Under the pieces are notes generated by a model. That model was not told the DNA's origin. It saw only the letters and a list, made by a program, of their open reading frames with translations, and ran no database searches. The position numbers and the translations under genes were made by a program. From NCBI GenBank assembly GCA_017480785.1, contig JAFURZ010000018.1, forward strand, positions 1 to 42,681: a DNA stretch of 42,681 nucleotides, read 5' to 3'. Below are positions 1 through 42,681 of the stretch, piece after piece (position 1 is the stretch's first letter; each line of letters begins with the position of its first letter). This DNA is from Bacteroidales bacterium (GTDB taxonomy: Bacteria; Bacteroidota; Bacteroidia; Bacteroidales; P3).

Positions 1-138
1 ATCACCAACGGAAAACTCGAAGGCATCAACAACAAAATCAAGACAATGAAACGTCAGGCCTATGGCTACAGGGACTTGGACTTCTTCAAACTCAAACTGC
101 TATCGCTACACGATGCCACCTACCCATTTAGCGGATGA
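1..138 (+). mobile_element. C-terminal end of an ISL3-like transposase gene (partial)
   Basis: Frame 1 is open from the window edge to a TGA at 136-138 and gives 45 residues. They contain the motif NGKLEGINNKIKTMKR followed by QAYGYRD and FFKLKLLSLH, the typical end of DDE transposases of the ISL3/IS204/IS1001 kind. The catalytic core lies left of the window, so family assignment rests on the tail only. The stop is followed almost at once by sequence that reads as an acetyltransferase in another frame, so the element's right end is probably within a few bases of 138. No terminal repeat can be verified because the left end is missing. Confidence 0.75.
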
Positions 139-532
139 ACCACCTATTCCTCGCTTGTTGCTTCGGTATTCAACAAACATGCTAGGACTGGATATACATT
201 ACAACACCCAAATAGGAGCAGGCTTTGTCTTACATCATCCCTTTAATATCGCAATCAATGGAAATGCCGTATTAGGCGAGAATTGTTCACTGTATCATGG
301 TTGTACTATTGGAGCAGAACTTCGTGGCAAAAGAGCAGGGTGTCCAACACTTGGGAATAGCGTATGGGTGGGTAGCAACGCCTGCATCGTGGGAGATATC
401 CATATCGGAAACGATGTCCTTATTGCTCCTTTGACATTTGTCAACTTCGATATCCCCGACCATTCCATTGTCGTTGGCAATCCTGCACGCATCATCCATC
501 GGGATCACGCCACAGAAAAATACATTATTTGA
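62..532 (+). CDS. Serine acetyltransferase-like hexapeptide transferase, 5'-truncated at a transposase junction
   Basis: Residues from about 40 onward form a left-handed beta-helix acyltransferase like CysE/WbbJ-type serine or sugar acetyltransferases: HHPFNIAINGNAVLGENC, then LYHGCTIGAE, then VWVGSNACIVGDIHIGNDVLIAPLTF in hexapeptide periodicity, and a closing VVGNPARII. The family normally carries 60-100 helical residues before the first coil. Here the first 26 codons of the open frame (ATG 62 to about 139) are simply the transposase gene read in another frame, so the native N-terminus has been lost. An internal ATG at 179 could start a minimal helix domain. It overlaps the next gene by one base (TGATG), so it belongs to the glycan operon. 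It may acetylate a sugar or be inactive. Confidence 0.72.
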   Translation: MATGTWTSSNSNCYRYTMPPTHLADEPPIPRLLLRYSTNMLGLDIHYNTQIGAGFVLHHPFNIAINGNAVLGENCSLYHGCTIGAELRGKRAGCPTLGNSVWVGSNACIVGDIHIGNDVLIAPLTFVNFDIPDHSIVVGNPARIIHRDHATEKYII

Positions 533-1536
533 TGAGAATCTTTGTTGACCCGGAGGACGATATTCAGTACATGAGCTTCTACATCAAAGGACTCATCGAC
601 CGCTATGGATATTCTAATGTGGCTTTCAACCGTCATGCATTCAGGGGACTGTCGGATGCCGACCGAGCCACACGTACCATGCGTTTTATTGTAAAAGAAG
701 GGGCACGTGAAAGGCGCTATGTCATTGATACAAACGACAGTTATAAAATCAACGAGTCGCTGTACGAATGGAGCGATGTCTACGGCAGCGTCAATGCCAA
801 CTGGGGCAAGACGCCGGAAAACTTACAAGGAAAACTTATCCCCTTATGCCCGTCGTTTGCCGTCCGCTACACCCATCCTTTGCGAGCATGGGCAAATGCA
901 GCCCTGGGTATGACACGTACCCGCCGTCCCAAGCGCAAATACCTCGGATGCTGGCGAAGGATGCTACAACGGCCTCAACTACAAGAGTATTTCCCGCAAC
1001 AGGCACGTGGAAACTATATCTTCCATCTTTCCACCTTGTGGCAAAGCGACGAGTGGAACCGCAACAACGAAGGCGTCAACCTGCGACGTGCCAGTTTCAT
1101 CAGAGCCTGCCGCACGTTGGGGCCTGACATTATCTTCGAGGGAGGGCTGGCTGCCTCACCCGGCAACCCATCCGCCTCTATTTTCTCCGATTGCCTTTCG
1201 GAACGCATCCCCAGTCACACCTGCCTCAACAAGACAAAAGAATCCACACTCGTGTTCAACACTCCAGCCTACTGGGATTGTCACGGATGGAAACTTGGAG
1301 AATATATGGCCCTCGGCAAGGCCATTCTATCCACACCGCTATCGAACGACCTGCCGTCACCCCTCGTCCACGGCCATCACATCCACTTCACCGGTGTCAC
1401 ACAAGAGGAGATGGTTGAGGACATAAAGTATATGCTTTCCCATCCCGACTACAGACACCGGATGGAGGCCAATGTGCATGACTACTGGCTTCAACACGGC
1501 ACTCCGGAGGCCTCACTGAAGTTACTCGGAATATGA
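532..1536 (+). CDS. Glycosyltransferase, group 1-like (surface polysaccharide)
   Basis: A 334-residue cytoplasmic protein without membrane segments. The recognisable part is the C-terminal third: WKLGEYMALGKAILSTPL followed by a predicted nucleotide-sugar pocket and a helical tail with HPDYRHRMEAN. This resembles the second Rossmann domain of GT-B glycosyltransferases, in which an acidic residue (here the Glu of LGEYMALGK) contacts the donor. The N-terminal half (DPEDDIQYMSFYIKGLIDRYGY) matches nothing I can name. Start ATG 532 overlaps the upstream stop (TGATG), and the 3' end overlaps the next gene by four bases, so translation is probably coupled. The donor and acceptor sugars cannot be read from sequence. 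Family call is moderately sure, specificity unknown. Confidence 0.7.
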   Translation: MRIFVDPEDDIQYMSFYIKGLIDRYGYSNVAFNRHAFRGLSDADRATRTMRFIVKEGARERRYVIDTNDSYKINESLYEWSDVYGSVNANWGKTPENLQGKLIPLCPSFAVRYTHPLRAWANAALGMTRTRRPKRKYLGCWRRMLQRPQLQEYFPQQARGNYIFHLSTLWQSDEWNRNNEGVNLRRASFIRACRTLGPDIIFEGGLAASPGNPSASIFSDCLSERIPSHTCLNKTKESTLVFNTPAYWDCHGWKLGEYMALGKAILSTPLSNDLPSPLVHGHHIHFTGVTQEEMVEDIKYMLSHPDYRHRMEANVHDYWLQHGTPEASLKLLGI

Positions 1537-2252
1537 TACCCAAAACGATACACCACTGCTGGTTTGGGCGAGGCGAGATGCCTCAACTTGCGCTGGACTG
1601 CATCGCTTCATGGCATGAAAAGATGCCTGACTGGGAGTATAAACTGTGGAATGAGGATAATTTCGATGTCAAAAGCACTCCCTATACCAAAGAGGCTTAC
1701 GAGTGTGGCAAGTATGCTTTTGTCAGTGATTATGTACGCTTGTGGGCTCTGGAACGAGAAGGTGGGCTGTACATGGATGTAGATTTTGAAATCTACAAAC
1801 CCTTTGATGAGTTGCTGCATTACCATGCCTTTGCAGGATTCGAGGGCAGTAAACACCTGCCAGTGATGATGGGGGTGTGCGCATCGGAGCCACATGGACA
1901 ATGGGTCAAAGAAATGCTTGCAGCATATAGCAAATTACATTTCATACGCCCCGACGGCATGCCCGACCTCACCACAAACGTACAACGTCTTACCGCCATT
2001 ATGACTGCTAACGGCCTACGACAGGATGGTTCTGAGCAAGACTACAAAGACCTGCACGTCTTCCCCGTTGATTACTTCTCGCCACGACACACTACAGGGG
2101 AATATATCCGCACCGAAAACACCTACTGCGAACACAGGGGGTTGGCCTCTTGGAGCAAAGGCAAAGGCAATTGGAAGTCTTTCGTGCGCAGCATCATCGG
2201 ACAGCAAAATATGACTCGCCTTATAAAAATAAAACGAAAACTAATAGGATGA
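1533..2252 (+). CDS. Family 32-like glycosyltransferase (capsular polysaccharide synthesis)
   Basis: A 239-residue enzyme starting MIPKTIHHCWFG, the signature opening of the Gly_transf_sug (GT32) group of capsule glycosyltransferases. The donor-binding region reads YAFVSDYVRLWALEREGGLY and is followed by the metal-binding DxD at Asp82-Val-Asp84. Length fits the family (about 230-260 residues). It overlaps the upstream gene by four bases (ATGA) and the downstream gene the same way at 2249-2252. It would transfer a sugar from a nucleotide donor onto a lipid-linked repeat unit at the inner face of the inner membrane. The particular sugar is not predictable. Confidence 0.87.
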   Translation: MIPKTIHHCWFGRGEMPQLALDCIASWHEKMPDWEYKLWNEDNFDVKSTPYTKEAYECGKYAFVSDYVRLWALEREGGLYMDVDFEIYKPFDELLHYHAFAGFEGSKHLPVMMGVCASEPHGQWVKEMLAAYSKLHFIRPDGMPDLTTNVQRLTAIMTANGLRQDGSEQDYKDLHVFPVDYFSPRHTTGEYIRTENTYCEHRGLASWSKGKGNWKSFVRSIIGQQNMTRLIKIKRKLIG

Positions 2253-3652
2253 TACCATATCTTCCAAAACAAATATCCTACAAAGCCATTTACCTCTACC
2301 TAGGCTCTCTGGCGGCAGTGACATTATTTTTCATTCGTTTCGCCATGTCGATGACATACATCATCATGGGCATTGTGGGGGTTGTCGGGTTTTTCCTCTT
2401 GACAGCGTATTGCAGCAAAAAATGGAAAGAGATTCCATATAAGAAATTCTTGCTTTACCTTGCCCTATCCTCTCTAGGTCTTCGTATTGTATGGGTCATA
2501 TTCAGCTACTTCTTCTACATCGCCCAAACGGGCATTCCCTTTGAGTTCGCTGCCGCAGACTCACTTGGTTATTGGGAGGACGGAGCATGGTTGTCTACAA
2601 CAAAATGGTCTGTAGTTAATGGCTATCTGTTTGGAAACGTCAAAGCATTATCTGACTCGGGGTATATTCTTTACCTCACCTACCTGTATAAACTCATCGG
2701 ACCCAACATCTTCGTCACACGTGTCATCAAGGCCCTTTGGAGTACCGCTACCGTATTGCTCATTTATAATCTAGCAAAACGCAACATCGGGGAGGAAGGG
2801 GGCAGGTTGGCTGCCATTATGGCTTGTTTTATGCCAAACCTTATTTTCTATTGCGGCCTGCACCTGAAGGAAACCGAAATGGTATTCTTGATGGTGGCCT
2901 ATCTGGAAAGGGCCGACTATCTGATTCGCTCGCGCCAATATAACGTGTTCACTATTGTCATACCTGTATTGCTGGCACTCTCATTGTTTACCTTCCGTAC
3001 TGTATTAGGTGCCGCAGCTGTTTTTTCAATTGCCACAGCACTGGTTTTCACGAACACCAGCGTTATTGGACGATGGAAACGTATCATGCTCATTGCATGG
3101 GGAGTATTGGCTGCAACAATGCTAACAGGCGGCACCATTATCAACGAATCCGAAGGTTTATGGGAAGAACGTGATACAAACCAAACCAACAAGCGTTTGT
3201 CTCAAACAGCCCGAGGCAACCAGTGGGCCAAATATGCTACCGGCACGGTGATGGCTCCCATGATGTTTGTATTGCCCTTCCCTACAATGGTGGACGTGGA
3301 CGAGCAATACACCCAGCAGATGCTCAGCGGTGGTAACTACGTGCGCAACTTCCTCGGCGGATTCGTCCTTATCGCCGTCTTCAGTGCCATCTTCATCACC
3401 AAGAACTGGCGCAACCTGTCTCTCATCGGTTCTTTCGTCATCGCCTACCTCGGCATTGTCTCCACTAGCGGATTCTCTAATTCGGAGCGGTTCTTATTGC
3501 CAGCATTACCACTATTGCTCATTATGGCAGCCTATGGGGTGACACTGCTGAATGCAAAGAACTACCGGTTTATCAAGATTTGGTACTGGGTGGTGCCGGT
3601 GATGGCGTTTGCCTGGGCCTTCTTCAAACTCGGCAGTCGCGGATTATTCTGA
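2249..3652 (+). CDS. Multispanning membrane protein, GT-C glycosyltransferase or polymerase-like
   Basis: A 467-residue protein with about ten hydrophobic segments, beginning MIPYLPKQISYKAIYLYLG. I chose ATG 2249 because it forms the ATGA overlap seen throughout this cluster; an upstream in-frame ATG at 2150 would read through the preceding gene and adds no hydrophobic sequence. After the first three membrane segments comes a loop with FEFAAADSLGYWEDGAWLS, which carries acidic residues in the position where GT-C enzymes bind a polyprenyl-phosphate donor. A later segment reads PNLIFYCGLHLKETEMVF. The pattern suits a glycosyltransferase 39-type protein or a Wzy-like repeat-unit polymerase acting at the periplasmic face. 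No other polymerase candidate is present in the window. The gene is visibly richer in A+T than the backbone genes to the right. Confidence 0.65.
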   Translation: MIPYLPKQISYKAIYLYLGSLAAVTLFFIRFAMSMTYIIMGIVGVVGFFLLTAYCSKKWKEIPYKKFLLYLALSSLGLRIVWVIFSYFFYIAQTGIPFEFAAADSLGYWEDGAWLSTTKWSVVNGYLFGNVKALSDSGYILYLTYLYKLIGPNIFVTRVIKALWSTATVLLIYNLAKRNIGEEGGRLAAIMACFMPNLIFYCGLHLKETEMVFLMVAYLERADYLIRSRQYNVFTIVIPVLLALSLFTFRTVLGAAAVFSIATALVFTNTSVIGRWKRIMLIAWGVLAATMLTGGTIINESEGLWEERDTNQTNKRLSQTARGNQWAKYATGTVMAPMMFVLPFPTMVDVDEQYTQQMLSGGNYVRNFLGGFVLIAVFSAIFITKNWRNLSLIGSFVIAYLGIVSTSGFSNSERFLLPALPLLLIMAAYGVTLLNAKNYRFIKIWYWVVPVMAFAWAFFKLGSRGLF

Positions 3653-3653
3653 T

Positions 3654-4655
3654 ATGAAAGTACTTCTGATATGCAATTATAAGCCCGGTGTGGGTGGAAT
3701 CTCGGGGCAGGTGGAGATTCTACAGCGTCATCTGCGGGATGAAGGATATACCGCCGTGGTATTCTCTACCAAGGGTCCTTTCCTGTGGCGCCTCGGTCTG
3801 TTTCGTCGTTTGAGGAAGGCCGCCCGAAAATATGATGTGATGCACATCCATTGCTGCTCCGGATGGGGCATCCTTCCCGCGGTGGTGGGTGTAACGGTAG
3901 GACGATGGCTGAAGAAGCGCGTGGTGCTGACCTACCATGGTGGCGGGGGAGAGAAATTTTTTGACAGGCATCCAAGACTTGTGCACCATTATCTCACCCG
4001 TACCGACACCAATATCGTCCTCTCGGGATTCCTGGCCAAGGTGTTTGAGAAGCACAATCTCCCTTATGTCATCATTCCTAACATCCTTGAGCTCGATGAC
4101 AGCCATTTCCGGCTACGCGAGCCGTTGAAGCCCAACTTTATCTGCATTCGTGCCCACGAACCACTGTACAACATTCCCTGCATCCTGAGGGCATTCCAAA
4201 CAGTTCAAACCGACTTGCCAGAATCAACCTTGACTCTAGTTGGTGATGGAACACAACATGATGCGCTGATGGCGATGACTCGAGATATGGCTCTCAAGAA
4301 CGTAATATTCACAGGGCGCGTGGCAAATAACGAAATCTACCACTATCTGGATGAGTCGGATATTTTACTCTCCTCACCGATAGTTGACAATATGCCGGTG
4401 TCATTGCTTGAAGCCATGAATGCCGGTCTACTGGTCATCTCGTCGGCCGTAGGCGGGGTGCCGTACATGATAGAGAACGGGCAGACCGGTCTGCTTTTCG
4501 ATAGCAACAATAATGACCAGTTAGCAGGACTGATGCTCTGGGCAATTGGCCACCCAAAAGAGACGCTAGCCATGACAGAGCAAGCGCGAAAAACATTGTG
4601 TTATTACTCATGGAACGAAGTTGGACGAAAAATAGAAGAGATATATCATAAATAA
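3654..4655 (+). CDS. GT4-type glycosyltransferase (group 1)
   Basis: A 333-residue GT-B glycosyltransferase. The N-terminal domain opens with MKVLLICNYKPGVGGISGQV, the glycine-rich first strand and loop of GT4 enzymes. The C-terminal domain contains FTGRVANNEIYHYLDESDIL and PVSLLEAMNAGLLVISSAVG, including the conserved E-x7-E-like donor motif region, then GGVPYMIENGQTGLLFD. ATG 3654 sits one base after the upstream stop and gives the expected N-terminus; an earlier in-frame ATG at 3609 lies inside the preceding gene. The stop TAA overlaps the next ATG by one base (4655). It probably adds a sugar to the growing lipid-linked unit on the cytoplasmic side. Family certain, substrate unknown. Confidence 0.88.
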   Translation: MKVLLICNYKPGVGGISGQVEILQRHLRDEGYTAVVFSTKGPFLWRLGLFRRLRKAARKYDVMHIHCCSGWGILPAVVGVTVGRWLKKRVVLTYHGGGGEKFFDRHPRLVHHYLTRTDTNIVLSGFLAKVFEKHNLPYVIIPNILELDDSHFRLREPLKPNFICIRAHEPLYNIPCILRAFQTVQTDLPESTLTLVGDGTQHDALMAMTRDMALKNVIFTGRVANNEIYHYLDESDILLSSPIVDNMPVSLLEAMNAGLLVISSAVGGVPYMIENGQTGLLFDSNNNDQLAGLMLWAIGHPKETLAMTEQARKTLCYYSWNEVGRKIEEIYHK

Positions 4656-5956
4656 TGATACGAAACTTCATATCTGAAAACATCATATTGCCTGCCAGCG
4701 ACTTTCTCACCGGACAGAGCGTGTACCGATGGTTGGTTTTTCTACGCCGCTCGGCGAAATGGAGTGCCGAACAGATGGCTTGCTTCCAGAACAGCCGCTT
4801 CCGCATGCTTGTGCAACATGCTTCCACTCATGTTCCCTACTATCGCGACTGGTTTCAACGAGAAGGTGCCAATCCGGACGATTTCCGCTCCATCGGCGAT
4901 CTACAGCAGTTGCCCATCGTTAACAAAGCCGAAATGCGCCGCCAAGGAGTAGTCCGCTTTATAGCCGACGACTTCCCTGCTTCTAAGCGCATGACAGTCC
5001 ATTCAAGCGGTTCTACAGGTGAACCATTTGAGTTCTATGTCTCGTCCGAAGCGTATTCCATAAACATGGCCGCCAAGCTACGCACATGGTACGATGCCGG
5101 CTACCGGCTGGGAGACAGCTTTGTGAAACTAAGCTCTTCACCACGCGAATCATGGCTCAAACGCCTGCAGGACCGCGCCACCAACGGGATAGTGATTCCC
5201 TTCCATTCGCTCGACGACAAATCCTTGGCCGATATACTGGCTCTAATTGACCGCCAACGTCCCAAGATTATTCGCACCCACCCCAACGCCATCTATTATT
5301 TGGCCCGCTATCGTGAAGCCCACCCTGGATGCTATCAACATCAGCCACAGCACATCATGACCACCAGTGCCAACCTCCCGGACGCCTTCCGCGTTACAGT
5401 GGAGCACACCTTTGGCTGCGATGTGATTGACGCCTATAGCTGTGAGGGCACACCCAACACCGCTGAGACACCAGCCCACGACGGATACCATGTGAGTCTC
5501 GAATACGGCATAATCGAGGTGCTCGACGACAAGGGTCACCCCGTACAAAATGGAATGGGCCGGGTGGTCTCAACCGACCTGTGGAACATGGCCATGCCTT
5601 TTATCCGCTATGATACCCAGGACCTGGTGCGGGTTGACAATGGGACCATAGTACGCATCGCTGGCCGCGAGTGCGAACTACTAAGTAGTGCTAACGGTAA
5701 GCGTTTCACAGGACAGGTAATTGACGACTATTTCAATTACGGCACCGACCACAGCGTGGATGCCTTTCAGGTGGTGCGCCGCCATGACGGAAGCATATTG
5801 ATGCGGTTGATGGTGAACAGCAACTACACGAAAGCACAATCGGCCGCCATTGCCGACTACTGGCATCGTGAACTTGATATGCCCGTAGTGGTGGAGATTG
5901 TAGATCACATACCACTGATGCATAACAACAAATACCTAACGATAGTAGATGAATAG
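4655..5956 (+). CDS. CapK/phenylacetate-CoA ligase-like adenylating enzyme
   Basis: A 433-residue AMP-forming ligase homologue. The phosphate-binding loop is HSSGSTGEP at residues 116-124. A second conserved block reads VIDAYSCEGTPNTAET, in the place of the adenine-binding motif, followed by GRVVSTDLWNMAMPFIRYDT with the ribose-binding Asp. Such proteins (CapK, PaaK, coenzyme F390 synthetase family) are frequent in capsule and exopolysaccharide clusters, where they are thought to activate an acid so that it can be attached to a sugar; the true substrate in these clusters is not established. It lies in the operon with one-base overlap upstream and an eight-base overlap with the downstream deacetylase gene. 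Confidence 0.84.
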   Translation: MIRNFISENIILPASDFLTGQSVYRWLVFLRRSAKWSAEQMACFQNSRFRMLVQHASTHVPYYRDWFQREGANPDDFRSIGDLQQLPIVNKAEMRRQGVVRFIADDFPASKRMTVHSSGSTGEPFEFYVSSEAYSINMAAKLRTWYDAGYRLGDSFVKLSSSPRESWLKRLQDRATNGIVIPFHSLDDKSLADILALIDRQRPKIIRTHPNAIYYLARYREAHPGCYQHQPQHIMTTSANLPDAFRVTVEHTFGCDVIDAYSCEGTPNTAETPAHDGYHVSLEYGIIEVLDDKGHPVQNGMGRVVSTDLWNMAMPFIRYDTQDLVRVDNGTIVRIAGRECELLSSANGKRFTGQVIDDYFNYGTDHSVDAFQVVRRHDGSILMRLMVNSNYTKAQSAAIADYWHRELDMPVVVEIVDHIPLMHNNKYLTIVDE

Positions 5957-6866
5957 ACTCTGTCTGATTACCAACGACGTGGAGACGACCTCCATTGTCA
6001 ATCACAGGTTGAGCGACGAGACGGGGCGCTATGTGTTGGAACAAGGTATGCCTCGGCTGCTCGACATGTATGAGCGCTACGGCGTGAGGACCACTTTCTT
6101 CTTCACTGGTCACATTGCAAAACTTTACCCACAGGTGGTGCGCATGGCACATGAAAAGGGCCATGAGGTGGGCTCCCATGGCTTGACACACGAGGTATGC
6201 AAGGCTTTCGATGTCATGCCGCGCGACGAGCAGCTGTCGCACCTGAAGCAGTCAAAACAGATATTGGAGGACATTACCGGTACACCGGTAGTGAGCTTCC
6301 GCGCCCCGGCAGCCCGGGTGCCCAAAGATTTCCCATCGGTGTTGCATGAAGCAGGATTCCTGATTGACAGTTCAGTATCGTCGCAACGACTCGACATGTT
6401 CTTCTCCTTTGGCAGCCTGAACAAACTCCACTGGCTTGGTGCCCCGAGACGTGCCTACCGCACGGCAGCCGACAATATTTTCCACCATGGCGATGACGGC
6501 ATCTTCGAGGTGCCCATCTCTGCTTTCGGATTCCCATACATCGGCACTTTCATGCGTATCGCCCCGTTGCTCAACCGCTTGACACGTCGCCTGCTCTATG
6601 CCGAAACCCTGATGACAGGCCGCCAGTTTGTCTTCCTGACCCATCCGAACGAGTTCATCGACGAGCCTCGCATCGGCGGCCCCATTGAACGGCGTGCCAA
6701 GAACCCGCTGTCCTACCTCCTGGGCGACGTAATACGCCATGCCCTTAAAGTGCACAACCTCGGTGCCAAGGCGCTGCCCCTGATGGAGCACGAACTACAA
6801 TTCTTCAAAAAACACGACTTCCGGTTTCTCACCTGCCACGAGATGCTGGAACAAACCACACAATAA
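5949..6866 (+). CDS. Polysaccharide deacetylase family protein (NodB-like)
   Basis: A 305-residue protein with the NodB fold. Motif 1 is ITNDVE, with Asp10 in place of the second Asp of the usual TxDD pair and Asn9 at the catalytic-base position. Motif 2 is SHGLTH, with the metal ligands His77 and His81. Motif 3 is SFRAPAARVP. The family removes N- or O-acetyl groups from amino sugars using a divalent metal. No signal peptide is visible, so it would act in the cytoplasm on a precursor, as in related glycan clusters. The Asp-to-Asn change at motif 1 is seen in some members and may alter chemistry. It overlaps the CapK-like gene by eight bases and is followed after three bases by the next gene. 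Confidence 0.87.
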   Translation: MNRLCLITNDVETTSIVNHRLSDETGRYVLEQGMPRLLDMYERYGVRTTFFFTGHIAKLYPQVVRMAHEKGHEVGSHGLTHEVCKAFDVMPRDEQLSHLKQSKQILEDITGTPVVSFRAPAARVPKDFPSVLHEAGFLIDSSVSSQRLDMFFSFGSLNKLHWLGAPRRAYRTAADNIFHHGDDGIFEVPISAFGFPYIGTFMRIAPLLNRLTRRLLYAETLMTGRQFVFLTHPNEFIDEPRIGGPIERRAKNPLSYLLGDVIRHALKVHNLGAKALPLMEHELQFFKKHDFRFLTCHEMLEQTTQ

Positions 6867-6869
6867 CCC

Positions 6870-7397
6870 ATGCCCAGCAAAGAAGTATTACAGTATTACG
6901 GGATGGACCATTTCTTCGGTCGCATCTGGTACGCCATCCGGTTCCTCTGGCGTTTCTTCCTCGACAAACTCATCTTCCTGACACCTGTAAAACCCTGGCG
7001 TACAGCCATGCACCGATGGCGTGGAATACGGATAGGGAAAGGGGTGTACATCGGTCACGAAGTGCTTTTCGACCGGGTTTTCCCCGATTTAATCACTATC
7101 GGCGACCACAGCGCCATTGGAGACCGTACCATCATCACCGCCCATGCCAACATCCCTTCGGACACCGCTCTGAAAAAAATATATCCCCGAAAAGTCATGC
7201 CAACCAACATAGGACGTGGCGTTTGGATAATGCCAGGGGTTACAATATGCCCAGGAGTGACCATCGGCGACGAAGCCGTGGTAGCCACCGGTGCCGTGGT
7301 GACCAAAAACGTGCCTCCGCGCACACTGGTTGCAGGCGTACCTGCCAAGGTTGTAAAAGACCTAAATCCCTTGCTTTCAGATGAACAAGCGCAATAA
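6870..7397 (+). CDS. Hexapeptide-repeat acetyltransferase (WbbJ/CysE-like)
   Basis: A 175-residue left-handed beta-helix acyltransferase. After an amphipathic N-terminal stretch (WYAIRFLWRFFLDKLIF) that may lie against the membrane, the hexapeptide coils run from GIRIGKGVYIGHEVLF to GVTICPGVTIGDEAVVATGAVV, and end with the conserved VAGVPAKVVKDLNP. Such enzymes are trimers that move an acetyl group from acetyl-CoA to a sugar hydroxyl or amine. Unlike the acetyltransferase-like gene at the left edge of the cluster, this one has a complete N-terminus. ATG 6870 is three bases after the upstream stop; the 3' end overlaps the next gene by 17 bases. Confidence 0.85.
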   Translation: MPSKEVLQYYGMDHFFGRIWYAIRFLWRFFLDKLIFLTPVKPWRTAMHRWRGIRIGKGVYIGHEVLFDRVFPDLITIGDHSAIGDRTIITAHANIPSDTALKKIYPRKVMPTNIGRGVWIMPGVTICPGVTIGDEAVVATGAVVTKNVPPRTLVAGVPAKVVKDLNPLLSDEQAQ

Positions 7398-8454
7398 CAG
7401 AATAGCCATCTTCCTAGGGCATCCCGCCCACTTCCACATGTTCAAACACACTGTGACTGCACTGGAGAAGAAGAGCATTGAGGTAGACTATATCATTAAA
7501 AGTAAAGACATTGTGGAAGACCTAGTAAAAATGAGCGGGCATAAATACTACGTCGTCCGCAAGCACGAACGCAGAGCATCAGGCAAACTGGCCTTGGCCA
7601 TATCGTTAATAGAGATGGAGCTACGCATGATTCGATACATCCTAAAGCGAAAACCCAAACTGATTGTAGGGACCTATGCTCCTGTGCTCTCACATCTTAC
7701 AGGCGTTCCTTTTATTGTGTGTTGTGAGGACGATACCGCCATAATCCCTCGCTTTGCAAAAACCAGTTACCCTTACGCCAAGGCCATCCTCGCCCCCATT
7801 TACTGCAACGGTGGCAAATGGAACAACAAAATGACAAAGTACGCAGGCTTCCAGAAACTTGCCTATCTTCATCCCCGTTATTTCACAGCCGACCGGAGCA
7901 TTATTGAGCCAAATCTGCGTCACAAGGAACGTCCGTATGTACTAATTCGATTTGCAAAACTTGAAGCTCACCACGATGAGGGTATCAAAGGAATGACAAA
8001 CCAGTTAGCATTGCAATTAATACACATGCTCTCAGATACATACGACATATACATCAGTTCAGAACGTCCATTGGATACCTCTCTCGAAGACTACCGCCTA
8101 CACATCAATCCGATGGATATACACCACTGGCTTGCATTTGCCAGTATCTACATAGGCGACAGCCAGTCCATGTCTGTTGAAGCAGCCATGCTGGGGGTTC
8201 CCTCAGTACGGTTCTCCGACTTCGCAGGGCGCATCGGAGTACTCAATGCTCTGGAAGAACGCTACCATCTCACCACAGGGATACCCACCACCCAACCTCA
8301 AAAACTGATTGAAACTATTGAAGAACTCACACAAACACCTAATTTAAAGGATGTGTACGCTACTCGAAGAGAGAAAATGCTTGCCGAACAGATAGACGTA
8401 AGCCAATTCTTCACCGACTACATCGTCAACTCCCTATGCACGACTTCACAATAG
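7381..8454 (+). CDS. DUF354 family protein (UDP-GlcNAc 2-epimerase-like fold)
   Basis: A 357-residue protein with the DUF354 opening FLGHPAHFHMFKHTVTALEK, then IDYIIKSKDIVEDLVKMSG-like sequence, and later the loop GDSQSMSVEAAMLGVPSVRF, which corresponds to the nucleotide-binding glutamate region of GT-B/epimerase folds. DUF354 proteins occur in archaeal and bacterial glycan clusters and are predicted to be related to UDP-N-acetylglucosamine 2-epimerases or glycosyltransferases; their activity is mostly untested. It overlaps the upstream gene by 17 bases and the downstream gene by 19 bases, the longest overlaps in the cluster, which argues for tight co-translation. Family assignment is good, function open. 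Confidence 0.82.
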   Translation: MNKRNNRIAIFLGHPAHFHMFKHTVTALEKKSIEVDYIIKSKDIVEDLVKMSGHKYYVVRKHERRASGKLALAISLIEMELRMIRYILKRKPKLIVGTYAPVLSHLTGVPFIVCCEDDTAIIPRFAKTSYPYAKAILAPIYCNGGKWNNKMTKYAGFQKLAYLHPRYFTADRSIIEPNLRHKERPYVLIRFAKLEAHHDEGIKGMTNQLALQLIHMLSDTYDIYISSERPLDTSLEDYRLHINPMDIHHWLAFASIYIGDSQSMSVEAAMLGVPSVRFSDFAGRIGVLNALEERYHLTTGIPTTQPQKLIETIEELTQTPNLKDVYATRREKMLAEQIDVSQFFTDYIVNSLCTTSQ

Positions 8455-9191
8455 ACCAATACATCTTGTTTGTCAAGAGCTTACAGGAAAACGTCAAGTC
8501 GCTCACGCTAATCCACGACGTGGACTTGCGGCCGGAGTTTGCGGTGAGGATTGCAGGGGTGGAGGCCGAGATGGGGGTGCGGGCGACGTATTACTTTCGT
8601 TCCATGCACTTTAGAAGTCATGCCGAGACCATCAAGGCCATTGTGGCGATGGGGCATGAGGCGGGGTACCACTACGAGAGCCTGACCACCTGCAAGGGCG
8701 ACATCGAGGCCGCATACAAGGACTTCTGCCGCAATCTGGAAACGCTGAGGGGGCTGGTGCCCGTCAGGACGGCTTGCGCCCACGGCAGCCCGCGGTCGCC
8801 GTGGAACAGCCAGAGCATTTGGAATCAGCATGATATACACGAGCTAGGCATCGACTATGAGCCGATGATGGACACAGACTTTTCCAAGACGCTCTACCTG
8901 ACCGACACGGGCCGGAGGTGGGACGGGTACCGGGTGAGCGTGCGCGACAAGGTGCCACAGTATCAGGAGCAGTGGGAGCGCGAGGGGCTAGTGTTCCACA
9001 CCACCGAGGATATAATACATGCTATCAGCGACATACAGCACCCCATCCACCACAAGGGACTGCTCATCAACACCCACCCGCAGCGGTGGATGCCCTTCGG
9101 GGCGCAGTGGGTCGTCGAAGCAGGAGCCCAATGGTGGAAGAACCAGGCCAAACGTCTCCTCGTGCTCCGAGCCGAATCCAGTCGCTCATGA
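8436..9191 (+). CDS. Divergent NodB-like polysaccharide deacetylase homologue
   Basis: A 251-residue protein with the start of a NodB fold: LTLIHDVDLRPE (Asp28 and Asp30), then ATYYFRSMHF, then GHEAGYHYES. The usual metal-binding H-x3-H is incomplete: His79 is present but no His follows at the expected spacing. A later TACAHGSPRSPWN replaces the RxP motif, and INTHPQRW resembles the final His-containing motif. It may bind metal differently or be non-catalytic. It overlaps the DUF354 gene by 19 bases and is the last gene before the long palindrome, so it closes the glycan operon. From about 8520 the base composition turns G+C-rich, more like the chromosome backbone than the genes upstream. Confidence 0.75.
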   Translation: MHDFTIDQYILFVKSLQENVKSLTLIHDVDLRPEFAVRIAGVEAEMGVRATYYFRSMHFRSHAETIKAIVAMGHEAGYHYESLTTCKGDIEAAYKDFCRNLETLRGLVPVRTACAHGSPRSPWNSQSIWNQHDIHELGIDYEPMMDTDFSKTLYLTDTGRRWDGYRVSVRDKVPQYQEQWEREGLVFHTTEDIIHAISDIQHPIHHKGLLINTHPQRWMPFGAQWVVEAGAQWWKNQAKRLLVLRAESSRS

Positions 9192-9202
9192 CCCCCTATC
9201 AT

Positions 9203-9309
9203 CTCCGCCATTTTAACGGTAGTATTACGCTAGTATTACGGTAGTATTACGGTTTAAAAGCGTAATACTACCGTAATACTAGCGTAATACTACCGTTAAA
9301 ATGGCGGAG
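9203..9309. repeat. Perfect 49-bp inverted repeat with a 9-base loop
   Basis: Bases 9203-9251 are the exact reverse complement of 9261-9309, separated by GTTTAAAAG. Each arm contains three tandem copies of an 11-mer, (G/C)TAGTATTACG, and ends in TTTTAACGG next to CCGCCAT. It starts 12 bases after the stop of the last glycan gene and ends 165 bases before the export lipoprotein gene. It could form a very long RNA hairpin that ends the operon, or a DNA cruciform. There is no T-run after either arm, so it is not a classical intrinsic terminator. Confidence 0.95.
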
Positions 9310-9403
9310 GATGTAGGGGAGAAAGTGAGGGTGAGGAGCGGGGGAAGGGGGCGTGGAGTTCGTGGAGAATAGAAGAAAACCGCTATTTTAATAATATTTA
9401 ACA

Positions 9404-9411
9404 TATTTTTG
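9404..9411 (+). promoter_or_regulatory. Possible promoter -7 element for the wza-wzc-ompA operon
   Basis: TATTTTTG matches the Bacteroidetes -7 consensus TAnnTTTG, in an A+T-rich stretch 63 bases before the export lipoprotein start. No TTTG lies at the usual 19-20 base distance upstream, so this is only a candidate. Confidence 0.35.
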
Positions 9412-9474
9412 CCGACCGCGACACAATACGAAGACAATAGTTGCGTTATCTAGTGTTTTCTTTTATTATTATAC

Positions 9475-10236
9475 ATGCGCATAAGAAATAATATATTGCT
9501 CCTGATGGCGACCCTGCTGCTGACGTCGTGTGTGACGACGCGGCGTGTGGACTATCTGCAGGACATGGCCCACGGGAGCCAGATTGAGATAGAGAACCGC
9601 TTCGAGGCGGTGATTGCTCCCTATGACCAGCTGTCAATCAAGGTGATGACCTCCGACCTGAGCGGCCAGAACCTTGCGGAGCCCTTCAATGCCGTCGCCG
9701 ACGACAACGGTGGCTACCTGGTGGACGTGAACGGCAACATAGACCTGCCGACACTGGGCCGAATCCATGTGGCGGGCCTGACGCGTCTGCGCCTGCAGGA
9801 CACCCTGACGCACATGCTGCAGAGCGGCGGCTACATCCCCGACCCCTACGTCAGTGTGCGCTTCAACAACTTCAAGGTGTTCTTCCTGGGCAACAACGAG
9901 GGGAAGGTAATCAACATACCGAACGAGCGTTGCACTTTCCTCGAGGCGCTGGCCATGGCGGGGAATGTGGACCAGTTCACGCGGCGCGACCGCATTGCCG
10001 TGATGCGCGAGGTGAACGGCCGCATGGTGATGCGCTACCTCGACCCGCGCTCGAGCGACATCTTCAACGACCCATTCTTCATGCTTCAGCAGAACGACTT
10101 CATCATCGTGCCCAACTACAGTGCGGGTGTGCTGCGCAACGAGTTCTCCTACTGGATGAGTCTGGCGACGATGGCCCTCTCGGTGGGCTCGCTGCTGACC
10201 TCCATCGCCCTCTACCGTTCAATCCAAAACCAATAA
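9475..10236 (+). CDS. wza: Polysaccharide export outer-membrane lipoprotein (Wza/BexD-like)
   Basis: A 253-residue lipoprotein. The signal peptide ends in the lipobox LLTSC with Cys19 as the lipidated residue. The Poly_export domain follows: IAPYDQLSIKVMTSDLSG and VDVNGNIDLPTLGRIHVAGLT, then an SLBB-like segment (FFLGNNEGKVINIPNERC and LEALAMAGNVDQFTRRDRI). A hydrophobic helix near the C-terminus (WMSLATMALSVGSLLTSIAL) fits the transmembrane alpha-helical barrel of Wza. The protein should form the outer-membrane exit channel for the glycan. It is 21 bases upstream of the Wzc-like kinase gene, the standard pairing. The gene symbol is used for the family, not a proven orthologue. Confidence 0.93.
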   Translation: MRIRNNILLLMATLLLTSCVTTRRVDYLQDMAHGSQIEIENRFEAVIAPYDQLSIKVMTSDLSGQNLAEPFNAVADDNGGYLVDVNGNIDLPTLGRIHVAGLTRLRLQDTLTHMLQSGGYIPDPYVSVRFNNFKVFFLGNNEGKVINIPNERCTFLEALAMAGNVDQFTRRDRIAVMREVNGRMVMRYLDPRSSDIFNDPFFMLQQNDFIIVPNYSAGVLRNEFSYWMSLATMALSVGSLLTSIALYRSIQNQ

Positions 10237-10257
10237 CCCACCCACGACCGACCACCC

Positions 10258-12720
10258 ATGGCTGACGAGAACAAGAACACCGACCTCTCCTTCCTGGACC
10301 AGAAAAGCGGTCCGAAGCTGCACGTGAAGGACGTGCTGTTCATCGTGTTGCGCAACTGGTACTGGCTGCTCATCTGCGCGGCGCTGGGAGCCGGCATCGC
10401 CGGCTACACCGTCAGGCATCAGAACCGCGTCTACTCCAGTGCGGCGCGGGTGCTCATCAAGGGGTCGTCGACCGGCGGCAACGCCGAGAGCACGGTGCGA
10501 GAGGCGTCGGTGCGCAACATGTTCAGCACCCGGGCCCTGTACAACAGCAACGTCAACAACGAGATTATGATATTCACCTCGAAGAGCGCCCTCCTCGAGG
10601 TGGCCCGCAACCTGAACCTGAACATCTTCTACACCAGCAAGACACGCATCATAGGGCGCGTGAAAGACCTCTACGGCGAGTCGCCGGTGACGGTGCACTT
10701 CATCGACATCGACGAGGAGGACTACGCCTCGCTGGAGCTCACCCCCCTCGACGGGGAGGAATACAGCATTGCCATGGGCGAAGACACGAAGCCGCTGAAG
10801 GCCCGCTACGACGACACCGTGGCACTGCCCTTCGGCCGCATCATGGTCGAGAAGACGTGGTTCTACAACAGCGGAGCCGACGGCACGCCCATCACCGTCA
10901 CGCATGCGGGCATGACGGCCACCGCCGAGCGCTACCGAGCCGCCCTGCAGGTGAGCCGGAATGACGACTTCAACTCTATCATCAACATCAACCTCAACGA
11001 TGCCTCCCCCATCCGTGCCGCGGAGGTAATCAACGAGGCTATACGCGTGTACAACGACGACGCCGTCAAGGACAAGCAGCGCATCATCGCCGAGACCTAC
11101 GACTTCATCAACGAGCGTCTCAAGCTGTTGCAGACCGACCTGGGCATCCAGGAGAACGCCTTGGCGGGCTTCAAACGCGAGCACCAGCTGCTCGACATCT
11201 CGTCGTTCGGCCAAAGCTACCTGACCACCAGCATCGAGTCGTCGGAGGAGATTACGCGCCTGCGCAAACAATTAAACATGGCCCGCTACCTCATACAGAC
11301 CAATGAGAGCAGCGACGACGCCAACCTCATTCCTCCGAGCAACGTCTTCGACGACGAGAACATCATGCGCCTCATCTCGCAGTACAACAGCCTCGCCCTC
11401 GAGCTGAAGGACGACGACGGCGCGAAGAACAATCCCGTGGTGCGCAGCAAGCGCGCCGAGCTGGCCAACCTTCGCAACCAGATGAACCGCCTCCTCGACG
11501 TGTACATCGGCATGCTGCAGGAGCGCATCGCCGAGGCACAGATAGTCGAGTCGGCCGCCTCGAGCAAGATGAGCCAGGTGCCACAGCAGCAGCTCTACCT
11601 GGAGAACCTGGAGCGCACCCAGAAGATTAAGGAGGACCTCTATCTGCACCTGCTCAGCCGCCGTGAGGAGCTGATGATAAGCCAGCCGTCCATCGAGCCC
11701 AACGGAAAGATACTCGACCCCGCCCGTATCAACCGCACGCCCATAGCGCCCAACGAGAAGAAGACCACCCTCTACGGCCTGCTGATAGGCCTGCTCATCC
11801 CCGTGGGCATCTTCTTCCTGCGTCGCCTGCTCGACACGAAGGTGAAGTTCTACAACGACGTGATTCAGGGCACCTCGGCCCCCTTCCTCTGCGAGATACC
11901 GGCCCGTCCGAAGAACGACAGCCGCGAGATGGTGGTGGAGAACGGCGACCACGACACGATGTCGGAGTCGTTCCGTCTGCTACGCACCAAGGTGGACTTC
12001 CTCGGCGCCACGCACGAAGACCGCAGCCTGGGCCGCGTCATCATGGTCACCTCGCTGCAGGCCGGTATGGGCAAGACCTTTATCTCCACCAACCTGGCCG
12101 CCAGTTTCGGCATCACCGGCAAACGGGTCATCGTGCTCGACCTCGACCTGCGCCGCGGCATAATGACGCGCACCTTCTACTCACGCAAGCACCGCGGCCT
12201 GAGCAGCTTCCTGGCCAACCGCACCGACGACTGGGAGGACATCATCCAGCACAACCTCGTCGCCAACGGCGTCGACAGCATATTCACCGGCCACATACCG
12301 CCCAACCCCACCGAACTGCTGGGCAACGGCCGCCTCGACAAGCTCATCGGCGAACTGCGCACACGCTACGACTACATCATCTTCGACACCGCCCCGACAG
12401 GCCTCGTGGTCGACACTGATATCATCAAGCACCTGGTCGACAACACCCTCTTCGTCGTCCGCGCCGGCAAGTGCGACAAACGACTGCTGACCAGCATCGA
12501 TGAACTGTACACCTCGCATGCATTCCCCAACATATCCATTGTGCTCAACGACGTGCACTACAAGAAACTCATGGCCATCGAGCGCAAGTATGGCTACGGC
12601 TATGGTTACGGTTATGGCTACGGATACGGCTACGGCTATGGTTATGGCTACGGGTACGGCTATGGCTACGGTGAAGAAGAAAAAGACAAAAACGAAACAA
12701 CAAATGCAAGCAATGTATAA
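10258..12720 (+). CDS. wzc: Polysaccharide co-polymerase / BY-kinase (Wzc-like) with a Tyr-Gly repeat tail
   Basis: An 820-residue inner-membrane protein. Membrane segments at about 25-50 and 503-524 flank a periplasmic Wzz/GNVR region with coiled coil. The cytoplasmic kinase has Walker A AGMGKTF (602-608), Walker A' VLDLDLRR (about 626-633) and Walker B YIIFDT (706-711). The C-terminus carries 14 Tyr-Gly pairs (778-805) followed by an acidic and polar end. BY-kinases autophosphorylate C-terminal tyrosines, and cycling between states controls chain export with Wza. Most relatives have 4-8 scattered tyrosines; a pure alternating YG run is unusual. It follows wza by 21 bases and overlaps a possible start of the OmpA-like gene by eight bases. 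Confidence 0.95.
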   Translation: MADENKNTDLSFLDQKSGPKLHVKDVLFIVLRNWYWLLICAALGAGIAGYTVRHQNRVYSSAARVLIKGSSTGGNAESTVREASVRNMFSTRALYNSNVNNEIMIFTSKSALLEVARNLNLNIFYTSKTRIIGRVKDLYGESPVTVHFIDIDEEDYASLELTPLDGEEYSIAMGEDTKPLKARYDDTVALPFGRIMVEKTWFYNSGADGTPITVTHAGMTATAERYRAALQVSRNDDFNSIININLNDASPIRAAEVINEAIRVYNDDAVKDKQRIIAETYDFINERLKLLQTDLGIQENALAGFKREHQLLDISSFGQSYLTTSIESSEEITRLRKQLNMARYLIQTNESSDDANLIPPSNVFDDENIMRLISQYNSLALELKDDDGAKNNPVVRSKRAELANLRNQMNRLLDVYIGMLQERIAEAQIVESAASSKMSQVPQQQLYLENLERTQKIKEDLYLHLLSRREELMISQPSIEPNGKILDPARINRTPIAPNEKKTTLYGLLIGLLIPVGIFFLRRLLDTKVKFYNDVIQGTSAPFLCEIPARPKNDSREMVVENGDHDTMSESFRLLRTKVDFLGATHEDRSLGRVIMVTSLQAGMGKTFISTNLAASFGITGKRVIVLDLDLRRGIMTRTFYSRKHRGLSSFLANRTDDWEDIIQHNLVANGVDSIFTGHIPPNPTELLGNGRLDKLIGELRTRYDYIIFDTAPTGLVVDTDIIKHLVDNTLFVVRAGKCDKRLLTSIDELYTSHAFPNISIVLNDVHYKKLMAIERKYGYGYGYGYGYGYGYGYGYGYGYGYGYGEEEKDKNETTNASNV
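12589..12672 (+). repeat. 84-bp hexanucleotide repeat coding for (Tyr-Gly)14
   Basis: Fourteen TAY-GGN units in a row at the 3' end of the Wzc-like gene. Third positions vary (TAT/TAC, GGC/GGT/GGA/GGG), so the units are not identical, but long near-identical stretches remain. Gain or loss of six-base units would keep the frame and change the number of phosphorylatable tyrosines. Confidence 0.97.
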
Positions 12721-12734
12721 TTCCAATGAAATTA

Positions 12735-12742
12735 CCCCCCCC
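12735..12742 (+). repeat. C8 homopolymer at the start region of the OmpA-like gene
   Basis: Eight consecutive C between an in-frame ATG at 12713 and a second in-frame ATG at 12755. In the present state both starts are in frame. A change of length would disconnect only the upstream start. Confidence 0.9.
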
Positions 12743-12754
12743 ACCAACGGCAAT

Positions 12755-14221
12755 ATGAAAACAACTACTGACACCCCGGCTCACTTCTGGCGCGGAAGCA
12801 GCTGGGGAAAACGAGTTCTGATAATACTCACTCTGCTCCTAGCCACTTCCAGCCTCTCCGCGCAGAACTTCGTACGTCGCGGCTTCGCCTTCGGCGCCGA
12901 CCGCGACACGTTGCTCTACATCATTGCGTCGCCATTCGACAACTGGTTCCTCACCGTTGGCGGTGGTGTGCAGACCTTCATCGGCAACGAGGTTCACTCA
13001 TCGGCCCGACACAACAAGCTTAACTACAACATCAAGGCTGAGGTGGGTAAGTGGATTATCCCCGACCTGTCTGTCTCGCTGCGACTCTCCTACTTCAGCG
13101 TCGACGGACAATCGCGCTACAGTCTGCAACCCTTCATCGACTTCACCGACGTGCCTGTAGCCGTCGACCCCGACGACGGCGTCACCTACTACGAGTACCA
13201 GCCTTTCCACGCCCATGCCCTCGGCATCATAGGCTACGTCACGCTCGACTGGACTAATTTCTTCAAAGGATATGAGATAGGCCGTCGCACACGCACCCAC
13301 ATTTTCACTCCCATCGGCCTCGGCTTCTCGGCCCTCCATGGGAAACAAGTCAATCCCCGCGGCATCAAGGATGTGGGCGAGATGCGCGTTAACTGGGAAC
13401 TCTCCTACTCCCTCGGCATAGGAGCTGAATACGTATTCTCAAAGGAACTGGCCTTTAGCGCCATGTTCGACCTCGTGGGCTCTGAGTCCACTTGGGACTG
13501 GTCGCCCTACAACAACGTCCGTACGCGCTTCGACATCATGCCGACGCTCACCTTCGGCGTACGCTTCAACCTGCTGAAGGAAGTCGTCAAGCGCAACGTG
13601 TACACCAAAGTAAGCACACGCTCGCCGGTCTACCACGAGTTCCTGACCGTCGGCGGACGACAGGAGTTGGGCGATATCAGAAGCCGCATCATCGTGCTCA
13701 ACAACATGGTCGACTCACTCGAGAACCAAGCCGATATCGATTCCGCCATGTTGGCCGGCCTCAGAGACACCATCGAAGCCCTCCAGGGACAGCTCGACAG
13801 CCTGCCCGAGGCTCCTGCCACCAACGTCATGGAAGCCCTCATGCAGAGCGACCTGGCGCTAACGGTGGTCTACTTCGACCTTGACAAGTACAACATCGAC
13901 CGCAACGCCCGCTACCGTCTGCGCCGCTTTGCCAAGAGCATGGAGCAGGCGCCAGACACGCTGGAGTACTACATCATCGGCGCTGCCGACTCGCTGACCG
14001 GCTCGAAGCGGCACAACGACTGGCTCTCCGAGAAGCGCTGCAAAGCAGCCTACGACGTGCTCGTCAACGACTACGGGGCCGACCCCAACCAGCTCACGAT
14101 AGTGCCCGTGGGTGGCATCACCGCCTATGAGCCCAAGGAGGAGAACCGAATGGCCATGATAGTGTTTAAGAGCAAGGAAGCCGACGCGATTATCGAGAAG
14201 TGGTCAAGATACAAGAAGTAG
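12755..14221 (+). CDS. OmpA-family outer-membrane protein
   Basis: A 488-residue protein from ATG 12755 with a signal peptide: a basic n-region ending GKRVLIILTLLLATSSLSAQ. An N-terminal beta-barrel with many alternating strands follows to about residue 290, then a coiled-coil linker (IIVLNNMVDSLENQADIDSA). The C-terminal OmpA domain starts at TVVYFDLDKYNIDRNARYRL and should anchor the protein to peptidoglycan. An alternative ATG at 12713 overlaps the Wzc stop and would give a longer n-region read through a C8 run. I prefer 12755 because it leaves a normal-sized signal peptide, but the overlap favours coupling from 12713. It ends one base from the convergent gene on the other strand. Confidence 0.88.
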   Translation: MKTTTDTPAHFWRGSSWGKRVLIILTLLLATSSLSAQNFVRRGFAFGADRDTLLYIIASPFDNWFLTVGGGVQTFIGNEVHSSARHNKLNYNIKAEVGKWIIPDLSVSLRLSYFSVDGQSRYSLQPFIDFTDVPVAVDPDDGVTYYEYQPFHAHALGIIGYVTLDWTNFFKGYEIGRRTRTHIFTPIGLGFSALHGKQVNPRGIKDVGEMRVNWELSYSLGIGAEYVFSKELAFSAMFDLVGSESTWDWSPYNNVRTRFDIMPTLTFGVRFNLLKEVVKRNVYTKVSTRSPVYHEFLTVGGRQELGDIRSRIIVLNNMVDSLENQADIDSAMLAGLRDTIEALQGQLDSLPEAPATNVMEALMQSDLALTVVYFDLDKYNIDRNARYRLRRFAKSMEQAPDTLEYYIIGAADSLTGSKRHNDWLSEKRCKAAYDVLVNDYGADPNQLTIVPVGGITAYEPKEENRMAMIVFKSKEADAIIEKWSRYKK

Positions 14222-14222
14222 G

Positions 14223-14756
14223 CTAGAAGCGCCAGCGCAGCTGCAGCATCCATGTCTGACGGCAGGGGCCGTCGGTCTGGCTGTCACCGCTGCCGATGCT
14301 CTCGGCACCGAGCACCCACGTCAGGGCATACTTGGCTGCCACCTGCAACCACTCGCCGACCCTGTAGCGTGCCACCGCATAGCAACGCCATCCGCGCCCA
14401 TAGAGGGCCGGCATGCTCCAGGCATACTGAAGGTTGCTCTCACCGAAATAGATACGCGCGTAGTAGCCGTCTACATCATACCACGCCAGTGCCGATGAGG
14501 CCTGGAAACGCTGCCGGCTGTAGCGCACCGCAAGGCTCACGAGGCCACCACCCTGACGGGTGGTGGCCTCGCTGTCAAATATGGCATACACTCCGCGGCC
14601 CGTGAACGTCCACGCCCCGCACACGGCCTTCACCTCGCCCTGCCACTGGCGGCGTACGGTACTCTCGCCCAGGTAGAGCACACTGTCCAGGTTGGGCACG
14701 TTACGCTCCTTGCGGCGGTAGGCGAAGCGTACCGTCGAGGTAAAATACCCCCCCCC
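14223..14756 (-). pseudogene. 3' part of a frameshifted helix-hairpin-helix/beta-barrel protein gene
   Basis: This minus-strand frame has no start of its own that makes sense. From the G9 run it reads GYFTSTVRFAYRRKERNV and continues as beta-barrel strands to a terminal LQLRWRF, an aromatic C-terminal residue typical of outer-membrane barrels. It is the continuation of the gene at 14701-16083: with eight instead of nine G at 14748-14756 the two frames fuse into one 619-residue protein (14223-16083 less one base is 620 codons). It is presently untranslated, unless ribosomal slippage occurs or other cells in the population carry G8. The stop is one base from the OmpA-like gene's stop. Confidence 0.82.
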
Positions 14757-16083
14757 ATTGACGAGCCAGCTGCAACCGCAGCCACTCGCCCGACGAGGGG
14801 CTGTAGTCGGCATAGCGCAGCGACGGGAAGCGGTGCACGTCGAGGCTGGCCAGGGCCGTCAGACCCAGCGGCAGACGGCTCTCGGCGTCGAGGCTGACGC
14901 CCTGCTCGCCCTGCGTGGAGCCGATGGCATAGCCCTGCGCGTGAAGGTTGTGGTAGTCGGCATCGTACCAGCGGGCCGTGAGGCCGAGGCGGTGACGGGA
15001 GTCGGCACGCAGCAGCAGGCCGCCGATGGCCGCCAGGTGGCCACCGTCGTCGACGGCTCCCTCGCCGAAGAGCGTCAGGCCGCGCCACTGCCACAGGGCG
15101 TCCACGCCACCGTTGACGAGGGACTTGCCCCGGAAAGCATGCTCGGAATAGAGCCGCGTGGCCGGCACCGCGGCGCTGTCGAGCAGGGTAGCCACTGCCG
15201 TAAGGCCCAGCACCAGGCCGCCGCGCCGCCATTCCAGATGCGCGCCCCCGAGCCCCTCGCCGTCAGTGTGCGACAGGAATGCCGAGAGGCGCAGGGCCTT
15301 CGACAACCTCACCCTTGCCGCCAGACCCTCCTGGTAGCCCTCCTCGTAGAAAGCCACCGCCGGCCGCACCCCGACCGCATAGCGCAGCGGCGCACCACCC
15401 GTCAGGTTGAAGGGCCGCAGACCCGTCCACAGCGTCAATCCCTGCCCGAACTGGAGGTTGTAGCGCCCCACGATGAGGCGTTCCAGCCGCCACACGTCGC
15501 TCACCATAACGTGATAGCCCACAAAGTTGCCGCGCCCCCACACCTCGCCGGCGTCCTTGTCGGCCACCAGCCGCACGTCGACCTTGCCGCCGAGCGAATA
15601 GTTGTAGCACAGCAGGGCCCTGAGGGCGTCGCCTTCATAGCGGCCGGTGCGGTAGCCGGCCGAGGACTCCACCTGTCCTCCGACAGCGTGGAGCAACGTG
15701 TGGCGTCCCTCGGCAAAGTTCCATCGGCGGGGAGCCGTGTAAGGCTGCGTCACCGTCACCCCCTCCAGCAGCGCCACCATGGCGCTGTCGAACCCCGGCA
15801 CGAAAAGCAGTTCCTTGTGGCTCAGCAGCTGACCGTACAGCACGATGTAATTGTGCAACGCCTGCCGCTGGAAGGGCGACAGGAACCACAGGTCGGCCAC
15901 GGCGGCGCTGTCGTTGAGGTTCACGGGCTGTGCCAACAGCTGCTGCCACTGGTCGCTCATCTCGCCGGCGGCCCAGCTGTCGCCCGTCTCCCCCATCCAG
16001 TCCTCGAGGCCCGTCACGTCCTGTGCCGCAACCGACAGAGGCCACAACGCCAGCAGCATCACCATCCAGCGTCTCAGAACCAT
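14701..16083 (-). CDS. Helix-hairpin-helix domain outer-membrane protein, truncated by a G9 frameshift
   Basis: This 460-residue open frame starts with a signal peptide (VMLLALWPLSVAAQ). A helix-hairpin-helix/ComEA-like region follows at about residues 50-110: PVNLNDSAAVADLWFLSPFQ, then KELLFVPGFDSAMVALLEG. The rest is beta-barrel sequence including GRYNLQFGQGLTLWTGL. Proteins of this build are common in Bacteroidales, usually about 600-700 residues, with unknown role. Here the frame leaves the barrel at Gln-Trp-Gly-Gly-Val inside a run of nine G and stops after a non-barrel tail ending LPPQGA. The lost C-terminal barrel strands lie at 14223-14756 in the next frame. It overlaps the upstream gene by ten bases and belongs to a three-gene minus-strand operon. 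Confidence 0.85.
   Translation of the reverse strand: MVLRRWMVMLLALWPLSVAAQDVTGLEDWMGETGDSWAAGEMSDQWQQLLAQPVNLNDSAAVADLWFLSPFQRQALHNYIVLYGQLLSHKELLFVPGFDSAMVALLEGVTVTQPYTAPRRWNFAEGRHTLLHAVGGQVESSAGYRTGRYEGDALRALLCYNYSLGGKVDVRLVADKDAGEVWGRGNFVGYHVMVSDVWRLERLIVGRYNLQFGQGLTLWTGLRPFNLTGGAPLRYAVGVRPAVAFYEEGYQEGLAARVRLSKALRLSAFLSHTDGEGLGGAHLEWRRGGLVLGLTAVATLLDSAAVPATRLYSEHAFRGKSLVNGGVDALWQWRGLTLFGEGAVDDGGHLAAIGGLLLRADSRHRLGLTARWYDADYHNLHAQGYAIGSTQGEQGVSLDAESRLPLGLTALASLDVHRFPSLRYADYSPSSGEWLRLQLARQWGGVFYLDGTLRLPPQGA
14748..14756 (-). repeat. G9 homopolymer causing a frameshift (C9 on the plus strand)
   Basis: Nine G in the coding strand of the helix-hairpin-helix barrel gene. G8 (or G11) joins the two frames into a single open frame; G9 truncates it. 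Confidence 0.95.
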
Positions 16084-16835
16084 AGGGCAAGCGATGTTTG
16101 AGGGGTGATGCCGAGGAGGCTGTGCACCTCGGCCGCCAAGTCGACACGGAGGGCGCCGCGGCAGAAGCCCAGGCCGAAAGACATCACGGCAGGACGCGTA
16201 GCCATGCCGGCCCGGAGCATCCAGCTGTCAGCATAGACATATTCCACACCGGCACGCAGGCGCGACCGCTCCTCGCCCTCCCATTCGGCCACGGCCGTCC
16301 ACTGCCCGGAGGGTCTGTAGGCCGCCTGCACGTGCCAGCGCCAGGGCCTCGCGGCGTCCCAAGGACGGGTGCCGCCCACGAGCGTCAGGGTGACGCCTGG
16401 CAACGCGGCTTGCAGCAGCAGCGAGGGAGCGAGCCATTGGCGGCTTTCGTAATGCGCATCGTCCACCCCGCGGTGCAGCCAGCGGGCCGCCACGGCGGCA
16501 TGCAGCCGCGGCGACGCCTGCAGGCCGTAGAGCAGCAGCACCTGCTGCTCGTGCCACTCCGCGTTGCCGTGGTGGCTGTAGGCCGCCAGGGCGGTGCCTC
16601 TGCGCCCCGTCGCCACCTGCACCCGCACGCCACGCTCGCCCAACGCCGCCAGCAGGTAGCCGCTCCTGTAGTCGGCCGCGAGGCCGCTCTTCCCGGCCTC
16701 ATAGAAAAAACTACCGCCCATCGCGCCGCTTCGGGCGCCACGGGCGATAGGTGAGGTGTACTGTGCCGCCGCCGGCAGCACCGCAGCCGCCACGACAGCC
16801 AGCAACAGGGAAAGCTTACTTGCTGCTGTTTTCAT
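16074..16835 (-). CDS. Predicted outer-membrane beta-barrel protein, function unknown
   Basis: A 253-residue protein with a clear signal peptide (LLLAVVAAAVLPAAAQ) followed by YTSPIARGARSGAMGGSFF, which resembles the start of PorV/PorQ/FadL-like outer-membrane proteins of Bacteroidetes. The remainder alternates hydrophobic and polar residues in strand-sized pieces and ends in LALWF, a typical barrel C-terminus. It overlaps the lipoprotein gene upstream by 20 bases and the helix-hairpin-helix protein gene downstream by 10 bases, so the three are translated together and may form one outer-membrane assembly. I do not recognise a named family with certainty. Confidence 0.78.
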   Translation of the reverse strand: MKTAASKLSLLLAVVAAAVLPAAAQYTSPIARGARSGAMGGSFFYEAGKSGLAADYRSGYLLAALGERGVRVQVATGRRGTALAAYSHHGNAEWHEQQVLLLYGLQASPRLHAAVAARWLHRGVDDAHYESRQWLAPSLLLQAALPGVTLTLVGGTRPWDAARPWRWHVQAAYRPSGQWTAVAEWEGEERSRLRAGVEYVYADSWMLRAGMATRPAVMSFGLGFCRGALRVDLAAEVHSLLGITPQTSLALWF

Positions 16836-17571
16836 TCAGAGCATCGATCACCGTGCTGATATCAGCACGCATGCTCGAGATGGCACCGTTGAAGGTGATG
16901 TGGGGGAAATAGGCGGCCAGGTCGCTCGGACGCTCGCTGGCAGGCATATTCATCAGGGCCTCCAACTGGGAGACGGTGACATAGATAGCATCCACATTGT
17001 TCACCGTACCTTCCACGCGCGAAAGCTCGTTGCGGCCATAGGCGCTGATGTTGATACTGCCGCTGTAGCCAATGTAGAACGCGTCCTCGCTCACAGCCAC
17101 GGCAAAGAGGTTGCCCAGTTCGCCACCAATCTCCAGGCCGGTGGTAATCAAAGTGTTCACATCGGCGGCATTCAGGTACTCGAAGAAGCCGAAGTCGTCG
17201 ACCGGGCACGAGATGGTGTAGGTGCCCACCACGGTGTCGCGCAGGTTGATGCCGCACAGCGGGAAAGTAATGTTGGCCACATCGTTGCTAATCAGCGTCT
17301 GCGTGGTGCCCACCATCACCGTACCGGCGTGGAGGTCGTAGGTACCGGCATACTCACCGGCATCGATATACACGCTGTCGATGTTGACATTGCTCATCGC
17401 CGACTTGAAAGCCAACTCGGTGCTGTCGGCATAGGCCTGCTCGCCACCCGTCGGGTTGGTGGCCGTCAGATTGATATGACCCACAAGGTCAAGGTCGCCC
17501 AACTCGTCGCAAGCGCTGAAGCTGAAAGCGCACATGGCTGCAACAGCCAAGACAAGGATACTTTTCTTCAT
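16816..17571 (-). CDS. Lipoprotein of unknown function, first gene of a three-gene operon
   Basis: A 251-residue protein starting MKKSILVLAVAAMCAFSFSA with the lipobox FSAC, so a lipidated Cys about 21 residues in. ATG 17571 is preferred over an upstream in-frame ATG at 17601 because it gives a standard signal peptide. The mature part is acidic, with repeated short strands (VGHINLTATNPTGGEQAYAD, then VNIDSVYIDAGEYAGTYDL). No enzymatic motif is visible. It may be a surface or periplasmic partner of the two outer-membrane proteins that follow with overlapping frames. Confidence 0.83.
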   Translation of the reverse strand: MKKSILVLAVAAMCAFSFSACDELGDLDLVGHINLTATNPTGGEQAYADSTELAFKSAMSNVNIDSVYIDAGEYAGTYDLHAGTVMVGTTQTLISNDVANITFPLCGINLRDTVVGTYTISCPVDDFGFFEYLNAADVNTLITTGLEIGGELGNLFAVAVSEDAFYIGYSGSINISAYGRNELSRVEGTVNNVDAIYVTVSQLEALMNMPASERPSDLAAYFPHITFNGAISSMRADISTVIDALNENSSK

Positions 17572-17637
17572 TGGATATTTGTTTAAAGGATTAATAATCA
17601 AACCAATATATTAATATAAGACTCCTATATTTTAGTG

Positions 17638-17664
17638 CAAATATAAGAACATTTTGCAAATATA
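17638..17664 (-). promoter_or_regulatory. Possible promoter elements for the lipoprotein operon
   Basis: Two copies of CAAATATA on the plus strand (17638-17645 and 17657-17664) read TATATTTG on the minus strand, matching the Bacteroidetes -7 consensus. They sit 67-93 bases before the lipoprotein start. No TTTG is found at the standard spacing for either, so which copy is used is unclear. Confidence 0.35.
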
Positions 17665-17735
17665 AAAGAAAAAATTGTCAAAACACCCGGAAAAGCCCTT
17701 CGCCCCATCGCCTCGACAGGGGCAGAGGAGCACAA

Positions 17736-18003
17736 TTAGGTCGCGCACGACCTATCCCCCACCCTCCCCCCGGTCCTCTCCGTAACATCTCCGTAACAAC
17801 TCCGACACAACTCCGAGGATGGTCCGACTGCAGTCGGACCTAACTCGTTGATAACACGATTTTAACCCCGCCAAGAGGCCTTTCGGACTGAAATTCAGCC
17901 ACATCCGCAAAAAGCCGTTTCCCAGCCCCTACCCGTCCGACCCGTGCGACAAGGGGCGGCACAAATGCTAATATTCCTTAATCAAATCGTGCACGACCTA
18001 ATT
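17736..18003. repeat. MITE-like repeat, copy A (inverted ends, internal 20-bp palindrome)
   Basis: The left end holds TAGGTCGCGCACGACCTA (17737-17754) and the right end AAATCGTGCACGACCTA (17984-18000), which read as inverted copies of TTAGGTCGYGCACGA. Inside, 17786-17839 has short tandem units (CTCCGTAACA, ACTCCGAC) leading into the perfect palindrome GGTCCGACTGCAGTCGGACC (17821-17840). The same arrangement recurs at 27864-28205. No coding sequence is present. Target-site duplications are not evident. Confidence 0.75.
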
Positions 18004-18064
18004 TCCGCCTTCATCAAAATCCTCCTCAACTTCAAGGTTGCTTTCCCGCATAAATAACAAATCT

Positions 18065-18313
18065 GTCGCCCTTACAGGGCTTGAATGCTCTCGTACCCTC
18101 TACCGTGGGCTTACGCCCACGGCTACTATCCATCGCCCCCTGATGGGGGCTATGACTATATTATCACTATGTGCTTTTGATGACGTTGTGACAAAAGCCT
18201 CGGAGGGGTTCCTCTCACAAAAAGGACAGCCACGTAGTGGCGACAGATAATAGCCGTGGGCGCAAGCCCACGGTAACGTTCCCCACCCAATCCCAAAGCC
18301 CTGTAAGGGCGAC
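18065..18313. repeat. REP/BIME-like inverted element made of short palindromes
   Basis: The left arm has GTCGCCCTTACAGGGCTT (18065-18082) then the hairpin CCGTGGGC-TTAC-GCCCACGG (18103-18122). The right arm has the same two modules in reverse order and orientation: CCGTGGGC-GCAA-GCCCACGG (18254-18273) and AAGCCCTGTAAGGGCGAC (18296-18313). Between them are further small hairpins, GCCCCC-TGAT-GGGGGC and GCCAC-GTA-GTGGC. Palindromes of this wording are common between genes in Bacteroidales. Small open frames across it are not genes. Confidence 0.85.
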
Positions 18314-18361
18314 GGAAAGTTACTTTTTTATTGCGTTTACCCTAGAAGCATTGCCAATGTA

Positions 18362-18393
18362 TTTGCACAATTGGAATATATTGTGTACCTTTG
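18362..18393 (+). promoter_or_regulatory. Bacteroidetes-type promoter of the fimbrillin/FISUMP-like lipoprotein gene
   Basis: A -33 box TTTG (18362-18365), a 20-base spacer and a -7 box TACCTTTG (18386-18393) match the TTTG/TAnnTTTG consensus. Transcription would begin near 18400 and leave a leader of about 30 bases before ATG 18431, which supports that ATG as the true start. Confidence 0.75.
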
Positions 18394-18430
18394 CCACTTT
18401 GAAAGAAGCATCCCATACATGTATAACACA

Positions 18431-20075
18431 ATGAAATACAACATTTTACCCCCCCCCCACATGGGTCGCAGCTTTAATATTGTTTAGTTTGGCGCTGGCC
18501 GGCTGCCGCAAGGACGAGCAAGGTATGCAGCTGATTGCCGAAGGGTTCGGCGGGACGAAAGCCGCCGTCGACGGGCTCTACTCCTATTGGGTTGACGGCG
18601 AGACAGTGCGCATCAACGGAGTGAACAAGACGGTGGCCTACGACGGGACGACGGCCTACATCAGCGGTGTGGCAGAGGCGGGCGTCTACCGTGCATTGTA
18701 TCCCGACACGCTGAACAGCACGGCGGTGCTGACCTCCGACGAGGTGCAGGTGACCATTCCGCACACCTACACCTACCGCGAGAGCGACGGGCACCAACGG
18801 CTCGGCGTTCCGATGGCTGCCTATGGCACGAGCAGCAGCCGGTTGCTGTTCCAGCACCTCACCGCAGCCCTCACGGTGGAAATAAAGAACACGTATGGCT
18901 TCACCATTGAGGTGGACAGCGTGGTGGTGGAGAGCAACCTGTATCAGCTCAGCGGCGAGCGTGAGGTGACGCTGGCCGCCTCGATTGACGTCGGGGCCAA
19001 CAGCAGCGGAGTGGCGGCTGCCGAGCGGCGCGTGGCGGTGCTCTTCGACGGGGGCACCCGTCTGCAGGTGCTGGCCGGCGAGACGCGCCGTGTGCAGGTG
19101 CCCGTGCTGCCGGTGGGCGACGACAACCGCTTCACCATCAGGGTGGGTGTGCACAAGGTGGACGATGCCGACGTGCGGAGCACCTTCGAGCGGACCCAGG
19201 CCGGCGGACAAGCCGGCTATGCGCTGGCGCGTCGCCAGATGGGCTACGCGGGCGTAAGCTTCGGCAGTGGCTTCTCGGTGGCAGCCGGCCAGCAGGTCAT
19301 CATCGCGCAGGGAAACCTTCGGTATGTGCCGTCGACCGGCACGTGGTCGTTCCACAGTCATCAGTACGACATCTGCGAGGTGGGACCCGTCGACTCGACC
19401 ACCCGCTACCGGAGCGACGGCGACCTGCCCATCGACCTCTTCGGCTACGGTACCAGCGGCCATGACAATATGTATCCTTACATGACCAGCAAGGTGAACA
19501 CCGACTACAGGGCGTCCATCTCCTCCTTAGCTAAAACAGATTTTGACTGGGGTTGGTACAATGCCATTGCAAATGGTGGTAATACAGAGCACCAGTGGTA
19601 CTCGTTGACCTCGGAGCAGTGGAAATACGTGTTCAACACAAGGACTCCCACCACAGCAGGGGTCAACAGTAATAACTCGACACGCTATACCTACGCTACA
19701 ATCGGGGGCTCACACAAAGGTATCATCCTCTTCCCGGATGTCTACGTGCATCCGTCGGGCATCACTCCCATGACTGATGCCACCTTCAACAGTTACAGCA
19801 ACTTCACTGCCGCAGTGAGCTATGCCGACTGGAACAAAATGGAGGCTGCTGGTGCGGTGTTTCTGCCCGCTGCAGGATATAGGCTCCCGAAGGATATGCG
19901 AAATGAAGGATGCCACTATATTCAAGCTGCCATTTACGGTATGTATTGGACTGCATCGTCACTCAGCAGTGAAACGGCATACCGCGTTCGTTTCTACGGC
20001 ACACTCTCCCTACAATTTGCCACGGCAGATCGGTCCAACGGCATGTCGGTGCGTGTAGTGAAAGACCTTGACTAA
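18431..20075 (+). CDS. Fimbrillin-like / FISUMP-like surface lipoprotein, currently out of frame at a C10 run
   Basis: The long frame (from 18480) opens in the middle of a lipoprotein signal ending LALAGC. Just upstream, ATG 18431 starts MKYNILPPP but ten C at 18449-18458 throw it out of frame, with a stop at 18485-18487 after 18 residues. With nine C it reads on as TWVAALILFSLALAGC into the long frame, a textbook lipoprotein signal, giving 547 residues. The mature N-terminal half resembles fimbrillin-type domains (GTKAAVDGLYSYWVDGE, then TVEIKNTYGFTIEVDSVVVE). The C-terminal half looks like a FISUMP/C-type-lectin-like fold: YSLTSEQWKYVF, FLPAAGYRLP, MYWTASSLSS, and SVRVVKD at the end. A surface adhesin or minor-fimbria subunit is likely. 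Weak TTG initiation at 18480 would lack the n-region. Confidence 0.85.
18449..18458 (+). repeat. C10 homopolymer inside the signal-peptide codons of the lipoprotein gene
   Basis: Ten C between ATTTTA and ACATGG. C9 or C12 puts ATG 18431 in frame with the lipoprotein; C10 gives an 18-residue peptide. The run codes for the prolines of MKYNILPPP. Confidence 0.95.
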
Positions 20076-20087
20076 AACCAGTAAGAG

Positions 20088-20273
20088 ATGAGAGACAAGA
20101 AAGAATACATGGCTCCGCAGCTGACAGTGGTCAGCTTCAAGTCGGAGAGGGGCTATGCCGGAAGCGTCGACCTGCTGTTCTGGCTGGCCATACAGAACAG
20201 CTCCTCCGAGCAGATGGAGGCCTACGAGACCGGCAACGGATGGACGGAAGGGAACACCACCTTCTGGAATTAA
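20088..20273 (+). CDS. Small protein downstream of the fimbrillin/FISUMP-like gene
   Basis: A 61-residue protein with no signal peptide. The N-terminus reads EYMAPQLTVVSFKSERGYAG and the C-terminus is rich in Gly, Asn and Trp (GNGWTEGNTTFWN). It begins 12 bases after the lipoprotein stop and is followed by a terminator, so it is co-transcribed. Short proteins with an xAPQLTVVSFKxERGYA-type start next to fimbrillin or FISUMP lipoproteins are familiar from Bacteroidales genomes, but I know of no assigned function. The conserved head and variable aromatic tail resemble a peptide precursor or a small partner of the adhesin; neither is shown. Confidence 0.75.
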   Translation: MRDKKEYMAPQLTVVSFKSERGYAGSVDLLFWLAIQNSSSEQMEAYETGNGWTEGNTTFWN

Positions 20274-20281
20274 AAAGAGAA

Positions 20282-20315
20282 GCGGAGAAACGGGCTGCAT
20301 AGTCCGTTTCTCCGC
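20282..20315. terminator. Hairpin between convergent genes (likely bidirectional terminator)
   Basis: A perfect 12-bp stem, GCGGAGAAACGG (20282-20293) with CCGTTTCTCCGC (20304-20315) and a 10-base loop, lies between the small-protein stop at 20273 and the end of the minus-strand Skp-like gene at 20339. No strong T-run follows either side. Confidence 0.7.
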
Positions 20316-20338
20316 CCCGAAAGGGTCTGTCGAAGTGG

Positions 20339-20842
20339 TCAGATGCCCAGTTTCTTCTTCACGAGAGGCATGATATCCTCGCTGTCCTGGGAATAGAGCA
20401 GGGCTGCACCGTCAAAGATATAGGTGTAGTTCCCCTCGCGAGCCACGTCCTCGATGGCCTTCTTGGCACGGTCGATGATGGGTTTGGTGAGTTCCGCCTC
20501 GCGCTCCTGAAGCTGTTTCTGGGCGTTCTCCTGGAACTCCTGGATGCGGGCGCTCATGTCCTGTATCTCGCGCTGCTTGGTCTGGCGGATGAGGTCGGTC
20601 CAACCGGCCTGATTGGCCACATAGTCATTATAGCGCTTCTCGGCTTCGGCCTGCATCTGCTTGAGGGTGGTCTCCAGTTCGGTGACCTCGCCCTGCAAGA
20701 CGGTCTGCACCGAGTCGCGGCCCGGCATAATCTGCATCAGTTCCTGCGAGTTGATGTGTCCCAATTTGAGGTTCTTCTGAGCCATTGCATTGCCGCCGAA
20801 AGCGAACAGGCAGATGGCAATTGCGATTAAGGTCTTTTTCAT
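20339..20842 (-). CDS. OmpH/Skp family periplasmic chaperone (second copy)
   Basis: A 167-residue protein with signal peptide (LIAIAICLFAFGGNAMAQ) followed by LGHINSQELMQIMPGRDSVQ, the strand-helix start of Skp. A long coiled coil runs through about residues 50-125 (for example LQGEVTELETTLKQMQAEAE), and the closing beta segment reads YTYIFDGAALLYSQ. Skp trimers hold unfolded outer-membrane proteins for BamA. Two tandem skp-like genes directly after bamA are the norm in Bacteroidetes. It follows the first copy by 27 bases and ends the operon. Confidence 0.92.
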   Translation of the reverse strand: MKKTLIAIAICLFAFGGNAMAQKNLKLGHINSQELMQIMPGRDSVQTVLQGEVTELETTLKQMQAEAEKRYNDYVANQAGWTDLIRQTKQREIQDMSARIQEFQENAQKQLQEREAELTKPIIDRAKKAIEDVAREGNYTYIFDGAALLYSQDSEDIMPLVKKKLGI

Positions 20843-20869
20843 CTTTGTTGTATTGTGTTTTTTGTTTGT

Positions 20870-21499
20870 TTACTTGACTGGTCCGAGCGGCAGCGGGGTT
20901 TTGTTGTCGCGCTGGCGTGTTTCGGGGTTGGTGGGTCTGCGGTTGCCCTTGTCCTCGGCACCCTTGGGGGGCTCGGTGGCCGCTCCCGGCTTGTAGCCCA
21001 TCAGTTCGAGCACCTCGTCGCTGATGTCGTACTTCTTGTTGGAGAAGAGGAGCGTGGCACTCGCAGCCTTGTCAAATATGAAGGCGTAGTTCTTCTCGTG
21101 GGCTATGCGCTCGATGGTGGCGTAGACGCGGTCCTGCACCGGCTTGAGCAATTCGGCGCGTTTCTTGTCCAAGTCGCCGTCGGCACCGAAACGCTGGCGC
21201 TGGAGGGCCTTCAATTCCTGCTCCTTCTCCTTCAGCTCCTCCTGACGGCGCTTCTTGAGATTGTCGGGCAGCAGGTAGTTCTCCTGCTCGTAATCGGCAT
21301 GCATGGCGTCGAGTTCGTCCTGCTTGTCCTGCAGTTCCTTCGTCCAGTCGGCCACATACTTGTCGAGTCGTTTCTGGGCACTGGCGTAATCGGGGATGGA
21401 CTTGAGGATGTAGTCGGTATTGACACAGGCGTACTTCTGCGCCCAGACCACCGGCGTCAACGCGACAAGCAGCAACAGTATGGATAGGGTCTTACGCAT
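20870..21499 (-). CDS. OmpH/Skp family periplasmic chaperone (first copy)
   Basis: A 209-residue Skp-like protein: signal peptide (LSILLLLVALTPVVWAQ), then YACVNTDYILKSIPDYASAQ, a coiled-coil shaft rich in Lys, Glu and Gln (about residues 40-125), and the closing segment YAFIFDKAASATLLFSN. Unlike its neighbour it carries a C-terminal tail of about 35 polar and Pro-rich residues (GAATEPPKGAEDKGNRRPTN onward), likely disordered. It starts three bases after the bamA stop, so the two are translated together. Role: carrying outer-membrane proteins across the periplasm to BamA. Confidence 0.92.
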   Translation of the reverse strand: MRKTLSILLLLVALTPVVWAQKYACVNTDYILKSIPDYASAQKRLDKYVADWTKELQDKQDELDAMHADYEQENYLLPDNLKKRRQEELKEKEQELKALQRQRFGADGDLDKKRAELLKPVQDRVYATIERIAHEKNYAFIFDKAASATLLFSNKKYDISDEVLELMGYKPGAATEPPKGAEDKGNRRPTNPETRQRDNKTPLPLGPVK

Positions 21500-21502
21500 G
21501 GG

Positions 21503-24061
21503 CTAGTCGAGGCTTTGTCCGATGGAGAAATGGAAATGGCTGCCGCCGATGCCGCCACCGTCGAAGCCATAGCCCCAATCGACACCGATGAGGCCGAGCA
21601 TGGGTAGGTAGACGCGCACGCCGAGGCCGGCAGAGTTATACATCTTGAAGGGTTGGAATTCGGAGAGGTCGCTCCAGCAGTTGCCGCCTTCAAGGAAAGC
21701 AAGGACCCAGAACGTGGCGCTGGAGCTCTCGACGATGGGCTGGCGCAGTTCGATGGTGAAGCGGTCGAACACCGAACCGCCGCCTTCTGTGCTGGCACCG
21801 ACGGCGTTATTGTCGTAGCCACGCAAGGGAACTATCTCACGACCGTCGAAGTTCCAACTGGTCAAGCCGTCGCCACCGAGCATGTAACGGCCGAAGGGGG
21901 AAAGGCCGATGTCCTTGTTGTAGTAGCCCATGAAGCCAAAGCGGAACCGGGTACTGAGCACCACGTCGCCCACCAGGTTGAGCATCCACGCACCTTTGAT
22001 GTTAATCTTGTAGTATTCCACCCAACGGTACTTTTCCTGCGGAGTGGCTCCCGCATAGTCGCGGCCGTTCATCAAGGAGAACGGCGGAGTAATGTAGGTG
22101 TTGATGCTAATCTCGGAGCCGCTGCGGGTGTAGAAAGGAGAGTCGAACGAGTTACGGGAGAGCGAGAATGCATAGCTGATGTCGTTGGCCGTACCGTCGG
22201 TGAACAAGGTCGACGAGAAAGCAGAGTAGTTGTTGAGGAGGTAGTGCTTGTACGAGATGCCGTGCGACATGATGAAGTAGTCGTCGGGCCATTTCAAGCG
22301 GCGGGTGAAGCTGAGGCCAGCACCGGTGATGGCCATGCTGTAGTAACTCGGGTCAGAACGCTTGGTATATGGCTTCTGCAGGTGGTTGTAGTAGATGGAG
22401 CCCGTGAGCGACTGCGGCCTGCGCCCACCCAGCCACGGCTCGGTGAACGAGGCGTTGATGGTGTAGTAGTAGGTGTTGGCAGCAGCCTGAAGGCTCAACT
22501 TCTGTCCGTCACCCGCCGGAAGGGGCACCCAGGCGTCCTTGTTGAAGATATTGCGAACGCTGAAGTTGTTGAGGTTGATACCCACCTGTCCGATAATCAT
22601 GCCGCCACCATAGCCTCCCTGCACATTCAGCTGGCTGGTAGGCCCCTCCTCCACCTTATACACGATGTCGACAGTACCATCCTTGGGGTTGGGGCGAGGC
22701 ACCGGCTCGATGCTCTCCTGCTTGAAGTAGCCCAGGGTGACCAATTCACGCTGGCTGCGGATGACGGCATCACGACTGAAGAGGTCGCCCGGACGGGTGT
22801 GCAGCTCACGCATGATAATCTTGTCATTGGTGATAGTGTTTCCCTCTACCCAGACGTTGCGGATTCGGGCCTGTTTGTCCTCGATGATGCGAATCTCGAT
22901 GTCGATAGAGTCGCCTTCGACGGCCACCTCCACCGGCATGGCTTTGAAGAACAGGTAGCCATTATCCATATAGAGCGAGGTGATATCGGTGCCCGAAGGG
23001 TTGTACTTCAGGTTCTCTTCCAGCACGGTCCGGTTGTACGGGTCGCCTTTCTCGATGCGCAATGAGCGATGGAGCACATCGTCGGGATAGACGGTATTGC
23101 CGCTGAACGTAATGTTACGGAAATAGAACTTCTGTCCTTCATAGACGTTCACCTTCACCTTCACGCGGTCTTGCTTGGCCTTTTTCTTGCTGCTGATGTT
23201 CAGCTCGTCCTGCGGCACATCCCACACCGTATCGCTCACCACGCGGGCATCGCGATAACCTTCCTCGTTATAGTAGGCGATAACCTTGTTAAGGTCTTCC
23301 TGGAAGTCGTTCTCTATATAGCGGCTCTTCTTCCAGAATCCCTTGGTGAAGATGCGCCACGGGCGATACCAATACTTGGCATAGTGCACATCGTGCGTCT
23401 TCTCCATCTTGTTCTGCAGCACAAAGTCGCTGACCTTCTCGTTGCCCTCGAAGATGAGGGAATCAATCTTCACCTTCTTGCCCCGGTTGACCTGGTAGGT
23501 GATGTTCACCCGCCCGTTGCTGTCGGGGGTGGTGACCGGAGTCACTTCGACCCGGGTATAGCCCTTGTCGATATAGTAGCCTTTAATCTTGTTCGTACTG
23601 GTGCGCAGCAGGTTCTCTGTCACCACATCGCCCGTCATCAGGTGCATCTCCTCCTTTATCTTGTCGGCCTCGCCTTTCTTGACTCCGGTGAAGCTGAAGT
23701 GGTTCAGGCGGGGGCGCTCGCGCAGCACTATCTTCAGAAACACTATGCTACCCTGCACACGGGTGACACGTATCTGCACATCCTCGAACATGCCCTGCTT
23801 CCACAGGTTCTCAATGGCCGACGACACCTTGTCGCCCGGCAGCTTAATCTTGTCGCCCACCTGCAGGCCGGCAACAAGTTGCACCACACGGGTGTCAAAA
23901 TTCTCGGCACCGTCGAAGGTGATGCCGCCTATTTCATAGGTCTTGGGAGTGAGATAGTCGAAGTTATATACATCACCGCTTCCCACAACCGTCTGTGCCT
24001 GAGCACCCATAGCGCCCACACACAGCACAATCGCAAGCAGTAGCCTTTTGATTCCTTTCAT
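21503..24061 (-). CDS. bamA: BamA, outer-membrane protein assembly factor
   Basis: An 852-residue Omp85 protein. The signal peptide (LLLAIVLCVGAMGAQAQ) is followed by several POTRA domains, recognisable by segments such as RVQGSIVFLKIVLRERPRLN, VNITYQVNRGKKVKIDSLIF and FFKAMPVEVAVEGDSIDI, up to about residue 475. The 16-strand barrel follows, with the lid-loop motif region LRGYDNN (the VRGF-like element) near residue 745, and ends at HFHFSIGQSLD. BamA folds and inserts beta-barrel proteins, here including the nearby OmpA-like and export proteins. It lies 111 bases after uppS and three bases before the first skp-like gene. Confidence 0.97.
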   Translation of the reverse strand: MKGIKRLLLAIVLCVGAMGAQAQTVVGSGDVYNFDYLTPKTYEIGGITFDGAENFDTRVVQLVAGLQVGDKIKLPGDKVSSAIENLWKQGMFEDVQIRVTRVQGSIVFLKIVLRERPRLNHFSFTGVKKGEADKIKEEMHLMTGDVVTENLLRTSTNKIKGYYIDKGYTRVEVTPVTTPDSNGRVNITYQVNRGKKVKIDSLIFEGNEKVSDFVLQNKMEKTHDVHYAKYWYRPWRIFTKGFWKKSRYIENDFQEDLNKVIAYYNEEGYRDARVVSDTVWDVPQDELNISSKKKAKQDRVKVKVNVYEGQKFYFRNITFSGNTVYPDDVLHRSLRIEKGDPYNRTVLEENLKYNPSGTDITSLYMDNGYLFFKAMPVEVAVEGDSIDIEIRIIEDKQARIRNVWVEGNTITNDKIIMRELHTRPGDLFSRDAVIRSQRELVTLGYFKQESIEPVPRPNPKDGTVDIVYKVEEGPTSQLNVQGGYGGGMIIGQVGINLNNFSVRNIFNKDAWVPLPAGDGQKLSLQAAANTYYYTINASFTEPWLGGRRPQSLTGSIYYNHLQKPYTKRSDPSYYSMAITGAGLSFTRRLKWPDDYFIMSHGISYKHYLLNNYSAFSSTLFTDGTANDISYAFSLSRNSFDSPFYTRSGSEISINTYITPPFSLMNGRDYAGATPQEKYRWVEYYKINIKGAWMLNLVGDVVLSTRFRFGFMGYYNKDIGLSPFGRYMLGGDGLTSWNFDGREIVPLRGYDNNAVGASTEGGGSVFDRFTIELRQPIVESSSATFWVLAFLEGGNCWSDLSEFQPFKMYNSAGLGVRVYLPMLGLIGVDWGYGFDGGGIGGSHFHFSIGQSLD

Positions 24062-24172
24062 CTATTACAGTTATTCTATTTTCAGTCTTCGGATTAAGCG
24101 AAAACTATATAATAACTCACGACTTTTTTATTTATTATATAATTTAGTATTTTTTTTGACATTTTCTTTCAC

Positions 24173-24910
24173 TCAGCCCTCATTTTCCACTTGAGCCTCG
24201 GTCTTGCCAAAACGGCGTTGACGGCGTTGATAGTCGAGTACCGCGGCATAGAAGTCCTCATGGCGGAAGTCGGGCCACAGTTGCTCACTGAAATAGAATT
24301 CAGTGTATGCCATCTGCCACAACAGGAAGTTGGATACGCGCAACTCGCCACCCGTGCGTATGAGCAGGTCGGGGTCGGGGTAGTCGCGCGTGGTCAGGTA
24401 GCGACGCAGGGTCTCCTCGTCCACCTCCTCGGCTTTCAACCCTTCACGGCACACCTGCTTCAACGCCTCGGCTATCTCCCAGCGAGAGCTGTAACTCAGC
24501 GCGATGACAAGCGTCAGGGTACTGTTGCCGGCCGTCTGGTCCATACATTGCTGGAAGCGCTTGCGCGACCGCTCGGGAATACGGTTGAAATCGCCGATGG
24601 TGGCCAACCGCACTCCGTTCTCCATCAACATGGCGGTATTCTCTTCGATGGCGGTAATCAGCAACTCCATCAGCCCGTCCACCTCGGCCTGGGGACGGTT
24701 CCAGTTCTCGGTACTGAAAGTATAGAGGGTCAGGTATTTGACTCCAAGCTCTACCGCAGCTTCCACCGCCTGACGCACTGCCGTCAGTCCGTTGTGGTGC
24801 CCGAACAGGCGCTCCTGCTGCTGCTTCATCGCCCATCGGCCATTGCCGTCCATAATGATTGCCACATGCTGAGGCACGCGGCTACGGTCTATCTGTTCCA
24901 ATGTAGTCAT
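24173..24910 (-). CDS. uppS: Isoprenyl transferase / undecaprenyl diphosphate synthase
   Basis: A 245-residue cis-prenyltransferase. Signature elements: HVAIIMDGNGRWA with the catalytic Asp, the FGHHNG block, LTLYTFSTENWNRP, and DLLIRTGGELRVSNFLLWQM near the C-terminus (most relatives have RTSGE; here RTGGE). It condenses isopentenyl diphosphates onto farnesyl diphosphate to make the C55 lipid carrier used for peptidoglycan and for surface glycans such as those of the cluster at the left of this window. It starts 15 bases after the DUF6089 gene and is followed by bamA, a standard Bacteroidetes order. Confidence 0.96.
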   Translation of the reverse strand: MTTLEQIDRSRVPQHVAIIMDGNGRWAMKQQQERLFGHHNGLTAVRQAVEAAVELGVKYLTLYTFSTENWNRPQAEVDGLMELLITAIEENTAMLMENGVRLATIGDFNRIPERSRKRFQQCMDQTAGNSTLTLVIALSYSSRWEIAEALKQVCREGLKAEEVDEETLRRYLTTRDYPDPDLLIRTGGELRVSNFLLWQMAYTEFYFSEQLWPDFRHEDFYAAVLDYQRRQRRFGKTEAQVENEG

Positions 24911-24925
24911 CTTATTGAGGGTGTT

Positions 24926-25774
24926 TTAATTTCTACAACGTTTCGAGCGCATCCACCCGAAGAGCATGTTCAGATTCAAGCCCACCGAGAGGTTGAAGTA
25001 GCTGTACCAATCATCCAGAGAGTCGTCCCCACGCTTGATACCCACGGCGTTAGGCATGTCGCTTCGGTCGGCCAGCGCCGCGCTTTGGTTGCCATATTCG
25101 GCCGTCAGCAAATCCGCGCCCACGTAGGTCGTGCTCACATCGTCCAGGTAGTCGGTCCATGTCTTGCGGAAACCGTATTCGGCTGTCAGCGAGAAGTTCT
25201 TGCTCAACCGCCAGCGAACCCCCACACCGAACGGCATGGCCAGCTGGGTCAGCGGATAGGAGCGTCGGGAGGGATAAGTCGTCGTGCCTTGTCCCTCGGT
25301 GCACAGCGGTTGCAAGGCCACCCACGACGTGCTGCCGTCGGGAGCCTCGTACAGTGCCTCTGGGCCGAAATGGAACACCGCCACGCCGCCAAAAATATAT
25401 GGCGTCCACTGGCTCTCCGTGGCGCCCGGGCCAAAGGGGCGGAAGTTGAACTCCGCCAGCAGCGACCCCTCATAGATGCGCGAGCGGAACGACAGGTTGC
25501 GCCATTCCTGCCAGTCCTCCGAGGCCGACACCGTGCCGTAGCTGCCCCCGAGGCGCAACGACCACCGGTTGTCAAGCCGGCACCGCACACCGGCGCCGAA
25601 GCCGGCATGCACCTCGCCAAAGGCGCTCTGGTCGTTCAGGTCGCCCAAGTAGTTCATGCCGCCTCCCGTAAGCACCAACTCGCTGCGGCTCAACAGGTCG
25701 GTGCGTTGGGCCGTCGCCGTCAGCGACGCCAGCAGCAGCAATACTATGGCGCCGTGTTTTCTCACTCGTCCCAT
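24926..25774 (-). CDS. DUF6089-like outer-membrane beta-barrel protein
   Basis: A 282-residue protein with a signal peptide (GAIVLLLLASLTATAQ). The mature start LVLTGGGMNYLGDLND and the later strands (WTPYIFGGVAVFHFGPEALY and LAMPFGVGVRWRLSKNFSL) match the DUF6089 family of small Bacteroidetes barrels, which is usually encoded directly upstream of uppS and bamA as here. The role is unknown; the constant position suggests a part in outer-membrane biogenesis. Its start overlaps the DUF4837 gene by 13 bases, and its stop is 15 bases before uppS. Confidence 0.85.
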   Translation of the reverse strand: MGRVRKHGAIVLLLLASLTATAQRTDLLSRSELVLTGGGMNYLGDLNDQSAFGEVHAGFGAGVRCRLDNRWSLRLGGSYGTVSASEDWQEWRNLSFRSRIYEGSLLAEFNFRPFGPGATESQWTPYIFGGVAVFHFGPEALYEAPDGSTSWVALQPLCTEGQGTTTYPSRRSYPLTQLAMPFGVGVRWRLSKNFSLTAEYGFRKTWTDYLDDVSTTYVGADLLTAEYGNQSAALADRSDMPNAVGIKRGDDSLDDWYSYFNLSVGLNLNMLFGWMRSKRCRN

Positions 25775-26766
25775 CGAATTGAGTTACAGATGCCCTCCAC
25801 CTGCATCAGGTAGTCGCGCTTGTCGAAGCGGGGACAGTAGACGTAGCCCGTCACCTCGACAATCTGCCGTCCGTCGGGCGAGAGCAGCGTGTAGGTCACA
25901 AAGGGGCCACCCATGAAGTCGCCGAAGGTGCGCCAGAGGCCACGCGTCTCGATGCAATAGCTGCTGCCCTCGTAATCGACCTTGTTGTGCTCTATATCGA
26001 AGCGGCGTTCCGTCCCCATGTAGCTCCCCTCTGCGGGCCCCGGCACGTAATGTCTCATCATGGTGTCAAGCCGGTTGAGTATCTTTTCGGGAACAAACTG
26101 GTTCTCGTCACGGTAAGGCATCGTGTGGACCAGCACCCCAAGGCTGAAGTCCTTGGTCTCCTTATGAATCCAGGCAAACTCGGGGTCCTCCTCGGCAGTC
26201 TGCGCCCAGCGGAAGTCCTCGCTGAAGGTCATCCCGAAGCCGAACTTCTCCTTCACACGTTTCATCAATTCCACGTTGCGCACATTGTGGAAGGCGTTGA
26301 TAATGCGCTGATGCTCATCCTTGTATATTTCGCGCTTGATTACCTTCTCATAGCGGCGCAGGAGACTCTGCAGGGCGCTGTCGCTGCTGGCGGCGATGTC
26401 GACCATCGTCTGCGGCGCGGCCCACTTGTCGTGACTGATGTACACCTTGTCGGGGTTCTCCGGGTTGACATCGCACAGCACGATGTTGCGGTGCATGCGG
26501 AACATCTGCGTGTTATGCAGCGAGCTGACGGGGATGTTCACCAGGTCGAAGCGCGGCTCGGGCTGCGGCAAACCAGCCTGCGGCTCACGGAAGATGGAGT
26601 CGATAAGCGCCTTGCTGTCACCGCTGTAGGTTGCCTTGTCGGCCGCCAACAGCACCTCGCAGGTCTTCCCCGACGACGATTTCTTCATAATGGCTTCGTT
26701 CTGTCGCGAATGGCAGGCTGTGAGCAGCAGAAGTGCTGCAAACATGAATGTTACACCGTGTTTCAT
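25762..26766 (-). CDS. DUF4837 family lipoprotein
   Basis: A 334-residue lipoprotein: signal peptide ending LLLLTAC (Cys at about 18), then a Ser/Lys-rich linker and the DUF4837 body with SSSGKTCEVLLAADKATYSG, PEPRFDLVNIPVSSLHNTQM and, near the end, TRGLWRTFGDFMGGPFV. The last is characteristic of the family. Function unknown; the family is restricted to Bacteroidetes and often lies near uppS or bamA. It starts nine bases after the epimerase gene and overlaps the DUF6089 gene by 13 bases, so it is part of the same operon. Confidence 0.88.
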   Translation of the reverse strand: MKHGVTFMFAALLLLTACHSRQNEAIMKKSSSGKTCEVLLAADKATYSGDSKALIDSIFREPQAGLPQPEPRFDLVNIPVSSLHNTQMFRMHRNIVLCDVNPENPDKVYISHDKWAAPQTMVDIAASSDSALQSLLRRYEKVIKREIYKDEHQRIINAFHNVRNVELMKRVKEKFGFGMTFSEDFRWAQTAEEDPEFAWIHKETKDFSLGVLVHTMPYRDENQFVPEKILNRLDTMMRHYVPGPAEGSYMGTERRFDIEHNKVDYEGSSYCIETRGLWRTFGDFMGGPFVTYTLLSPDGRQIVEVTGYVYCPRFDKRDYLMQVEGICNSIRWDE

Positions 26767-26775
26767 ATTACTGTT

Positions 26776-27762
26776 TTATTTGTTTTCCCTTTCTTTTCTC
26801 CAGCCGTGGAAGTCGCGGATGGACTGTTCCAAATCCGTCTCCGGCAGCATTAACTCGTTGATTGCGCAGGTGTTGTCGTAATACTCCCGAACCATCAGCT
26901 GCCGCACGTTGCAGGTCGACAGCTCGGTGCGGATACCCAACCGACGCACGACGTCGCCCACCGCCCCGGCTGCGAGCAGCAAGCCGTCGGGCAGCGACAG
27001 CACCTTTTGCCGATAGCCCATCACCCGGGCCTGCATTTCGTACAACTCCTTGATAGTATGGTGCCCGTGACTGTTCACGGCTATGTATCGTTCTCCGTTG
27101 CGCCCCATCGTCAGGGCGTTGACCATGGCCGTCGCCACATCGCGCACATCGACAAACGCCTTGCCTCCCCGTGGGGCGAACATCAGTCGCTTGCCATAGC
27201 CAAGCAGTAGCATACGTCCTGACGAGGGTTTGGCGTCCATCGGACCCAGCATGAATCCCGGATTGACGATGACGATGTGCCAGTCGGGATGCTGCCCGGC
27301 AGCCTCGCGCAGGACGGACTCGCCATGCAGCTTGGACACAGCGTAGAGGCTCTTGTCAAAGGGGGGCCTCATCTCCTCTCGCTCGCAGGCCGGCCGCCCG
27401 GCGGTACCGTTCCCGATGGTATTGACTGTCGACGCATGGACCAACCGCCTGATTCCATGCCGGTTCATCGCATTCAACAACGTGTGGCACAGCTTGACGT
27501 TCACGTCGGCATAGTCCTCGTAGTGCAACAGACTCATATCGGTCACACCGGCACAATTGACGATGGCGTCGCAACCCTCGGCGGCTGCCAAAACCGTATC
27601 GTTGTCGGTGATGCTACCTTCAACCACAATAGAATCAGGCGGTTCCTGCACCAACGAGCGCCTGCGTCGGACCACAGCCACCACCCGGTGGCCCGTGTCC
27701 GACAATCGCTGCAGCACATTGTGCCCCAGCAACCCCGTAGCTCCGAGCAACAATACTTTCAT
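26776..27762 (-). CDS. NAD-dependent epimerase/dehydratase (extended SDR)
   Basis: From ATG 27762 this is a 328-residue extended short-chain dehydrogenase (an in-frame ATG at 27771 would add MCE). The Rossmann glycine motif is GATGLLGHNV, the active-site Ser lies in HASTVNTIG, and the Tyr-Lys pair in YAVSKLHGE. A later block, VDVRDVATAMVNAL, is the usual substrate-side helix. It resembles dihydroflavonol reductase or nucleotide-sugar epimerase-like proteins of Bacteroidetes. The substrate cannot be told; a sugar nucleotide or a sterol-like ketone are both possible. It is the first gene of the seven-gene minus-strand operon ending at 20339. Confidence 0.85.
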   Translation of the reverse strand: MKVLLLGATGLLGHNVLQRLSDTGHRVVAVVRRRRSLVQEPPDSIVVEGSITDNDTVLAAAEGCDAIVNCAGVTDMSLLHYEDYADVNVKLCHTLLNAMNRHGIRRLVHASTVNTIGNGTAGRPACEREEMRPPFDKSLYAVSKLHGESVLREAAGQHPDWHIVIVNPGFMLGPMDAKPSSGRMLLLGYGKRLMFAPRGGKAFVDVRDVATAMVNALTMGRNGERYIAVNSHGHHTIKELYEMQARVMGYRQKVLSLPDGLLLAAGAVGDVVRRLGIRTELSTCNVRQLMVREYYDNTCAINELMLPETDLEQSIRDFHGWRKERENK

Positions 27763-27863
27763 CTCACACATAACGCCATTCCTTCCTGTTTATTGTGTCC
27801 TATCTCCTTTTATTGCATCCGGACGGCCGGGGTGTTTCTCCGACTCCCATCAGGCAGTCCGAA

Positions 27864-28205
27864 AAAGGTCGTGCGCGATTTATTTATAGATTTTCCACCA
27901 AAAAAGTGACCCTACCCAGACGTCCGTCTGCCTCCGATTGCCATTCCGCACCATCCTCCTGCCCGTCGGAGCGAAAAATCATAACACATTGATTATCAAC
28001 AACTGCCCACACAAGAAAGAGGCAGACTAACCCTAATATACTGTGTATCAATACCGTCACTGCATCATCTCCGTAACAACTCCGACTCAACTCCGACTCA
28101 ACTCCGAGGATGGTCCGACTGCAGTCGGACAAAAGTCGGAGCAGCCACGGTGTTGAATCGGAGTATTCGGACAGGGTGTGCAGATTAAATCGCGCACGAC
28201 TTAAC
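27864..28205. repeat. MITE-like repeat, copy B (inverted ends, internal palindrome)
   Basis: The left end AAGGTCGTGCGCGATTTA (27865-27882) and right end TAAATCGCGCACGACTTA (28186-28203) are inverted repeats sharing a 15-base core. Inside, 28066-28130 matches 17786-17839 of copy A except for one extra 11-base unit of the ACTCCGACTCA type, and ends in the palindrome GTCCGACTGCAGTCGGAC (28113-28130). The rest of this gap holds no gene. Confidence 0.75.
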
Positions 28206-28227
28206 TTCCCGTCCTGAGGTACCAGAT

Positions 28228-28259
28228 AAAAAAAACAGACCACCCGTTAAGGTGGTCTG
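28228..28259 (-). terminator. Intrinsic terminator of the rpoBC operon
   Basis: On the minus strand a perfect 9-bp stem CAGACCACC / GGTGGTCTG with a 6-base loop (28236-28259) is followed by eight T (28228-28235). It lies 55 bases past the rpoC stop. Confidence 0.95.
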
Positions 28260-28314
28260 CCCATTATTAACCTTTAAATACAGAATGTTTCTTTCGTCCT
28301 AGAAAGGAGTCAGG

Positions 28315-31300
28315 TCAATTCTCCTTGGCGGCACTCATGGCGGGGGTGTTTCCGACGACGAGGTCTTGGTACTCGCGCATACCGGTACCCGCGGGAATGA
28401 GGTGTCCGACGATGACGTTTTCCTTCATGCCGACCAGGGTGTCGCGCTTGGCGTTGATGGCGGCCTCGGTGAGCACCTTGGTGGTTTCCTGGAAGGAGGC
28501 GGCGGAAATGAAGGACTTGGTCTGCAACGAAGCGCGGGTGATGCCCTGGAGCACCTGACGGCAGGTGGCGGGGTGGGCGTCGCGGGCGGTGACAAGTTTC
28601 TTGTCCTGACGGCGCAGGGCCGAATTCTCGTCGCGCAGCTCGCGGGCGGTGACAATCTGACCCACGGAGAGGTGCTCGCTGTCGCCGGCGTCCTCGACAA
28701 CCTTCATGCCGAAGATTTGGTCGTTGACATCGTTGAAGTCGAGCTTGTTGACCAAGTCGCCCTCGAGGAAGCGGGTGTCGCCCGGGTCGAGGATTTCGAC
28801 CTTGCGCATCATCTGACGCACAATGACCTCAAAGTGCTTGTCATTGATTTTCACACCCTGCAGACGGTAGACCTCCTGTACCTCGTTGACGATGTACTCC
28901 TGCACCTTCATCGGGCCCTTGATGGCGAGGATGTCGGCCGGGGTGATGGCGCCGTCGGAGAGCGGCGTACCGGCTTTGACATAGTCGCTGTCCTGAGCCA
29001 GAATCTGTTTGGAAGTGGGGATGAGGTAGGAGCGCTGCTCGCCGGTCTTGGAGGTGATGGTAATCTCACGGTTGCCGCGTTTGAGCTTCTTGGCAATGGA
29101 GACGATGCCGTCGATTTCGGCCACGATGGCGGGGTCGGACGGGTTGCGGGCCTCGAAGAGCTCGGTGACGCGGGGCAGACCGCCCGTGATGTCGCCGGCC
29201 TTGCCGAAGGAACGCGGAATCTTGACCATGATGTCGCCGGCCATGAGGGTCTGACCCTGCTCGACGCCGATGTGAGCACCCACAGGAAGGTCGTAGACTT
29301 TGAGGATGTTGCCCTCGTCGTCGACGATGTTGAGGGTGGGGTTCTTGGTGCGCTGGCGGCTCTCGATGACGACCTTGTCCTGGAGACCCGTCTGGGCGTC
29401 GCTCTCGACGCGGTAGGTGATGTTCTCGATGACATTCTCGAAGGACACCTTACCAGCCACGTCACTGATGATGACGGCATTGTAGGGGTCCCATTCGGCG
29501 ATGAGGTCGCCCTTCTTCAGCATCTCGCCGGTGGCTTTGTAGAGCTTGGCGCCATAGGGGAGGAGCGAAGAGAAGAGCGTGATGTCGGTATTGGGGTCGA
29601 CAATGCGCATCTCGGCCGAACGACCCATGACGACATTGTAACTGTCGCCGTTGGCGTCGGTGTAGGGGATGGCACGGAGCTCGTCGATGACGAGGCGGCC
29701 TTCGTACTTAGCCTGGAGGCTGGAGGTGGTACCGATGTTGCCACCGGCCACACCGCCGACGTGGAAGGTACGCAGGGTGAGCTGTGTACCAGGCTCGCCG
29801 ATGGCCTGGGCCGCGATGACGCCGACGGCCTCGCCCTTCTGCACCATCTTGCCGGTGGCAAGGTTGCGGCCATAGCACTTGGCGCAAACGCCGTGCTTGG
29901 ACTCGCAGGTGAGTACGGAGCGGATTTCGACCTCCTCGATGGGGGATTCCTCAATTTTCTTGCAGATTTCCTCGGTGAGCTCTTCGCCGGCGCGGGCGAT
30001 GAGTTCGCCGGTCTGGGGATGGTAGATGTCGTGGACCGATGTGCGACCGAGTATCTTCTCGCTGAGGCTCTGCACGATGTCCTCGCCTTTCTTGAGGGCG
30101 GTGGTGGGCAGGCCGCGGAGGGTGCCGCAGTCTTCCTCGTTGATGATGACGTCGTGGGCCACGTCGACCAGACGACGGGTGAGGTAACCGGCATCAGCCG
30201 TTTTCAAGGCGGTATCGGCCAGACCCTTACGGGCGCCGTGAGTGGAGATGAAGTACTCGAGCACGGAAAGGCCTTCCTTGAAGTTGGAAATGATGGGGTT
30301 CTCGATAATCTCGTTGCCCGAGGCACCGGCTTTCTGGGGCTTGGCCATCAGGCCGCGCATGCCGGAGAGCTGACGAATCTGCTCCTTGCTACCACGAGCA
30401 CCCGAGTCGTACATCATGAATATGGGGTTGAAACCTTGGTTGTCGGCCTTGAGCTGCTTCATCAGCGTCTCGGTGAGCTGGTTGTTAGTGTTGGTCCAGA
30501 TGTCAATGACGTGGTTGTAACGCTCGTTGTTGGTGATAAGACCCATGGCATACTGGGACATAACCTCTTCGACTTCCTCGTTGGCCTTCTCGATGAGGGT
30601 CTCTTTCTCGGCGGGGATGATGACGTCGCCCAGGTTGAAGGAGAGGCCGCCGCGGAATGCCTGACGGTAACCCATGTCCTTGATGTCGTCAAGGAAGCTG
30701 GCGGTAACGGCGTTGCCACACTCGGTGAAGATGTCGCCGATGATGTCGCGGAGCGACTTCTTGCCCATCACCTGGTTGATGTAACCATACTGGCTGGGGA
30801 CCACCTGGTTAAAGATGACGCGACCCACAGTGGTGCGCAGACGCGTGGTCTTGATGTAGTGCCCGTTGGCATCGACGATGACATTGCCGTCGATATCGCG
30901 CTTGACCTCGTATTCGGTGCGGCTGTGAAGGGCGGTCTCGGCGGGAGTGCTGCAGTCGATATCGGTGAGCACCTTGCCGTTCTTGTCCTTGATGACCTCC
31001 ATGAAGGTCTTGTCGCTCTTGACGAAGGAGTATTCGGTATGTCCCTCGGGGACGGGCAGATTGACGCTGATGCAAGCGTTGAGGTCGACACGCTTCTCGT
31101 TGTAAGCGATGATGACCTCCTCGGGGGAATAGAAGCGCTGACCCTCGCCATGGACGGTTTCGTCGGCGGTGGTGTGGCGCGGCTTGGTCATGTAGTAAAG
31201 ACCCAGCACCATGTCCTGCGACGGCACGGTGATAGGAGCACCGTTGGCCGGGTTGAGGATGTTGTGGGTGGAGAGCATGAGCAACTGGGCCTCGAGGATG

Positions 31301-32790
31301 GCGGCATTGCCCATAGGCACGTGGACGGCCATCTGGTCGCCGTCGAAGTCGGCATTGAAACCGGTACACACCAGCGGGTGGAGGCGTATGGCCTTGCCCT
31401 CGACCAAGCGGGGCTGGAAGGCCTGGATACCCAGACGGTGCAGCGTAGGTGCACGGTTGAGCAGGATGGGGTGTCCCTTGAGGATATTTTCCAGGATTTC
31501 CCACACGACGGGCTCCTTGCGGTCGACAATCTTCTTGGCGCTCTTGACGGTTTTCACCAGTCCGCGCTCCAGGAGTTTGCGGATGACATAGGGTTTGAAC
31601 AGCTCGGCTGCCATGTCCTTGGGCAGACCGCACTCGTGCATACGCAGCTCGGGGCCGACAACGATGACCGAACGGCCGGAATAGTCGACACGCTTACCGA
31701 GCAGGTTCTGACGGAAGCGGCCCTGCTTGCCCTTGAGGGCATCGGAGAGCGACTTCAGGGCGCGGTTGCTGTCGGACTTGACGCTGGATACCTTGCGGCT
31801 ATTGTCGAAGAGAGAGTCGACAGCCTCTTGGAGCATGCGCTTCTCGTTGCGCATGATGACTTCAGGGGCTTTAATCTCGACCAGTCTCTTCAAACGGTTG
31901 TTGCGAATGATGACACGACGATAGAGTTCGTTGATGTCGGAGGTGGCAAAGCGGCCACCATCGAGCGGCACGAGAGGACGCAGGTCGGGAGGGATGACGG
32001 GAATGATGTTCATAATCATCCACTCGGGACGGTTGTCCATGCCACGAGCCTGCATGGCACGCTGCGACTCGCGGAACGATTCGATGACGTTCAGACGCTT
32101 GAGGGCATCTTGCTTACGGGCCACCGCGGTCTCGTGCGAGGCCTTGGCACGCAGCTCGTAGCTGAGCTTGTCGAGGTCAAGCTCGGAGAGAAGCTTGTAC
32201 AGGGCCTCGGCACCCATGCCGGCGATGAACTTGTTGGGGTCGCTGTCGGGCAACTGGGCGTTGTCCTCGGAGAGCGAATCCTGAATATAGTAGTATTCCT
32301 CCTCGGTGAGCAGGTCAAGCTTCTGCACGGGCATCTCGTTGAGCATGGCCTTGCCGGGCTGCAGCACGATATACTTCTCATAATAGATGACCTGGTCGAG
32401 TTTCTTGGAGGGGATATTGAGCAAGGTACCAATCTTGTTGGGCAACGAGCGGAAGAACCAGATGTGGGCAATGGGTACCACGAGTTCGATGTGACCCATG
32501 CGCTCACGACGGACCTTCTTCTCGGTGACCTCGACACCGCAACGGTCGCAGACAATACCCTTGTAGCGGATGCGTTTGTACTTGCCGCAATGGCACTCCC
32601 AATCGCGGGTAGGGCCAAAGATGCGCTCACAGAACAGTCCGTCGCGTTCGGGCTTATATGTGCGGTAGTTGACGGTTTCGGGTTTCGTCACCTCGCCATA
32701 GGAGCGGCGCTTGATGGATTCGGGCGACGCCAAGCTGATGGTGATGGAATTGAAATCGGTCTTTAACTGTGATTCTTGTTTAAAAGCCAT
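28315..32790 (-). CDS. rpoC: RNA polymerase subunit beta'
   Basis: A 1491-residue beta' subunit of the RNA polymerase core. The N-terminal zinc site has Cys66, Cys68, Cys81 and Cys84 (CHCGKY and CDRCG). The catalytic magnesium loop [12 protein letters not shown] lies near residue 478. A second zinc site, [13 protein letters not shown], lies near residue 960, followed by [13 protein letters not shown]. The protein is somewhat longer than the E. coli subunit (1407), as usual for Bacteroidetes. It follows rpoB by 28 bases and ends the operon before a strong terminator. The opposite strand carries very long open frames that are artefacts of codon bias. Confidence 0.99.
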
Positions 32791-32818
32791 GTTCTATTCT
32801 ACTTATACAACCAACAAA

Positions 32819-35800
32819 TTAATCAAACGTTACCTCAAGACCCAGTCCGCGGAGTTCGTGGACCAAGACGTTGAACGACTCGGGGATGCCGGGCACAGGC
32901 ATGTTGTCGCCTTTCACGATGGCCTCGTAGGCCTTGGCACGACCCATGACATCGTCGGACTTGACGGTAAGGACCTCCTGCAAGACATGCGATGCGCCGT
33001 AGGCTTCGAGGGCCCAGACCTCCATCTCACCGAAACGCTGGCCACCGAAATTGGCTTTACCGCCAAGGGGCTGCTGGGTGATGAGAGAGTAGGGACCGAT
33101 GGAGCGGGCATGCATCTTGTCGTCAATCATGTGATGCAGCTTGAGATAATAGATATAACCCACGGTGGCGGGCTGGTCGAAGCGGTCACCGGTCTCGCCG
33201 TCGTAGAGGTAGGTACGCCCGTTTTCAGGCAGACCGGCCTCACGCATGTAGCCGTTGATTTGCTCGAGGGTGGCACCGTCGAAGATGGGGGTCTTGAAAC
33301 GCTTGTTGAGTTTCTTGCCAGCCCACCCAAGGACGGTCTCGTAAATCTGACCCAGATTCATTCGCGAAGGCACGCCGAGGGGGTTGAGCACTATGTCGAC
33401 GGGGGTGCCATCAGCCAAGAACGGCATGTCCTCGGCACGCACAATCTTCGACACAATACCCTTGTTACCGTGACGGCCGGCCATCTTGTCACCGATGCGG
33501 AGCTTACGCTTCATGGCGATGTAGACCTTGGCCATCTGCACGATGCCGCTCGGCAAGTCGTCGCCCACAGTGAGGGCAAACTTGTTGCGGGTGAAACGGC
33601 CGTTGATTTCACGGTACTTGATGTTGTAGTTGTTCAGCAACTCCTTGATGAGGGCGTTGGTCTCCTTGTCAGTGGTCCACTTGTTGGGGCTGACTTCGGT
33701 ATAGTCGATAGTCTTCAGGGTCTTGGCCGAGAACTTGACTTTCTTCGGGATAAGTTCCTCACGATGGCTGGTGTAGACGCCATTGGATACTTTTCCGTTC
33801 AAGAGGATGAGCAGCCGCGAGATGAGCTTATCCTTCAGCTCCTCGCACTCAAAGCGATACTCTTCCTCGGGCTTGGCAAGCAGTTCTTTCTCACGGGCAC
33901 GCGCCTTGCGGTCGCGGATGACACGGGCGAAGAGCTTTTTGTCGATGACGACACCATGCAGCGACGGTGGCACCTTAAGCGAGGCATCCTTCACGTCACC
34001 GGCCTTGTCACCGAAGATGGCACGGAGCAGCTTCTCTTCTGGTGTGGGGTCGGACTCACCCTTCGGGGTAATCTTACCGATGAGGATATCGCCCTCATTG
34101 ACCTCGGCACCGATACGTATGATACCGTTTTCATCGAGGTCCTTGGTGGCATCATTACCCACATTGGGGATGTCGCGGGTGAGTTCCTCGTTGCCACGTT
34201 TCGTTTCGCGGACTTCCAGGGTGAACTCCTCGACATGAACCGAAGTGAAGATATCCTCACGCACCACGCGCTCAGAGATAACGACGGCATCCTCAAAGTT
34301 GTAGCCCTTCCAAGGCATGAAGGCAACCATCATGTTGCGGCCGAGGGCCAGTTCACCACCCTGGGTGGCGTAACCCTCGCAAAGCACTTGGCCTTTCTTG
34401 ACCTTGTCACCCTTCTTGACAATAGGACGAAGGTTGATGGCGGTGGAATGGTTGGTGCGCTGGTATTTGGTGAGCTTGTATTCCTTGACATCGTCGTCGA
34501 ACGACACAAGGCGTTCCTTCTCCGTGCGGTTGTGGCGGATGACGACCTTGGTGGAGTCGACGAACTCGACCACACCGTCGGCTTCTGCATTGAGCAGCAC
34601 ACGGCTGTCGTGAGCCACAGCCTCTTCAATACCGGTACCCACAATAGGTATCTCGGGATTGAGCAGGGGCACTGCCTGACGCATCATGTTCGAGCCCATC
34701 AGGGCACGGTTGGCATCGTCGTGCTCGAGGAACGGAATCAACGAAGCCGCTATGGAGGCAATCTGGTTGGATGCGATGTCTATAAGGTCTATCTCCTCGG
34801 GCGAGACAATGGGGAAGTCAGCCTGACGGCGGGCCTTCACACGGGCCTCGGTGATATGACCTTCCTCGTCCTGCGGAGTGGTGGCCTGAGCCACGGTCTT
34901 GTTCTCTTCGGCTTCAGCAGAGAGATAGATGGGGGCTTCGTTCAACTGTACCTGGCCATCGACCACACGCTGGTAGGGGGTCTCGATGAAGCCAAGCTCG
35001 TTTATCTTGGCATAGACGCAGAGCGACGATATGAGGCCGATGTTGGGACCTTCGGGAGTCTCAATCGTACAGAGGCGTCCGTAATGGGTGTAGTGGACGT
35101 CACGCACCTCGAAACCTGCACGCTCACGTGAAAGACCACCAGGACCGAGAGCCGAAATACGGCGCTTGTGGGTCAACTCAGCCAGAGGATTGGTCTGGTC
35201 CATGAACTGGCTCAGCTGGTTGGTACCGAAGAACGAGTTAATGACCGACGAGAGCGTCTTGGCGTTAATCAGTTCTGTCGGGGTGAAGACCTCGTTATCA
35301 CGCACATTCATGCGCTCACGGATGGTGCGCGACATACGGGCAAGACCCACGCCAAACTGGTTGGAGAGCTGCTCGCCGACGGTGCGGATACGGCGGTTCG
35401 ACAAGTGGTCGATATCGTCCACCTCTGCCTTCTGGTTGATGAGTTCAACCAGGTATTTGATGATTGATGTAATATCCTCCTTTGTCAGCACACGGACATT
35501 GTCGGCTACATCAAGGTTTAGTTTCGTATTAATTCTGTAGCGACCCACATCGCCCAGATCGTAGCGCTTCTCAGAGAAGAAGAGCTTTTCAATGATGCTG
35601 CGGGCGGTTTCCTCGTCTGGCGGCTCGGCATTGCGGAGCTGACGATAGATGTACTCGCAGGCCTCCTTGGCGTTATTGGCGGTATCCTTCTTGAGGGTGT
35701 TGTAGATGACAGAGTAGTCGATGCCATTCACATCCTCGGCCTTAATCAAGATAGACTTGATGTCGAGTTCGAGAATCTTGTTGATATGTTCCTCCGTGAG

Positions 35801-36622
35801 TTCCACATCGCGCTCGATGACCACCTCGGTACGTTCCATCGAAACGACCTCGCCAGTATCCTCATCGACGAAGTCTTCCGTCCAAGATTCCACCACACGG
35901 GCGGCGAGTTGCTTGCCGATGACCTTCTTCAGGCTGTTGCGGGTCACTTTGACCTCTTCTGCCAATCCAAAGATATCGAGGATATCCTTATCCGACTCGT
36001 AACCGATGGCGCGGAGCAACGTCGTGATGGGGAGTTTCTTCTTTCGGTCGATATAAGCATACATCACGTTGTTAATATCGGTCGTGAACTCCATCCATGA
36101 ACCCTTGAAAGGAATGATACGTGCCGAGTAGAGCTGGGTACCGTTGGAATGGAACTGGGTCCCGAAGAAGACACCCGGGGAACGGTGCAGCTGCGACACA
36201 ACCACGCGCTCGGCCCCGTTGATGACGAAAGTGCCTTTCGGGGTCATATACGGAATCATGCCGAGATAGACATGCTGCTCCAAGGTCTGGAAGTCCTCAT
36301 TCTCGGGGTCCTTGCAGCTCAGCTTCATCTTGGCTTTCAGCGGCACACTGTAGGTGAGGCCACGCTCGATGCACTCCTCGATGGAATAGCGGGGAGGATC
36401 GATGTAATAATCCAAGAATTCGAGTTCGAAATTATTTCGCGCATCTGTGATGGGGAAATTCTCTTTGAACACTTTGTACAAACCCTCGTCCAAACGGTTG
36501 TCGGGATTGGTTTCAATCTGGAAGAAGTCTTTAAACGACTTGACCTGAATATCGAGAAAATCCGGGTAATCAAACTTGCGTACCGACGCGAAATTTACTA
36601 CTGTGGGTTCTTTTTTTGCCAA
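32819..36622 (-). CDS. rpoB: RNA polymerase subunit beta
   Basis: A 1267-residue beta subunit, normal length for Bacteroidetes. The rifampicin region is intact: [20 protein letters not shown] followed by [13 protein letters not shown] (around residues 465-495). Other hallmarks are [13 protein letters not shown] near the N-terminus, GENVMVAFMPW-like sequence ([20 protein letters not shown]), and [10 protein letters not shown] near the C-terminus. No insertion or truncation is apparent. It is separated from rplL by 179 bases containing a strong hairpin, and from rpoC by 28 bases. Confidence 0.99.
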
Positions 36623-36737
36623 GGGACTAAAATTTATCTTTGATTATATCTTATCGTTCATTAAGGAAGTGTAACCCAGTTGACTTAGGGTTGGGAAGGG
36701 AGCCTTGCTGCGGTCGTTACCGATTTCCACAGCAACA

Positions 36738-36777
36738 AGGAATAGGCACTCCGGACACTGCCGGAGGCGCTATTCCT
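36738..36777 (-). promoter_or_regulatory. Hairpin between rplL and rpoB (possible attenuator or processing site)
   Basis: Arms AGGAATAG...CTCCGG and CCGGAG...CTATTCCT pair over 8 plus 6 bp around a 3x3 internal loop, with a 6-base loop. No T-run follows, so it fits partial termination or RNase processing between the ribosomal-protein and polymerase genes. Confidence 0.65.
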
Positions 36778-36801
36778 CGTGAGTGACAAAGGTGTTTAAC
36801 C

Positions 36802-37185
36802 TTACTTGACCTCGATTTCGGCACCAGCCTCTTCAAGGGCTTTCTTCAGGCTCTCGGCCTCGTCCTTGGAGACGCCTTCCTTAACGGGCTTGGGGGCGTT
36901 GTCGACGAGTTCCTTCGACTCCTTCAGACCCAGCGAAGCCATATCCTTGACGGCCTTCACAACGGCCAGCTTCTTGGTCATGTCGGGAACACCCTTCAGA
37001 ATCACGTCGAAGGAGGTCTTCTCCTCAGCAGCGGCGGCGGCACCACCAGCGGCGGGGGCGGCGACTGCGACAGCAGCGGCGGCGGGTTCAATGCCGTACT
37101 CCTCTTTCAGGACGTCAGCAAGTTCTTTGACTTCTTTAACGGTAAGGTTAACCAGTTCTTCAGCAATAGCTTTAATGTCTGCCAT
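36802..37185 (-). CDS. rplL: 50S ribosomal protein L7/L12
   Basis: A 127-residue L7/L12. The N-terminal dimerisation domain ([20 protein letters not shown]) is followed by an Ala-rich hinge ([14 protein letters not shown]) and the C-terminal factor-binding domain with [20 protein letters not shown] and [20 protein letters not shown]. It forms the ribosomal stalk with L10 and recruits elongation factors, including the EF-Tu encoded in this block. It follows rplJ by 109 bases. Confidence 0.98.
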
Positions 37186-37294
37186 GACTTTTATTGTTTT
37201 TTAATGTTTTACAATTTGTTTTTTTAATTAATCTTGGTCCGTTTCACCATGTGCGGTGGACCGTTCCGTGTTTTGTTTTCTTTGCACAAGGCTT

Positions 37295-37825
37295 TTAGGC
37301 CTCGCGCTCCTCCAAAGTTTTCAGCACACCGGTAATGGTATTGCCAGCCGACTGGAGCTGCGACAGCACGTTCTTGACGGGCGACTGCAGCAGAGCCACG
37401 ACATCGGCAATGAGCTCGTTCTTGGACTTGATGTTGACAAGTTCATCGAGGTGCTCATGGCCAATATAGAAGCACTCTTCGACATAGGCACCTTTGAGGA
37501 TGGGCTTTTCAGCGTTCTTCTCGGCGGCGCGGAAGTCCTTGATGAGCTTGGCGGGAGCATTATTGGTGTTGGAAAGCATTATGGCGGTTTCACCCTTAAT
37601 CACAGGGAACAGCTCGGAGTAGTCGAAGCCCGACTTCTCGAGGGCCTTGATGAGAAGGGTGTTCTTGACGACTTCCAACTTGACCTCTTTGCGGAAGGCG
37701 GCACGACGCAGCTTACTGGTCTGCACCGAGTTCAGGCCTCCGATGTCAGCGATGTAAAGACTCGGATAGCCCTTGATCTCCTCGCACAGAGAGTCAATGT
37801 GTTGGTCTTTCAGCTCTTTTCTCAT
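37295..37825 (-). CDS. rplJ: 50S ribosomal protein L10
   Basis: A 176-residue L10. It begins RKELKDQHIDSLCEEIKG, has the RNA-binding part SKLRRAAFRKEVKLEVVKNT, and ends in the C-terminal helix that binds L7/L12 dimers. Only 22 bases separate it from rplA, so no room exists for a separate E. coli-type L10 leader; control by L10 or L1 would have to act elsewhere in the operon. Confidence 0.97.
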   Translation of the reverse strand: MRKELKDQHIDSLCEEIKGYPSLYIADIGGLNSVQTSKLRRAAFRKEVKLEVVKNTLLIKALEKSGFDYSELFPVIKGETAIMLSNTNNAPAKLIKDFRAAEKNAEKPILKGAYVEECFYIGHEHLDELVNIKSKNELIADVVALLQSPVKNVLSQLQSAGNTITGVLKTLEEREA

Positions 37826-37847
37826 AATGTTTCGTTCGTTTTAAAGG

Positions 37848-38543
37848 TTACAGAGTAGCGGCTTTGGTATCCACCTTCACACCGGGGCTCATGGTGCTGC
37901 TGATGGCGATGCTCTTCACGTAGGTACCCTTGGCGGCACTGGGTTTGAGCTTCATAATCATCTGCAGAACCTCGCGGGCGTTCTCGACAATCTTCTGGTC
38001 GTCGAACGAGCACTTGGCGACAGCGGTGTGGATGATACCGAATTTGTCGACCTTGAAGTCAATCTTACCAGCCTTGGCCTCCTGGACAGCCTTACCCACC
38101 TCCATCGTGACCGTGCCGGTCTTGGGGTTGGGCATCAGGCCACGGGGACCGAGGATGCGGCCGAGGGCACCAATCTTGGGCATGCAGCTCGGCATGGTGA
38201 TGATGACGTCAACGTCGGTCCAACCACCCTTAATCTTGGTGATGTACTCATCCAAGCCGTAGTAGTCGGCGCCGGCAGCCTTGGCCTCCTCCTCCTTGTC
38301 GGGGGTGCAAAGCACCAGGACGCGGACGGTCTTACCCGTGCCATGAGGCAGGGTGACGCTGCCACGCACCATCTGGTTGGCCTTGCGGGGGTCCACACCC
38401 AGACGCACGTCGATATCAACCGAAGCATCAAACTTGGTGAAGGTAATCTTCTTCACGATGCTCACGGCCTCTTCGAGCGAATAGATTTTGCTGCCGTCAA
38501 ACTTGGCGATAGCCTCTTTCTGTTTCTTTGTAAGTTTTGCCAT
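37848..38543 (-). CDS. rplA: 50S ribosomal protein L1
   Basis: A 231-residue L1 with the typical elements [40 protein letters not shown], and [20 protein letters not shown]. It forms the mobile L1 stalk of the large subunit and in many bacteria represses its own operon by binding mRNA. A 7-bp hairpin lies just upstream in the gap to rplK. Confidence 0.98.
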
Positions 38544-38566
38544 GTTGGTCTGTTTTTGTGGTCAAC

Positions 38567-38585
38567 GCACAACTCGGGGTTGTGC
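38567..38585 (-). promoter_or_regulatory. Short hairpin in the rplK-rplA gap
   Basis: GCACAAC-TCGGG-GTTGTGC is a perfect 7-bp stem with a 5-base loop between rplK and rplA. It could be a regulatory or processing structure; resemblance to an L1 operator is not established. Confidence 0.4.
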
Positions 38586-38607
38586 TACCACTGTTCCTAA
38601 TTCTTTT

Positions 38608-39051
38608 TTACTTTTTCAGGGGATTCTCACCCGTAACGGTGATACCCATGCTGCGGGCAGTGCCGGCCACCATGCTCATAGCGCTCTCAACCGTGAAGCA
38701 GTTGAGGTCGGGCATTTTGGCTTCGGCAATCTGGCGCACCTGCTCCCAGGTGACCGAGGCTACCTTGACACGGTTAGGCTCACCCGAGCCCTTCTGTGCC
38801 TTCGACATCTCTTTCAACTGGACAGCGACAGGAGGAGTTTTCAGTACAAAGTCAAAGGACTTGTCCGTGTACACCGTGATGATGACAGGCACAATCTTGC
38901 CGGCCTGGTCCTGGGTACGGGCATTGAACTGCTTGCAGAACTCCATGATGTTCACACCCTTGGCACCCAGGGCGGGTCCCACGGGAGGAGCGGGGTTGGC
39001 GGCAGCGCCTTTAATTTGCAACTTAATCAATCCTGCAACTTCTTTTGCCAT
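38608..39051 (-). CDS. rplK: 50S ribosomal protein L11
   Basis: A 147-residue L11: [20 protein letters not shown] and [20 protein letters not shown] at the N-terminus, and [13 protein letters not shown] with the conserved C-terminal RNA-binding helix at the end. It sits at the GTPase-associated centre of the ribosome. It lies 33 bases after nusG. Confidence 0.98.
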
Positions 39052-39084
39052 TGATTGTAAAGTTTAATTGGGTTAATTACTCGG

Positions 39085-39630
39085 TTACTGCTCTTTCTCC
39101 ACCTGGGAATAGTTCAGCTCCAGCGGGGTACGGCGGCCGAAAATCCTGACTGTAACCTTCAGTTTCTTCTTCTCGTCGTTCACCTCCTCGACGGTACCCG
39201 AGAAGCTGTTGAACGGGCCGTCGACAACCTTCACCGACTCTCCCACAATGAAACGCTCCATAGCCTCCAGCCCGTCGGCCTGCTCGTCCATCTTGCCGAG
39301 GATGCGGTTGATCTCGGCCTGACGCATGGGGATAGGCTGGCCCTCCCGCTCGCGCAGGAAGTCGAGCACGTTGGGCAGGTTCTGGATGACGGGGATAATC
39401 TCGTCGCGCAGGTTAGCTTCGATGATGACATATCCGGGGAAGTAATTGCGGTCTTTGACAACCTTCTTACCATTGCGGATCGACACCACCTGCTCGGTGG
39501 GAATCAGCACCGTGGGCACATCGTTGCTCCAGCCGCGCTTGGCCATCTCGCTTTCGATATACTCCTTGGCTTTCTTCTCCTTGCCGCTGATTGCTCTAAC
39601 GACATACCACTTTTTCTCCTGCTGTTCCAT
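39085..39630 (-). CDS. nusG: Transcription antitermination/elongation factor NusG
   Basis: A 181-residue NusG. The NGN domain starts [20 protein letters not shown] and contains [13 protein letters not shown]. The C-terminal KOW domain reads [20 protein letters not shown] and ends with [14 protein letters not shown]. It binds RNA polymerase and couples it to Rho or the ribosome. Gene order secE-nusG-rplK is the conserved one. Confidence 0.97.
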
Positions 39631-39750
39631 TGTTATTAGTTAAAAAGGACAGTGAAAAATATACTGACAATCCGACTTCCGACAAGCGGGACTCTCTCCG
39701 CCTCAAGCCTCAAAAGAATTTGGGAAGCAAGGCTCTCGGCGCAGACTCCT

Positions 39751-39966
39751 TTAGGCGAAAATCTGATAGAAGTATCCTAACAAACCTCTCCAGCCCCAGC
39801 CTTGAACGCCGAAAACGACGTCCATGACGAAGACCACGAGGGCAATCACGATAGCTGCCACAGCCACCACCACGGCGCTGCTCTGCAGCTCTTTGAATGT
39901 AGGCCACGACACCTTGTGCACCAGTTCGTCGTAGCTCGACTTCACATATTCACCAAACTTTGACAT
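39751..39966 (-). CDS. secE: Preprotein translocase subunit SecE
   Basis: A 71-residue, single-span SecE. The amphipathic stretch ELVHKVSWPTFKELQSSAVV contains the conserved K-V-x-W-P-T, followed by one membrane helix (VVAVAAIVIALVVFVMDVVF). Size is the usual short form. It stabilises SecY in the inner membrane. It lies between tRNA-Trp and nusG; the 120 bases between secE and nusG hold no further gene. Confidence 0.96.
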   Translation of the reverse strand: MSKFGEYVKSSYDELVHKVSWPTFKELQSSAVVVAVAAIVIALVVFVMDVVFGVQGWGWRGLLGYFYQIFA

Positions 39967-39989
39967 TTCTTTAAACTAGTTTTTTCTTG

Positions 39990-40060
39990 CAGGGGCAGAG
40001 AGAATCGAACTCCCAACCACGGTTTTGGAGACCGCCATTATACCATTTAACTATGCCCCT
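39990..40060 (-). tRNA. tRNA-Trp (CCA)
   Basis: The minus strand folds into a 71-base tRNA: acceptor AGGGGCA/TGCCCCT, anticodon loop CTCCAAA with anticodon CCA, and T-loop TTCGATT. CCA is not encoded at the 3' end. It lies between tuf and secE, its usual place in Bacteroidetes. Confidence 0.95.
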
Positions 40061-40064
40061 GTGG

Positions 40065-40111
40065 AGTGAATAGTGATTTGTGAATTGTCTATTCACCTAT
40101 CACTATTCACT
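40065..40111. repeat. Long hairpin between tuf and tRNA-Trp
   Basis: A perfect 13-bp stem AGTGAATAGTGAT / ATCACTATTCACT encloses a second 6-bp stem GTGAAT / ATTCAC. It starts five bases from the tRNA 5' end and ends nine bases before the tuf stop. It may separate EF-Tu message from the tRNA by processing or partial termination. Confidence 0.85.
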
Positions 40112-40120
40112 TCTCACTGA

Positions 40121-41323
40121 TTAGTCGAGGATCTTGGTCACCTGACCCGAACCGACGGTGCGGCCACCCTCGCGGATAGCGAAGCGCAGGTTCTCGTTCA
40201 GGGCGATGTCGGCAATCAGCTCCACGGTAATCGTCAGGTTGTCGCCAGGCATGACCATCTCGCGGCCTTCGGGCAGCATGATGGTACCGGTGACGTCAGT
40301 CGTACGGAAGTAGAACTGCGGACGATAGTTGTTGTGGAACGGAGTGTGACGGCCACCTTCCTCTTTCTTCAGGATATAGACAGCAGCCTCGAACTTGTGG
40401 TGAGGTTTCACCGAGCCGGGCTTGGCGATAACCATACCGCGACGGATTTCGTTCTTGTCGATACCGCGGAGCAGCAGACCCACATTGTCGCCAGCTTCAC
40501 CCTCGTCGAGAATCTTGCGGAACATCTCGACGCCGGTGACGACGCTCTTCAGTTTCTCAGCACCCATACCGATGATGTCGACGGGGTCGGAGGTGTGGAT
40601 GACGCCGGTCTCGATACGGCCGGTGGCGACGGTGCCGCGACCGGTGATGGAGAACACGTCCTCGATGGGCATCAGGAAGTCTTTATCCTTCTGACGCACG
40701 GGCTCGGGAATCCACTCGTCGACAGCGTCCATCAGCTGGTTGACGGCGGTGACACCCATGCCGTTGGGGTCCTCACCGTTCAGAGCGGCGAGAGCGGAGC
40801 CACGGATGATGGGGATATTGTCGCCATCGAAGTCATAGGAGCTCAGGAGCTCGCGGACTTCCATCTCCACGAGGTCGAGCAGCTCGGGGTCGTCGACCAG
40901 GTCGCACTTGTTCAGGAACACCACCAGCTGGGGCACACCGACCTGACGGGCGAGCAGGATGTGCTCACGGGTCTGGGGCATGGGACCGTCGGTAGCGGCG
41001 ACCACGAGGATAGCACCGTCCATCTGGGCAGCACCGGTAACCATGTTCTTCACATAGTCAGCGTGACCCGGGCAGTCCACGTGAGCATAGTGACGCTTGG
41101 CGGTCTGATACTCGACGTGAGCGGTGTTGATGGTGATACCGCGCTCCTTCTCCTCGGGGGCCGAGTCGATGGAGTCGAACGACTTAATCTCAGCGAGAGT
41201 GGGGTCCTTCTCGGCCAGCACCTTGGTGATGGCGGCGGTCAGAGTGGTCTTGCCGTGGTCAACGTGGCCAATGGTACCGATGTTGACGTGCGGTTTGGAA
41301 CGATCGAATTTTTCTTTTGCCAT
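40121..41323 (-). CDS. tuf: Elongation factor Tu
   Basis: A 400-residue EF-Tu. G1 is GHVDHGKT (19-26), G3 is DCPGHADY, G4 is NKCD, and domains 2 and 3 follow ([20 protein letters not shown], and [20 protein letters not shown]). It delivers aminoacyl-tRNA to the ribosome. It is embedded among tRNA genes on the same strand and probably shares their transcript, since no separate promoter match lies in the 134-base gap upstream. Confidence 0.99.
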
Positions 41324-41457
41324 GTTTAATACGTATTAAATTGTTAACAATTAATATTTACTTTCATTTCACGTTCAAAGAGGGCGGGCCCCTGCGGCTC
41401 TCCGTCCTCGGTGTTGCTTCCCAGCTATGTCCTTTCTCTGCTTTCGCATAAAAAGAG

Positions 41458-41529
41458 AGCCACAGACGAGAGTCGGACTCGTGACCTCTTCCTTACCAAG
41501 GAAGCGCTCTACCACTGAGCTACTGCGGC
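41458..41529 (-). tRNA. tRNA-Thr (GGT)
   Basis: A 72-base tRNA with acceptor GCCGCAG/CTGTGGC (one G-T pair) and anticodon stem CTTCC/GGAAG around loop TTGGTAA, anticodon GGT. Last of four tRNAs before tuf. Confidence 0.94.
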
Positions 41530-41615
41530 TTGCATTACTCACTCACTCTCTTGAGTACCTTGCTTTCAGTGCGGATGGCGGCCTTTTCCTGTCTCGGCTC
41601 CTGCATCCGCTTTGT

Positions 41616-41691
41616 TGGAGCGGAAGACGGGGCTCGAACCCGCCACCTATAGCTTGGAAGGCTATCGCTCTACCAAATGAGCTACTTCCGC
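41616..41691 (-). tRNA. tRNA-Gly (TCC), CCA encoded
   Basis: Acceptor GCGGAAG/CTTCCGC, anticodon stem ATAGC/GCTAT around loop CTTCCAA with anticodon TCC, T-loop TTCGAGC. Unlike its neighbours it encodes the 3' CCA (41616-41618). Confidence 0.94.
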
Positions 41692-41712
41692 ATCTGGAGT
41701 TTTGGTATTTCG

Positions 41713-41794
41713 TGGGGGAGGGTGGACTCGAACCACCGAACTCTTCCGAGGACAGATTTACAGTCTGTTGCAATTGCCGCTATGCGACTCCCCC
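41713..41794 (-). tRNA. tRNA-Tyr (GTA)
   Basis: An 82-base class II tRNA with acceptor GGGGGAG/CTCCCCC, anticodon loop CTGTAAA (anticodon GTA) and the long variable arm typical of bacterial tRNA-Tyr. Confidence 0.95.
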
Positions 41795-41837
41795 TATTTG
41801 AATCCGACGCTCTCGGTCTCTGGGAGTGTCGGTATCG

Positions 41838-41910
41838 AGCCGATGAAGGGACTCGAACCCCCGACAGGCTGATTACAAATCAGCTACTCTACCAACTGAG
41901 TTACATCGGC
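41838..41910 (-). tRNA. tRNA-Thr (TGT)
   Basis: A 73-base tRNA with acceptor GCCGATG/CATCGGC and anticodon stem GCTGA/TCAGC around loop TTTGTAA, anticodon TGT. First gene after the operon promoter. Confidence 0.95.
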
Positions 41911-41952
41911 TTCTGTCAACCTTTCAAACCTCTCTTTCTCGAATTGAGGCTG

Positions 41953-41983
41953 CAAAAATACAACTTTTTTTGGAATTGACAAA
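41953..41983 (-). promoter_or_regulatory. Promoter of the tRNA-tuf-secE-nusG-rpl-rpo operon
   Basis: On the minus strand TTTG (41980-41983), exactly 19 bases, then TATTTTTG (41953-41960) matches the Bacteroidetes consensus for the primary sigma factor. Transcription would start close to 41946, about 35 bases before tRNA-Thr(TGT). The rest of 41984-42212 is A/T tracts and G/C-rich spacer with no gene. Confidence 0.88.
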
Positions 41984-42212
41984 TTTTTTTTGAAAAAAAA
42001 TCGCACGTCTGTTTATAATTTGTTAATAAACAACCACCTGGAAACCTAACTTTTTTGCTCCCCCACCCGCCGCAAAGGCGTCCCGCACCCCTCTCGAGCT
42101 CCGTTTTGGACTCAAAATGGGCACTCCGCAGGCCTGCGAAAGCCCATTTCCGCGCAATACACTGTATAGCAGTATATAAGCCGAAAGCGCATGTGGTGTG
42201 GTGACAAACAAA

Positions 42213-42238
42213 AGGGGCGGCCCGCATGGGCCGCCCCT
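42213..42238 (-). terminator. Intrinsic terminator of the T9SS cargo gene
   Basis: On the minus strand an 11-bp stem AGGGGCGGCCC / GGGCCGCCCCT with a 4-base loop is followed by TTTGTTTG. It lies 31 bases past the stop at 42270. Confidence 0.9.
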
Positions 42239-42269
42239 CGGTTGTAAGCCATCGGGCGATGGCTGGGTG

Positions 42270-42681
42270 TTACTTGACGATGAGCTTGCGGATGGCCATG
42301 GTGCGCTCGCCCGTGATGCGGACGAAGTAGGCGCCCTTGGCATATCCTCTCACGTCAATCGTGACGTCGCTGTCGGCGTTGGTCCTGTACACCTCGCGAC
42401 CGTTGAGGTCGACCACCGTGACGGTGCTCTCTCCCTCGATGCCGCGGATGGTGACCGTTGTGCTGGCAGGGTTCGGGTAGAGGGCCACGTTGCCGCTCAG
42501 CACCTCGTCGATGCCGGTCTCTTCAAGCGTGGTGAAGGTATGGAGCGTGCTCCAGGCCGAAGCGATGCCTTCATCGCAGATGGCGCGGACATAGACATCG
42601 TAGGAGGTCTCATCCTCGAGGTTAGTCAGTTCAACGCTGTTGGTCGTCGAGGTGACGGTGGTGCCGTCGCCAGCGATGAAG
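42270..42681 (-). CDS. C-terminal part of a type IX secretion cargo protein (partial)
   Basis: The frame is open to the window edge and gives 136 residues. The first part is the end of a fibronectin type III-like domain (VELTNLEDETSYDVYVRAIC, then WSTLHTF). The last 75 or so residues are a T9SS type A sorting domain: VALYPNPASTTVTIRG, VVDLNGREVYRT, KGAYFVRITGE and a final basic IRKLIVK. Such proteins cross the outer membrane by the Por system and are either released or anchored to lipopolysaccharide. The functional domain lies outside the window. Confidence 0.93.
   Translation of the reverse strand, partial: FIAGDGTTVTSTTNSVELTNLEDETSYDVYVRAICDEGIASAWSTLHTFTTLEETGIDEVLSGNVALYPNPASTTVTIRGIEGESTVTVVDLNGREVYRTNADSDVTIDVRGYAKGAYFVRITGERTMAIRKLIVK

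What the first reader, a model, noticed from the sequence alone, without database searches (positions are those of the whole stretch)
18431..18490. Surface lipoprotein switched off by a C10 run in its signal peptide
ATG 18431, placed about 30 bases after a good promoter, starts MKYNILPPP and then loses the frame at ten C. One C fewer restores TWVAALILFSLALAGC, a complete lipoprotein signal, joined to a 547-residue fimbrillin/FISUMP-like protein. The downstream reading frame is intact, so the gene looks maintained, not decayed. This is the classic layout of slipped-strand phase variation of an adhesin, with the run hidden in the proline codons of the signal n-region.
Basis: partly seen in the sequence, partly recalled or inferred. 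Interest (0 to 1): 0.88.

Follow-up and report, generated by a model that had tools for sequence, protein, structure and literature searches.

The report
Poly-C switch in a surface-lipoprotein gene
A gut-type Bacteroidales genome carries a surface-protein gene whose first codons contain a run of ten C that puts start and body out of step, and the same arrangement recurs in sister genes and relatives, so it looks like a length-driven on/off switch.

Summary
ATG 18431 runs into C10 (18449-18458) and stops after 18 codons. The lipoprotein signal TWVAALILFSLALAGC and 538 intact codons lie in another register without a usable start. Two paralogues in the same genome have C9 and C8 runs at the same spot, also out of register. 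Relatives G072, G133 and G100 carry related genes with the run. In the loci fetched, C>=8 runs 6-30 nt after an ATG precede an N-terminal frame with a hydrophobic stretch in 26 of 108 cases, against 19 of 1385 for C4-6; 7 of the 26 are in register, about what free slippage predicts. A homologous leader has C9 in one species and C13 in another. Paralogue b, out of register in two species, shows dN/dS 0.37. Residues 22-270 are predicted to have a fimbrillin fold. Best reading: slipped-strand on/off variation of a fimbrillin-type surface lipoprotein, one of about a dozen candidate poly-C/G sites in the genome. No reads were available: switching is inferred, and a wrong run length is not excluded.

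The parts
18362..18393 (+). putative promoter: TTTG, 20-nt spacer, TACCTTTG
   Evidence: motif scan; consensus recalled
18419..18448 (+). two ATGs in one register (18419, 18431) and leader codons MYNT-MKYNIL, ending TTTTA
18449..18458 (+). C10 run; start register and body register differ across it
18459..18506 (+). lipoprotein signal TWVAALILFSLALAGC (lipobox LAGC, Cys codon 18504-18506)
   Evidence: Cys invariant in 14 of 14 aligned sequences
18522..19268 (+). predicted fimbrillin-fold domain (residues 22-270 after the run)
19269..20075 (+). C-terminal part, Fib_succ_major-like (FISUMP-like) by weak homologue matches, and stop codon
   Evidence: Pfam matches in 2 of 14 aligned sequences, not in the window protein; own model of low confidence
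20088..20273 (+). 61-residue ORF just downstream; ORF ends of similar text (..GNGW.EG...FW.) stand just before homologues in G002 and G024
   Evidence: by eye; pieces also match G072 and G133; no Pfam family

Best explanation
The gene encodes a fimbrillin-type outer-membrane lipoprotein whose translation is switched on and off by gain or loss of C in a mononucleotide run between the start codon and the signal-peptide core. In the assembled sequence the run puts the start codon out of register, so ribosomes stop after 18 codons and no lipoprotein is made. Slippage during replication (inferred) changes the length in other cells and restores synthesis. It belongs to a set of candidate sites in this genome: paralogues b and c, an OmpA-family gene and a GLUG/M26_N-type gene have C8-C10 runs in their first codons, and a D12 DNA methyltransferase has G13 at about codon 30 (GTG start inferred). 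Shown: run, registers, intact body, recurrence, length differences between homologous leaders, purifying selection on paralogue b. Inferred: reversible switching in living cells, surface exposure, adhesion.
For: Paralogues b (C9) and c (C8) with the same leader type and run, both out of register. G072 has b (C9, out) and c (C9, in register, but a stop after 62 codons); G133 has c (C8, out); G100 has a relative (C10, out). C>=8 runs with an ATG 6-30 nt upstream precede an N-terminal frame of 200 or more codons with a hydrophobic stretch in 26/108, against 19/1385 (C4-6) and 278/29948 (C2-3): Fisher 9e-20 and 1.5e-28; 20/102 and 2e-14 without the six rows for a, b, c and their G072, G133 and G100 relatives. 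In register 7 of 26, close to one third (the test used 8 of 26, counting L238 as in). Length differences: a leader of about 870 nt, 91% identical, has C9 in G004 and C13 in G001; two copies of another element in this genome have C10 and C8. dN/dS of b between two species 0.37, Fisher 2e-8. Genes behind such runs are of kinds often phase-variable elsewhere (recalled): surface proteins, a C10 protease with cleaved-adhesin domain, glycosyltransferase, polysaccharide enzyme, DNA methyltransferase. The layout occurs in the named isolates Leyella stercorea DSM 18206 and Pontibacter silvestris, both out of register.
Against: No reads, so no mixed lengths were seen. Of seven family loci with the run (own a, b, c; G072 b, c; G133 c; G100) six are out of register, and the seventh (G072 c) is cut short by a stop. 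In this genome 0 of 14 C/G runs of 9 or more lie inside one frame open for 100 codons on both sides, and 3 lie at mid-gene frame junctions; one of these splits a protein that is a single frame of 619-873 residues in 28 of 31 other genomes with a match, which is also what length errors would look like. Of the 108 C>=8 runs with an upstream ATG, 82 show no such N-terminal frame with a hydrophobic stretch. In at least five of the 26 rows (L127, L131, L184, L252, L254) a Met in the same frame stands between the run and the hydrophobic stretch, so the run may lie in a leader there. The dN/dS does not tell in which state the differences arose, and b was probably exchanged between the species.
Confidence: 0.7

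Rival explanations
1. The run is real but its assembled length is wrong: a homopolymer error makes an always-on gene look off.
For: All three paralogues and three mid-gene C/G9 runs of this genome are out of register, and a gene with matches in 32 of 37 genomes is split at a C9 run. Sequencing technology unknown.
Against: Three C/G8 runs inside long open frames and the C10 of L087 are in register. 0 of 46 A/T runs of 8 or more and 1 of 52 A/T7 runs sit at a frame junction, but only 9 of these 98 lie inside long frames, so this control is weak. Out-of-register runs recur in other assemblies, including two named isolates. Long runs at these special places would still need explaining.
Confidence: 0.17
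2. A decaying gene: the run drifted out of register and the locus is a young pseudogene.
For: Out of register in the assembly; no such gene seen beside OmpH in the stretches fetched from G072, G100 and G133.
Against: 538 codons without another lesion. Purifying selection on the out-of-register paralogue b. The run is kept in several species.
Confidence: 0.05
3. The run acts above the DNA level: RNA polymerase or ribosome slippage on poly-C gives a steady low yield, or the Pro codons stall ribosomes to set the rate, with no genomic switching.
For: Runs also sit 120-190 nt ahead of other secreted-protein genes (L077, L079, L096).
Against: Homologous leaders differ in run length. Weakly: 29 of the 150 listed rows for ATGA..TTA plus three Pro codons are unbroken C (capped list); the other 121 have mixed codons and were not checked for being gene starts.
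Confidence: 0.08

Closest known systems
Simple-sequence-repeat (slipped-strand) phase variation of surface genes, as in Neisseria, Helicobacter (sabA; listing) and Campylobacter (details recalled)
   Same: Long mononucleotide run near the start of surface-protein and glycan genes; methyltransferases among the targets
   Different: Here in Bacteroidales, for which the passages seen of one review mention inversion; run often preceded by TTA; switching not yet shown
Poly-C variation of mga in group A Streptococcus (8C to 7C; review passage PMC11868660)
   Same: C run, single-base length change
   Different: A regulator, not a surface lipoprotein; other phylum
[quoted passage not shown]
   Same: Bacteroidota; multi-copy FISUMP-type genes seen as adhesins; phase variation proposed
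   Different: Mechanism not described in the passages seen; other class; no fimbrillin domain mentioned there
Bacteroides promoter and SusC/D inversion systems (PMC11868660 passages; Mpi recalled)
   Same: On/off variation of surface structures in Bacteroidales
   Different: Site-specific inversion, not run-length change

Membership tests
SSR (slipped-strand) phase-variable gene | mononucleotide run long enough to slip (about 8 or more, recalled) in the coding start or promoter | tested here: met
   C10 at 18449-18458
SSR (slipped-strand) phase-variable gene | change of run length moves the gene in or out of frame | tested here: met
   start and body in different registers across the run; genes with the same layout in register exist in relatives (L146, L147, L148)
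SSR (slipped-strand) phase-variable gene | run length varies between close relatives | tested here: inconclusive
   no strain of this species could be compared for the window gene; other homologous leaders vary (C9/C13, C10/C8), while b has C9 in both species
SSR (slipped-strand) phase-variable gene | reversible switching at high rate in a clone | not testable with these tools
   needs reads or cultures
Fimbrillin superfamily (FimA/Mfa-type, Bacteroidia) | lipoprotein signal | tested here: met
   LAGC lipobox, Cys invariant in 14 of 14 aligned sequences
Fimbrillin superfamily (FimA/Mfa-type, Bacteroidia) | beta fold of fimbrillins | tested here: met
Fimbrillin superfamily (FimA/Mfa-type, Bacteroidia) | Pfam fimbrillin profile | tested here: inconclusive
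   no match in the window protein; Mfa_like_1 in 1 of 14 sequences, E 9.5e-5
FISUMP (Fib_succ_major, PF09603) | profile match | tested here: inconclusive
   2 of 14 sequences, best E 0.0029; window protein none; C-terminal model of low confidence

The most novel reading that the evidence does not exclude
Bacteroidota, usually credited with switching their surface by DNA inversion, also run a repertoire of poly-C contingency loci with a stereotyped start cassette (ATG, a few codons, often TTA, C-run) in front of unrelated secreted proteins and glycan enzymes, with a DNA methyltransferase among the targets. In this genome about a dozen sites are candidates (five at starts of secreted-protein genes, one methyltransferase, three or four in leaders, three mid-gene). 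The cassette itself moves: one 870-nt leader with the run stands before different lipoprotein genes in two species. The TTA before the run may be a DNA-level signal that seeds or protects it.
Probability: 0.4. Interest if true: 0.75.

Novelty: new variant of a known kind. Interest (0 to 1): 0.58.

Why it matters
If the runs slip, uncultured gut Bacteroidales diversify their surface in a second way besides inversion, one that metagenome reads can score directly by counting run lengths. It would also mean that some genes of this genus that look broken or without a start are only in the off state.

Tried and rejected
Naming the species: the genome-contig scan with the protein found 13 pattern matches but no confirmed relative. 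A pattern scan gave 11 named records; equal contig lengths indicate that G072 is the MAG CAMVGR01 and G100 the MAG JAFXUY01, both titled only 'Bacteroidales bacterium'.

Pfam and NCBIfam on the window protein: no family at E 0.01. PDB sequence search with the profile: none. The C-terminal model had mean pLDDT 48, so it was not searched. The Foldseek PDB search was not accepted because the machine was busy; only the VIA-align look was collected.

One search scanned the downstream small ORF in a wrong frame; it was repeated correctly.

In one search the reversed control matched about as often as the pattern in some genomes (for example G001, 5 and 5), so that pattern was not used as evidence by itself; the frame test was. 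The loci are not a random sample (many were fetched because of a run or a homologue); the short-run controls come from the same loci. The script counted L238 as out of register, although another frame of L238 with a signal-like start is in register. Of the 24 phylum hits outside the own genome, 7 appear among the 26 rows.

I first took the C9/C13 pair (L156, L163) for orthologous loci; one search shows that only the leader is shared, so the wording was changed.

Literature: ten searches. No paper on mononucleotide-run phase variation in Bacteroidales appeared in their listings. The library lacks most subscription papers and bioRxiv. Papers seen: passages of PMC11868660, PMC13183296 and PMC6421346 only.

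Full report
What is there. ATG 18431 (and ATG 18419 in the same register) leads into MKYNIL and a run of ten C at 18449-18458. Read from ATG 18431, translation stops after 18 codons. The lipoprotein signal and a 538-codon body are in another register, which has TGA at 18432 and no start-type codon before TTG 18480 in the hydrophobic core. A Bacteroidales-type promoter (TTTG 18362, TACCTTTG 18386, 20-nt spacer) lies ahead (consensus recalled).

It is a family trait. In this genome paralogue b (C17, C9) and paralogue c (C17, C8) have the same leader type and run, out of register. G072 has b (C9, out) and c (C9, in register, but a stop after 62 codons); G133 has c (C8, out); G100 has a relative with C10 (out). 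The b block is 90% identical over 4.8 kb between the two genomes while its neighbours are 71-75% identical, and 149 aligned bases before the run are identical: recent exchange is likely. Codon comparison of b gives dN/dS 0.37 (N-terminal half 0.19, C-terminal half 0.44), although both copies are out of register. This argues against a gene silent in all cells, but does not tell in which state the differences arose.

It is a genome and phylum trait. The pattern ATGA-N2..14-TTA-C8 occurs 6 times in this genome and 24 times in 22 of the other 394 genomes sampled across the phylum; the reversed control occurs 5 times in all 395. Among the fetched loci, C>=8 runs with an ATG 6-30 nt upstream precede an N-terminal frame of 200 or more codons with a hydrophobic stretch in 26 of 108, against 19 of 1385 for C4-6, 0 of 7 for C7 and 278 of 29948 for C2-3 (Fisher; 20 of 102 without the six rows of this lipoprotein group). 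Of the 26, 7 are in register by the script. In at least five of them a Met stands between run and hydrophobic stretch, so the run may be in a leader. Proteins behind C/G runs near a start include an OmpA-family protein at window 12743, a GLUG/M26_N-type protein (L087), a C10 peptidase with cleaved-adhesin domain (L148), a TonB receptor (L254, which has its own Met after the run), fn3 (L253), glycosyltransferase 2 (L165), Polysacc_synt_2 (L176), a PARCEL-repeat surface protein of Leyella stercorea DSM 18206 (L186) and, with G13 in register at about codon 30, a D12 DNA methyltransferase (L092).

The run varies. A leader shared by G004 and G001 (871 aligned nt, 91% identical) has C9 in one and C13 in the other; the lipoprotein genes behind it differ, with only a 26% match near their C-termini. 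Two copies of another element in this genome have C10 and C8, with upstream flanks 95% and downstream flanks 78% identical. Against this, b has C9 in both species.

An unexplained regularity. In this genome TTA stands before 10 of 37 C>=8 runs but 13 of 1787 C4-6 runs (Fisher 3e-12). In G015, where 19 of its 22 C>=9 runs were fetched without regard to context, it stands before 5 of 19 against 10 of 402 C4-6 runs (p 2e-4). It occurs in two codon registers (TTA-CCC and NTT-ACC) and in leaders, so it looks like a DNA-level feature.

Caveats. No reads are held. Three mid-gene C/G9 runs in this genome lie at frame junctions, one in a gene that is a single frame of 619-873 residues in 28 of 31 other genomes with a match; the five relatives looked at lack the run there. 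These may be further switches or length errors. A/T runs of 8 or more show no such junctions (0 of 46), but few A/T runs lie inside long frames. The confidence was lowered from 0.72 to 0.70 on checking, because the A/T control is weak and the C9/C13 pair is a shared leader rather than an orthologous gene.

Known or new. Slipped-strand phase variation is long known. In the passages seen of one review, Bacteroides variation is by inversion (PMC11868660), and one 2026 paper mentions a 'putative phase variation mechanism' for FSD genes of Ornithobacterium hominis (PMC13183296 passages). The locus is filed as a new variant of a known kind: it has the run and the register change, while variation within the species and switching could not be tested.

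Noticed in passing
window 14748-14756: C9 (G9 on the coding strand) at the junction of two minus-strand frames (460 and 174 codons) that are one frame of 619-873 residues in 28 of 31 other genomes with a match; the five relatives looked at lack the run. Second possible switch, or a length error.
   Followed up: partly
window 12735-12742: C8 in the first codons of an OmpA-family gene, in register; ATGs in two registers stand just before it, and another in-frame Met follows.
   Followed up: partly
L092 3995-4007 (own genome C16:89894-89906): G13 at about codon 30 of a D12 DNA adenine methyltransferase, in register (GTG start inferred): candidate phase-variable methyltransferase.
   Followed up: partly
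L077, L079, L096 (own genome), L207 (G034): C8-9 runs about 120-190 nt ahead of secreted-protein genes, with recurring leader text around NSLI..TPP in several.
   Followed up: no
L156 and L163 (G004, G001): Shared leader of about 870 nt with C9 and C13 in front of different lipoprotein genes.
   Followed up: partly
L099 6131-10886: 4.8-kb block with paralogue b, 90% identical to G072 where neighbouring matches are 71-75%: likely exchanged between species.
   Followed up: partly
window 9193-9319: 63-nt inverted repeat, 92% complementary, built of 11-nt units; a 96% identical copy lies on contig C17.
   Followed up: no
window 18061-18316: Nested inverted repeats upstream of the promoter.
   Followed up: no
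own genome: 98 matches (29 and 69) to the reversed control of the pattern, far above the other genomes listed: an unidentified repeat.
   Followed up: no
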